Made by a program: the position numbers and the translations under genes. Of a stretch of DNA of 39,574 nt, positions 1-39,574 are shown in pieces. The stretch's first letter is position 1; every line of letters starts with the position of its first letter. Origin of the DNA: a virus. Location: IMG/VR virus record IMGVR_UViG_3300005548_000478, positions 1 through 39,574 of that record. The stretch is one strand, 5' to 3'. The notes beneath the pieces are model-generated. The model made no database searches. It was not told the origin of the DNA and worked only from the letters and a program-made list of their open reading frames with translations.

Positions 1-522
1 TCAGGCCCTCCCATCCTCCGCCGTCATGGTGGAAAGCAGACTTGAGAACAGCCCACGCGAGCGCCGCAGCCAGGCTGCAAACTCCGTTGCCGGCGCCTCT
101 GGTTCGGTCCACTCGATCGGCCATCCCATTACCATCTCGTAGAAGCGCGGGTTGGAGATCAGGGCGCCGACAAAGGAGGTCCTGCCATGCTGAAAGCTCA
201 CCCGGACCGGGGGCGAAGATGGGTACATCGCCGTCGTCGGCGTCCAGCCCAGCGCCTTCATGATCAGCCAAAGCGATGTCCAAGTGCGCGCGCTCTCCCC
301 CAAGGCATATTGGCCGCCGCTGTGCGCCGGGATGTTCATCGGCGACGTGGTCCGAAGCGACCCCTCCTCGATGATCAGATCCGGGAAATAGCCGGCATCC
401 GAAGCGGTCGGCGTGGGCCAGGAAGAAGAGCCGGCGCCGGCGGTGGCGAGCGCCCGCTTCTCGCGCCGTGAACAGGCCCGCCTTAGTCGAGTAGCCCAGG
501 CGTCGAAGGTCGCCGAGGACAT
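1..522 (-). CDS. Overlapping ORF with methyltransferase-like C-terminal signatures
   Basis: This is a second open frame inside dcm, ending with TGA exactly at base 1. ATG 522 is a possible start, but the frame is open much further upstream, so the start is uncertain. From about residue 47 it has a WPTPTASDAG segment and near its end NPRFYEMVMGWPIEWTE followed by ATEF. From memory, these resemble C-terminal segments of phage cytosine methyltransferases. At the DNA level the MGWPIEWTE bases are the same as those giving GMADRVDRT in the dcm frame. It may be a separate overlapping gene, the true C-terminus reached by a frameshift, or a by-product of constrained codons. No function is assigned. 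Confidence 0.45.
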   Translation of the reverse strand: MSSATFDAWATRLRRACSRREKRALATAGAGSSSWPTPTASDAGYFPDLIIEEGSLRTTSPMNIPAHSGGQYALGESARTWTSLWLIMKALGWTPTTAMYPSSPPVRVSFQHGRTSFVGALISNPRFYEMVMGWPIEWTEPEAPATEFAAWLRRSRGLFSSLLSTMTAEDGRA

Positions 523-943
523 CGGAGAAGCCCAAGGACAAGTGTCCCTCGACGTTCTCGCAGAAGACCCACTCGGGTTCGACCTCCCCAATAATCCGGG
601 CGACGCTGGGCCAGAGGTGCCGAGGGTCCGATGAGCCTCCGCGCTTCCCGGCATGGCTGAAGGGCTGACAGGGATAGCCTGCAGTGACGAGATGAAGGCG
701 GCCGCGCCACGGGCGGCCGTCGAAGGTTCTAAGATCGTCCCAGATAGCCGCCTGACCCAAGGCCTGGTCCGCCATCCGTGCCACGAGAGTGGCCGCGGCA
801 TGGCTCTCCCGCTCGACGAAACATACAGTTCGATATTGGGGCTCGGCGATGTGCAGGCCGAGATCGAGGCCGGCGTAGCCGGCGCAGAGTGAGAGGCCCC
901 GAAAGTCATCGACTTCGGGGTGGTATTGGGGAGGTAGATCCAC
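1..943 (-). CDS. dcm: C5-cytosine DNA methyltransferase (3' end at or beyond window edge)
   Basis: Transfers a methyl group to cytosine C5; in this position it would modify phage DNA against host restriction, replacing Mu Mom. The frame starts at GTG 943, preceded by AAGGAG eight bases upstream. Visible motifs: SAM-binding motif I (LCAGYAGL, near residue 16), catalytic PCQ with Cys92, ENV with Glu129, the arginine-rich motif VIII (HRRRRLFF, near residue 175) and motif X GNGV at 285-288. The frame has no stop for at least 314 codons and runs off base 1, so its C-terminus is not seen. It follows com by 22 bases and is probably under Com control. The 3' part is also open in another frame (see the 1-522 entry), so a frameshift or dual coding must be considered. 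Confidence 0.85.
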   Translation of the reverse strand, partial: MDLPPQYHPEVDDFRGLSLCAGYAGLDLGLHIAEPQYRTVCFVERESHAAATLVARMADQALGQAAIWDDLRTFDGRPWRGRLHLVTAGYPCQPFSHAGKRGGSSDPRHLWPSVARIIGEVEPEWVFCENVEGHLSLGFSDVLGDLRRLGYSTKAGLFTAREAGARHRRRRLFFLAHADRFGCRLFPGSDHRGGVASDHVADEHPGAQRRPICLGGERAHLDIALADHEGAGLDADDGDVPIFAPGPGELSAWQDLLCRRPDLQPALLRDGNGMADRVDRTRGAGNGVCSLAAALAWAVLKSAFHHDGGGWEGL

Positions 944-957
944 AAGGCACGCTCCTT
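944..957 (-). promoter_or_regulatory. Possible hairpin over the dcm ribosome-binding site
   Basis: On the minus strand the Shine-Dalgarno AAGG (957-954) can pair with CCTT (947-944) immediately before the GTG start, with a six-base loop. A second small stem, CCGC/GCGG, spans the com stop codon just upstream. In phage Mu, Com activates mom translation by opening an RNA structure that hides the mom start. The same logic is plausible here, but a four-base stem is weak and the pairing was found by eye only. Confidence 0.35.
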
Positions 958-965
958 CGCGCCGC

Positions 966-1139
966 TCAGCTGGCGGTCGATGAAGGGCTCGCGGGCCTCA
1001 AAGAGTTGATTGTGCCGCAGCGGCGGCATTTGATCTCGATCACCCCGGCGATTGCACTCGCCGAGGCTTTGAACAGCAGGGCGCGGCAGCTCGCGCAACG
1101 GACGGGCGAAGGCGCGCCCTCCCTTGGACTCGACTCCAT
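966..1139 (-). CDS. com: Com-family zinc-finger translational regulator
   Basis: 57-residue protein from ATG 1139. It contains two CxxC pairs, CASC near residue 15 and CRRC near residue 37, linked by an LLFKA segment and followed by GTINSLRP. This is the signature of Com, the small zinc-binding RNA-binding protein that switches on translation of the downstream DNA-modification gene in Mu. The position directly upstream of dcm (22 bases) supports that role. The length is similar to Mu Com (about 60 residues). A GAGAG about ten bases before the ATG may serve as the ribosome-binding site. It is missed in a simple scan because a long open frame covers it. Confidence 0.88.
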   Translation of the reverse strand: MESSPREGAPSPVRCASCRALLFKASASAIAGVIEIKCRRCGTINSLRPASPSSTAS

Positions 1140-1279
1140 GACAAAGGTCTCTCATGAACCCCTCCGCCCGTCGCGCGGGTGGCGGGGTGATTCCAGCCTG
1201 GTACAGCTGGCTCATGGCGGGTCGATGCCGCCGGCTCGGGGCGCGCCAACGCCCCGGCTCCCGCCTCGCGGCGGAAAGA

Positions 1280-1308
1280 TTGGTGTGATCAACCTCGCGG
1301 TGTAGAAC
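1280..1308 (+). promoter_or_regulatory. Possible promoter of the 1315-1851 accessory gene
   Basis: TTGGTG (1280-1285) and TAGAAC (1303-1308) are separated by 17 bases and lie just before ATG 1315. The match is moderate, and transcription would begin almost at the start codon. An own promoter is expected for a gene antisense to its late-gene neighbours. Confidence 0.25.
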
Positions 1309-1314
1309 GCGGAT

Positions 1315-1851
1315 ATGATCGATTGGCCTAGCTTCACTTGGGAGGCGTTCGCTACGCTCAGCACCGGCTTCGCGGCGGTGACCGGTGCCTTCGTCCTCGG
1401 GCGGAGACAGCTTGACATCTCGCGACAGCAGACGGCGAGCGCAGCCCGTCAAAACGAGATACTCGAACGGCAGCTGCGGCTGGCGGAACTCGCCTACCGA
1501 CATGCGCTGTTCGATCGCCGCATGGAGGTGTACGTCGGGATTCGAGACTATCTCGTCGATATAATGAGGGAGGCGAAACCACCGACCGGCGAAACCGCGC
1601 TGCGCTTTCATAATGCGATGTCGGCGGCAAGGTTCGTGTTTAGTGCCGAGGTGAATGAGAAGCTCGAACAGCTCCGGCTCTACGTCCTTGACTACCGGGT
1701 TCTGACGCTGAACATGAAGGCCGTAATAGAGCAGAAAGGGCCTTGGCGACACAACGAGCCTCAGCAGGAGAGCGACATGCTGGAGCAATTGTCGGAACAC
1801 TTGCGGACCCTGCCCGACCTCTTCGGGGACGAGATACGCCTGGGGCTGTAG
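1315..1851 (+). CDS. Membrane-anchored coiled-coil accessory protein (moron)
   Basis: 178 residues. An N-terminal hydrophobic segment (about residues 10-29) is followed by a charged, heptad-like helix (about 30-60) and a mostly helical soluble domain. This suggests one membrane span with a cytoplasmic tail. It lies alone on the plus strand between minus-strand gp30 and com, has no clear Shine-Dalgarno, and looks less GC-extreme than its neighbours. These are marks of a lysogenic-conversion gene expressed independently. Membrane-anchored superinfection exclusion is possible but not shown; no family was recognised. Confidence 0.72.
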   Translation: MIDWPSFTWEAFATLSTGFAAVTGAFVLGRRQLDISRQQTASAARQNEILERQLRLAELAYRHALFDRRMEVYVGIRDYLVDIMREAKPPTGETALRFHNAMSAARFVFSAEVNEKLEQLRLYVLDYRVLTLNMKAVIEQKGPWRHNEPQQESDMLEQLSEHLRTLPDLFGDEIRLGL

Positions 1852-2036
1852 CGTTCGTTGATCAGCAAGCGTCGGCCGCCTATATGGAAGTCGCGACGCG
1901 CGCGACACGGTGAACCTCCCTGCCGTAGCACGGGCCATTGGCCTGGAGCGTGATGCGAGGGATGTGGGAGTCCTCGCCGCGCGTCGCACCTTTCCAGCAT
2001 CGTTGACACCTTGATCCTCGTGATCGTCCGGGCCGG

Positions 2037-3377
2037 TCATGCGTCATTTTCCACGTCGTCGGCTTCCTCGGGTGCCTGCTCGCCGGTGACGCCGGCTGCG
2101 ATCAGCGCCGCGATTGCGCCGACCCATTGCCCGAAGACCAGTTTGAAGCGTCGCCGCAAGCGGGCGATTTCGGCCGCGCGCGCGTATTGGAGGCTGATCA
2201 CAAACAGTTCGCCGCGATCGGCCGTGACCTTCACTACGGCTTTCATCCAACGGCCGTCCGCGGCGCGCGTCAGGATCAGGCGCCGATCGTCCTGCTGGAA
2301 AATGAGGTCGGGCGCTGCTCCAATGTCAGGCAGGCGCCGATAATCCGCGGCGAGCAGCTCGGGATGATTGCGGCGCTGCTTCGCGTAGGTCTCGGATGAG
2401 AGCATTGCGACATGGCCTTGTGCGCTGATCTGTGCCCGGACCTCGTCGTCGAGCACCATGACCGGAAAGGCCGTGCCGGGTTCGTCCAACGCCTGCAGGA
2501 AGGCGGGCGAGTCAACCAGGTCGCGCACCGCGGCTCGCGCGCCGGCCAGATCTCCGCCGGCTTGGGCTTCGAGCGTGGCAGCCGCCTTGTCGGCGATCGC
2601 GCGCATGCTCGCCTTGCCAGGATTATACGCCCAGCCTGGATCGATGCCGGCAGGAACGGCTTCTGGCGTCGGCGATCCGGCGCGCCAAAAGCGCGAAGGC
2701 GGGCCTTCAGGTGGCGGCGCCTTATTCACTTCCCAGCCGCGCGCGCGGAGATCGCGCTCGCTGAGCTGGGTCGCGGTGCAGCGGCAATTCCAACCACAGG
2801 GCGGGAAATGCGTGTCCCACCAGGGATGGTCGACCGGAAGGATGGTGCCGTGCCACTGGCGGTGGAGCGGCCGCGTCCGATCGTCCATGACGGCCGAGTA
2901 GCGGAGGAATGGAGCAACATCCTTGCGGTCCTGGATCCGCGCCCATTGGCCTGCAGCGCGACTGACACGCATATTGGTCCGGTAGATCGTCTCCAGCCGC
3001 CGCGGTCCGATGAAGACGGGCGCGCTCGTACCCGTCAGGCTCTTGTCTTCGACCCGGCCCCACCAGCCGGCGCGCTGCAGGTCGGGGATGATCCGGTCCT
3101 TCCACTGCTCGAAAGTCCCGCCATTGGCGAGGACGTCTGCCAGCGAATTGCGGATCGTGTCGAGCAGATCGAGCCGAGCCACCTTAGCGACGGTGAAGGC
3201 CCGCGCATGCTCCTCCTGCCACATCTCGTGCCATTTGGTCGTGAGCCGCAGTTCATCGCGCCCGCGGAAGGCGCGGAACGTGTCCTCGGGCGGGAGCCCT
3301 ATGAGCGGGCGGATGTCGACCCGAGCCCCAGTCAATTGAAGGCCCTTTGGGCCTTGGCGGCCTGAAACCCGATCCAT
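2037..3377 (-). CDS. Phage head morphogenesis protein, Mu gp30/F-like (SPP1 gp7 family)
   Basis: 446-residue minor head protein expected near the portal, where it helps DNA packaging and ejection. The central region holds the family pattern: an RTNM segment, SAVMDDRTRPLHRQWHG, the WWDTHFPPCGWNCRC block and an E-R-D motif. ATG 3377 is the longest start. TTG 3335, overlapping the upstream stop as TTGA and preceded by AAGG, is a credible alternative that removes 14 residues. It is the last recognisable gene of the leftward packaging block. In Mu it is followed by further head genes, but here the strand switches and an accessory gene follows. Confidence 0.88.
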   Translation of the reverse strand: MDRVSGRQGPKGLQLTGARVDIRPLIGLPPEDTFRAFRGRDELRLTTKWHEMWQEEHARAFTVAKVARLDLLDTIRNSLADVLANGGTFEQWKDRIIPDLQRAGWWGRVEDKSLTGTSAPVFIGPRRLETIYRTNMRVSRAAGQWARIQDRKDVAPFLRYSAVMDDRTRPLHRQWHGTILPVDHPWWDTHFPPCGWNCRCTATQLSERDLRARGWEVNKAPPPEGPPSRFWRAGSPTPEAVPAGIDPGWAYNPGKASMRAIADKAAATLEAQAGGDLAGARAAVRDLVDSPAFLQALDEPGTAFPVMVLDDEVRAQISAQGHVAMLSSETYAKQRRNHPELLAADYRRLPDIGAAPDLIFQQDDRRLILTRAADGRWMKAVVKVTADRGELFVISLQYARAAEIARLRRRFKLVFGQWVGAIAALIAAGVTGEQAPEEADDVENDA

Positions 3378-3517
3378 AGGCGATCGTAACGGTCACGCGA
3401 CAGATCGGGGCGAAGGCGCCGCGCTATGGCCCAGAACTCTTCCCGGTCAAGCTCATCGAGTCGAGCTGAACAAGCGCCGGCCTGAGGAGCGAGGTGAAGG
3501 GGACCTACGTGTCTCAC
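3332..3517 (-). CDS. Small hypothetical protein between portal and gp30
   Basis: 61 codons from GTG 3517, whose GTGA overlaps the portal stop; it ends inside the 5' part of the gp30 gene. The C-terminal half (LDREEFWAIARRL... to ...AAKAQRAFN) is amphipathic and charged. Its coupling at the start, and the alternative TTGA junction for gp30 at its end, suggest a real translated linker gene. Function unknown. Confidence 0.55.
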   Translation of the reverse strand: MRHVGPLHLAPQAGACSARLDELDREEFWAIARRLRPDLSRDRYDRLWIGFQAAKAQRAFN

Positions 3518-5097
3518 GCGCCGTCCTCGCCGGCAGTGGCCGCCATCTTCACCGCGAAGCCGGCGCGCTCCAAGTGCTCGACGAAACCGCTCTGGTCGCC
3601 CAGCTCCGCCTCGCGCTTGAGGATCGCCTCAACCTCGGCCGGGCTGCCGGCTTTGGTCAGCTCCTCGATGAGCGAAGGGACGCCGAGATTATCCGCAACG
3701 GTGCGCCAACCCTCATCGGCCATGATCTGCTGGAGGGCCTGGTCGACGATATCGCCCTCGGCCGGCTCGGCGAAGTTGACCACGTTGGCCGGATTAGCCC
3801 CCGTCTCGGCGTCATTTGCGGCCTCTGGGGGCCTTTTCAGGCCGGTAGGCGCCGGAGGGGCCGGCACCGCCGGTTTGCGCTCGTAGCCGTCGCCATAGAC
3901 GTCCTTGAAGCTCTCCTCGCTGCGGACCCAGCCAACGCGCTCCAGGACTTCGTCGGTCTCGGCAGTCGCTTTCAAATCGTCCTCTTCTTCGACCAGGTAG
4001 GTGAGGACGGGCGCGGCGACGTCCGCACCGAAATTGTAATCGGTGAACCAACGCGCCGGTCCTTCCGTGAAGCTATCGCTCAGCATGTCGGCGTCTTCGG
4101 TGATCACCTCCTGCTTAACGCCGGCATGGACGTTGGCTTGTCCCGATCCGAGGCCTGAGGCGGAGGCCGAGGTGGTCATCGTCTGGCTGAGAATGATCCG
4201 GCTGATGGCGTCGTCCATAAAGGTCGGCATCTTCTCGAAATCGATGCCGTTGGAGGCGACCTGCATGAATTCTAGAATAGTGCCCTCAGGAATGGCGACG
4301 CCGCTATCATTGGCGAGCGCCATCATCGCGCCCAGCAGCTTGTCGATCTCGGCCTGTGATGTGCCGCGAGGATAGGTGCCTTTAGCCGGCGGAACGCTGA
4401 ACTTGTCGAGGAAGATGTTCCAGAAGCGGATCCCGTTGCGCTTGAACAGCGTCGGCCAGTAAAGCCACTCGGCCAGGCCCCGGCCGTAGGGCTGATCGTC
4501 GTCGTCGGCGCCGGATGTCACCACCCAGAATTTCCGTTCGGGCAAGATTTCGCCTCGCAGGTTCTTCGGCGTGATCAACCGGAGCTTGCCGTCCTTGTCA
4601 TAGCGGAAGCGACGGGCGTGCCGGACCTTGCAGGCGCCGAATTGAAACAGCCCGTCCCGAACCTCCCAAAGCATCTCGGCGACGGCGATGCCATAGAACG
4701 GCGCGCGCAGCATGAGCCCAGTCTTGCGGGTCCAACTGAGGCGCATCAGGTTCTTCTCCAGCGCCTCGGCCGCGGCATCCGCGCGGGGCTCACCCGGTTC
4801 CCCCGAGGCCATGCTCCACTCGCGCGATGTGATCGCACTCCGCCGCTGTTGGAGGCAGGACTTGACCTGGTCGTCGAGCAGGATCTTGTCGTAGACGCCC
4901 CAATCAACAGCGCCCTGCAGTCGCAGGTCGCGGAACTCCTCCAGCTCGTAGATCCACGGGCGGGTGATATCGCGGCCGTCATGGGTTGACGCGATCTCAC
5001 CCACCAGCTCGGCAGGCAGATGGGCGTTGCGCGGCGCGGGGACGATCGCAGTCGCGCCGCTGCGCGCGGCGCTGTAGCGCTTGGGCAGCTTAGACAT
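3514..5097 (-). CDS. Portal protein, Mu gp29-like (DUF935)
   Basis: 527 residues, normal for the family. It forms the dodecameric portal at the capsid vertex through which DNA is packaged. Family features seen: an early block ending LQQRRSAITSREW, a central segment with GRGLAEWLYWPTLFKRNG, and a region carrying SRIILSQTMTTSASASGLGSG, typical of DUF935. The start ATG 5097 overlaps the terminase stop. It sits between terminase and gp30, as in Mu. Confidence 0.93.
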   Translation of the reverse strand: MSKLPKRYSAARSGATAIVPAPRNAHLPAELVGEIASTHDGRDITRPWIYELEEFRDLRLQGAVDWGVYDKILLDDQVKSCLQQRRSAITSREWSMASGEPGEPRADAAAEALEKNLMRLSWTRKTGLMLRAPFYGIAVAEMLWEVRDGLFQFGACKVRHARRFRYDKDGKLRLITPKNLRGEILPERKFWVVTSGADDDDQPYGRGLAEWLYWPTLFKRNGIRFWNIFLDKFSVPPAKGTYPRGTSQAEIDKLLGAMMALANDSGVAIPEGTILEFMQVASNGIDFEKMPTFMDDAISRIILSQTMTTSASASGLGSGQANVHAGVKQEVITEDADMLSDSFTEGPARWFTDYNFGADVAAPVLTYLVEEEDDLKATAETDEVLERVGWVRSEESFKDVYGDGYERKPAVPAPPAPTGLKRPPEAANDAETGANPANVVNFAEPAEGDIVDQALQQIMADEGWRTVADNLGVPSLIEELTKAGSPAEVEAILKREAELGDQSGFVEHLERAGFAVKMAATAGEDGA

Positions 5098-6637
5098 GGA
5101 ACCCTCCGAATTCGGAGCGGCGGGCGATAGTGCCGAAGCCGCGGGTGGTGGTGACGAAGTCCCCGGCCGGCGCCTCGCGCGGTCCAGTGGTGTGGAAGTC
5201 GATCGGCCCTATGTCCTCGTCCATGGCGGCTACCAGATGCATGCAGGCGATTGCGTTGTCGCCGTGGCGCTTGCCCTTGGAGCCATCGGCCTTTGAGATG
5301 ACAGAGCGGTCCGGGATCTTCGGCACGCCGCGGACCTGTTTGATCATGCGGAAATCTTCGAGCGTGCCTTCGTCCTTAGGGATGAGGAATGTCTCGTCCT
5401 CGATGCCGGCGCGTAGCTTGGGCATGAAGGCGAGATAGGTCTTGTCGCTCGCCATCACGGCCTCGACGCGTTCGAAGCCCCATTTTTGCTGGGTAGCTTC
5501 GGCCAGAGCCGAGCCGTTGCCGCGGGCATCCATCTTTCCCCCGGCGAACAGTGGCAGCCGCTCGATGATCCAGTTGAGGATGAACTCCTGCTCGCGAAAC
5601 GGCACGTTCCGCATCTCCAGGATGAAGCGGCAGATCTTGCGCAGTGCCAGATCATGCTGCCCGAAGGCGATCGGTGAAACGTCGCCTGACCGGGCGAAGT
5701 CCTGGCCGAAGAAGCTGCGCCTGGTCCGATCGAAGCCGTCGAGGAGCGGCTTGATATGCTCCTCCAGGAACTCGCGGACCCAATCGGTCCGATAGGCGTC
5801 GGCCTCGCGCTCGAAGCCGTCCGGGCAGCGCATGCGGATAACGGGCAGTTCCGGTCGCATCGCCCGCTCGATCGTGGCGCGCGCTAGATAGGTGCCGGAT
5901 CCGCGCGCCGGGATGACGTCCAGCTCCTCCTCGGCTGCTTCGCCGTAGGTAGCGCGCAGATCCGCTTCCCAGGCGGCCTCGGCCTCGGGCGACCACCGCT
6001 TGCCAGTGCGAAGGCAGATGCGTTGGTACAGGCCCTGGGCGAGCGCATCCTCCAGGGTGAGCCGCATCACCACGCCCTTGCGCTTTCCGGCCCGGATATC
6101 TTCGATCAAGGAATTGAAGGGGTTGTCGGCCCCGTCGTGGGTGGAGATGACGACGACGCGGCCGCCCCACATCAACAGCGCGAATGCGGCTTTGAGCAGC
6201 TCCTCCAGCTGATCGTGGAAGGCGGCTTCGTCGATGATGACCATGCCCTGCTTGCCGCGCAACGATCGCGGCTTGGAGGAGAGGGCGACGATCGAATGTC
6301 CGGACGGGAAGTCGATGCGGAAGGCAAGAATGCCCTCTTTCGAGCCGTCATCGAACAGGAACTCGGAGGCCGTGGTCGCGGCTTCGTCAAAGGCCTTCGT
6401 GAAGTCCCCGCAATAGGCGATAAATTCGCGGGTCATGTCGAGATTGTAGGCGATGTAGAAGACGTCCATGCCGCCGCGACTGGCGGCAGCGACCAGGACG
6501 GCGTCGGCCGCGAAACCATAGGTGATGCCGGTGCGGCGCGACTTCTCGACTACAAGCAACTGGTTCTCGTCACTGAGGACGATACCCTCTTGCTGGTAAG
6601 GGAGGAGGACGTCGGGCAGCGGTTCCTGGGCGCTCAT
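5090..6637 (-). CDS. Terminase large subunit, Mu gp28-like
   Basis: 515 residues from ATG 6637, chosen because its ATGA overlaps the preceding stop and because the longer frame adds only low-complexity sequence. This is the ATPase/nuclease motor that cuts and packages DNA headfully. Walker A-like VVEKSRRTGIT lies at about residues 29-39, and Walker B MVIIDEAAF has the Asp136-Glu137 pair. A later FFGQDFARSGD segment supplies a likely RNase H-fold nuclease aspartate. Neighbours gp27 and gp29 fit the Mu order. Confidence 0.93.
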   Translation of the reverse strand: MSAQEPLPDVLLPYQQEGIVLSDENQLLVVEKSRRTGITYGFAADAVLVAAASRGGMDVFYIAYNLDMTREFIAYCGDFTKAFDEAATTASEFLFDDGSKEGILAFRIDFPSGHSIVALSSKPRSLRGKQGMVIIDEAAFHDQLEELLKAAFALLMWGGRVVVISTHDGADNPFNSLIEDIRAGKRKGVVMRLTLEDALAQGLYQRICLRTGKRWSPEAEAAWEADLRATYGEAAEEELDVIPARGSGTYLARATIERAMRPELPVIRMRCPDGFEREADAYRTDWVREFLEEHIKPLLDGFDRTRRSFFGQDFARSGDVSPIAFGQHDLALRKICRFILEMRNVPFREQEFILNWIIERLPLFAGGKMDARGNGSALAEATQQKWGFERVEAVMASDKTYLAFMPKLRAGIEDETFLIPKDEGTLEDFRMIKQVRGVPKIPDRSVISKADGSKGKRHGDNAIACMHLVAAMDEDIGPIDFHTTGPREAPAGDFVTTTRGFGTIARRSEFGGFHV

Positions 6638-7056
6638 TTGCAACCGCCCGGCTTGTGCTTCTGGCCCCGAACATGATGGCCGCGGCGCTGGCGGCTGCGC
6701 TCCGGCGGCGACCAGACGATTTCTCCACGCGCGACCTGGTTCAACCAGCAAAACCCGGCTTCGGCGCCCGTGGTGCCGTCCCGGCTGACCAGATCGAAAT
6801 GCGGCAGATCATAGCCGGTGCCGATCGGTGCCAGGTGATCTGAAACCCGGACGAGCCAGAGCCTGTTCGCGGCGTCACGCAGTTGAAGGTGTTTCGTGGC
6901 CGAATTGCGAACGCGGCTACAGAGCATGCGAACGACCACCATGCCATGGCCTCGGGCATGCTCGGCGAGCGCCAGTGCAATGGTCGTGATCGAGCCGGCG
7001 GGGGCGCTTGTGCCCGGCGCGCGCCAGCCTGCTGCAACGGTGGTCGTGCCGGTCAT
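6634..7056 (-). CDS. Hypothetical protein in packaging block
   Basis: 140 residues, starting directly after the gp27-like stop and ending in ATGA with terminase. The N-terminus (TTTVAAGWRAP) and middle (HFDLVSRDGTTGAEAGFCWL) look folded. The C-terminal 25 residues are very basic (repeated Arg, Lys, His), which could bind nucleic acid. No family was recognised. Position between the small and large terminase genes suggests an auxiliary role in packaging, as inference only. Confidence 0.72.
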   Translation of the reverse strand: MTGTTTVAAGWRAPGTSAPAGSITTIALALAEHARGHGMVVVRMLCSRVRNSATKHLQLRDAANRLWLVRVSDHLAPIGTGYDLPHFDLVSRDGTTGAEAGFCWLNQVARGEIVWSPPERSRQRRGHHVRGQKHKPGGCK

Positions 7057-7596
7057 TTAACTGATGCCCAGGATCGAGCGTTTGATCCGGTCGATCGTCT
7101 CCGGAGATGCACCAGCGGCCTTGCCCGCGGCCTCGGCGTCATTGGCGGCTTTGGAACGCGCGCGGGCGGCTTCCTCGCTGCGGATTTTCGCTTCGCGATC
7201 GACATCGATCTTTGCGGCCGACGTGATGTCCTTCACCGCCCGCCCGAGGTTCATAAGATCCTTCAGGCCCATGTCGGGATCGTCGTCGGCCGCCAAGCCC
7301 ATTGCGATCCGGGACGCGAGCGTGGTGGCGAGCTGGATCAGCAGGCGCCCCTGCATGTCATCTGCCTGGCCGAACTCGCCCGCGAAATTCTTGGCGACAA
7401 TCGCGATCTCGCGCTGCTGCGAGGCCAGGTCGGCATATTGCTTGGAGTAGCGTCCGACCGCAGAGCGAGAAACGTCGGCGCCGAGCCCCTTCAGCATCCA
7501 TACGATTTGATCAATTGTCGCCTTGCGCTTCAGCGCAGCGTGGATCTCGGCGATGATAGGATCGGGCAGCTGCTCGATCGAGGATTTGCCGGCCAT
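7057..7596 (-). CDS. Mu gp27-like protein (DUF3486), probable small terminase subunit
   Basis: 179 residues. It opens with a small helix-turn-helix-like region (SSIEQLPDPIIAEIH, then TIDQIVWMLKGLGADVSRSAVGRY), followed by a long helical middle and an alanine/lysine-rich C-terminus. This is the DUF3486 pattern. In Mu-like phages it lies immediately upstream of the terminase and is thought to be the DNA-recognising small subunit. Confidence 0.85.
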   Translation of the reverse strand: MAGKSSIEQLPDPIIAEIHAALKRKATIDQIVWMLKGLGADVSRSAVGRYSKQYADLASQQREIAIVAKNFAGEFGQADDMQGRLLIQLATTLASRIAMGLAADDDPDMGLKDLMNLGRAVKDITSAAKIDVDREAKIRSEEAARARSKAANDAEAAGKAAGASPETIDRIKRSILGIS

Positions 7597-7599
7597 GGC

Positions 7600-7899
7600 T
7601 CAATCCCCGGTCTTGAAGCGGGAGACGCCTTCGATGAGCAGTCGGCCCTCGGCGACGTCGCGGCCATCGCTCAGGATCCGCGCGGCTAGATAAGGGCCAA
7701 GCTCATCAACCTCGATCAGCCGGCAACCGTCGTCCTGAGCAAGCCAACGCAGCTGCTCGGCGACATCGCGGCGGGCAACCCTGTGGCCGAGCTGATTGAG
7801 CAGCATGGTTAGGGTGTCGTCGTTGTGCTCGCCGCCGACGTCGAACAACAGGTCTAGAATAGCGCGGCGGATGACCGGAAGGATGATCGCCGGGATCAC
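7600..7899 (-). CDS. Small winged-helix-like phage protein, gp26 position
   Basis: 99 residues from GTG 7899, which overlaps the gp25-like stop as GTGA. The sequence shows ILDLLFDVGGEHNDDTL, an LGHRVARRDVAEQLRWLA helix pair and a closing ARILSDGRDVAEGR segment. This resembles a winged-helix domain and matches my memory of the VpaChn25_0724-type proteins found next to gp25/gp27 in Mu relatives. Role in packaging or late control is not known. Confidence 0.75.
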   Translation of the reverse strand: MIPAIILPVIRRAILDLLFDVGGEHNDDTLTMLLNQLGHRVARRDVAEQLRWLAQDDGCRLIEVDELGPYLAARILSDGRDVAEGRLLIEGVSRFKTGD

Positions 7900-8297
7900 T
7901 GGCTGAGCCCGCGCTCAAGAAGGGTGCGGAGGTAGTCGTGCTGAGTGCTGAGCTGCTTTTCGACTCCCTTGAGGCCGCTTTCTACACCAGACATTCGCCC
8001 AGCGAGCACAGTCATGCCTTGGTTAAGATCGCCCTTGGTCGGCGAGGCTTTGCAGTCATTTTCGACCAGGGCGAGGCGGCTGTCATGCTCAGCGAATTTG
8101 CGCGAGCCGCGCTCGAATCTGTCGCGCGTGTCTCCAGCAGCCGAGTCGATTTCGCCTTCGAGCTTCTTTCCCAGAGCTTCTAGTTCGGCGCGGGTCGGGA
8201 ACTGCGATTTCAGCCAAAGAACACCAGCGCCGACGACGAATGGGATCGCGATGACCGCGATCGGCCAGAGGATCTGGAGTATCAAAGCGAAGGACAC
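7896..8297 (-). CDS. Mu gp25-like membrane/coiled-coil protein (DUF2730)
   Basis: 133 residues. One N-terminal transmembrane segment (about residues 5-28) is followed by an extended helix rich in charged residues (TRAELEALGKKLEGEID onward), typical of DUF2730. It is the first gene of the packaging operon after the mor gene, so the gap upstream (8298-8414) should carry the promoter. Function in Mu is unclear. Confidence 0.8.
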   Translation of the reverse strand: MSFALILQILWPIAVIAIPFVVGAGVLWLKSQFPTRAELEALGKKLEGEIDSAAGDTRDRFERGSRKFAEHDSRLALVENDCKASPTKGDLNQGMTVLAGRMSGVESGLKGVEKQLSTQHDYLRTLLERGLSQ

Positions 8298-8362
8298 GGT
8301 CCGCCCCTAAAAATGCCGTTGCAACAGCATCTTCATGGCGATTTTGGGGGAGCTAGTACGCC

Positions 8363-8376
8363 GTCAACAGGTTGAC
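8363..8376 (-). promoter_or_regulatory. Candidate activator site upstream of the packaging operon
   Basis: Perfect inverted repeat GTCAAC-AG-GTTGAC about 65-80 bases upstream of the gp25-like start, in the only gap between mor and the packaging block. Mor-family activators bind dyad-symmetric sites just upstream of a weak -10, so this is the best visible candidate for a Mor-controlled promoter. No good -10 hexamer was found, as expected for an activated promoter. Confidence 0.45.
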
Positions 8377-8414
8377 CCTGAGGCGGGCTCGGGGAAGCGG
8401 ACGGTGGGGGAGTC

Positions 8415-8987
8415 TTACTCCGCCTCGCCCTCGTCGAAAAGCTCCATTTGACCAGCTGAGCGGCGACGACCCGCGCTAGGGGCATCGGCCCAATCCTCGG
8501 GGTGGTTGCGCGGATCGCGCCGATCGAGAGCCGCGAGGACGCGGCGTCGGTCCTGTTCGTGCAGTGGGAGGTCCCACTCGTCCCGCTGGTTGATTAACTC
8601 GGAGATGTAGGTTCGGTTGACCCTCAGGCGCGCAGCCGCCTCGGCGCCCGTCATCTCGCCCGCTCGCACAGCTGCGATGATCGGCGCGCGGCGGGCCTGG
8701 GCGAGCGCCGGCTTGCCGGTCGGGACCTTGAGCGTCTCGCGGCCATAGATCCGGCTCATCGTCTCGGCCGCGGCGGCGCCGATCGCATCGCGGAAGACGT
8801 TGCGCGCCGGATCCGCGGCGACATAGACCTGCTGGCCGCCCCACCGATCGACGATCAGCAGCGTCGCATAGGGGCCGATATGATCGGCCATTTCGCGCAT
8901 CTGCGCCCCCCAGCCTGGTCCGACCTGCACATCGCGCGGGATCGGCAGCTGGTCAGGCAGCGGGAAGTGATGGGCTGCGCGGGTCAT
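8415..8987 (-). CDS. mor: Mor-family middle/late transcription activator
   Basis: 190 residues; start ATG 8987 overlaps the gp16 stop (ATGA). The N-terminal half has the dimerisation pattern around IGPYATLLIVDRWGGQQVYV. A helix-turn-helix near the C-terminal half (EMTGAEAAARLRVNRTYISELIN) matches the Mor/C activator fold. A C-terminal extension rich in Asp, Glu and Arg is longer than in Mu Mor (129 residues). It is the last gene of the early operon and would activate the packaging genes downstream. No separate C activator was found. Confidence 0.82.
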   Translation of the reverse strand: MTRAAHHFPLPDQLPIPRDVQVGPGWGAQMREMADHIGPYATLLIVDRWGGQQVYVAADPARNVFRDAIGAAAAETMSRIYGRETLKVPTGKPALAQARRAPIIAAVRAGEMTGAEAAARLRVNRTYISELINQRDEWDLPLHEQDRRRVLAALDRRDPRNHPEDWADAPSAGRRRSAGQMELFDEGEAE

Positions 8988-9697
8988 CCAGCCTCGCCCC
9001 GCTTATCCAGATGGCGGCGCAGCTTCTTGCCGAGCAGGCGGATGCCGGCATCGAGCTGGTGTTCGGACCAGCTCCAATGGTTGCAGCTCAGGGTGAGCGC
9101 GCGTTCGCAATAGCCCTCGTAGCCGGCCATAAGCAGGCCCGCGCTGCGCAGCTTCGCCGCGATCGCGTCGAGGACGGCGTGGCGCTCAAGGCGCGGGATC
9201 GTGATCTCGGGGCTAGTAGCGACCAGAGCGTTGAAGCGCGCCTGGTCCGGCCACCGGACGCCCTCCCGTGCCGCCCAGGACTTCAGCGCCTCGATGACCC
9301 GATACGCCTCCTTGTGGCCTAGGAACTGGATCTTCTGCTTGCCAGTCTGGCGCGCGACGAAGGCGTTGACCGCATCCTCGTTTGGCTCAGCGACGGCGCC
9401 GAGCCAGTAGAGCGTCCACCAAAGCGCGCGGATCTTCCCGACATGCGCGCGGTGGCCCATCGGCCCCTTCCAGCCTTGATTGAGGTGATCGAGCAGCTTG
9501 CCGATGTCGGCCGGTGTCATGTCGGCCATCGACCCCTTGCCAGTCACCCGGAGCTGGATGGCCTTGCGATCGTCGTCGCTAATGCCCTGGCGCCGGCAGG
9601 AGGCCCGAACGGCGCCCATCAGCTTCCTGTGGCTGTCCGCCTTCCCCGCGGCCGTGCGGATCGCCTTGCCGGCGATGGCGCCGAACGACTTAGCCAT
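8984..9697 (-). CDS. Mu gp16/GemA-family regulatory protein (DUF1018)
   Basis: 237 residues from ATG 9697, preferred over a longer frame with a non-coding-looking basic prefix. GemA-type proteins in Mu modulate host supercoiling and gene expression. Seen here: an ALWWTLYWLGAV segment, an FVARQTGKQKIQFLGHKEAYRVIEALKSW stretch typical of DUF1018, and a C-terminal half with LMAGYEGYCERALTLSCNHWSWS not recalled from the core family. It overlaps mor by four bases. Confidence 0.8.
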   Translation of the reverse strand: MAKSFGAIAGKAIRTAAGKADSHRKLMGAVRASCRRQGISDDDRKAIQLRVTGKGSMADMTPADIGKLLDHLNQGWKGPMGHRAHVGKIRALWWTLYWLGAVAEPNEDAVNAFVARQTGKQKIQFLGHKEAYRVIEALKSWAAREGVRWPDQARFNALVATSPEITIPRLERHAVLDAIAAKLRSAGLLMAGYEGYCERALTLSCNHWSWSEHQLDAGIRLLGKKLRRHLDKRGEAG

Positions 9698-9899
9698 CGG
9701 CCGCCTCCGAAGCTTCCTTCTCTTGGATGATGCGGACCGCCTCTTCGACGTTCGCGTAATAGGCGCGGCGGTCGGCATCGTAGACCGTCTCGAAGATTGC
9801 GCGGTTGAGCGGCCGCGGCACCCGGCGCCAATGCGGCCAGCACATCAGCTGCCCGTCCTTAGCCGGCTTGGTGCAGCCCGGAATGCGACAGGCGCCCAT
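9690..9899 (-). CDS. Small cysteine-containing early protein
   Basis: 69 residues from ATG 9899, which shares bases with the upstream stop (TGATG). Three cysteines and two histidines near the N-terminus (CRIPGC, then CWPHW) could bind zinc, as in small phage zinc-knuckle proteins. The rest is helical and charged. It overlaps gp16 by eight bases. Function unknown. Confidence 0.7.
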   Translation of the reverse strand: MGACRIPGCTKPAKDGQLMCWPHWRRVPRPLNRAIFETVYDADRRAYYANVEEAVRIIQEKEASEAADG

Positions 9900-10117
9900 C
9901 AGTCGCGCTCCCACCAAAATGGACGCGGCGGGTCGGCGCGCATCGCCTGGCTAGGGCCGGCAAGGCGGGGAAGATGCTCGCTATATGAGTGGAGCCGTTC
10001 GCGCGCCTGGTCGAGCGTCAGTTCGTGGTCCAGGGCGAGTTGCAGCTCCTCCCGATGCTGGCGCATGCGCTCGGCCTGGCTGAGGCGCCTAGTCCGATGA
10101 GCCCGCCCGGCCATCAT
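9899..10117 (-). CDS. Small hypothetical early protein
   Basis: 72 residues from ATG 10117 (ATGATG at the junction, so 10114 is equally possible), overlapping the preceding stop. Arg/Gln-rich amphipathic helix (LSQAERMRQHREELQLALDH), then a segment ending PPRPFWWERD. It looks helical. Part of the coupled early operon; no family recognised. Confidence 0.65.
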   Translation of the reverse strand: MMAGRAHRTRRLSQAERMRQHREELQLALDHELTLDQARERLHSYSEHLPRLAGPSQAMRADPPRPFWWERD

Positions 10118-10389
10118 GCCGCCCGCTTCCAACCGCGGCTCTCAAGCTCCGCGATCAGATCTGCAGTTGAGACGCCGTCGAAATTGGGCTTCGCCAACCG
10201 GAGGCTCCGCACCTTGCCGGGCGTCCGGATCAATAGGCCGTCCTCGACAAGGCGGGTGACGAGGGCATGGACGCAGCCGCGGCTCTTGAGCTCCAGTGCG
10301 GTCTGGATCTCGCCGTAGCTGGGCGAGATGCCTTTCGCTTCGATCCAATCGCGGATGAGGTCCAGAACTTCTTTCTGGCGCGGCGTCAT
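10114..10389 (-). CDS. LexA-type winged-helix DNA-binding protein
   Basis: 91 residues from ATG 10389 (ATGA with the upstream stop). The first 65 residues match the LexA N-terminal DNA-binding domain: MTPRQKEVLDLIRDWIEAKG, SPSYGEIQTAL, then a recognition-helix region with SRGCVHALVTRLVEDGLL. No peptidase domain follows, only a short tail ending in a helical ADLIAELESRGW motif. It may bind SOS-like or phage operators without being cleavable. Confidence 0.8.
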   Translation of the reverse strand: MTPRQKEVLDLIRDWIEAKGISPSYGEIQTALELKSRGCVHALVTRLVEDGLLIRTPGKVRSLRLAKPNFDGVSTADLIAELESRGWKRAA

Positions 10390-10604
10390 CGGCTGCACTC
10401 CACGCCGTTCACGAGATCCGGCCGGGCGATGACGCGGCAAAGCTCAGCCGCCACCTCATTCACCCCGATTGAATCGAGCATTAGGAAATCGTCGAACGAC
10501 AGCTCCTCGATCGCGGCTGTCGCCTTCGCGCCTGGGCGCTTATTCAGCGCGATCTCGCAGGGCTGCTGGCTGTCGACCGCCACGATGTAGACCCGCACAG
10601 CCAT
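10386..10604 (-). CDS. Small hypothetical early protein
   Basis: 72 residues; ATG 10604 shares a base with the upstream TGA and its own stop overlaps the next start (ATGA). Contains a beta-like start (MAVRVYIVAVD) and an acidic helix (AIEELSFDDFLMLDSIG). No family recognised; only the coupling at both ends and coding-like sequence support it. Confidence 0.65.
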   Translation of the reverse strand: MAVRVYIVAVDSQQPCEIALNKRPGAKATAAIEELSFDDFLMLDSIGVNEVAAELCRVIARPDLVNGVECSR

Positions 10605-10876
10605 CAGTGCTTCGCCTTCGACTGGAAGGCGGGCTGGGCCTCGATAAAATCGGCCATCGCTTCGGCGAGCTGGTGAACGAGGGCCTCGTCCAGAAGGCCG
10701 GCGAGCATACTGCCATCGGAGTGGCGTAGCGCGAGGCCGAACAAGGGCTGACCGGTGAGATCATCCTGGATGGCGAAGGTGGCGACGCCGACGCCCCCGG
10801 CGGCATCCGCGCGCGGTCGGATGACCTCGGCGTGGAAGCCGGCCAGATCGGCGACGAATTGGCGTTCGTCGCTCAT
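10604..10876 (-). CDS. Hypothetical early protein
   Basis: 90 residues from ATG 10876; the longer open frame upstream overlaps the preceding gene and looks non-coding. Alternating hydrophobic segments (GVATFAIQDDLTGQPLFGLAL) suggest a beta sheet, followed by helices (LLDEALVHQLAEAMADFIEA). Stop and next start overlap as TGATG. Function unknown. Confidence 0.68.
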   Translation of the reverse strand: MSDERQFVADLAGFHAEVIRPRADAAGGVGVATFAIQDDLTGQPLFGLALRHSDGSMLAGLLDEALVHQLAEAMADFIEAQPAFQSKAKH

Positions 10877-11127
10877 CTTGCCACCTGCTCGGCCACGAGA
10901 CGGCGCGCCTTCGCCTGCCACGTGCGAATTAGGTTCTTCCCGCCGGAGGTGCTCGTGACGGTCACTCCAGCAAGCTTCAGCTCGTGAGTGCCGTTCGCGA
11001 ACCGGGATCGCGCGCCGTAAGCGATGGCGAGGGCATCGAGGGTGGCCGCGGCCCAAGGGTCTGGGTCCGCGTCGATATGCCCATCAATTCGATCGGCGAT
11101 CTTAGCGAGGAGGGCGGCGTCGATCAT
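10873..11127 (-). CDS. Hypothetical early protein
   Basis: 84 residues, ATGA junctions at both ends. Helical first half (IDAALLAKIADRIDGHID) then a basic C-terminal half with TSGGKNLIRTWQAKARRL, which could contact nucleic acid. It follows the Gam gene directly. No family recognised. Confidence 0.66.
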   Translation of the reverse strand: MIDAALLAKIADRIDGHIDADPDPWAAATLDALAIAYGARSRFANGTHELKLAGVTVTSTSGGKNLIRTWQAKARRLVAEQVAR

Positions 11128-11732
11128 GCGGCCAGATCCTGCGCGACAGGATCCGCGACCACTTCGGGCGTCTCCGGCTTCGGCGCCGCGCGATCGATGA
11201 AGAATTCCGCCTTTTGCTTCGGCGCGAAGCCGAGCCCTGTCAGCTTCGGTCCGAGATCCGCGCTGCCCAGCTCCTTGAGGATCGCGGGCTTATCCAGCTC
11301 GTGCTTGATCCGGACTAGCTTCTTCAACCGGTCGGCGAGAGGGCGATTGCGCAGCAGCTCGACGGCGAGCCGGAATATCGCGGCGATCGCGTCCGGGACC
11401 TTCATCTTGCCGGTGGAGAGGCTTGGCGGCGTGATCCGCTCGCCCAGGACACAACCGGCCAGCTCGTGGCTCTTGCGCTTGCCCTCGGTCAGCGTCTCTC
11501 CGGCAACGGCCCACCAGGCCCGCAGCTGCAGAAACAGGCCCTTCGCCTCCTCTTCGAGCGGCGCGATGAAGGCGTCGCGCGCGGCCTCGATCGTGGCGAT
11601 GGACGCGTCCGCGTCGGCGCGCAGCTGCTCGACCGAGGTCAGGATGCCGGCATAGCGGCCGAGGAGCGCAGTCGCTTCCTCGATCGTTTGCGGCGCAGTC
11701 TGGGCGACGGCTTTGCGGCGAGTGGCGGGCAT
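11124..11732 (-). CDS. gam: Host-nuclease inhibitor protein, Mu Gam-like
   Basis: 202 residues from ATG 11732, with AGGACA as ribosome-binding site. Mu Gam binds double-stranded DNA ends and shields them from exonuclease, and is related to eukaryotic Ku. Family features: a long N-terminal helical hairpin (about residues 20-85), then the conserved LTEGKRKSHELAGCVLG and ERITPPSL segments, and a C-terminal lobe with IKHELDKPAILKE. The last 25 residues are a Pro/Ala/Glu-rich tail. Confidence 0.9.
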   Translation of the reverse strand: MPATRRKAVAQTAPQTIEEATALLGRYAGILTSVEQLRADADASIATIEAARDAFIAPLEEEAKGLFLQLRAWWAVAGETLTEGKRKSHELAGCVLGERITPPSLSTGKMKVPDAIAAIFRLAVELLRNRPLADRLKKLVRIKHELDKPAILKELGSADLGPKLTGLGFAPKQKAEFFIDRAAPKPETPEVVADPVAQDLAA

Positions 11733-11968
11733 CAGGTGTCCTTTCCGGGAAAGTGGGTGACGATGAGGAGGGCGGTGGCGCAGAACGCGCATTCGGCCGT
11801 GACGCGGCCGACGTGCCAATGGGCGCGACCGCATCCGGGACAATGATTGACCAGGCCAAGCCGGTAGACGGCGTGATAGCCGCGGGCGCGAATCGCGGCG
11901 GCCGCCTGCTCTTGGTCGAGCGTCTGCCCTGCGCGGGTCGGATGCAGGAGGACAACGGCGCCGCTCAT
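11732..11968 (-). CDS. Small zinc-ribbon-like early protein
   Basis: 78 residues from ATG 11968 (ATGA with the upstream stop). A CPGCGRAHWH motif and a later CAFC give a four-cysteine zinc-ribbon-like pattern between about residues 43 and 65. The N-terminal part has QTLDQEQAAAAIRARGYHAV, a short helix-strand. Likely nucleic-acid binding; not identified further. Confidence 0.68.
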   Translation of the reverse strand: MSGAVVLLHPTRAGQTLDQEQAAAAIRARGYHAVYRLGLVNHCPGCGRAHWHVGRVTAECAFCATALLIVTHFPGKDT

Positions 11969-12216
11969 CCCATCCACCCGTCGAGATAGCGCACCAGCGC
12001 GGCGTAGAGCTGGCCGCGCTCATCATCGAGCTTGTGGCCGGTGGCAGCCTCGACTTCCAAAACGAGCTTGCAGGCGTCGGCCAGCTTCTCGATCGGCTCG
12101 TTGACGAAATTGCCGTGCGCGGCGAGCGCGCCTTCGCGAGCGTAGACGAGCAGCTCGGCGGTGGCGTCCGCGGCTTGCGTCGCCGCCGCGAGCGCGGTTT
12201 TCTGCGGCTTCCTCAT
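11965..12216 (-). CDS. Hypothetical helical early protein
   Basis: 83 residues from ATG 12216, coupled at both ends. Entirely alpha-helical in appearance, Ala-rich (AATQAADATAELLVYAREG), with NEPIEKLADACKLVLEVEAA and a closing DERGQLYAALVRYLDGWMG. No family recognised. Confidence 0.66.
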   Translation of the reverse strand: MRKPQKTALAAATQAADATAELLVYAREGALAAHGNFVNEPIEKLADACKLVLEVEAATGHKLDDERGQLYAALVRYLDGWMG

Positions 12217-12338
12217 GACTGCACCTCGAAAATCAGGACGAAGAGGAGGCCGATCGCGAGCGACCAGGCCAGCGAGCTGGGGAGGCACATCCGGGTGAGC
12301 CGGATCTCGCGGCCGAGGGCTTGAAGGAAGCCCGTCAC
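12213..12338 (-). CDS. Small single-span membrane protein
   Basis: 41 residues from GTG 12338, whose GTGA overlaps the stop of the gene before; its own stop overlaps the next ATG. Charged N-terminus (LGREIRLTRM), then a hydrophobic stretch of about 20 residues (from SLAWSLAIGLLFVLIF) forming one membrane helix. Paired with the adjacent 46-residue membrane protein. Function unknown; it is easily missed because of its size. Confidence 0.6.
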   Translation of the reverse strand: MTGFLQALGREIRLTRMCLPSSLAWSLAIGLLFVLIFEVQS

Positions 12339-12475
12339 GGGCCGACTGCCAGCAGGAAGACGATGGTGCGCTCGATCAAGACGCCGCCGATCGTGGCCGC
12401 GGCGATCCAGCCCGGCGTGATGTGGATCTCGCGTCGGTCGACGTCGACCAGCGGGGGGAACCAGCGCCCGCTCAT
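12335..12475 (-). CDS. Small single-span membrane protein
   Basis: 46 residues, ATG 12475 to TGA 12335, overlapping both neighbours by four bases. The N-terminal 22 residues are polar (WFPPLVDVDRREIHITPGW) and the rest is hydrophobic with one charged interruption (WIAAATIGGVLIERTIVFLLAV). Absent from simple length-filtered gene calls. With its partner it may affect the host envelope during early infection, as inference only. Confidence 0.6.
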   Translation of the reverse strand: MSGRWFPPLVDVDRREIHITPGWIAAATIGGVLIERTIVFLLAVGP

Positions 12476-12798
12476 GCCGGCAGCTCCCCGAACAGCTGGC
12501 GCCGCCAGAACAGGGCCATGAACGGCAGGAGCTTCTTGCGATCCCCGATCGTGCCTGCCAGCTCGCCGTCGAGGCGTTCATATTCGGCGAGGTCGGCCGG
12601 GCTGAGCGGCGCCGCTTCGGTCAGCTCTGCGAGCGGGATCAGGATCGAGCCAGGCGCCCCGATCTCCCGGACCTCGATGGCGCGCTGGCGCCGACCGGCG
12701 ACCTCGGCAAGCCGCGGCTTGCCGATCGCAAGGACGCGATGCGGCCGGGCGACTTCGCCGGGCATCTCGATCCAGAGCTTCTCGCCAATAACGGTCAT
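12472..12798 (-). CDS. Hypothetical early protein
   Basis: 108 residues from ATG 12798, four bases after the previous stop. Beta-rich start (MTVIGEKLWIEMPGEV), middle with RQRAIEVREIGAPGSILIPLAEL, and a helical, basic C-terminus (GDRKKLLPFMALFWRRQLFG). No family recognised. Confidence 0.66.
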   Translation of the reverse strand: MTVIGEKLWIEMPGEVARPHRVLAIGKPRLAEVAGRRQRAIEVREIGAPGSILIPLAELTEAAPLSPADLAEYERLDGELAGTIGDRKKLLPFMALFWRRQLFGELPA

Positions 12799-12802
12799 AG
12801 GC

Positions 12803-13201
12803 TTAGTCCTCGTTGTCGGCCGCAGGAGGCGCGGCGCGATCGGTGTTGTTGGGGCACGTCGGGCAGGTCGACGCGTGAAGGTGGTGGGCCTGGTTGCGCG
12901 GTGGCGCTTCGCGGCGGCGATTCCGCAGGCAGCTGGAAAGCGGGATCGGCCCCCAAAGCGGGCAAACAACATCGTCGGTGCCGTAGGCAGCGCGGATCTG
13001 GATCTCCGCCTCCTCGTAGCTTCCGCCATAGGACCGGTTGAGGAGCCGGCTGATATAGCCGCTCGACTTGCCGAGCCGATCGCCGACCTGGCGCTGGTTC
13101 GTTGTGTCGCAGGCGGACGCCAGCAGGCGGACCCATGCGGGCATATCTGAGCCCCACGCGGCGGTGGCGCGCTGGAGGTTTGTAACGGGGCTACTCGCCA
13201 T
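12803..13201 (-). CDS. Helix-turn-helix protein with cysteine-rich tail
   Basis: 132 residues. Residues about 25-60 (LLASACDTTNQRQVGDRLGK, then SSGYISRLLNRSY) form a phage-type helix-turn-helix. Downstream are CPLWGPIPLSSC and a C-terminal CPTCPNN, so a zinc site is possible. It overlaps the triple winged-helix gene by 11 bases. Likely an early transcription regulator; its target is unknown. Confidence 0.72.
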   Translation of the reverse strand: MASSPVTNLQRATAAWGSDMPAWVRLLASACDTTNQRQVGDRLGKSSGYISRLLNRSYGGSYEEAEIQIRAAYGTDDVVCPLWGPIPLSSCLRNRRREAPPRNQAHHLHASTCPTCPNNTDRAAPPAADNED

Positions 13202-14060
13202 GGCTGGCCTCCCCGGCGCGCTTGTCGCGAGGGCGGACCCAGCCGAGCCGGATCGTCTCGCCGGTATTGCGGTCGATCAGGTAGGGCTCGGGCAGGCTGG
13301 TGGTGCCGCTGGACGATGTCGAGGGCGCCTTAGGGCCGGTGTTGAGCACTAGGCGGTAGGTCGCATGGCTCCGCACCATCCCCGACCGGCTGACCTTGGA
13401 CGGCGCCATCGGGTGGTCTACCTTGACGACATAGCCGGCGCGGCGAAGGGCGCTCACGTACTCGGTCGCCTGCCTAACGTTGACCTCGGCTGTGATGCCG
13501 AGCAGCGGAAGATCGAAGCTCTTTAGGACGCGCATCGCGGACCACATTCGATCCTTGGCGGTGCGCGCGGCCGCCGCTGCCCCATCGTCCTGGACCTTCG
13601 GGGGAGCGTCCCCCGTGGGGGCATCAGCCGACAGGACGAAGCGGCGTTGAACGGCCGGGGTGACGATCAGGTGTCGGCGCTTCGCCCAGCGCCGGAGGCG
13701 GCAGTAGAGCGGCCGGTCATCGGCGCCGGATGCCGCGAGAATATCGGGGAACGTCGCTTTGCCGCCCAAGCGCCGAAGGGCAGCCCAGGCGTCGCGGCTG
13801 AGCGGGCCTTGGGTCGGCGCCTGCTCCAGCTGAGCCGAGGCCGGCGCGATCTCGAAACGGCGTGGCTCCGGCGGAACGATCTCGACCAGGCCAGCCCGCA
13901 CCCACTGGCGCAGCCGGCAATCGATTGCTCCCTTGCGGCAGCCGACCAGCGCCCGCAGCTCGGCGATCGCCAATGGCCGGCCCGCGTCGCGGAGTGCCCG
14001 CCAAAGCGGGACGCTGACCGCGCCGTAGTCTCGCACATCAGATGCGCTGGCTTCGGTCAC
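13191..14060 (-). CDS. Tandem triple winged-helix DNA-binding protein
   Basis: 289 residues from GTG 14060, whose GTGA overlaps the MuB stop. Three similar domains are visible. The first runs from SVPLWRALRDAG to RRFEI, the second from SRDAWAALRRLGG to RRFVL, the third from KDRMWSAMRVLKS to YVVKVD. Each has a helix pair ending in a CRLRQW/CRLRRW/VSALRRAG-type recognition helix and a wing. An Ala/Asp-rich linker precedes the third, and a Ser/Thr-rich region precedes the C-terminus. Placed right after the transposition genes, it may regulate transposition or transcription; no named family. Confidence 0.75.
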   Translation of the reverse strand: MTEASASDVRDYGAVSVPLWRALRDAGRPLAIAELRALVGCRKGAIDCRLRQWVRAGLVEIVPPEPRRFEIAPASAQLEQAPTQGPLSRDAWAALRRLGGKATFPDILAASGADDRPLYCRLRRWAKRRHLIVTPAVQRRFVLSADAPTGDAPPKVQDDGAAAAARTAKDRMWSAMRVLKSFDLPLLGITAEVNVRQATEYVSALRRAGYVVKVDHPMAPSKVSRSGMVRSHATYRLVLNTGPKAPSTSSSGTTSLPEPYLIDRNTGETIRLGWVRPRDKRAGEASHGE

Positions 14061-14824
14061 GCGGCCAGCCTCCGCATCGGCGCATCGCCCGTCTGGAAGC
14101 GTCGATCGCCCCACCAGCTGAGGTCGATCTGATCGATGCCCTCCTCAAGCGCTTGGCGCTCTGCATCCTTGAGATTGACGACGATACGGCGGGTGACGCC
14201 GCGGCAGGCTGGCACCATCCGCTCCAGCAGATCGTCGGCGATCTGGACGCGCGGGCAATAATGGTCGCGCAGTTTCCTGGCGTCGTCGAGCGTGGCCGGC
14301 TGGGCTGGCGTCATCACGTAGATCCGGTTGTAGAACCGCTCCCAGGTCTGGAGCTTGGCGGGCAGGGCCTCCTCCCCAACCAGCAGGATGGGGATGCGGG
14401 TCGCGTCGTGGATGTCGCGGATGATCTCGACGTGCTGCTTTTTGACGAGGTAGTCCGTCTCGTCGATGATCAGGCCTCGCGGTTCCCGGTTGAGGAGATC
14501 CACGATCTGCTGGAAAACGACTGGCGCCGTGCGACCGAGCTTCGTGATGCCCAGCTCCTCGGCGATCGCCTCAAGCAACGATCGCACGGTCCAAACGGCC
14601 TTGGCCTCGATGTAGGCGGCGCTGGTTCGCTGGGCCACGAAGGCCATGGCGACGCTCTTCCCGTAGCCGGAAGGGCCGTAGAGGACGCCGATGCGCGGGA
14701 TGCCTGACGGCGCCTCCGCGCATTCGATGTACGCGCTCATGGCGAGGGCCATGTTGGTGAGTTTCGCCACCGCCGGAGCGCCGGGCTCGACAAGCGGCAG
14801 CCGTGACTGGCCAAAGGCATTCAT
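14057..14824 (-). CDS. B: Transposition target-selection ATPase, MuB-like
   Basis: 255 residues. AAA+ ATPase that binds target DNA and stimulates the transposase. Walker A GPSGYGKS at 50-57; Walker B GLIIDETDYL with Asp121-Glu122; sensor region near LLVGEEALPAKL. The short C-terminal domain (RRIVVNLKDAERQALEEG) matches the B-family helical end. It lacks the N-terminal DNA-binding helix-turn-helix of Mu B (312 residues), so it is the shorter form common outside Mu. Coupled to the transposase by ATGA. Confidence 0.93.
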   Translation of the reverse strand: MNAFGQSRLPLVEPGAPAVAKLTNMALAMSAYIECAEAPSGIPRIGVLYGPSGYGKSVAMAFVAQRTSAAYIEAKAVWTVRSLLEAIAEELGITKLGRTAPVVFQQIVDLLNREPRGLIIDETDYLVKKQHVEIIRDIHDATRIPILLVGEEALPAKLQTWERFYNRIYVMTPAQPATLDDARKLRDHYCPRVQIADDLLERMVPACRGVTRRIVVNLKDAERQALEEGIDQIDLSWWGDRRFQTGDAPMRRLAA

Positions 14825-16632
14825 GCTGAGTGTCTCCTGAGGTTGGGGAGGGGGCGGTCCTTCGGACCGGGGAAATGGCCGGTGATCATCTTCTCACCGC
14901 GGTAGAGGGACGAGCCGGCGAAGGTGCGCGCCTGGGCCAGCTCCGCGGGATCGACTGGCTCACCCGCCTCAGCGGCGGCCAAAATGCGGTCGGCCGCGGC
15001 AACGCGGTCTTCAATGCTCAACTCCGATCGCTTCGGCCGCTCCGTCCTGGCCATCGCGTCGGCGAGCCTTGCCTCGGACGGCAAAGCGGGCGCAGGTTGA
15101 GATGCGATGCTGTCGAGCTGGGCGGTGGACCGGTGAACCGTAGGCATCGGGAACAGGGCGAGTTGCCCGGCGCGGAGGGCGTCCTCGCGAAGCAAGGCAT
15201 CGCGCGCCTCTTCCGGGCTGAAGCGCCGCATCTTGTCGCGCAGCTCGGCCCTGCCGGTCTTCATGAAGGCGTTCTGTTGAAGGCGCGCGGCGCGGGCGAA
15301 TTGCTCCTCGGAGAAGCCAGCGCGCTCGTGGTTGACGACGGTGTCGATGAAATGGCCGTCTTCGTCGAAAGCGTAGAGGGCGCCGAGATCCTCTTCGTCG
15401 CGGCGGATCTGGACCATCCGGCCCATCCACGGCGCGAGGGCGGCCGACCAGTATTTGCCGTTCTTCCAGCGGATGCCGAGCTTGCCCACGATCGCGGTGC
15501 CCTCGGCCTTTGAGAGCGCGATCTTCAGGACGTCCTCGGAGGGTGCGCGCGTCGACGGGGCGGGGGAGCTGCACCAGCGCTGGTACGGCGTGGTCCGGAT
15601 GCCCGAATGAACGCGCTGATTGTAGACGCCGTCCACCCAGGCATCGAGAACGGCCTGCAGCTCGGCGGGCTCCATTTCGGGGACGATGACGGCGCGCCCG
15701 GTCCGTTTCTTCTCCCGCGCCCGGAGGGCCTGCGCCTGGGCCACATTGTGGCCGGCATAGCCAGCAAGCAGCTCGGCGCGCTCCCGCGTGAATGTCCCGA
15801 AGATCCGCTCGATGTGAGGCTTCTTCTCCGGGCTGCCCGGCGGGCAGGGGTGATGAGCGATCCCTAGTGTCTCGAGCGCGGAGATGATCGACCGGTTGAT
15901 GTAGCCCGAACCGTTGTCCGTCTTTACTGTCTCGGGCATCACGCCCCAGGCGCGGATGGTGTCGATGAGCAGCCGGCGCACTGATTGGCCGCTCTCGGAA
16001 TCGGCGACCAGGAAACGGGGCCGGCGGGAATAGACGTCGATAACGCCGAGGATCGCCTTGCGTCCGCCCTTGAGGTGAACGTCGACCGGCGTCGTATCCA
16101 GCTCCCACACCTGATTGGCATGGGTGATCGCCCCATCGGCGCGACCCAGCGAAACGCGATATTGGTTCCGGTATCCGTCCGGATCGCGCATCGACAGGAG
16201 CAGGGCCTTCTTCTCCTCCTCGATGCGGGCAATGAAGCGGCTCAGGCTCCGCCGTGACGGCAGCTCGCGGAAGCGGGTCGACAGGAGGGCGAGGACTGTG
16301 TTTGCCGAGCGGGGCAGCTCGGCGATGTAGGCCTCGACCGCGTCGGCGACGTCGGGATGGCGGGTGAAGAAATCCGAGCCCTTGGGGCGGCCGACTGAGC
16401 GGAGGTTAGCCGGAACGAGGCGGGCCTGGCGCTGCTCAAGCGCGGTACGGGCTGCCTCGGGCAGGGTCGCTATGTCGAAAAGCCGGACGCTCCCGCCGCG
16501 GCCGCGCTGCTCGATCCAGCGCCATCCGTCTTTCTCGGCGCGGAACAAGACGCCCCGCTTTGATCCGGGCAGCCCCGGCAGGCCAAGGCCCGCGATCTGT
16601 GCGGCGGAAAGGTGCCCCCCTGCCGCGCTCAT
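14821..16632 (-). CDS. A: Transposase, MuA-like (DDE integrase core)
   Basis: 603 residues from ATG 16632. It cuts the phage ends and joins them to target DNA for integration and replicative transposition. The N-terminal 70 residues (SAAQIAGLGLPGLPG... to ...LPEAARTAL) match the Mu end-binding winged domain. The rve core has Asp179 (WELDT), Asp239 (KTDNGSGY) and Glu275 (PHIERIFG); the D-E spacing of 35 residues is integrase-like and shorter than in Mu A. A Mu-type C-terminal beta-barrel and a B-interacting tail follow. The start is ATGA-coupled to the 23-codon micro-ORF. Confidence 0.95.
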   Translation of the reverse strand: MSAAGGHLSAAQIAGLGLPGLPGSKRGVLFRAEKDGWRWIEQRGRGGSVRLFDIATLPEAARTALEQRQARLVPANLRSVGRPKGSDFFTRHPDVADAVEAYIAELPRSANTVLALLSTRFRELPSRRSLSRFIARIEEEKKALLLSMRDPDGYRNQYRVSLGRADGAITHANQVWELDTTPVDVHLKGGRKAILGVIDVYSRRPRFLVADSESGQSVRRLLIDTIRAWGVMPETVKTDNGSGYINRSIISALETLGIAHHPCPPGSPEKKPHIERIFGTFTRERAELLAGYAGHNVAQAQALRAREKKRTGRAVIVPEMEPAELQAVLDAWVDGVYNQRVHSGIRTTPYQRWCSSPAPSTRAPSEDVLKIALSKAEGTAIVGKLGIRWKNGKYWSAALAPWMGRMVQIRRDEEDLGALYAFDEDGHFIDTVVNHERAGFSEEQFARAARLQQNAFMKTGRAELRDKMRRFSPEEARDALLREDALRAGQLALFPMPTVHRSTAQLDSIASQPAPALPSEARLADAMARTERPKRSELSIEDRVAAADRILAAAEAGEPVDPAELAQARTFAGSSLYRGEKMITGHFPGPKDRPLPNLRRHSA

Positions 16633-16700
16633 CGAACTGTCTCGCCCAGAGACGCGGGCACTACGGATTGCTTCTTGCCAAGATGTCGCTGCATAATCAT
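16629..16700 (-). CDS. 23-codon micro-ORF coupling ner-like gene and transposase
   Basis: ATG 16700 overlaps the stop of the Cro/YdaS-like gene (ATGA), and its own TGA (16631-16629) overlaps the transposase ATG (ATGA). The 23 residues begin MIMQRHLGKKQ. The transposase frame has no start codon in this stretch, so ribosomes reaching the transposase by coupling must translate this ORF. It may be a leader that sets transposase dose rather than a functional peptide. Confidence 0.5.
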   Translation of the reverse strand: MIMQRHLGKKQSVVPASLGETVR

Positions 16701-16927
16701 GCGCGCTCCAGCTCTTTGGGGTAAATGTCGGGGCGCAGCTCATGACGCGACACGCCTGTTGCCGCTTCGGCGGCGAGCACCCGCTCAGCGGGCATGCGTC
16801 GGCTGCGGTGCAGCCATTTCCAGACTGCAGCCTGTGACACGCCGCAGATCCGCGCGAAATTCGACTGGGAGCCGGCAAGCGCGACGGCTTCCTGAAGCGA
16901 CTCCAGCGGCTGAGGTTCTATAACCAT
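16697..16927 (-). CDS. Cro/YdaS-like early regulator (Ner position)
   Basis: 76 residues from ATG 16927. Helix-turn-helix of YdaS/Cro type: LQEAVALAGSQSNFARICGV, then SQAAVWKWLHRSRRMPAERV and a closing VSRHELRPDIYP. It is the first gene of the leftward operon, divergent from the repressor, so it takes the place of Mu Ner, which turns down repressor and early transcription. Its ATG lies inside the first operator-like repeat, so binding there would affect its own expression. No Shine-Dalgarno was seen. Confidence 0.85.
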   Translation of the reverse strand: MVIEPQPLESLQEAVALAGSQSNFARICGVSQAAVWKWLHRSRRMPAERVLAAEAATGVSRHELRPDIYPKELERA

Positions 16928-16929
16928 GG

Positions 16930-16957
16930 TTGTAGCGTCTAAAACCAAAGTTATAGC
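16930..16957 (+). promoter_or_regulatory. Possible repressor promoter
   Basis: TTGTAG (16930-16935) and TATAGC (16952-16957) are 16 bases apart and each lies within an operator-like repeat. Transcription would begin near 16964, shortly before ATG 16979. Confidence 0.35.
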
Positions 16958-16965
16958 TTCGTCAA
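16950..16965 (-). promoter_or_regulatory. Possible early (leftward) promoter elements
   Basis: On the minus strand TATAAC (16955-16950) is a good -10 for the leftward operon but has only a weak -35 upstream. TTGACG (16965-16960) is a good -35 but then needs a poor -10 near TAGACG. The elements overlap operator-like repeats, so repression is expected whichever is used. Confidence 0.3.
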
Positions 16966-16978
16966 GCGCCAAAGTTGG

Positions 16979-17677
16979 ATGGCGCGCTACAACCAAATCT
17001 ATAGCCTGCCGTCCGTGATCAAGGCGGACCGGTTGGTCGCTCGAATGAGCGAGCTGGGGCTCAGTCAGTCTGAGCTGGGGCGACGCGTCGGCGTTTCTCA
17101 GGCGACGATCGCGAAGCTTGCCCAGGGCAAGTCCTACGGCAGCTCCCACCTCCATGCGATCGCGCGCGAGCTGCACACGACACCCGGTTTCCTCCTGGGC
17201 GAGAGCAGCGATCCCAGCGAGACGGCTTCCGCGCTGCCTTCCCCAACGGCGCTGGCCGATCAGTTGGACGCCGTGCTGCTCCCCGAGGTCGAGGTGAGCT
17301 ATTCGATGGGGGGCGGGTCCGTCATCGAGGACTGGCCCGTCGTCCGGCAAGTGCCTTTCAGCCGCACCTGGCTACGAAACCTCACCAGCTCGCCGGCCTC
17401 CGAATTGGTGGTCGCTCGGGGCGAGGGAGATTCAATGATCCCGACCATCCTCGACCAGGACCTGGTCATCATCGACCTCTCACAGAAGACGCCGCGGCAG
17501 AACGATCGCATCTGGGCGATGAGCTATGGGGGGCTCGGAATGATAAAGCGGTTTCGCCAGCTCCCGGACGGGACGGCTCAGATCAACAGCGACAATACGG
17601 CCGTCACCCCAATTCACGCGGTCGACGGGGAGGTCTTCATCGTCGGGCGGGTTTGCGGTGTCATCCGCAAGATCTAG
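16979..17677 (+). CDS. Phage repressor, XRE helix-turn-helix with S24 peptidase-like domain
   Basis: 232 residues. Helix-turn-helix at about 26-50 (GLSQSELGRRVGVSQATI). C-terminal S24 fold with the nucleophile-type GDSM (Ser152) and Lys190 in GMIKRF. No Ala-Gly pair is seen in the linker at the usual cleavage position (a SMGGG stretch is there), so self-cleavage is uncertain. The start is not settled: ATG 16979 puts the last operator repeat inside the gene, while GTG 17015 would place all repeats upstream and keep the whole helix-turn-helix. Maintains lysogeny. Confidence 0.9.
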   Translation: MARYNQIYSLPSVIKADRLVARMSELGLSQSELGRRVGVSQATIAKLAQGKSYGSSHLHAIARELHTTPGFLLGESSDPSETASALPSPTALADQLDAVLLPEVEVSYSMGGGSVIEDWPVVRQVPFSRTWLRNLTSSPASELVVARGEGDSMIPTILDQDLVIIDLSQKTPRQNDRIWAMSYGGLGMIKRFRQLPDGTAQINSDNTAVTPIHAVDGEVFIVGRVCGVIRKI

Positions 17678-17889
17678 CGCCGATCCTGCCGCTCCAGCCA
17701 GGCGGGGACCGTGTAAAAGACCTGCCCGCTATGCTCGTCGCGATCGGCGTTGCCGCTCTCGATCGCGTCGGCCTGGGCGTCCGCCAGCTTGTCGCGCCAA
17801 GGCCCGATCGGGCGGTCGAACATCATGAGACGCCAGCGCGGGCCGGAGGCTTTCGTCGGCGAATCTGGGGGGCTATCTATTTGCGGCAT
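17674..17889 (-). CDS. Small hypothetical protein, convergent with repressor
   Basis: 71 residues from ATG 17889 (an upstream ATG at 17928 is possible). It contains a GPRWRLMMFDRPIGPWRDKL segment and ends VFYTVPAWLERQDRR. Its TAG and the repressor's TAG share the palindrome CTAG, so the two genes meet with no terminator space between. Function unknown. Confidence 0.6.
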   Translation of the reverse strand: MPQIDSPPDSPTKASGPRWRLMMFDRPIGPWRDKLADAQADAIESGNADRDEHSGQVFYTVPAWLERQDRR

Positions 17890-17908
17890 GGGACGGTCCA
17901 AGGAAAGA

Positions 17909-18424
17909 ATGATGAGGCTCAAAGTCATTATCCTAGCGCTAGGCCTGATATCGTCGATCGGGTTTGCCCAGGCAACAAATGCGGGTGGCGGGTGGACCTA
18001 TGCTGAGCGCACCGATCCGCTCACGGATCTTCGAACGGCATCCGCGCGAGTGCGCTCCACCGATGGGGCTGCCCAGCTCGTCTTCACCTGCCTCTCGTCC
18101 GATCCCGGCCGGCAGCTGTCCTTTCAGTTTCTGCCCCGCGCGTTCCTCGGCTCGGCCGCGGGAACGGTCACCTTGCGCGCCGATGGCGGCCCGCTCCTCA
18201 CGGACCTCTGGGATCATGTCTACCGAGGCGCGTACATCGCGGACCAGGGCCGCGTGTACGAGATTGCGCGGGCGATCGCCGATCATGACACCCTTTTCGT
18301 CCGGGCGCTCAATTACGAAGGCCAGCCCGTCGATGGGACATTCCACATTGCCGGCGCAAGGTCTCAGATCGAGGCGGTGCTGTCGGCCTGCGGGAAGCCG
18401 CCCCTCGGCGCCGCATCCAAGTAG
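17909..18424 (+). CDS. Secreted/periplasmic hypothetical protein
   Basis: 171 residues from ATG 17909, with AGGAAAG upstream. A signal peptide is clear (about residues 1-24, LKVIILALGLISSIGFAQA). The mature part begins with GGWTYAERTDPLTDLRTASA and has LVFTCLSS and a late SACG; the two cysteines may form a disulfide. The pattern of a DPxTD motif followed by a beta-rich domain recalls small periplasmic inhibitor-like proteins, but no family is certain. Probably a lysogenic-conversion gene. Confidence 0.75.
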   Translation: MMRLKVIILALGLISSIGFAQATNAGGGWTYAERTDPLTDLRTASARVRSTDGAAQLVFTCLSSDPGRQLSFQFLPRAFLGSAAGTVTLRADGGPLLTDLWDHVYRGAYIADQGRVYEIARAIADHDTLFVRALNYEGQPVDGTFHIAGARSQIEAVLSACGKPPLGAASK

Positions 18425-18450
18425 AATGACCGCCCGGCCTGGATAGGCTG

Positions 18451-18474
18451 AAAAATCGACCAGGACGCGCCTGG
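18451..18474 (-). terminator. Possible intrinsic terminator for the 18565-18915 gene
   Basis: Reading leftward: CCAGG-CGCGT-CCTGG (18474-18460) followed by TCGA and TTTTT (18455-18451). It lies between two convergent genes, about 90 bases past the stop of the minus-strand gene. The stem is short but GC-rich. Confidence 0.4.
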
Positions 18475-18564
18475 AGCGCCTGGGCGGCCCTAGGACACCC
18501 AAAATGGCCGGAACACGCGTGGGCGGCTTGCCCAGCGCCCCCTGGCGCCCGTTTGAGCCCGATC

Positions 18565-18915
18565 TCACTGCCCGCCTCCGTTCCCCTCGCGCATGGTCCA
18601 CTCGCGCCAAAGCATCGAGCCGATCTCGTCGGGCCGCTCAATCCCGAGTGCGCGATAGATCCAGCCGAGGTCGCCATTGGCGACGCTGTAGCTCCAAGGC
18701 GACTTCTCGCTGCCAAGGGATCGCCACAATCGATTGTAAGGCTCCCGATCGCGGCGGCCGCCGTAGACCCAGAGATAGGCAAGGGCGAAGCGGATGGCGA
18801 AACTTCGCCGGGGTGTCCGGTAGCGGCATTCGACCACGGCATCCTCCAAGGCCAGCAGTGCTTTGTCGCGCAGCTGGTCGGCGATAAGCAGGTCAAAGGG
18901 AGGCCGAATCGCCAT
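18565..18915 (-). CDS. Hypothetical protein of accessory region
   Basis: 116 residues from ATG 18915, sharing the palindrome CATG with the start of the divergent neighbour. Helical N-terminus (LLIADQLRDKALLALEDAV), Trp/Tyr-rich middle (ALAYLWVYGGRRDREPYNRLW) and a GWIYRALGIERPDEIG segment. No family recognised. Confidence 0.66.
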   Translation of the reverse strand: MAIRPPFDLLIADQLRDKALLALEDAVVECRYRTPRRSFAIRFALAYLWVYGGRRDREPYNRLWRSLGSEKSPWSYSVANGDLGWIYRALGIERPDEIGSMLWREWTMREGNGGGQ

Positions 18916-19129
18916 GGCGGGAACAGAAATGGAACATCCACCCGATGTTCGCAAGGCGGCCCCGCGCCGTTTCGTCGCGACCAAGGCTTATTGGGCCGGC
19001 GTCATGACGATGCTGATGCTGGCTGGCGCCTATGCCGCGGTCACCGGATGGATCACCTCGCGGGCCTCGATAGGGGCTCGAGCAAACACGGTCACAGGAC
19101 AGCTGCCGCAGCGCCTCGGAAAACTTTGA
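18914..19129 (+). CDS. Small single-span membrane protein
   Basis: 71 residues from ATG 18914, chosen because GGGAGG precedes it at good spacing; ATG 18929 is a weaker option. After a polar basic N-terminus there is one hydrophobic helix (about residues 27-45, AYWAGVMTMLMLAGAYAAV). It overlaps the divergent gene by two bases within CATG. Function unknown. Confidence 0.6.
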   Translation: MAGTEMEHPPDVRKAAPRRFVATKAYWAGVMTMLMLAGAYAAVTGWITSRASIGARANTVTGQLPQRLGKL

Positions 19130-19185
19130 CGCGCTAAGCTGACAGGCGACCTTTCCATAGGCGAAACAAGCCCTATCTTCCTCCC

Positions 19186-20223
19186 ATGGCGGTGGATGAA
19201 AAGGCTGACCCGGACGACGTCGAACGGGAGGAGCGACATTTCTTGCAGGCCCTGGTGGCTGCTGGACTCGTTAGCGAAGATCCCGAGGTGGGTCCGAACT
19301 TAGTCTATCCCCTGCCAGAGGCTGCCGAAATTATTAGGATCGTCGGCGGATACAACACGAATCGAACGATCGGCCGAAAAATAAGGTGCGCGGCCTGCCC
19401 GCAGCACCAGCATCATTTCCGCGGCTTCCGAGTTGAACTGTCAGACACGCGCCAAGCCAACATTGGCTTCAACTGCGGGGAGCATCATTTTGGTGAAGGC
19501 GCCTGGAAGGTTGCCCTCAACGACTATGAAGCTCGCGTAGAGGCCGCTCACTACAACGCCCGTGTCGCGCCAACCTTAGTGCTCCTCGATAAAATATTGC
19601 CGATGGTCGACGGATGGCACGAGCGGACTAAGGAGCTAGCAAGGGAGTTTTCCCATTTCCGAAGGTCCCTGCCGGAGTTGCACGCCGCCCTCGTGCGAGT
19701 GTGCCAGTATCGAGAGGGCCGTCTGGAGCTTGAAGAACAAGTAACGAGAGCCGTCACAACCAAGGTCGGCAAGGAGCAATTCAAGAGGGTCACCGAGGTG
19801 ACCCTCGTTGGACGAGTTCCCTTCCCCGGACTGTTTGTAGGCGACGGGCCGAATTCGAGCCTCGTGGGTGCAAAGCAACTGATCGCAACTGCGGTCACTT
19901 TGCTCAACGGCAAGCGGGACACAATCAGTTTGGCCAAGGTGTTCCGCGATCTCAGGCAGGCAAGGCAGCTGCTAAGGGAGGCCTCCGATCGACATGCGGG
20001 CGCCCTGAGTAACTTGGACCCATCGTGGCTGCCCGGACTCTGTAAATGGGCAAATGCGCACGCTGCCATACCGCGCTGGCATGAAACCGAAGGCCGCTCG
20101 ATCGTAGACGACTACGGCCTCAAATTCACACTGCCCGATCCTGACGAGCTTGGCCCTTCACCGTTTGCCGAGATCGACGGCGTCTGGAGCACGTTCGGCG
20201 CCGTTGAGGTCGACGAAGCGTAA
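19186..20223 (+). CDS. Accessory protein of unknown function with Cys/His cluster
   Basis: 345 residues. A possible metal site lies at Cys68, Cys71, His74, His76, His77, Cys97, His100 and His101 (CAACPQHQHH, later NCGEHH). The rest is mainly helical (ELAREFSHFRRSLPELHAALVRV; VFRDLRQARQLLREASDRH). Base composition and codon use look less GC-biased than the flanking phage genes, suggesting recent acquisition. It stands alone on the plus strand between the control region and head genes, where phages often carry defence or conversion genes; function unknown. Confidence 0.75.
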   Translation: MAVDEKADPDDVEREERHFLQALVAAGLVSEDPEVGPNLVYPLPEAAEIIRIVGGYNTNRTIGRKIRCAACPQHQHHFRGFRVELSDTRQANIGFNCGEHHFGEGAWKVALNDYEARVEAAHYNARVAPTLVLLDKILPMVDGWHERTKELAREFSHFRRSLPELHAALVRVCQYREGRLELEEQVTRAVTTKVGKEQFKRVTEVTLVGRVPFPGLFVGDGPNSSLVGAKQLIATAVTLLNGKRDTISLAKVFRDLRQARQLLREASDRHAGALSNLDPSWLPGLCKWANAHAAIPRWHETEGRSIVDDYGLKFTLPDPDELGPSPFAEIDGVWSTFGAVEVDEA

Positions 20224-20386
20224 TAGCGTTTTCGCCGTCCGGCGGGGCAGCGGATCAATCCTCTGACTGCATGTCGCGGCTTGCGCGATTTCGTTTCGGG
20301 CGTCAAAAGACAGCGAAGCCTCGAACTCGCTCCCCTTAAACCGGTTGAAGCAGAGCCAGGGCAATTCCTCCCCGTATCCCAGCGAC

Positions 20387-21358
20387 ATGGGGACGGCATC
20401 CGCAATCAGGGTCATCAAGCCCGGCACCTACACGTCGGTGGAGGGGACGAAGGTCTCGTTCACGCTTGCCGACTTGGAGGCGGCCGCGGCCGCATATGAC
20501 GCGGAAAGCGATCCCGCACCGCTGGTGATTGGTCACCCGAAGCTCGACGCGCCGGCCTACGGCTGGGCGAAAGAGCTGAAGATCGAAGACGGCGAGCTGG
20601 TCGCAGTCGCGGATCCGGCAACGCTTGAGCCAGCCTTCGCCGAAGCGGTGAACGCCGGCCGCTATCGCCGGATCTCCGGTCGCTTCTACCAGCCCAACAG
20701 CGCCGGCAATCCGAAGCCGGGCAGCTTCTATTTGCAGCACATCGGCTTCCTCGGAGCCGCGGCGCCGGCCGTGAAGGGCCTCGGCACCGTGAGCCTGGCC
20801 GAGGGCGATGGCACCAACCTCTTTTCAATCGAAACCGACAACCAGGAGAATCAAATGTCCGACCAGGATCGCAACGTCGCCTTCGCCGAGCGCGAAGCCG
20901 AAATCGTCCGCCGCGAGGAGGCGATCAACGCCCAGGAAACCGAGCTGTCCGCCCGCGAGCAGACCGCGGCGCAGATCCTGCACCAGGCGAACGTCTCGTT
21001 CGCCGAGCAGCTCGTTGCCGACGTCAAGCTGGCCCCGGCCGGCAAGGACATGCTCATCGGCCTGCTGGACACGCTCGATGGCGCGAAGTCCGACGTGATC
21101 AGCTTCGGCGAAGGTAACGCCGAGCTGGCGCCGGCTGCAATTCTCCGGAAGCTTCTGGTCGGCGCGCAGCCGCTGATCTCGCTCGGCGAGGCCGCTCCGG
21201 GCACCAAGGAGAATGAGGACCCGCCGGTCAGCTTCGCCGCGCCGCAGGGCTTCGACGTCGATGCGAAGCGGCTGGAGATCCATACGCGCGCTCTGGAGAT
21301 GCAGGCGGCGGATCCGAACCTTTCCTACCTCGACGCCTGCAAGCGCGCGGGCGCCTAG
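20387..21358 (+). CDS. Prohead protease with fused scaffold, Mu gpI-like
   Basis: 323 residues from ATG 20387; a TTG at 20345 is less likely. Neither has a clear Shine-Dalgarno. The first 150 residues resemble the Mu I protease family (IKPGTYTSVEGTKVSFTLADLE, PLVIGHPKLDAPAYGWAKELK, AVNAGRYRRISGRFY). The remainder is a helical scaffold rich in Glu and Ala. It starts the rightward structural operon. In Mu the same gene yields a protease and a scaffold (Z) from an internal start. Confidence 0.85.
   Translation: MGTASAIRVIKPGTYTSVEGTKVSFTLADLEAAAAAYDAESDPAPLVIGHPKLDAPAYGWAKELKIEDGELVAVADPATLEPAFAEAVNAGRYRRISGRFYQPNSAGNPKPGSFYLQHIGFLGAAAPAVKGLGTVSLAEGDGTNLFSIETDNQENQMSDQDRNVAFAEREAEIVRREEAINAQETELSAREQTAAQILHQANVSFAEQLVADVKLAPAGKDMLIGLLDTLDGAKSDVISFGEGNAELAPAAILRKLLVGAQPLISLGEAAPGTKENEDPPVSFAAPQGFDVDAKRLEIHTRALEMQAADPNLSYLDACKRAGA
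20855..21358 (+). CDS. Internal in-frame scaffold protein start (Mu Z-like)
   Basis: ATG 20855, in frame with the protease gene, is preceded by AGGAG (20844-20848) with six bases of spacing, the best ribosome-binding site of the whole gene. Translation from here gives a 167-residue scaffold beginning MSDQDRNVAFAEREAEI, largely coiled-coil, without the protease domain. This reproduces the nested I/Z arrangement of Mu. Confidence 0.7.
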   Translation: MSDQDRNVAFAEREAEIVRREEAINAQETELSAREQTAAQILHQANVSFAEQLVADVKLAPAGKDMLIGLLDTLDGAKSDVISFGEGNAELAPAAILRKLLVGAQPLISLGEAAPGTKENEDPPVSFAAPQGFDVDAKRLEIHTRALEMQAADPNLSYLDACKRAGA

Positions 21359-21421
21359 CCGCGCTCGCCGAGCCTATCCGCCACCGCCAAGCCGGCCACT
21401 GCCGCACAAGAAGGAAGTCCG

Positions 21422-21769
21422 ATGCAGAAAACCCCGATCCTGACGCTCACCAGCATCGCCACTGCCGCGATCATCGACAACCGGTTCGTCGATTATGACG
21501 GGTCGCTCTGCGACGTGGCCGGCGCCCAGCCGATGGGCGTCTCGGTCACCGACGCCGACATCGGCCGTGCCTTCGCGGTCGACGTCCTCGGCACGACGAT
21601 CGTCGAGGCCGGTGCCGCCATTCCGCTCGGCGCCAAGGGCCTCACGCCCGTCAAGACCGACGCGAACGGCAAGGCCATCGCCCAGGGGGGCGTCGGCGTG
21701 ATCGCCGGCTACGCGCTGCAGGCGGCCGCGGGCGACGGCTCCAAGATCGAGATCAGGCTCACCGTCTAA
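21422..21769 (+). CDS. Capsid decoration protein (DUF2190-like)
   Basis: 115 residues with small beta-barrel character: repeated strands around AQPMGVSVTDADIG, GTTIVEAGAAIPLGAKG and GGVGVIAGYALQAA. This is the pattern of DUF2190 head-stabilising proteins, which bind the outside of the capsid. It lies between protease/scaffold and the major capsid gene, the usual position. Confidence 0.82.
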   Translation: MQKTPILTLTSIATAAIIDNRFVDYDGSLCDVAGAQPMGVSVTDADIGRAFAVDVLGTTIVEAGAAIPLGAKGLTPVKTDANGKAIAQGGVGVIAGYALQAAAGDGSKIEIRLTV

Positions 21770-21818
21770 GGCGCAGCCAACTCCACCACCCGACCTTCCA
21801 AGAGAGGAACCTACTGCG

Positions 21819-22751
21819 ATGACCATGAACGCCTCCCAGGCCCGGGTGATCGACCCGATCCTGACGAACCACAGCCGCGGCTATACTCAGGACGGCTTTA
21901 TCGGCGACGTCCTGTTCCCGATCGCCGACATGCCCACGCGCGCCGCAAAGCGGATCGAATTCGGCCGCGAGGCCTTCCGCCGCTACAAGATCAAGCGCGC
22001 GCCAGGCACGGCGATCGCCCAGGTCAGCTTCGGCTATGAGGGCAAGCCGGTCCAGCTCAGCCAATATGCTCTGGCCGCTGTCACGCCGGTCGAGCATCAG
22101 GAGGAGGCGGCCGAGGTGCCGCACATCGACCTCCTGTCGACCAACGTCGACACGGTCCTTGCGGTGATCGCCCTGGAGAAGGAGATCCAGCAGGCCGCCG
22201 TCGCCCGCAATGCCGCCAGCTACGCAGGCACCAATAAGGTCGCCCTGGCCGGCGCCGCCAAATGGTCCGACCCGGCGTCCAAGCCGGCCGCCGCGGTCGA
22301 GGCCGCAAAGGAGGTTATCCGCAGTCGGACTGGCCGCCGCCCGAACGTGCTTACGCTTGGGGCCGTGGTCGCCGCGGCCCTGCGCAACCATCCCGACGTC
22401 CTCGACCGCTACAAGCACGTCACCACCGCGACGATCTCGGACGAGATGCTGGCGTCGTATTTCAACGTCGCCAAGGTCGTTGTCGGCGACGCGATTGTGG
22501 ATAGTGACGATGGCGCCACCTCGACGGACGTCTGGGGCAACGATGCGATCCTCGCCTACGTGCCGCTGAAGGGGACGCCGAACATCAACATTCCGGCGTA
22601 CGGCTACACCTATCGCCTGCGGAACCACCCGTTCGCGAAGCCGGCCTATTTCGAGCGCGGCCTGAACAGCTGGCTGAACGACGTCTTCGACGAATTCTCG
22701 CCCGAGCTGGTCGGCGCCGACGCCGGCTTCCTCTTCCAAACCGCGACCTAG
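21819..22751 (+). CDS. Major capsid protein
   Basis: 310 residues. HK97-fold capsid protein of the type seen in siphovirus-like Mu relatives, not the Mu gpT sequence type. Typical features: an N-terminal YTQDGFIGDVLFPIADM region, a long central helix region (VIALEKEIQQAAVARN), then NVLTLGAVVAAALRNHPDV and a C-terminal segment with YGYTYRLRNHPF. GAGG lies 11 bases before ATG 21819; a second ATG two codons later is possible. Confidence 0.88.
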   Translation: MTMNASQARVIDPILTNHSRGYTQDGFIGDVLFPIADMPTRAAKRIEFGREAFRRYKIKRAPGTAIAQVSFGYEGKPVQLSQYALAAVTPVEHQEEAAEVPHIDLLSTNVDTVLAVIALEKEIQQAAVARNAASYAGTNKVALAGAAKWSDPASKPAAAVEAAKEVIRSRTGRRPNVLTLGAVVAAALRNHPDVLDRYKHVTTATISDEMLASYFNVAKVVVGDAIVDSDDGATSTDVWGNDAILAYVPLKGTPNINIPAYGYTYRLRNHPFAKPAYFERGLNSWLNDVFDEFSPELVGADAGFLFQTAT

Positions 22752-22837
22752 TCCCATCGCGGCCGAAGGTCGGCGGGGCGGCGTATCTGCCCCGCCGGCT
22801 CCTTCGCCTCCCGACCCTCCACCCGGAGACTTGAACC

Positions 22838-23209
22838 ATGCGGACCTACGACATTCTCTCGCCTATCGACGACGGCACCGGCCGGCGCGACAGCGGCACG
22901 ATCAACATGGACGAGAAGGCTGCTCGCGAGCACGTCGAGCTGGGCGTCCTGGCCCTGGCCTCCAAGCAGGCGAAGGAAGCCCCGCCCGCACCGCCAGCTC
23001 CTCCGGCACCGCCCGCTCCTCCTTCTCCCCCAGCTCCTCCGGCTCCTCCGGCGCCTCCGCCCGAGGCCAAGCCGCTGGCTGAGCAGTCGTTCGACGAGCT
23101 GCGGGTCACGGCGAAGGCCGAGAAGGTCCCTGCTTGGGGTCCGATCAAGGACGAGGCCAAGCTGCGCGCCGCGATCGAGGCGCACCGCGCCAAGCCGGCG
23201 AAGGCCTGA
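22838..23209 (+). CDS. Post-capsid protein with Pro-Pro-Ala repeat
   Basis: 123 residues, GGAG before ATG 22838. The N-terminal 48 residues look folded. Next comes a low-complexity stretch of about 28 residues made of repeated PPA/PPS triplets (22980-23063), then a charged helix domain (FDELRVTAKAEKVPAWGPIKDEAKLRAAI) that resembles a SAP/LEM-like helical hairpin. Position after the capsid gene suggests a head completion role. Confidence 0.75.
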   Translation: MRTYDILSPIDDGTGRRDSGTINMDEKAAREHVELGVLALASKQAKEAPPAPPAPPAPPAPPSPPAPPAPPAPPPEAKPLAEQSFDELRVTAKAEKVPAWGPIKDEAKLRAAIEAHRAKPAKA

Positions 23210-23212
23210 CCC

Positions 23213-23476
23213 ATGCGCGGGCGGGGGATCTTCGTGGCAGCGGCGATGGCGGCGGCTTCCTGCCTTTCGGTCACCGCGGCGCCGGTCATGGCGCAGGCGG
23301 TGCTGCCTGCAGAGCAACGGCGCTTGTCCAGGGCGGAGCGCCGCCACCAAGCGACCCGCCCTAACGCCGCGCCGATCAATCGCCGCTCGAAAAATCCGCC
23401 CCAGCGCCGCAAGCTTCGCGCCAATCGCCTGATCGTCAGCCGCCGCGTCCGTCGCCGGCATAGGCGGCGCCGGTGA
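23213..23476 (+). CDS. Exported, extremely arginine-rich small protein
   Basis: 87 residues. A signal peptide is apparent (about 1-29, ending PVMAQA). The mature part of some 58 residues has over twenty arginines and ends in a run of basic residues. It lies three bases after the preceding stop, and its stop overlaps the next gene's GTG (GTGA). Such composition fits a membrane- or nucleic-acid-active exported peptide; the real function is unknown. Confidence 0.55.
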   Translation: MRGRGIFVAAAMAAASCLSVTAAPVMAQAVLPAEQRRLSRAERRHQATRPNAAPINRRSKNPPQRRKLRANRLIVSRRVRRRHRRRR

Positions 23477-23727
23477 TCGCGGCCGTGCTCTTTGCCTCGT
23501 CCTGGGCGATCGGCGCCGCGGTCATCTGGATCGTCGGCGCCGCGATGTTCCTTGAGACCGTCTGGCGTACTCGGATCGGGCTGCGCCAGGCGCTCGCCGA
23601 GGACGCCTTGTTCCTGTCGCTCGGCTTCGGCTTCGGACTCACCTGGCCCATCGTCCTGATCGGCTGCGGCGCGAGCTTCGGCATCTACCAGCTCGCGCGT
23701 CGATCGCGCCAGCTTGGCCGCGGGTGA
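23473..23727 (+). CDS. Two-span membrane protein, holin-like size
   Basis: 84 residues from GTG 23473, overlapping the preceding stop. Two hydrophobic helices (about residues 3-28 and 46-74) are separated by a charged loop (TRIGLRQALAEDA), and the C-terminus is basic. Class II holins have this shape, and no holin was found next to the endolysin. It could equally be a structural or conversion membrane protein. Confidence 0.6.
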   Translation: MIAAVLFASSWAIGAAVIWIVGAAMFLETVWRTRIGLRQALAEDALFLSLGFGFGLTWPIVLIGCGASFGIYQLARRSRQLGRG

Positions 23728-23734
23728 AGTGGCT

Positions 23735-24457
23735 ATGCAATCGCTCATCAAGCAGCCTTCAGAGCAGCTGAAGAAAGGCCTCGCGTTCGACACGAGCGCC
23801 GCGATCATGTCGATCATCGACGTCTCGGCCGCGAAGCGCGGCCTTGTGACGGGCAGCGCTGGCTTGGTCGTGGCCGGCGAGCTGGTCGCCGGCATCATGT
23901 TCGTCACGATGAGCGGCGGCACGGATGGCGAGCGCTACCTCATCACCGGCAAGGCAGAGGACGCGGACGGACAGGATCTCGAAGCGGAGCTGGAGGTGGC
24001 AGTCATCGAAGGCGCCTGGTCCACGCCGGACGGCGGCGACGGGTATCTGACGATCGACGCGTTCGTCCGCAAATTCGGCATCGATGAAGTCGTACGGATG
24101 ACGGATGTGTCCGGCACCGGCCGGATCGACCGCGATCTCCTGATCAATGCGCTATCCGATTTCCAGGCGATCGCGGACTCCTACATTGGCGCGCGGTTCG
24201 CAGTTCCGCTCGCGGATGCGCCCGAGTTGGTGAAGACGATCGTCGCGGATGGCGCGCGAGCCAGGCTCTATCCGAACGGCGCGCCGGAAGGTGTCGCCGA
24301 CGCGGCCAAGGCCGCGCTGAAGCTGCTCGACCAGATCAGCAAGGGCCAGCTGCCGCTGCCTTCGCTCACGGCGCAGGCGCCCGCACCCGACACGCCGACG
24401 CCGATCGCGGTCTCGCCGGGCTCGCGGCAATACCCTGACGGCCTGCAGGACTATTGA
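23735..24457 (+). CDS. Head-tail joining protein, gp36-like (DUF1320) with N-terminal beta domain
   Basis: 240 residues from ATG 23735 (GTG 23729 is an alternative). The second half, from GYLTIDAFVRKFGIDEVVRM through LINALSDFQAIADSYIGARF, is DUF1320 (Mu gp36). The first 85 residues form an apparent extra beta-sandwich (IIDVSAAKRGLVTGSAG, GIMFVTMSGGTDGERYLITG) similar in pattern to phage fibre-tail adaptor domains. A Pro/Ala-rich tail follows. Gene order gp36-gpG-gp37 is as in Mu relatives. Confidence 0.85.
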   Translation: MQSLIKQPSEQLKKGLAFDTSAAIMSIIDVSAAKRGLVTGSAGLVVAGELVAGIMFVTMSGGTDGERYLITGKAEDADGQDLEAELEVAVIEGAWSTPDGGDGYLTIDAFVRKFGIDEVVRMTDVSGTGRIDRDLLINALSDFQAIADSYIGARFAVPLADAPELVKTIVADGARARLYPNGAPEGVADAAKAALKLLDQISKGQLPLPSLTAQAPAPDTPTPIAVSPGSRQYPDGLQDY

Positions 24458-24458
24458 G

Positions 24459-24971
24459 ATGGCCGGCGGCATCGAGGTCAGCTTTGTTTTCCAGGAGAAC
24501 CTCGGCGCGGCTCTGCGCCAGGCCGCGCAGCATGGGGGCGACCTCACGCCCGCCATGAGAGAAATCGCGGTTTATCTCGAAGGCGTATCGGCTGAGCGCT
24601 TCGCCCATGGTGTCGGGCCGGGTGGCGTTAAGTGGAAGGTCAGCCAGCGCGTCCGCGAGCACGGCGGCCAGACGCTTGTGCTGAGCGGCGACCTGCAAAC
24701 GTCCGTTCACGCCGCCACCACTCCGACCTCCGTCGAAATCGGCCCTGAGAGGTCGTTCGGCTCGGCCGTCTACGCCGCGATCCACCAGTTCGGCGGGACC
24801 ATTCGGCCCAAGGTCAAGCAGGCTCTGCATTTCGGCGGCCGTATCGTCTCTTCCGTGACGATCCCAGCACGGCCCTATGTCGGCTTCGACGCGGCTGACC
24901 AGGACCGCATGGCCGAGATCCTGACCGACTTCATGAAAGGCGCATTCGGCGCGGCCGGAGCGACGGCATGA
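24459..24971 (+). CDS. Virion morphogenesis protein, Mu gpG-like
   Basis: 170 residues. Family pattern: an N-terminal helix with LTPAMREIAVYLEGVSAERF, a GPGGVKWKVSQR segment, VLSGDLQTSVHAA, then IHQFGGTIRPK and the closing TIPARPYVGF. These are typical of the tail-completion/virion morphogenesis family. It ends in ATGA with the gp37-like gene. Confidence 0.9.
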   Translation: MAGGIEVSFVFQENLGAALRQAAQHGGDLTPAMREIAVYLEGVSAERFAHGVGPGGVKWKVSQRVREHGGQTLVLSGDLQTSVHAATTPTSVEIGPERSFGSAVYAAIHQFGGTIRPKVKQALHFGGRIVSSVTIPARPYVGFDAADQDRMAEILTDFMKGAFGAAGATA

Positions 24972-25387
24972 GGTTGGTCCCGATAGTCGACCAGTTGAAG
25001 GCGAGCGGGCTGCAGCGCGTCCAGGGCGTGCTTGAGCTGGTCTCGTTGAAAACGCCGCCGGCCCGGCTGCCGGCCCATTTCGTCGTTCCCGACAGCGAAA
25101 CTGCGCAGCCAAACAGCTTCACCGGCGGACCGATCATGCAGCGGACCGACGCGCGGTTCGGCGTCGTCATCATGCTGGCGCCCGGAGCCAATCAGGAAAA
25201 GACGTCGGATGACCTGCAGATCCATGAGGACCAGGTCATCGAAGCGGTCCTCGGCTGGATCCACCCCGACGCCGCCGATGGGAAGCCGTGCGAATATGTC
25301 GGCGCCCGCATGCTGACCGTCATGCCCGGCGCCCTTTGCTGGATGGTGAGCTTCAGAACCGGTCGAATGATCAGGAAGGTAATGTGA
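24968..25387 (+). CDS. Tail terminator/completion protein, Mu gp37-like
   Basis: 139 residues. Short mixed alpha/beta protein (LVPIVDQLKASGLQRVQGVLEL, ARFGVVIMLAPGANQ, IHEDQVIEAVLGWIHP) matching the gp37 family that caps the tail tube. It is coupled to the gpG-like gene by ATGA and to the next gene by TGATG. Confidence 0.82.
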   Translation: MRLVPIVDQLKASGLQRVQGVLELVSLKTPPARLPAHFVVPDSETAQPNSFTGGPIMQRTDARFGVVIMLAPGANQEKTSDDLQIHEDQVIEAVLGWIHPDAADGKPCEYVGARMLTVMPGALCWMVSFRTGRMIRKVM

Positions 25388-25665
25388 TGACCAGACCCAA
25401 GAAACCCGCGCCGGCCGAGGCGATCGATTTCCACACTGCCCATGTCCGCGAGGATGGGGTTCACCTCTACGGCGAAGGCGGTCTGCCGCTCAATCATCGC
25501 CTGCGCGCGGAGGCACTCGTCGCGGCTGGCGAGAAAAAGGATCCAGACGGGCTGATCAGCCCTGAACTGATCGCCGACACGGCCGAGCGCATGGCCGCCG
25601 AGACCGCCGAACCGGCGCCGGCCGCGACCCCGATCACCGACCCGCCCGCGGCCACGCAAGCCTAA
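25387..25665 (+). CDS. Small hypothetical tail-region protein (gp38 position)
   Basis: 92 residues from ATG 25387. Polar N-terminus, a central AIDFHTAHVREDGVHLYGEG segment, and a Pro/Ala-rich C-terminal third. It precedes the tail tube gene as Mu gp38 precedes the tail genes. Function unknown. Confidence 0.7.
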   Translation: MTRPKKPAPAEAIDFHTAHVREDGVHLYGEGGLPLNHRLRAEALVAAGEKKDPDGLISPELIADTAERMAAETAEPAPAATPITDPPAATQA

Positions 25666-25677
25666 AGGAGCATCACC

Positions 25678-26619
25678 ATGCCCAAGAACGCAGAAAAGAA
25701 GCTCCTCCTCTACAAGATGGAGGTCACCGAAGGCACCGATCCGGCACCCGTCGTCGGAACCGATGCCATCCTCACGCGCAACCTGGACGCGACCAAGTGG
25801 GAGGGCGACAAGGGCGTCCGTCAGCTCGACGGGCTCTATGCCGGCGCGCGGCCGAGCTACTATAAGCAGATTCGCAAGCCGATCAGCTTCGAGGTCGAGA
25901 TCGCGGGCAGCGGCGTCAGCGCCGTGACTGTCCCGGCCTGGATGAAGCTCAACCGGATCTGCGGCTTCGATGCCGGCGTCGCTGGCGGCTCCTCCGTCGT
26001 CCAGACGCCGATCTTCACGCCCATCCCGTCCGCCACCGTCTATCCCTTCTACGATAATCTGCTGGTCAATGCGCTCGGCTGCCGCGGCAATATGCAGATG
26101 ACGTTCGAGGACGATGAGATCCCGTTCTTCATGTACAACCTGCTGGGTTTCCCGCCGGCCGCCATGGTCAGCGAGAGCACGCCGGGCGCGCCAACCTTGA
26201 CCGCGTTCGCGGCGCCGGTCCTGGTGAATACGGCCAACACCACCTTCTCCCTGGGCGGCTATTCGCCGGGGCTGCGCAAGCTTACGATCGACTGCGGTGC
26301 GAAGATCGAGCCGCGCTCGCTCACTGGCCCGGCCGATCGGATCATGTGGCGCAATCGCGAAATGACCGGCTCGGTCACGATCGAGCATCCCGACCTCACG
26401 GCGAAGAACTACTTCACCAACGTCATCGCTCGTTCGATCCAGGCCCTTCAGATCATCCACGGCACCGTGGCCGGTAACATCGTCCAGATCGATGCCGCCC
26501 GGTGCGAGATCGACCTCCCGGATCTGTCGGAAGAGCAGGGCGCGCTGATGCAGACCCTGCCGCTTCGCCTGCTGCCGACCGTCGCGGGCAACGACGAGCT
26601 GATCATCACCTCTAAGTAA
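25678..26619 (+). CDS. Major tail tube protein
   Basis: 313 residues with strong ribosome-binding site AAAGGAG. Starts with KLLLYKMEVTEGTDPAPVVGTDAIL, typical for siphovirus tail tube proteins, then beta-rich repeats and TGSVTIEHPDLTAKNY near the C-terminus. No sheath gene follows, so the tail is non-contractile. Confidence 0.88.
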   Translation: MPKNAEKKLLLYKMEVTEGTDPAPVVGTDAILTRNLDATKWEGDKGVRQLDGLYAGARPSYYKQIRKPISFEVEIAGSGVSAVTVPAWMKLNRICGFDAGVAGGSSVVQTPIFTPIPSATVYPFYDNLLVNALGCRGNMQMTFEDDEIPFFMYNLLGFPPAAMVSESTPGAPTLTAFAAPVLVNTANTTFSLGGYSPGLRKLTIDCGAKIEPRSLTGPADRIMWRNREMTGSVTIEHPDLTAKNYFTNVIARSIQALQIIHGTVAGNIVQIDAARCEIDLPDLSEEQGALMQTLPLRLLPTVAGNDELIITSK

Positions 26620-26632
26620 GGACACACCGCTT

Positions 26633-27097
26633 ATGTTTGTCGTCACCGAGAAGCCAGTCACCTGGATGCTGGTCGAGTGGAACTCGCTCGACGAAGCCGG
26701 GGAGCAGGTCACCAACTCATTCCGAATGAAGGTTGAGCTTGTCCCCCTCGATCGCTTCGAGAGCTTCCTTCTGTCCTATGCGGGCGGGCAGCTTACGGCC
26801 GAGCAGCTCGGCGATCGCCCGCCGCTCGAAGGGCCGGTTGACTTCATCAAATCGGTAGCGGCCGACTGGGACGAAATCGTCGGGCCGGACAAACGACCGT
26901 TCGCATTCACACCGACCAATCTGGCCATCGTGATCCAGCAGCCGGGTTTCCTGAACGGCTGGCAGCTCTCCTACACCAAGGCCTGGTACGGCCAGACGAA
27001 GGACCGGGAAAAAAACTCGCCAGGCTCGCCCGCCGGTGGGCCGGTGGCCCCAAATCGGAGGGCGCGGCGAGCCCGATCGAGCAGCTCGAAAAAGTAG
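26633..27097 (+). CDS. Tail assembly chaperone, G protein (zero frame)
   Basis: 154 residues. Acts with its frameshifted form to prime tape-measure and tube assembly; not expected in the virion. The folded part spans about 1-125 (VTWMLVEWNSLDEAGEQV, LDRFESFLLSYAGGQL, PFAFTPTNLAIVIQQPGFLNG). After the slippery site only a basic Arg/Ser/Lys tail is read in this frame. Located between tail tube and tape measure, as in lambda-like tails. Confidence 0.85.
   Translation: MFVVTEKPVTWMLVEWNSLDEAGEQVTNSFRMKVELVPLDRFESFLLSYAGGQLTAEQLGDRPPLEGPVDFIKSVAADWDEIVGPDKRPFAFTPTNLAIVIQQPGFLNGWQLSYTKAWYGQTKDREKNSPGSPAGGPVAPNRRARRARSSSSKK
27010..27016 (+). other. Programmed -1 frameshift site A AAA AAC
   Basis: The zero frame reads GAA AAA AAC, giving the canonical X XXY YYZ heptamer at 27010-27016. 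A -1 slip continues with CTC at 27016 into the downstream open frame and ends at 27387. This makes a 251-residue G-T fusion (128 plus 123 residues). A CCGG-TGGG-CCGG stem candidate follows at 27033-27044. Location between tail tube and tape measure is where such sites are conserved. Confidence 0.85.
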
Positions 27098-27105
27098 GCG
27101 CGATC

Positions 27106-27387
27106 GTGCCGCCCGAGCTGCGCGCCCAGCTCGAACAGCCGGCGGACGATCGGATCGAGATCTGGCCGGACATGGTGCCGGCAGTGAGCTTGTTCTTTTC
27201 GATGGAGACACAGTGGAGATGGGCGGGAGCCGGCATGGCGGGGGCGTTCCGGACGGGGCTCGACTACTCGGCTCTGCCGGTCATTGCCGGCTCGATCGAC
27301 GTGACACCCACCCCGCGGATCCTCGCGGATCTGCGCAGCCTCGAACGGGGCGCGATCGAGGAATGGGCTCGGAAGATGAAGTCGTGA
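27106..27387 (+). CDS. Tail assembly chaperone, T part (DUF1799-like), read by frameshift
   Basis: Open frame shifted -1 relative to the G gene. From GTG 27106 it codes 93 residues, but the same frame is open back to the slippery site, so it is more likely expressed as the C-terminal part of the fusion. Features such as IEIWPDMVPAVSLFFSMETQWRW and GLDYSALPVIA match the DUF1799 family that follows tail tube chaperones. It ends four bases before the tape-measure start. Confidence 0.82.
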   Translation: MPPELRAQLEQPADDRIEIWPDMVPAVSLFFSMETQWRWAGAGMAGAFRTGLDYSALPVIAGSIDVTPTPRILADLRSLERGAIEEWARKMKS

Positions 27388-27391
27388 CGCG

Positions 27392-30300
27392 ATGACGGAA
27401 TTTGTCGTCTCCGCAAGAATGGTCGCCGATGCGTCGGGACTGGTCTCCGGCGCCCAGCAAGGCGCGGGAGCGCTCGATCGCGTCGGCGACAGTGCGGAGC
27501 GGGCAGGCGGAAAGGCTCGTGAGTTTGGGAGTTTCACCGCCGAACAGACCGCTCAGCTCCGCGCCAATGCCGCCGCGATCAACCAGGTGGTGCGCGCCAC
27601 CAATCCCGCGATCAGCAATCAGCAGCTCCTCGAAGGCGCGTTGAACAGGGTCCGCAACGGCTACATCCAAGGGACTGTCTCGGCGGAGGCATATGCCAGG
27701 GCGGAGGCGATCGCCGCCCGAGGCGCGATAGAACTCGCGGCCGCAAACAGGACGGCAACGAATTCCACAGGCCAGATGCGCTTCGGCACGATGATGCTGG
27801 GCCAGCAGATTCAGGACGTCGGAATTCAGCTGGCGAGCGGAGCCGGCTTCCTCCGCACCTTCGCCATGCAAGCCGGTCAGACTGCGCTCGCCGTGCAGCA
27901 AATGGGCGGCGCCGGTTCGGGCTTTGCCCGGTTCATCGGCGGTCCTTGGGGCTCGCTGATCCTCGCCGGCGTCTCCGTCCTCGCCGTGCTGACCGCTGGC
28001 ATGATGTCGAACGCCGAGGCGGCCGAGGCCGCGCACGCCGGGGCGGACGGCTTGAGCGACGCCCAGGGCGTCCTTGGCGGAATGTTCGATCTGACCTCGG
28101 GGAAGATCGAGCGGCAGAACGCCCTGCTCCGCGCGAACATCACGCTGATGGCCGTCCAGATGCAGGCCCAGGCATTGCAGGAGCGAGAACAAGCTCGCGC
28201 GACCTACCAGAGCCTCGGCTACCGCGGAACTGCTGCTCGCCTTGGCACGATTGGTGAGGCAATCCGTCTCGGTGTCTCGCCGACGCGAATTCCCGAACAG
28301 CAGCGTCGAACCGACGCCTACTCGCTGCGCGTCCAGCGCCTCCTCAGCGACGTCGGCGCGGGCCGCGTCTCGTCGGAGCGCGCGCTCCAGCTGAGCGCTC
28401 AAATCGACTTTTCAGGGCTGAACATCACCCGCGAAGATTTCCAGCAAGCGATCATCAACCGACTTTCGTCGAGCGCCAAAGAGGACACCGCCGCTCGCAT
28501 GCTTTCCAGCCTGAATGCAGGCGTGCTGGACCCCGGCCTCCGTCGATCCGGCCGCGGCGGCGGTGGTGGGCGCCAGCGGCGCGGCCGGCGAGCGACCGAT
28601 CAGACTGAATTCGGCCAGGACACGGCCGACCGGCTCACCAGTATCACTCAGCGCTTCGTTGACGCGCCGCCCCAGGTCGAGGCGGTGCGCAAAGCTCTCG
28701 CCGACGTCGACGATATCGCCACGGACATCGAGCGACGCCACCCGCCGAACTACGAGGCGCTGCTCGCTCAGGCGCGAGCGGCGCGGCCGATAATCGAGGC
28801 GGGCATCAATAAGCCGTTCAATGACTTCATTCGATCGCAAGAGCAGTCGCTGCAGCTGCTGGGCTTGCAGGCGCGCGGCCACGACGCCGAGGCGGAGGCC
28901 CTTCAGCATATCCTCCAGCTGGAGCAACAGCAGGGACCGCTCGACAACGCGAAGCGCCTCGCCATCCTCGCCAACGTGCGCGCCATTCAGCAGGAACAGC
29001 GCGCTGTCGAGGTGCTCCACGAGCACCAGCAGCTTTACCTCAACACGCTTGCCGAGACGCGGAAGGAGATCACCGACACGGTCGAGGGGATGCTGTCCGG
29101 CGACTTCAGCAGCCTGACCAGGCTGCCCGGCCAAATCCTCAACTCGTTCAATCGCCTCACCGCCGAACGGCTAGTCGAGCAGCTGTTCGGTCCGGCCTTT
29201 CGCGAGCTGGAGGATCACGTAACCGGGCGCGACAGCGTACGTTCGGCGAATCTTGTCTTGGCGCGCAGCTCGACCGACACCGCGCATTCAATTGCCGACC
29301 TTGGAACGGCTGCCCGGCAGACGATCGACTCGATCAACAATCCCACGACCGCGGGCGCGCCGACAGGCTCCGATGCCGGCGCCGAGGACGGCGACATCGT
29401 CGTAACCGCCACTCGCAACGACCCGATCTACACCAATCCCCGTCAGTTCTTTCAGAACATGGTACAGGGCCTGTTGCGCGGCCTGGTCGGCGAGGAGTTC
29501 GCAAGGGCGCTTTCCGTCGGCATCTCCCGCGCGCTGGAAGGCGCCGCCGTGGGCGGGATGGTGGCGGGTATCGGCAAATCCCTTGGTATCAAGACCTCCT
29601 CGACCGGCGGACAGATCGGCGGTGCGATCGGCGGCATCGCGGCTTCCGCGCTCGGGCTTCCGCCGATCCTTGGGGAGCTGCTCGGCGGCGCGCTGGGCAG
29701 CGTCGTCGGAGGTCTGTTCAAGAAGTCGAAGACCGGATCAGCAACGCTGACGAACGCGCACGACACCGCGACCACGAGCGGAAACAATGCCGCCTACATG
29801 AAGGCCGCGAGCGGGCTCGCCACGTCGATCCAGGACACGATCCTTAATATTGCTCAGCAGCTCGGAGGCAGCGTCGGGAGCTTCGCGGTTTCGATCGGGC
29901 AGAAGGACGGCAAATACCGGGTTGATCCGACCGGCCGCGGCAACGTCAAAACGAAAAAGGGCGCGATCGATTTCGGCGATGATGAAGGGGCCGCGGTCGC
30001 CTACGCCATTATGGACGCGGTGCGGGATGGGGCAGTTTCCGGCCTCTCGGCCGCCGTCCAGCAGGCCCTTCGATCGTCGACGGACATCAATCGGGCGATC
30101 CAGGAGGCGATGAAGGTCCAGGAGGTCGAGACGCTGGTCAAGGGCGTCACCGGCGCCATGGAGAAGCAGCTGCGCGAGTTTGAGGCGCAGGCGGCCGAGC
30201 GCATCCGCATTGCCCGCCAGTATGGATTCGATGTCGTCGCGATCGAGAAGATCAATGCCGACGACAGGCTGAAGCTCCACCAGCAAATTCTGGAGCAGCA

Positions 30301-30778
30301 AATCGGCTCGCTGCAGGATCTGCTCAATGACATGAATTTCGGGTCCCTGTTCGAAGGGTCCCTCTCCGATCAGCGAGACAAGATTATCGCCGAGCTGGAC
30401 CAGGCTACAGCGGACGCGAAGGCTGGCGTTGCGGGCGCGGCCGATCGGCAGGCGGAGCTCAGCCGAAACCTCATTGATCTTTCGAAGGAGGCGTTCGGCA
30501 CTGCGGGGCCGGAATATGCCGCGGATCTGGATCGGGCTCGCAGTGGCGCGGAGCAGGTGATCGCGCTGGAAAATGAGCGGCTGAAGGCCGCCGAGGATGC
30601 GGTCAAGGAAACAAACAGTCAGCTTAACGAGGCGAATGACCAGCTCGCCCAGCAGACTTCGATCCTGCAGAGCATGGCCGGCAGCCTGGCCTCCATCGCA
30701 TCTGGCGGCGGCGCGGGCGCCAGCATCGCTGAGTCCATCAACGCGGTCGACACGCGCCGCTTCTCGTTGCTGGCATGA
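27392..30778 (+). CDS. Tail tape-measure protein
   Basis: 1128 residues; sets tail length and is ejected with DNA. Long helical coiled-coil regions, two hydrophobic stretches (GSLILAGVSVLAVLTAGMM near residue 188, and a Gly-rich region with GGQIGGAIGGIAASALGLPP near 745-760), and a basic Gly/Arg-rich hinge (GRGGGGGRQRRGRR near 386). The C-terminal third is again coiled coil. Length predicts a tail near 170 nm by the usual 1.5 angstrom per residue rule. Stop overlaps the next ATG. Confidence 0.9.
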   Translation: MTEFVVSARMVADASGLVSGAQQGAGALDRVGDSAERAGGKAREFGSFTAEQTAQLRANAAAINQVVRATNPAISNQQLLEGALNRVRNGYIQGTVSAEAYARAEAIAARGAIELAAANRTATNSTGQMRFGTMMLGQQIQDVGIQLASGAGFLRTFAMQAGQTALAVQQMGGAGSGFARFIGGPWGSLILAGVSVLAVLTAGMMSNAEAAEAAHAGADGLSDAQGVLGGMFDLTSGKIERQNALLRANITLMAVQMQAQALQEREQARATYQSLGYRGTAARLGTIGEAIRLGVSPTRIPEQQRRTDAYSLRVQRLLSDVGAGRVSSERALQLSAQIDFSGLNITREDFQQAIINRLSSSAKEDTAARMLSSLNAGVLDPGLRRSGRGGGGGRQRRGRRATDQTEFGQDTADRLTSITQRFVDAPPQVEAVRKALADVDDIATDIERRHPPNYEALLAQARAARPIIEAGINKPFNDFIRSQEQSLQLLGLQARGHDAEAEALQHILQLEQQQGPLDNAKRLAILANVRAIQQEQRAVEVLHEHQQLYLNTLAETRKEITDTVEGMLSGDFSSLTRLPGQILNSFNRLTAERLVEQLFGPAFRELEDHVTGRDSVRSANLVLARSSTDTAHSIADLGTAARQTIDSINNPTTAGAPTGSDAGAEDGDIVVTATRNDPIYTNPRQFFQNMVQGLLRGLVGEEFARALSVGISRALEGAAVGGMVAGIGKSLGIKTSSTGGQIGGAIGGIAASALGLPPILGELLGGALGSVVGGLFKKSKTGSATLTNAHDTATTSGNNAAYMKAASGLATSIQDTILNIAQQLGGSVGSFAVSIGQKDGKYRVDPTGRGNVKTKKGAIDFGDDEGAAVAYAIMDAVRDGAVSGLSAAVQQALRSSTDINRAIQEAMKVQEVETLVKGVTGAMEKQLREFEAQAAERIRIARQYGFDVVAIEKINADDRLKLHQQILEQQIGSLQDLLNDMNFGSLFEGSLSDQRDKIIAELDQATADAKAGVAGAADRQAELSRNLIDLSKEAFGTAGPEYAADLDRARSGAEQVIALENERLKAAEDAVKETNSQLNEANDQLAQQTSILQSMAGSLASIASGGGAGASIAESINAVDTRRFSLLA

Positions 30779-33700
30779 CGTCCGTCGTCCTTATCACGGT
30801 TTCGCCGCGGGCGCCTGCAAGCGGCGCCGCTACGCCGATTTACCTCGCTGGCGGCGGCAATCTGAAAGGCTACCGCTACCAAAACCAGCACTGGCGCGCT
30901 GGTGTGACCTTGATGCCCCGCTTCCGGGCGGAGATCGGCTTTGACGAGAACGGTTGGAACGGCGCCGCCCGGCCGGCGACCGGCGCGATCGCCTGGGCTC
31001 CTGCGACGAAAACCGATTTGTCGGGCCTCGCCGGCTATTATTGGCCGAAGGCGGTCATCGCCATCCAGGAGGGCGACGAAGCGACGGAGGTCTTCGCGAC
31101 CAGGTTGTCCGGCAAGGTGGCCGACGCCACGGTCCAGGACGGCCAGCTGATCATAACCGCCGCCGATCTCAGCGACGATCTTGCCAAGCCCCTGGTCACC
31201 GCCCGCTTTGCCGGAACCGGCGGCGCTGAAGGCGGCACGGAGGCAAAGAACCGCATCAAGCGCCGCAGCTGGGGGCGGGTGTTCAACGTCGAGGGCATGG
31301 TCCTCGACAAGGCAAACAACATCTACGAATTCGGCGATCCCTCCTTCCCGCTTCAGCAGATCGTCACGCTCCGCGACATGGGCCGCGATGCATCCCCGGC
31401 GCCGGCCGTGCTGGCTTGGCAGGGATCGATCGCCGCGACGCTCGCCGCCCTGGTCGCCTCCGTGCCTGTCCAGGGCTCCGGCGTGGTGGCGCCCTCGATC
31501 GCCAGTGCCAAGTGGTGGACCCAGCCTGCCGGACCGTTCACGGCCGATCTCAAGGGCGAGATCGGCGCCGGCTACGTTGAGACAGTTGCGTCGATCGCCG
31601 ACCGCATCCTGACGGCCGTCGCCGGCCCGGCCGTGACCAACGTCGCGACCGCGAACGGCTGGCGCGGCGCCGCGGCTGGTATCCACGTTTCGGAAAATGA
31701 GACGATTGCGGCGACGCTCGATCGGCTGCTCATGGGCGTCTCCCTCGTCTGGATCCTCGACCCGACCGGCACCGTCACGCTTCGCGAGCTTACCTTCACC
31801 GGATCGGTGGCAACGCTAACCTCGGACAGGGTGCAGCGGCTTAGAACTCTACCACCGGTGAAGACCCGACGCGTCGGCTATCAGAAGAGCTACCGGACCC
31901 ACACCGATGGTGAGATCGCCGCTTCTCTGCTGCAGCTCGACGATGTCGGTGACCTCGCAACGCTGGACAGCGTCACTTTGGGGGTGAACGTTTACCAAAA
32001 TGCTGGCCCGCTCGTAACCGATGGAACCGCAATCACCTCGCTGGGCACGGCCGCTGGGATCGCGGGGCAGGGTGCGCTGGCCACCCTGTCCGGCGTCACG
32101 CTCGGCACGAATGTCTACCGCTCGGGCGGCGGTCCCGCCCTGGTCAATGCCGACGTCATCACGAATCTCGGCACCGCCGCGAGCATCTACGGCCAGGGCG
32201 CGCTCGCTACGTTGAGCGCCGTCTCCGGCACCAACATGGTGAACATTCCTTCGGGGATGACGCTCAACTCCGACCCGGGGCTCAACGACGTCGCGGTCTG
32301 GACGCAGAATATCGGCTCGACTTGCTACATCGTCAGCGACAGCGACTTCATCGCCTCGCACGCGTGGGAGATCACAAGCACCAATCCGACCAACACGATC
32401 TATTCTGAGCGCATTCCGATCGACCCGACGCGCGCCTACACGGCGAGCTTCACCATCAAGAACAGCGTTGGCGGCAATAAGACCTGCTACGGCATGGTCA
32501 TCTTCTACGACAGTGCCGGCGTGGCCATCGATGGCAACACCTACCCGTCCGGGTGGCCCGGCGTTGGCACCTTTCACTATTACGGCCTCGTAGGGACGGC
32601 CGCGCCGACGACCGCGACGACTTATTCGATCAACTTCGGAGCGGGGCAGACGGCGGGCATTCCCGCTGCGGCTCGCTTTGTACGGATCGGGTGGCTTCCC
32701 TCCTATGCCGGTACGACCGGGACGCAGCGGGTCGGCTCGCCAATGCTGACGGAGCTGATGACTTACGGGCGCTTGTCGAACTCGGCGGCGAGGTTGGGCG
32801 TCAATGTGGTGCGCGCGGATGGATCCACTTCACTGACCGACGCTCTCGCCGTCACAAGCCTTGGGACGGCGGCGGCCATCTCAGGGCAAGGGACGCTTGC
32901 CACGCTCAACAGGGTCGGGGCTGCAACCATAGCGGCAGGCGCGATCGGCGAGAGCTTAATCCCCAACGGTGGGGCCGAAGAAGGCACGGTCGCCGGCTGG
33001 CTCGGCGGAGCCTATTATAACACCGGGTCCGGCCTCTCCCTTGCCGTCGTCTCAGGCGCGCAGAACTCGGGGAAGTATTCCTTCGCGATCCAAAAGGCGC
33101 TGACGAGCGGCCAGTTCAGCATGTCGTTGGCGTCGATGATCCCGGTCACGCCGGGCAAGACGTATCTCTTTCGCTGGGCTGCGGTTTCAAGCGTTGCATG
33201 CGCGAGTGGCTGGTATGTCCGCATTTTTACCTACAACGCGGCGCAGGCTACCGTCACATCGACCGACCTCGTTTCCAATGGGCCGCTGACGACGGGCTGG
33301 GCTACGTCGGAGGGCACCTGGACCTGTCCGGCCGGCACCTATTTCATCGATCTCTGCTTCATCAATTACGTCAATGCGGGGCCGACCGTTTACGTCGATG
33401 ACGTCCAAATGTTCGAGCAAGTCACCTATCGGGGCTTGTCGAACAGCGCGGCCAGGCTGGGCGTCAACGTCGTTCGAAATGACGGCTCGACGTCTCTGAC
33501 AGACGCCCTCGCGGTGACTTCCCTCGGCACCGCGGCGGCATTCGTCGGACAGGCGGCCATCGCCACGGACACTGATGCAGTCGCCCGCATTCTCGATATG
33601 CGAGGTGACAATTTCGTCCGCGATCCGATGCTCGATCAGGGCGGAGCTCTGTGGCTGAAGGAAACGACAACCGGCTACACCGCGCCGACCGTCATGACTT

Positions 33701-35904
33701 GCGTGAGCGGGTTCGGAGCCGGCACGCACCCGTCCGTCAACTGCCTGTCGTTCCCGGCGAACGGCAACTTCGGGCGCGTCTATGCCAATGGCGGCGTGGT
33801 CGTCCCGCTGCCGGGCCGGGCGGTATATTGCTCGGTAATCGCCCGCAGCTCCGGCACCGCTGGGGCCAACTTGCAGATCGGTGTCTTTTGGTACGATGCG
33901 GCCATTGGCGTCATCAGCGCCCCAAGCACGGCCATAGCCGCTCCGGCGCCAGCGAGCGGCTGGGTCCAGCTGATCGCCGGCCCGTTTGTCGCCCCGGCAG
34001 GCGCGGCGAGCTGCCTCCCCTTCCTCCACCGGGGCTCTAGCGCGAACGGCTTGTGGGTCACCGGCTGGCGCGCTGGAGCCGCAGCGGATGGCGCAACTCT
34101 CGGGTCCGTCTTCAACTCGAACACATGGCGCAATGACGGCACGACGCTAGTTACAGACGCGCTGGCCGTCACCTCGCTTGGAACGGCGGCGGCGATCTCA
34201 GGGCAGGGTGCGTTCGCGACGGTCAATAGCGCTGCGTACGGCTCCTCGCTGCTGACCGGTTTCAGCACCTTGGCAACTCTCAGCCAGGTCAACCTCGGCG
34301 CAGCTGGCCGCGTCTATCGCGATGACGGCTCGACCCGGCTGACCGATTCGCTCGCGGTGACATCGCTCGGAACGGCGGCGGCCATCGCTGGTCAGGGCTG
34401 GGGCGCCACGGCAGCTCAAGCCGACGTCGCGAACAATGAGAGCGCGGGCGGCATCCTACGCATCGCGCGGCCCGCCAACGGTTATTCAGGAAACAATGGG
34501 TCGGCGACCGCTGGCGCCATCCGCATCCGACTTCCGGCCGGCGCGATCACGGACGGCGACAAGATGATTCGCTTCGCCGTCTCGATCTATGAATACGCGA
34601 CGTCGAAGGCGCAGACTTACGAGATTTCGGGTTACACGTGGAACGGCGGGGGCGGGGCATTCAGCGGCACCTGGCTCAATCAGTCCGCCGCCCTGATTGG
34701 CGGCTCTGGCGCGGCGCGCCCGGTCTATTTCGGCAAGGATGCGACCGGGTGGACCGTGCACATCGGCACGCCCGGCGGCACTTGGGAATATCCAGCCGTC
34801 ACGATCCGTGATCTCGAAGTCTCCTACGGGACGCCCACGGAGAGCCTCTGGAAAACCGGCTGGTCGATCAGCTTCGACACCGGGACGCCTCCCTACTCGG
34901 CCACTGTTGCCAACCCGACGGCCGGCGACGCGGTCTTCGGCATCAATGCGCGCGAGACTTGGGGAGGCACCCTCGCCACGCTCGCCAACTTCAAGACGGC
35001 CTCGGGCACGGCGGCGGGAATATCGGGCCAGGGGACCGGCGCGACCGCAAGCAATCTCACCCAGCTCAATGCTGCCGAGGGCGCAAAGCTCGGGGGCGTT
35101 GAAGCCAGCGCAGACCTTACCCGCGTCCTCACTCTCGCGCCGGCCCAAGCGATCCAGTACGATTACACCGGCTCCAGCTCTACGCAGCTCCCCAAAATCC
35201 TGACGTGTAACTTCTATGGGCGCGGCGCCGACGTGACGCCTTCGACGAGTTTCGTCTTCACCGCCTCGGGTTGCTCAATCGACGGGACGGGCTGCGCGAC
35301 GGGGCAGGTGCGGTTGACGGCTGTGTCGGCCGCGAACGCCTCGATCCTTGTCGATGCCACCTATCTCGGCGTGACTCGCTCCGGCACGATCGCCATTCAG
35401 CGCTTGCTCGGGGCCAATCCCGGTGGGGCAGGGGGCGGCGGTGCCGGCGCAACGGGATTCAGCGTCGATGTCAGCGCCACGATCACGGACACCTCTTATG
35501 ACGGTTCGCCGCAGCCGTTCTACACGACGACGGCGCGGATGCGCTCCAACGGTAGCGGCCAGATCAGGCTGACCCTCAATGCCGAATATCATGCCGACCC
35601 GAACGAGACCGCCCAGGTCAACGCCAAGGCCCAAAAATCAACGGACGGATCGACCTGGAGCGATGCTGGCCTGTCCGCCTCCGGGACGAGCGCCGCGGGC
35701 AGCTATTGGGTGGACAGCAACAGCAACGGCATGATCGACCCCGAGGATTATACCGTGGACGAGGTGGTCGGCACGATCACCGCGAACAGCCTCGTCGGCA
35801 GCTTCACTGCCAGCACGGACTATTACATCCGGTGGATCGCCTACAAATCCGGGACCGCCTCGTCCGTGGGCGTCTCCGGCACTGCATCGGGAGCGCAGTC
35901 GTGA
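30775..35904 (+). CDS. Giant modular central tail/receptor-binding protein
   Basis: 1709 residues. The first ~390 residues look like a baseplate/hub domain (GYRYQNQHWRAGVTLMPRF, GRVFNVEGMVLDKANNIYEFG). Then come about seven linker repeats with core SLGTAAAISGQG at roughly residues 400, 441, 665, 886, 1118, 1173 and 1403. Between them are four modules of 170-185 residues, each resembling a jelly-roll carbohydrate-binding domain (for example LIPNGGAEEGTVAGW and DDVQMFEQ). The C-terminal ~280 residues carry a Gly-rich hinge and two Ig-like segments. Likely contacts surface sugars of the host. Confidence 0.82.
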   Translation: MTSVVLITVSPRAPASGAATPIYLAGGGNLKGYRYQNQHWRAGVTLMPRFRAEIGFDENGWNGAARPATGAIAWAPATKTDLSGLAGYYWPKAVIAIQEGDEATEVFATRLSGKVADATVQDGQLIITAADLSDDLAKPLVTARFAGTGGAEGGTEAKNRIKRRSWGRVFNVEGMVLDKANNIYEFGDPSFPLQQIVTLRDMGRDASPAPAVLAWQGSIAATLAALVASVPVQGSGVVAPSIASAKWWTQPAGPFTADLKGEIGAGYVETVASIADRILTAVAGPAVTNVATANGWRGAAAGIHVSENETIAATLDRLLMGVSLVWILDPTGTVTLRELTFTGSVATLTSDRVQRLRTLPPVKTRRVGYQKSYRTHTDGEIAASLLQLDDVGDLATLDSVTLGVNVYQNAGPLVTDGTAITSLGTAAGIAGQGALATLSGVTLGTNVYRSGGGPALVNADVITNLGTAASIYGQGALATLSAVSGTNMVNIPSGMTLNSDPGLNDVAVWTQNIGSTCYIVSDSDFIASHAWEITSTNPTNTIYSERIPIDPTRAYTASFTIKNSVGGNKTCYGMVIFYDSAGVAIDGNTYPSGWPGVGTFHYYGLVGTAAPTTATTYSINFGAGQTAGIPAAARFVRIGWLPSYAGTTGTQRVGSPMLTELMTYGRLSNSAARLGVNVVRADGSTSLTDALAVTSLGTAAAISGQGTLATLNRVGAATIAAGAIGESLIPNGGAEEGTVAGWLGGAYYNTGSGLSLAVVSGAQNSGKYSFAIQKALTSGQFSMSLASMIPVTPGKTYLFRWAAVSSVACASGWYVRIFTYNAAQATVTSTDLVSNGPLTTGWATSEGTWTCPAGTYFIDLCFINYVNAGPTVYVDDVQMFEQVTYRGLSNSAARLGVNVVRNDGSTSLTDALAVTSLGTAAAFVGQAAIATDTDAVARILDMRGDNFVRDPMLDQGGALWLKETTTGYTAPTVMTCVSGFGAGTHPSVNCLSFPANGNFGRVYANGGVVVPLPGRAVYCSVIARSSGTAGANLQIGVFWYDAAIGVISAPSTAIAAPAPASGWVQLIAGPFVAPAGAASCLPFLHRGSSANGLWVTGWRAGAAADGATLGSVFNSNTWRNDGTTLVTDALAVTSLGTAAAISGQGAFATVNSAAYGSSLLTGFSTLATLSQVNLGAAGRVYRDDGSTRLTDSLAVTSLGTAAAIAGQGWGATAAQADVANNESAGGILRIARPANGYSGNNGSATAGAIRIRLPAGAITDGDKMIRFAVSIYEYATSKAQTYEISGYTWNGGGGAFSGTWLNQSAALIGGSGAARPVYFGKDATGWTVHIGTPGGTWEYPAVTIRDLEVSYGTPTESLWKTGWSISFDTGTPPYSATVANPTAGDAVFGINARETWGGTLATLANFKTASGTAAGISGQGTGATASNLTQLNAAEGAKLGGVEASADLTRVLTLAPAQAIQYDYTGSSSTQLPKILTCNFYGRGADVTPSTSFVFTASGCSIDGTGCATGQVRLTAVSAANASILVDATYLGVTRSGTIAIQRLLGANPGGAGGGGAGATGFSVDVSATITDTSYDGSPQPFYTTTARMRSNGSGQIRLTLNAEYHADPNETAQVNAKAQKSTDGSTWSDAGLSASGTSAAGSYWVDSNSNGMIDPEDYTVDEVVGTITANSLVGSFTASTDYYIRWIAYKSGTASSVGVSGTASGAQS
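31974..35045 (+). repeat. Dispersed linker repeats inside the receptor-binding gene
   Basis: Copies near 31974, 32095, 32769, 33433, 34129, 34294 and 34984. Best conserved are those at 32769-32900 and 33433-33565, which both encode LSNSAARLGVNVVR followed by DGSTSLTDALAVTSLGTAAA. DNA identity is lower than protein identity, so the copies are old and selected at protein level. The regular alternation points to module duplication and exchange. Confidence 0.78.
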
Positions 35905-36497
35905 GCGAGGAAGAGCAAGTCCCCCCAACGTTGAACACGATCGCAAACCCCGGCGAGGTCTCGACGCAAGAGGAAACCGGCCCGCCGACGCATATCCTCT
36001 GGCGCGAGGACAGCGCCGAGTTCGTCACCCTTGACGGCTACGACGAGGAAAACCCCGATCTTGAGCCCTTGCCTGAGGGCGTGGTTCACGAGTTCGCCCT
36101 GATCGACTTGCAGGCGCGGACGATCGCGCTCGATGCTGAGAGGCTGGACGCCATGCTTCACGCGCGCATTGACGTAGGCGCCGGGGCGTATCGGATGAAG
36201 TTCATTACCGATGTCCCCGGCCAGCAGATGACCTACGTCCGCAAGGAGAAGGAAGCGCGCGAACTGACGGGAGGCGGCTCTGGTCCGTTCCCCACGCTGG
36301 AAGCCGAGGCCGCCGCCACCGATCAGACCGTCGCGCAGCTAGCGGCAACCGTCATCTATCAGGCTGATCTGATCATCAGCCTCGGGGCAGCGATCGAGGG
36401 GATGCGCATTGGCGCGAAGCGCGCCGTCTCGCTCGCTCAGACTGCCGAACAGAAGCACGCGGCGGCGAACGTCAATTGGGAGAGCATCGCGGGCTAG
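35901..36497 (+). CDS. Tail-associated protein, possible fibre assembly partner
   Basis: 198 residues from GTG 35901, overlapping the preceding stop (GTGA). Acidic N-terminal half (FVTLDGYDEENPDLEPLPEG), then a beta/helix segment (FITDVPGQQMTYVRKEKEARELTG) and a helical C-terminus. Small proteins encoded just after a fibre gene often help fold it; that is inference. No family is certain. Confidence 0.7.
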   Translation: MSEEEQVPPTLNTIANPGEVSTQEETGPPTHILWREDSAEFVTLDGYDEENPDLEPLPEGVVHEFALIDLQARTIALDAERLDAMLHARIDVGAGAYRMKFITDVPGQQMTYVRKEKEARELTGGGSGPFPTLEAEAAATDQTVAQLAATVIYQADLIISLGAAIEGMRIGAKRAVSLAQTAEQKHAAANVNWESIAG

Positions 36498-36536
36498 CGG
36501 CGTGCGCTGGTCCTCGATTTGCAAAGGAGAAGACGA

Positions 36537-36917
36537 ATGCGAAACTACAGCGGAATTGCCGAGGCGGCCGACGCCGCGCGGGCTTGCATCATTACGAGCG
36601 GCGCCGCCTTGCCAGAGCACGTCAGGGACAAGGTGCTGCCTTACGTTGGCACCGGCAGCTCGCCAGTCGATCTCGTCGTTCACTTCGCGGAGGCGGTCTA
36701 CGCAAACCGGGAGGATGCGGCGGTTTCCGAGGAAGCGCGCGAGATCGCCGCGGGCTGCGCGGTCCTCGCGGAGACATACGGCTTCCACGGGTTGAACGAA
36801 CAGAGCCGCGGCTCTGGCTTGGCACGCGAGCTGGCGGGCGCGAAAAAGGCAGCTAACCCGCCTGAGGCGAAGTCAGAGTATATGCAGCCCGCCCCGGTAT
36901 TCGGGCCTGACGCGTGA
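36537..36917 (+). CDS. Hypothetical tail-region protein
   Basis: 126 residues from ATG 36537 with AAGGAGA upstream. Helical (IAEAADAARACIITSGA, HFAEAVYANREDAAVSEEA) with a polar Pro/Ala-rich end. It overlaps the next gene. No family recognised. Confidence 0.68.
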   Translation: MRNYSGIAEAADAARACIITSGAALPEHVRDKVLPYVGTGSSPVDLVVHFAEAVYANREDAAVSEEAREIAAGCAVLAETYGFHGLNEQSRGSGLARELAGAKKAANPPEAKSEYMQPAPVFGPDA

Positions 36918-37276
36918 CGGTCGACGCCGGCACGATTGGATGGTTGAAGACCAGCGTCCTCTATGAGGCGTCGACCAGCGCCCCCCTTGCTGCGGCTTGG
37001 GGGGGCGATGCGGTCGAGACGGAGATCGTCAGCCCTCTCGCCTTGCTGGCGGACGCTACTATCGAGGCGGCGCGCCAGCAGAGCTTTCTAGGTGGGCCGC
37101 TCGCGGTGGAGACCCATGACGTGCCGGGCCTGCGGCTCGATCTCTACCTCCGGCCGGTAACGATCGTCGGCGATCGGCTCGGCTACGACGCCGGCGTCAC
37201 AGTCTTTGTGATCGGCGTACAGGAGCAGGAGGGTGCCAAGCGCACGACGTTGACCGTTTTGAGGAAGCTGACATGA
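36914..37276 (+). CDS. Hypothetical distal tail protein
   Basis: 120 residues from GTG 36914 (overlap with the previous stop). Beta-rich appearance: LKTSVLYEASTSAPLAAAW, LRLDLYLRPVTIVGDRLG, VFVIGVQEQEGAKRTTLTVL. Coupled to the following gene by ATGA. Probably a structural component at the tail tip. Confidence 0.68.
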   Translation: MTVDAGTIGWLKTSVLYEASTSAPLAAAWGGDAVETEIVSPLALLADATIEAARQQSFLGGPLAVETHDVPGLRLDLYLRPVTIVGDRLGYDAGVTVFVIGVQEQEGAKRTTLTVLRKLT

Positions 37277-38037
37277 GCACGATGCTCCTGCTTAAACCGA
37301 CCCAGGCGGCTGCGATCGCGGCCTCGACGGGCACGGGCGCCGCCAATCTCGGCACCTACGATCCGAAGGAGGTCTGGGCGAGCACGGCAGCTGGGGCCGC
37401 CGCCAATCTCGACTTCGACTTCGGCGCCAACGTGAGCATCGACAGCCTCTTCATCGGCTACATGACGAACTACTCGGCACCGACCATCGCCTGGACCAGC
37501 GGCGCCGCGGCGTACACCACGACGGCCAATCTCGCGACGCAAACGGCCCTAGCGCCGACAGCCAGTCCCGCGCCGCCGCGCCGGCATGGTTTCTGGCGAT
37601 TGGGGGCTCCGGTCGCGCACCGCTATCATCGCCTCGTCTTCACACCCGGTGCGGCGCAGACTCACATGATCGGCATCGTTGTCTTCGGACTCGCCTTCCA
37701 GCCGACCTGGAACCGGGAGTGGGGCGGTGGTCGACAGATCTTCGACACCAGCTCGGTGCAGGAACTGCTCGGCGGCGGGTTCGGGGTCGAAGAGGGCGCC
37801 GTCAAGGCCGGGTTTGGCTGGACGTTTGGAGACCTGACAGATCCCGAGGTCGAGGCGATCTTTGATATCGGGCTCGATCGCGGCATAAGGCGGCCGCTCC
37901 TCGTGGCCGAGGATCCTGCCGCCACGACGGGCCTCAACGAGCGGCTCCACTATGGGCTGTTCGACCGTTTCGAGCGCTACGCGCGCGCGGATCCCCAGAA
38001 CACTCGTTGGTCTTTGTCGGTGAAGCAATGGGTCTGA
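37273..38037 (+). CDS. Tail tip protein with galactose-binding-like domain
   Basis: 254 residues. The N-terminal half (LDFDFGANVSIDSLFIGYM, WRLGAPVAHRYHRLVF, IGIVVFGLAF) has the strand pattern of a discoidin/galactose-binding beta-sandwich. The C-terminal half carries GWTFGDLTDPEVEAIFDIG and ends in a basic WSLSVKQWV. A role in host surface binding beside the large fibre protein is likely but inferred. Confidence 0.72.
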   Translation: MSTMLLLKPTQAAAIAASTGTGAANLGTYDPKEVWASTAAGAAANLDFDFGANVSIDSLFIGYMTNYSAPTIAWTSGAAAYTTTANLATQTALAPTASPAPPRRHGFWRLGAPVAHRYHRLVFTPGAAQTHMIGIVVFGLAFQPTWNREWGGGRQIFDTSSVQELLGGGFGVEEGAVKAGFGWTFGDLTDPEVEAIFDIGLDRGIRRPLLVAEDPAATTGLNERLHYGLFDRFERYARADPQNTRWSLSVKQWV

Positions 38038-38175
38038 GCCAACCGGTTGAAGCCGCTCGCCCGGGGCCGGGCATGCCACATCTGCCGCCTCGGTCGGCGG
38101 AGGCCGGGGGTACGCAGGAGGAGCAGTCCCCGTGCCGTGCAAGCCTCCGCCGGCTGGTTCGCCCAAAGGACCACC
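38038..38175 (+). promoter_or_regulatory. Intergenic region before the lysis cassette
   Basis: 138 bases without a convincing gene. Begins with the palindrome AACCGGTT in AACCGGTTGAAGC (38041-38053); the same 13 bases occur at 20339-20351 just upstream of the head operon. GC-rich inverted repeats follow (for example around GCCGCCTCGGTCGGCGG). It may carry a late promoter or transcript-processing site; no standard promoter was seen. Confidence 0.3.
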
Positions 38176-38781
38176 ATGGACCCGCAGCCGTCGACCTCCG
38201 ACATCATACAGAACGCTTCCCCGAGCCGCGCGAAGATCGCGGGCGCCGGAGTCGCGATCGGGGCCGTGATCGCCGCCGCCGTGCAGCTGAGTCAGCCTCT
38301 GGCCGTCGTCTCGGAAGGCAAGGCGAACGTTGCTTATCGCGATCGCATTTCCCGCACTCATCCGGCGACCACATGCTTCGGCCACACCGGGCCGGAAGTC
38401 CGCGTCGGGGTCCGCTATACGGACGCTCAATGCGAGGTGCTTCTTGCCGGAGATCAGACGCGGGCGGCCTGGGGCGTGTATCGATGCGCGCCGCGCCTCG
38501 CGGACAACGTGTGGGCGCTAGCCGCCGCGACGGACCTGGCTCACAATGTCGGCGTCGGGCTCTTCTGTTCGTCGACCGCCGCACGGCGCTTCCGTGCCGG
38601 CGACTTCGTCGGCGGCTGCCAGGCGTTGGGTCCGACCTTCACGCGGGTCGATCAGCGTGGCCGCACCATCACGGTCCGCGGCTTTGTCTTGGGCAATGGT
38701 CGGGTCCAACCCGGCCTAGTCACGAGGCGCCAGCGTGACCAGCGGCTTTGCGAAACGGGCCGCTGGGAACCGGCATCGTGA
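38176..38781 (+). CDS. Endolysin, GH24 lysozyme with N-terminal SAR-type anchor
   Basis: 201 residues from ATG 38176 with AAAGGA upstream. N-terminal weakly hydrophobic helix (about 21-46, rich in Ala and Gly) fits a signal-anchor-release segment. Catalytic set: Glu47 (SEGK), Asp56 (YRD) and Thr near 65 in TTCFGHTG, as in P21-like lysozymes but with a three-residue insertion between Asp and Thr. Degrades peptidoglycan at lysis. Confidence 0.88.
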   Translation: MDPQPSTSDIIQNASPSRAKIAGAGVAIGAVIAAAVQLSQPLAVVSEGKANVAYRDRISRTHPATTCFGHTGPEVRVGVRYTDAQCEVLLAGDQTRAAWGVYRCAPRLADNVWALAAATDLAHNVGVGLFCSSTAARRFRAGDFVGGCQALGPTFTRVDQRGRTITVRGFVLGNGRVQPGLVTRRQRDQRLCETGRWEPAS

Positions 38782-39206
38782 TCTGGTTGATCAGGCTGCT
38801 CACGTCGCGCCTGGCAGGACCGATCGCGTCAGGCATTGCGGCCGTCCTAGCCATCGGGCTCGCCTTGATCCTTATCAGCAAGAACGCGACAATTGCAGGG
38901 CTCGACCGACAGATCAACGATCCCCACACTGGCTACGCCGTACGCCTCCAGCTCGCGCAGGCCGATCTCGTTCAGTGCCGGGCGAACCGGCTTACGTTGG
39001 AGGAATCGACCAGGCTTCAGAACGAGGCGATCGATGCCGCGAGCAGAGAAGGGGCGGCACGACTAGCCGACCTCAATCATGTGGCCTCAGTGGCGCGCCA
39101 GCAGGCAACGGCAGCACAAGCGCACGCGGCCGAGATCTTGAGCCGGCGAGGGACTGGCAATGACTGCGCCGACGCCGACGCGCTCATCTTGGGCGAAGCG
39201 CGATGA
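38778..39206 (+). CDS. Inner-membrane spanin (Rz-like)
   Basis: 142 residues from GTG 38778, overlapping the endolysin stop (GTGA). One N-terminal membrane helix (about residues 14-36, AGPIASGIAAVLAIGLALILI), then a long periplasmic coiled-coil (LQLAQADLVQCRANRLTLEES... ASVARQQATAAQAHAAEIL). Typical i-spanin, paired with the lipoprotein gene that follows. Confidence 0.82.
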   Translation: MIWLIRLLTSRLAGPIASGIAAVLAIGLALILISKNATIAGLDRQINDPHTGYAVRLQLAQADLVQCRANRLTLEESTRLQNEAIDAASREGAARLADLNHVASVARQQATAAQAHAAEILSRRGTGNDCADADALILGEAR

Positions 39207-39574
39207 AGCGCCCGCCCTGGGAGCGCCGCGAGCGGCAAGCCTGGCTGTTCATCGGGGCGCTCTCCGTCGCCACCCTTCTCACGATTGGGCTCGGCGGCTG
39301 CGCGGGCCGCACGCCGCGTCTGGCTCCCGAGCCGATCATCCGAACCGTCGAGGTCCGGGTTCCTGTCCCGCTGTCTTGTCCGCTCCTCGATCGGATCGGC
39401 CCGGCGCCCACTTACCCCGACACCGCCGAGGCGCTGCGGGTAGCTCCGAGCCTGTTCGAGCGCGTCAAGCTACTGGTCGCCGGCAGGGCGCTCAGGATCG
39501 GTCGCGAGGCCGCCCTCATAGCCGCTGCCCAGGCGTGCGGAAACGCCGCTGCAGCCCCATTGCAGCGCCACTGA
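39203..39574 (+). CDS. Outer-membrane spanin lipoprotein (Rz1-like)
   Basis: 123 residues, ATGA-coupled to the i-spanin. Signal peptide ends in a lipobox LGGC with acylated Cys33. A Pro-rich periplasmic segment follows (RTPRLAPEPIIRTVEVRVPVP). With the i-spanin it bridges the periplasm and fuses the membranes at lysis. Larger than lambda Rz1 (60 residues). The stop codon is at the window end. Confidence 0.78.
   Translation: MKRPPWERRERQAWLFIGALSVATLLTIGLGGCAGRTPRLAPEPIIRTVEVRVPVPLSCPLLDRIGPAPTYPDTAEALRVAPSLFERVKLLVAGRALRIGREAALIAAAQACGNAAAAPLQRH

Follow-up and report, generated by a model that had tools for sequence, protein, structure and literature searches.

Fully overlapping reading frames at a viral dcm locus probably encode the two chains of one C5-cytosine methyltransferase

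Results

Two superimposed frames at the dcm locus

We analysed the complete virus record IMGVR_UViG_3300005548_000478 (39,574 nucleotides, hereafter the window), which carries a dcm locus on the minus strand, at its first positions. The locus includes the following features, given in the order in which they are read.

966..1139, minus strand: com-like zinc-finger ORF of 57 amino acids, ending 20 nt before the start of frame B
952..957, minus strand: Shine-Dalgarno sequence AAGGAG, 6 nt before the TTG of frame B and 8 nt before the GTG of frame A
943..945, minus strand: start codon TTG of frame B, overlapping the start of frame A in TTGTGG
941..943, minus strand: start codon GTG of frame A, the sole ATG, GTG or TTG of this frame near the start of frame B
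2..943, minus strand: frame A, proposed alpha subunit; 314 codons without a stop up to the end of the record, carrying motifs I-VIII and X of C5-cytosine methyltransferases
647..679, minus strand: motif IV of frame A, GYPCQPFSHAG (sequence motif)
80..91, minus strand: motif X of frame A, GNGV, codons 285-288; G285 and N286 are invariant
1..945, minus strand: frame B, proposed beta subunit, +1 to frame A; 314 amino acids, TGA at 3-1; matches phrog_1008 (E 6.8e-17)
391..420, minus strand: block WPTPTASDAG of frame B, just after motif VIII of frame A; conserved in B beyond the codon null
109..153, minus strand: motif-IX-like block NPRFYEMVMGWPIEW of frame B; conserved beyond the codon null, with a second phrog_1008 match at 100-153

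Frame A is a C5-cytosine DNA methyltransferase, with motifs I (LCAGYAGLDLG), IV (PCQ), VI (ENV), VIII and X and a Rossmann-type catalytic fold. It was matched by PF00145 in a Pfam profile search (E 3.2e-28) and by phrog_363 of PHROGs (E 4.6e-52). As originally predicted, the frame with motifs I, IV, VI and VIII stays open to the edge and reaches GNGV at codons 285-288; its stop codon lies out of sight beyond the edge, because the window is the whole record of a virus contig. The predicted structure of frame A matched M.HhaI with a Z of 23, with 210 of the 327 M.HhaI residues aligned. The catalytic domain and the motif X helices were modelled confidently, and the pLDDT fell below 50 at 188-228 and 264-282. 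Confidence is thus low where the small domain should be, a poor model in this region not being proof of absence. Motif IX was not seen in frame A.

Frame B begins with MWIYLPNTTP at the TTG of position 945, has no stop from far upstream down to the TGA at 3-1, and overlaps all of frame A present in the record. The original prediction placed two methyltransferase-like frames at the 3' end of dcm, in positions 1-522. Both frames are real, but their overlap is not limited to this interval, since B starts at 945. The features ascribed to the shifted frame were found where expected (WPTPTASDAG at 420-391, the motif-IX-like block at 153-109 and the TGA at 3-1), and MGWPIEWTE and GMADRVDRT are indeed read from the same stretch of bases. 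When each frame was searched separately, A matched PF00145 and phrog_363, and B matched only phrog_1008. This last family, labelled DNA methyltransferase, matched all 54 of the 54 aligned B proteins; the median length of B is 306 amino acids. No Pfam or NCBIfam family was found for frame B, Pfam gave no C5-methyltransferase match even for members carrying motifs IX and X, and there was no match to an HNH family in either database. Modelled alone with AlphaFold2, frame B gave no confident fold (pLDDT 55.8, pTM 0.24), and the comparison of this model with the PDB returned no match with Z ≥ 2. The 3' 144 amino acids of either frame, used as tblastn queries, matched no phage, and longer queries were needed; an alignment of nine B sequences was too diverse for the locus search.

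Both frames are under selection

We compared frame B with what is expected when the synonymous codons of frame A are permuted. In the window alone, the +1 frame of A has no stops, against 4.1 expected (P 0.005). None of the other large ORFs of the window that were tested showed a depletion of stops in +1, and the dcm of Escherichia coli, taken as a control, has 14. We then considered loci picked by the A protein only. The +1 frame was open from motif IV to near the stop of A in nearly all of these 89 loci and the +2 frame was broken, numbers that describe this methyltransferase clade and not all C5-methyltransferases, because the A seeds were partly chosen among loci with B. The GC content of the 89 loci ranged from 0.37 to 0.69, and the openness of +1 includes genomes of 37-45% GC. 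Among 14 loci less than 50% identical in A we counted two B-frame stops where 81 were expected (2000 codon permutations with the A protein fixed; minimum 61). These two stops are in two loci where A starts 4 nt before the ATG of B, and we attribute them to NTGA, inside which the counted stretch opens and which reads TGA upstream of B. Hence, no stop was counted inside B in the 14 loci.

The amino acid sequence of B is also conserved. A first test on 79 loci gave a z of 86 for the +1 frame but of 36 for the +2 frame, because related loci share codons and the constraint on B also shapes +2. The test was therefore repeated at less than 60, 50 and 42% identity. With A fixed, the 10 loci less than 42% identical gave for B a z of 14.4 in the LNP..MGxP block, 9.3 and 5.8 in the WPTP blocks, 7.8 in the overlap with motifs VI-VIII and 7.3 in the N-terminal part (6.2, 3.7 and 1.5, 2.8, and 1.6, respectively, in the +2 frame). 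The same null showed no conservation signal in B over motif X, where B ends. In two blocks B was more conserved than A: in LNP..MGxP, the residues of B are nearly constant (L in 50 of 56 loci, N in 72 of 75, P in 74 of 76, L in 68 of 77, M and G each in 73 of 77) and those of A mostly vary. Codon choice in A agrees with this. The M-G of B requires GAT or AAT and then GGG at the D/N-G site of A that underlies it; A uses GAT or AAT in 33 of 34 loci and GGG in 32 of 34, and GGG makes up 19% of the glycine codons of A overall. The differences between the window and one related locus (L005) were distributed over the three codon positions as 67/44/84 in A and as 48/50/169 in a neighbouring gene of similar divergence. 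The former pattern is expected if the third position of A is the second position of B.

We also selected loci by B. In 80 such loci from bacterial genomes, mostly Alphaproteobacteria, a script found A in 69; the other 11 were missed by the motif pattern, and translation of eight of these showed A in each, its motifs being ordinary or of the PCQPFTLSG type. No case of B without A was found in this set, by script (69) or by translation (8). The original prediction had considered homologues where only one frame is conserved: nearly all of the A-selected loci keep B, and the B-selected loci keep A. Of the options it left, genuine dual coding is the one borne out, as openness, conservation and codon choice in B all exceed the codon-permutation nulls, and we regard it as virtually certain.

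The two frames have paired start codons

The start codons of A and B were at most 5 nt apart in 77 of the 84 loci whose layout we assigned by pattern. The layout of the window, NTGTGG with the GTG of A 2 nt after the NTG of B, was the most common (n = 41); in other loci the NTG of A lies 4 nt before the start of B (n = 29) or 5 nt after it (n = 7). In the window, frame A is open for 52 nt upstream of its GTG and has no other start there. Five other loci (L029, L046, L058, L064 and L083) have a stop in frame A immediately before this point, and the GTG at +2 is the only nearby start of A in them. The first residues of B are conserved across loci (usually M, followed by W within two residues and then by P), and many loci have a good Shine-Dalgarno sequence. 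Sites of the AUGUG and GUGUG types can start both frames in E. coli (PMC9841429). By analogy, A and B are likely to be both started from one ribosome-binding site. Co-initiation at the UUGUG of the window is something we infer, because that study covers AUGUG and GUGUG and does not mention UUGUG.

A com-like ORF precedes dcm in 24 of the 153 loci scanned: in the window and 23 others it lies directly before the A/B start or runs into it. TGTGG is invariant across 18 com-dcm loci. Between com and the starts (window positions 941-1000, minus strand), the alignment of these 18 loci (alignment A6) shows nearly invariant GAGCC, CGAnCGCC and GAGC blocks, which are kept although com ends at differing places and possibly form a Com-binding site. 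The Com protein of phage Mu activates translation of mom (PMC6483171), and Com might thus control the dual start.

Frame B carries a motif-IX-like tail

The tail of B, LNPxWVEWLMGxPxGW, resembles motif IX of methyltransferases. The canonical form of this motif is close to LTPRExARLMGFP. Natural variants place this tail on the same chain as motif X. In mycobacteriophage Dylan, gp7 has motifs I-VIII only and gp6, which is read in the +1 frame, contains VNPAFAEWMMGWPDGW and IGNGVCPQQA; gp5 of Firecracker also joins a motif-IX-like tail to motif X. In two of our loci (L028 and L060) A stops after motif VIII and the frame of B carries both IX and X. Motif X therefore behaves, judging from these sequences, as if it could sit on either chain. 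For Corndog gp6, HHpred placed the last 53 residues on the C-terminal helices of the HaeIII methylase (PMC4351075).

A further candidate for a chain with both motifs, L029, was dropped: an HNH-like ORF in the third frame (CEGCGSRENLQRHHPDYSRPESIKVLCQSCH) appears to be inserted there, near motif IX of B, and resembles the out-of-frame HNH insertions described in PMC11855218. Two loci, L135 and L165, may have undergone further rearrangement, the frame of B ending 766 and 211 nt, respectively, past the end of A.

The assignment of B as the small domain of a methyltransferase rests on this motif, on gene position and on the chains of Dylan, L028 and L060, because B alone gave neither a confident fold nor a PDB match. 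A poor fold of the isolated chain fits a subunit that needs its partner and proves nothing. Besides the missing fold and Pfam match, other observations count against the two-chain reading. The predicted target recognition domain (TRD) of M.EcoHK31I is placed in the large subunit and not in beta in the description given in PMC3404938. In addition, A has an early stop in a few loci (L017, L059 and L078). In these, A ends behind motif VIII and a motif X is found further on in its frame, with B still open; A may be decayed or split once more, or the assembly may be wrong. Weighing all of this, we find a strong likelihood that B is the beta subunit of a two-chain C5-methyltransferase arranged like M.EcoHK31I.

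Distribution and annotation

Using tblastn we found B in phages of Paenibacillus, Lactobacillus, Bacteroides, Acinetobacter, Klebsiella, Mycobacterium, Vibrio, Salmonella, Microcystis and others. Only seven plasmid records had B; they are annotated as DNA cytosine methyltransferase and none is named EcoHK31I. Most records examined list a single gene at the A/B locus, among them that of HB10c2 and other phage records. In Salmonella phage S9-5 and in the Leptospira plasmid p2 (L094 and L095), only A is annotated, and B is open with a conserved start and a motif-IX-like tail.

Discussion

Both frames are under selection, their paired starts are conserved, each has its own motif content, and A is modelled as a catalytic domain with a low-confidence gap. 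The explanation that we consider very probable is that two genes, alpha and beta, overlap completely at this locus and together encode one heteromeric C5-cytosine methyltransferase. Alpha (frame A) would provide the catalytic domain, with the SAM pocket, the PCQ loop and motif VIII, together with motif X, and would have no recognisable small domain. Beta (frame B) would provide the WPTP block or blocks, a variable segment that is the probable site of target recognition, and the motif-IX-like tail. Ribosomes at one Shine-Dalgarno sequence would start both chains on overlapping codons, TTGTGG here and ATGTGG, GTGTGG or NTGNATG elsewhere. With a shared Shine-Dalgarno sequence and overlapping starts, both chains would come from one mRNA and could combine into an active enzyme, like the two subunits of M.EcoHK31I. 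We infer that B is translated, binds alpha and gives specificity, and that co-initiation is the mechanism.

The beta subunit of M.EcoHK31I is also read from an alternative frame inside alpha. This enzyme (YGGCCR) has motifs I-VIII and X in its large subunit and IX in its small one, as summarised in PMC3404938 (citing Lee, Kam and Shaw 1995), and the window resembles that summary in having I-VIII and X on one chain and a block that looks like motif IX on the proposed second. This likeness is one of described motif content. The predicted TRD of M.EcoHK31I is there reported in alpha; moreover, in the window the two chains begin only a few bases apart and beta covers almost the whole of alpha. M.AquI (CYCGRG) is another C5-methyltransferase divided over two polypeptides, and its smaller one has motifs IX and X (PMC3404938), an arrangement shared by Dylan gp6, L028 and L060; in the window, motif X is in the larger chain and the two genes overlap almost completely.

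Phages also offer parallels. In genes 6 and 7 of the Cluster O phages (Corndog, Dylan and Firecracker), which likewise have the halves of a C5-methyltransferase in two frames, coding potential was noticed in both frames, and the authors left open whether they encode two subunits or a frameshift product (PMC4351075). In Dylan the two genes overlap, as annotated, by about 200 nt and the second chain carries motif X, whereas the frames of the window overlap fully and start together. REDBUD_51 of Paenibacillus phage Redbud, annotated as 'g50 internal gene', lies like B inside dcm in the +1 frame and has WPTP-type and LNPDWVECLMGFPIGW blocks; unlike B, it has an annotated start that is internal, 184 nt into dcm, and it has been given no function. 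The AUGUG and GUGUG sites of E. coli resemble the window in having overlapping starts for two frames behind one ribosome-binding site, but they concern small peptides of unknown function, and UUGUG is absent from the text of that paper (PMC9841429). Phage ShiLan also has a hidden ORF in a methylase gene (PMC11855218), but its out-of-frame HNH is a homing insertion, whereas B, for which no HNH match was found, lies over the core of the enzyme.

Other readings of the locus are less probable. Long +1 frames are common in GC-rich genes, and openness alone is not unusual in several of our GC-rich loci (e.g., L014, L015, L018 and L019), as would be expected if B were an uncoded shadow of a conserved GC-rich methyltransferase gene. 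Yet, low-GC loci are open too, the blocks of B are conserved beyond the codon null and more than A, the paired starts often have a Shine-Dalgarno sequence, and both the GAT-GGG codon choice and the shifted codon-position spectrum speak against a shadow. The original prediction had kept a shadow frame among its options; the codon-permutation nulls, including conservation among the 10 loci less than 42% identical, reject it, and we consider it highly improbable. The chance that an assembly indel split one ordinary single-frame gene is practically nil: its only support is the existence of two frames, B does not follow A but lies over its full length, and an indel merging the frames is rejected because about 160 further loci, taken from independent assemblies and isolates, show this layout too.

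Two alternatives accept B as coding. Programmed +1 frameshifting from A near motif VIII would give an A-B fusion with an alternative C-terminus, and it is true that WPTPTASD of B follows RRRLFFL of A at the same bases, so that a +1 slip would read motif VIII into the WPTP block. However, selection on B acts far upstream of any such site, and the fusion would lose motif X, which is kept in A. With a conserved start and N-terminus of its own, and often a Shine-Dalgarno sequence, B does not require the frameshift choosing between C-termini that was first envisaged; we hold this frameshift to be very unlikely, though a minor fusion product may occur. B could otherwise be a separate overprinted protein, e.g., anti-restriction or regulatory, as it has no Pfam relative or confident fold, and its N-terminal half has no known methyltransferase counterpart. 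This seems unlikely given that B was not found without A, that B ends in a tail similar to motif IX, which Dylan gp6, L028 and L060 have on one chain together with motif X, that the model of A has no confident small domain, and that M.EcoHK31I provides a precedent.

A split C5-methyltransferase with motif IX on the second chain is of a kind known from the published description of M.EcoHK31I. In the literature that we searched, neither the complete overlap nor the pairing of the start codons nor the wide occurrence in phages appears to have been described, and no account of the nested gene family turned up beyond the papers cited here. The overlap spans about 300 codons and is conserved from AT-rich phages of Microcystis, Paenibacillus and Lactobacillus to GC-rich alphaproteobacterial genomes. 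Long overlaps on one strand with selection acting on both frames are rare and, to our knowledge, have been reported chiefly from small viruses.

We lean towards the view that these loci form a large and old class of methyltransferases, present in many bacterial phyla in phages and prophages, with almost completely superimposed subunit genes and one start pair, whose dual start may be controlled by Com in the com-dcm loci. The catalytic chain and the specificity chain would then share the bases of a single mRNA. If true, every such enzyme annotated as a single dcm would miss half of itself. The overlap changes the annotation, cloning and assay of many 'dcm' genes, since expressing a recoded frame A would destroy B. 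It also points to two products as the answer to the Cluster O question, open since 2015, and makes the A/B locus a naturally occurring system in which dual initiation at overlapping start codons can be examined.
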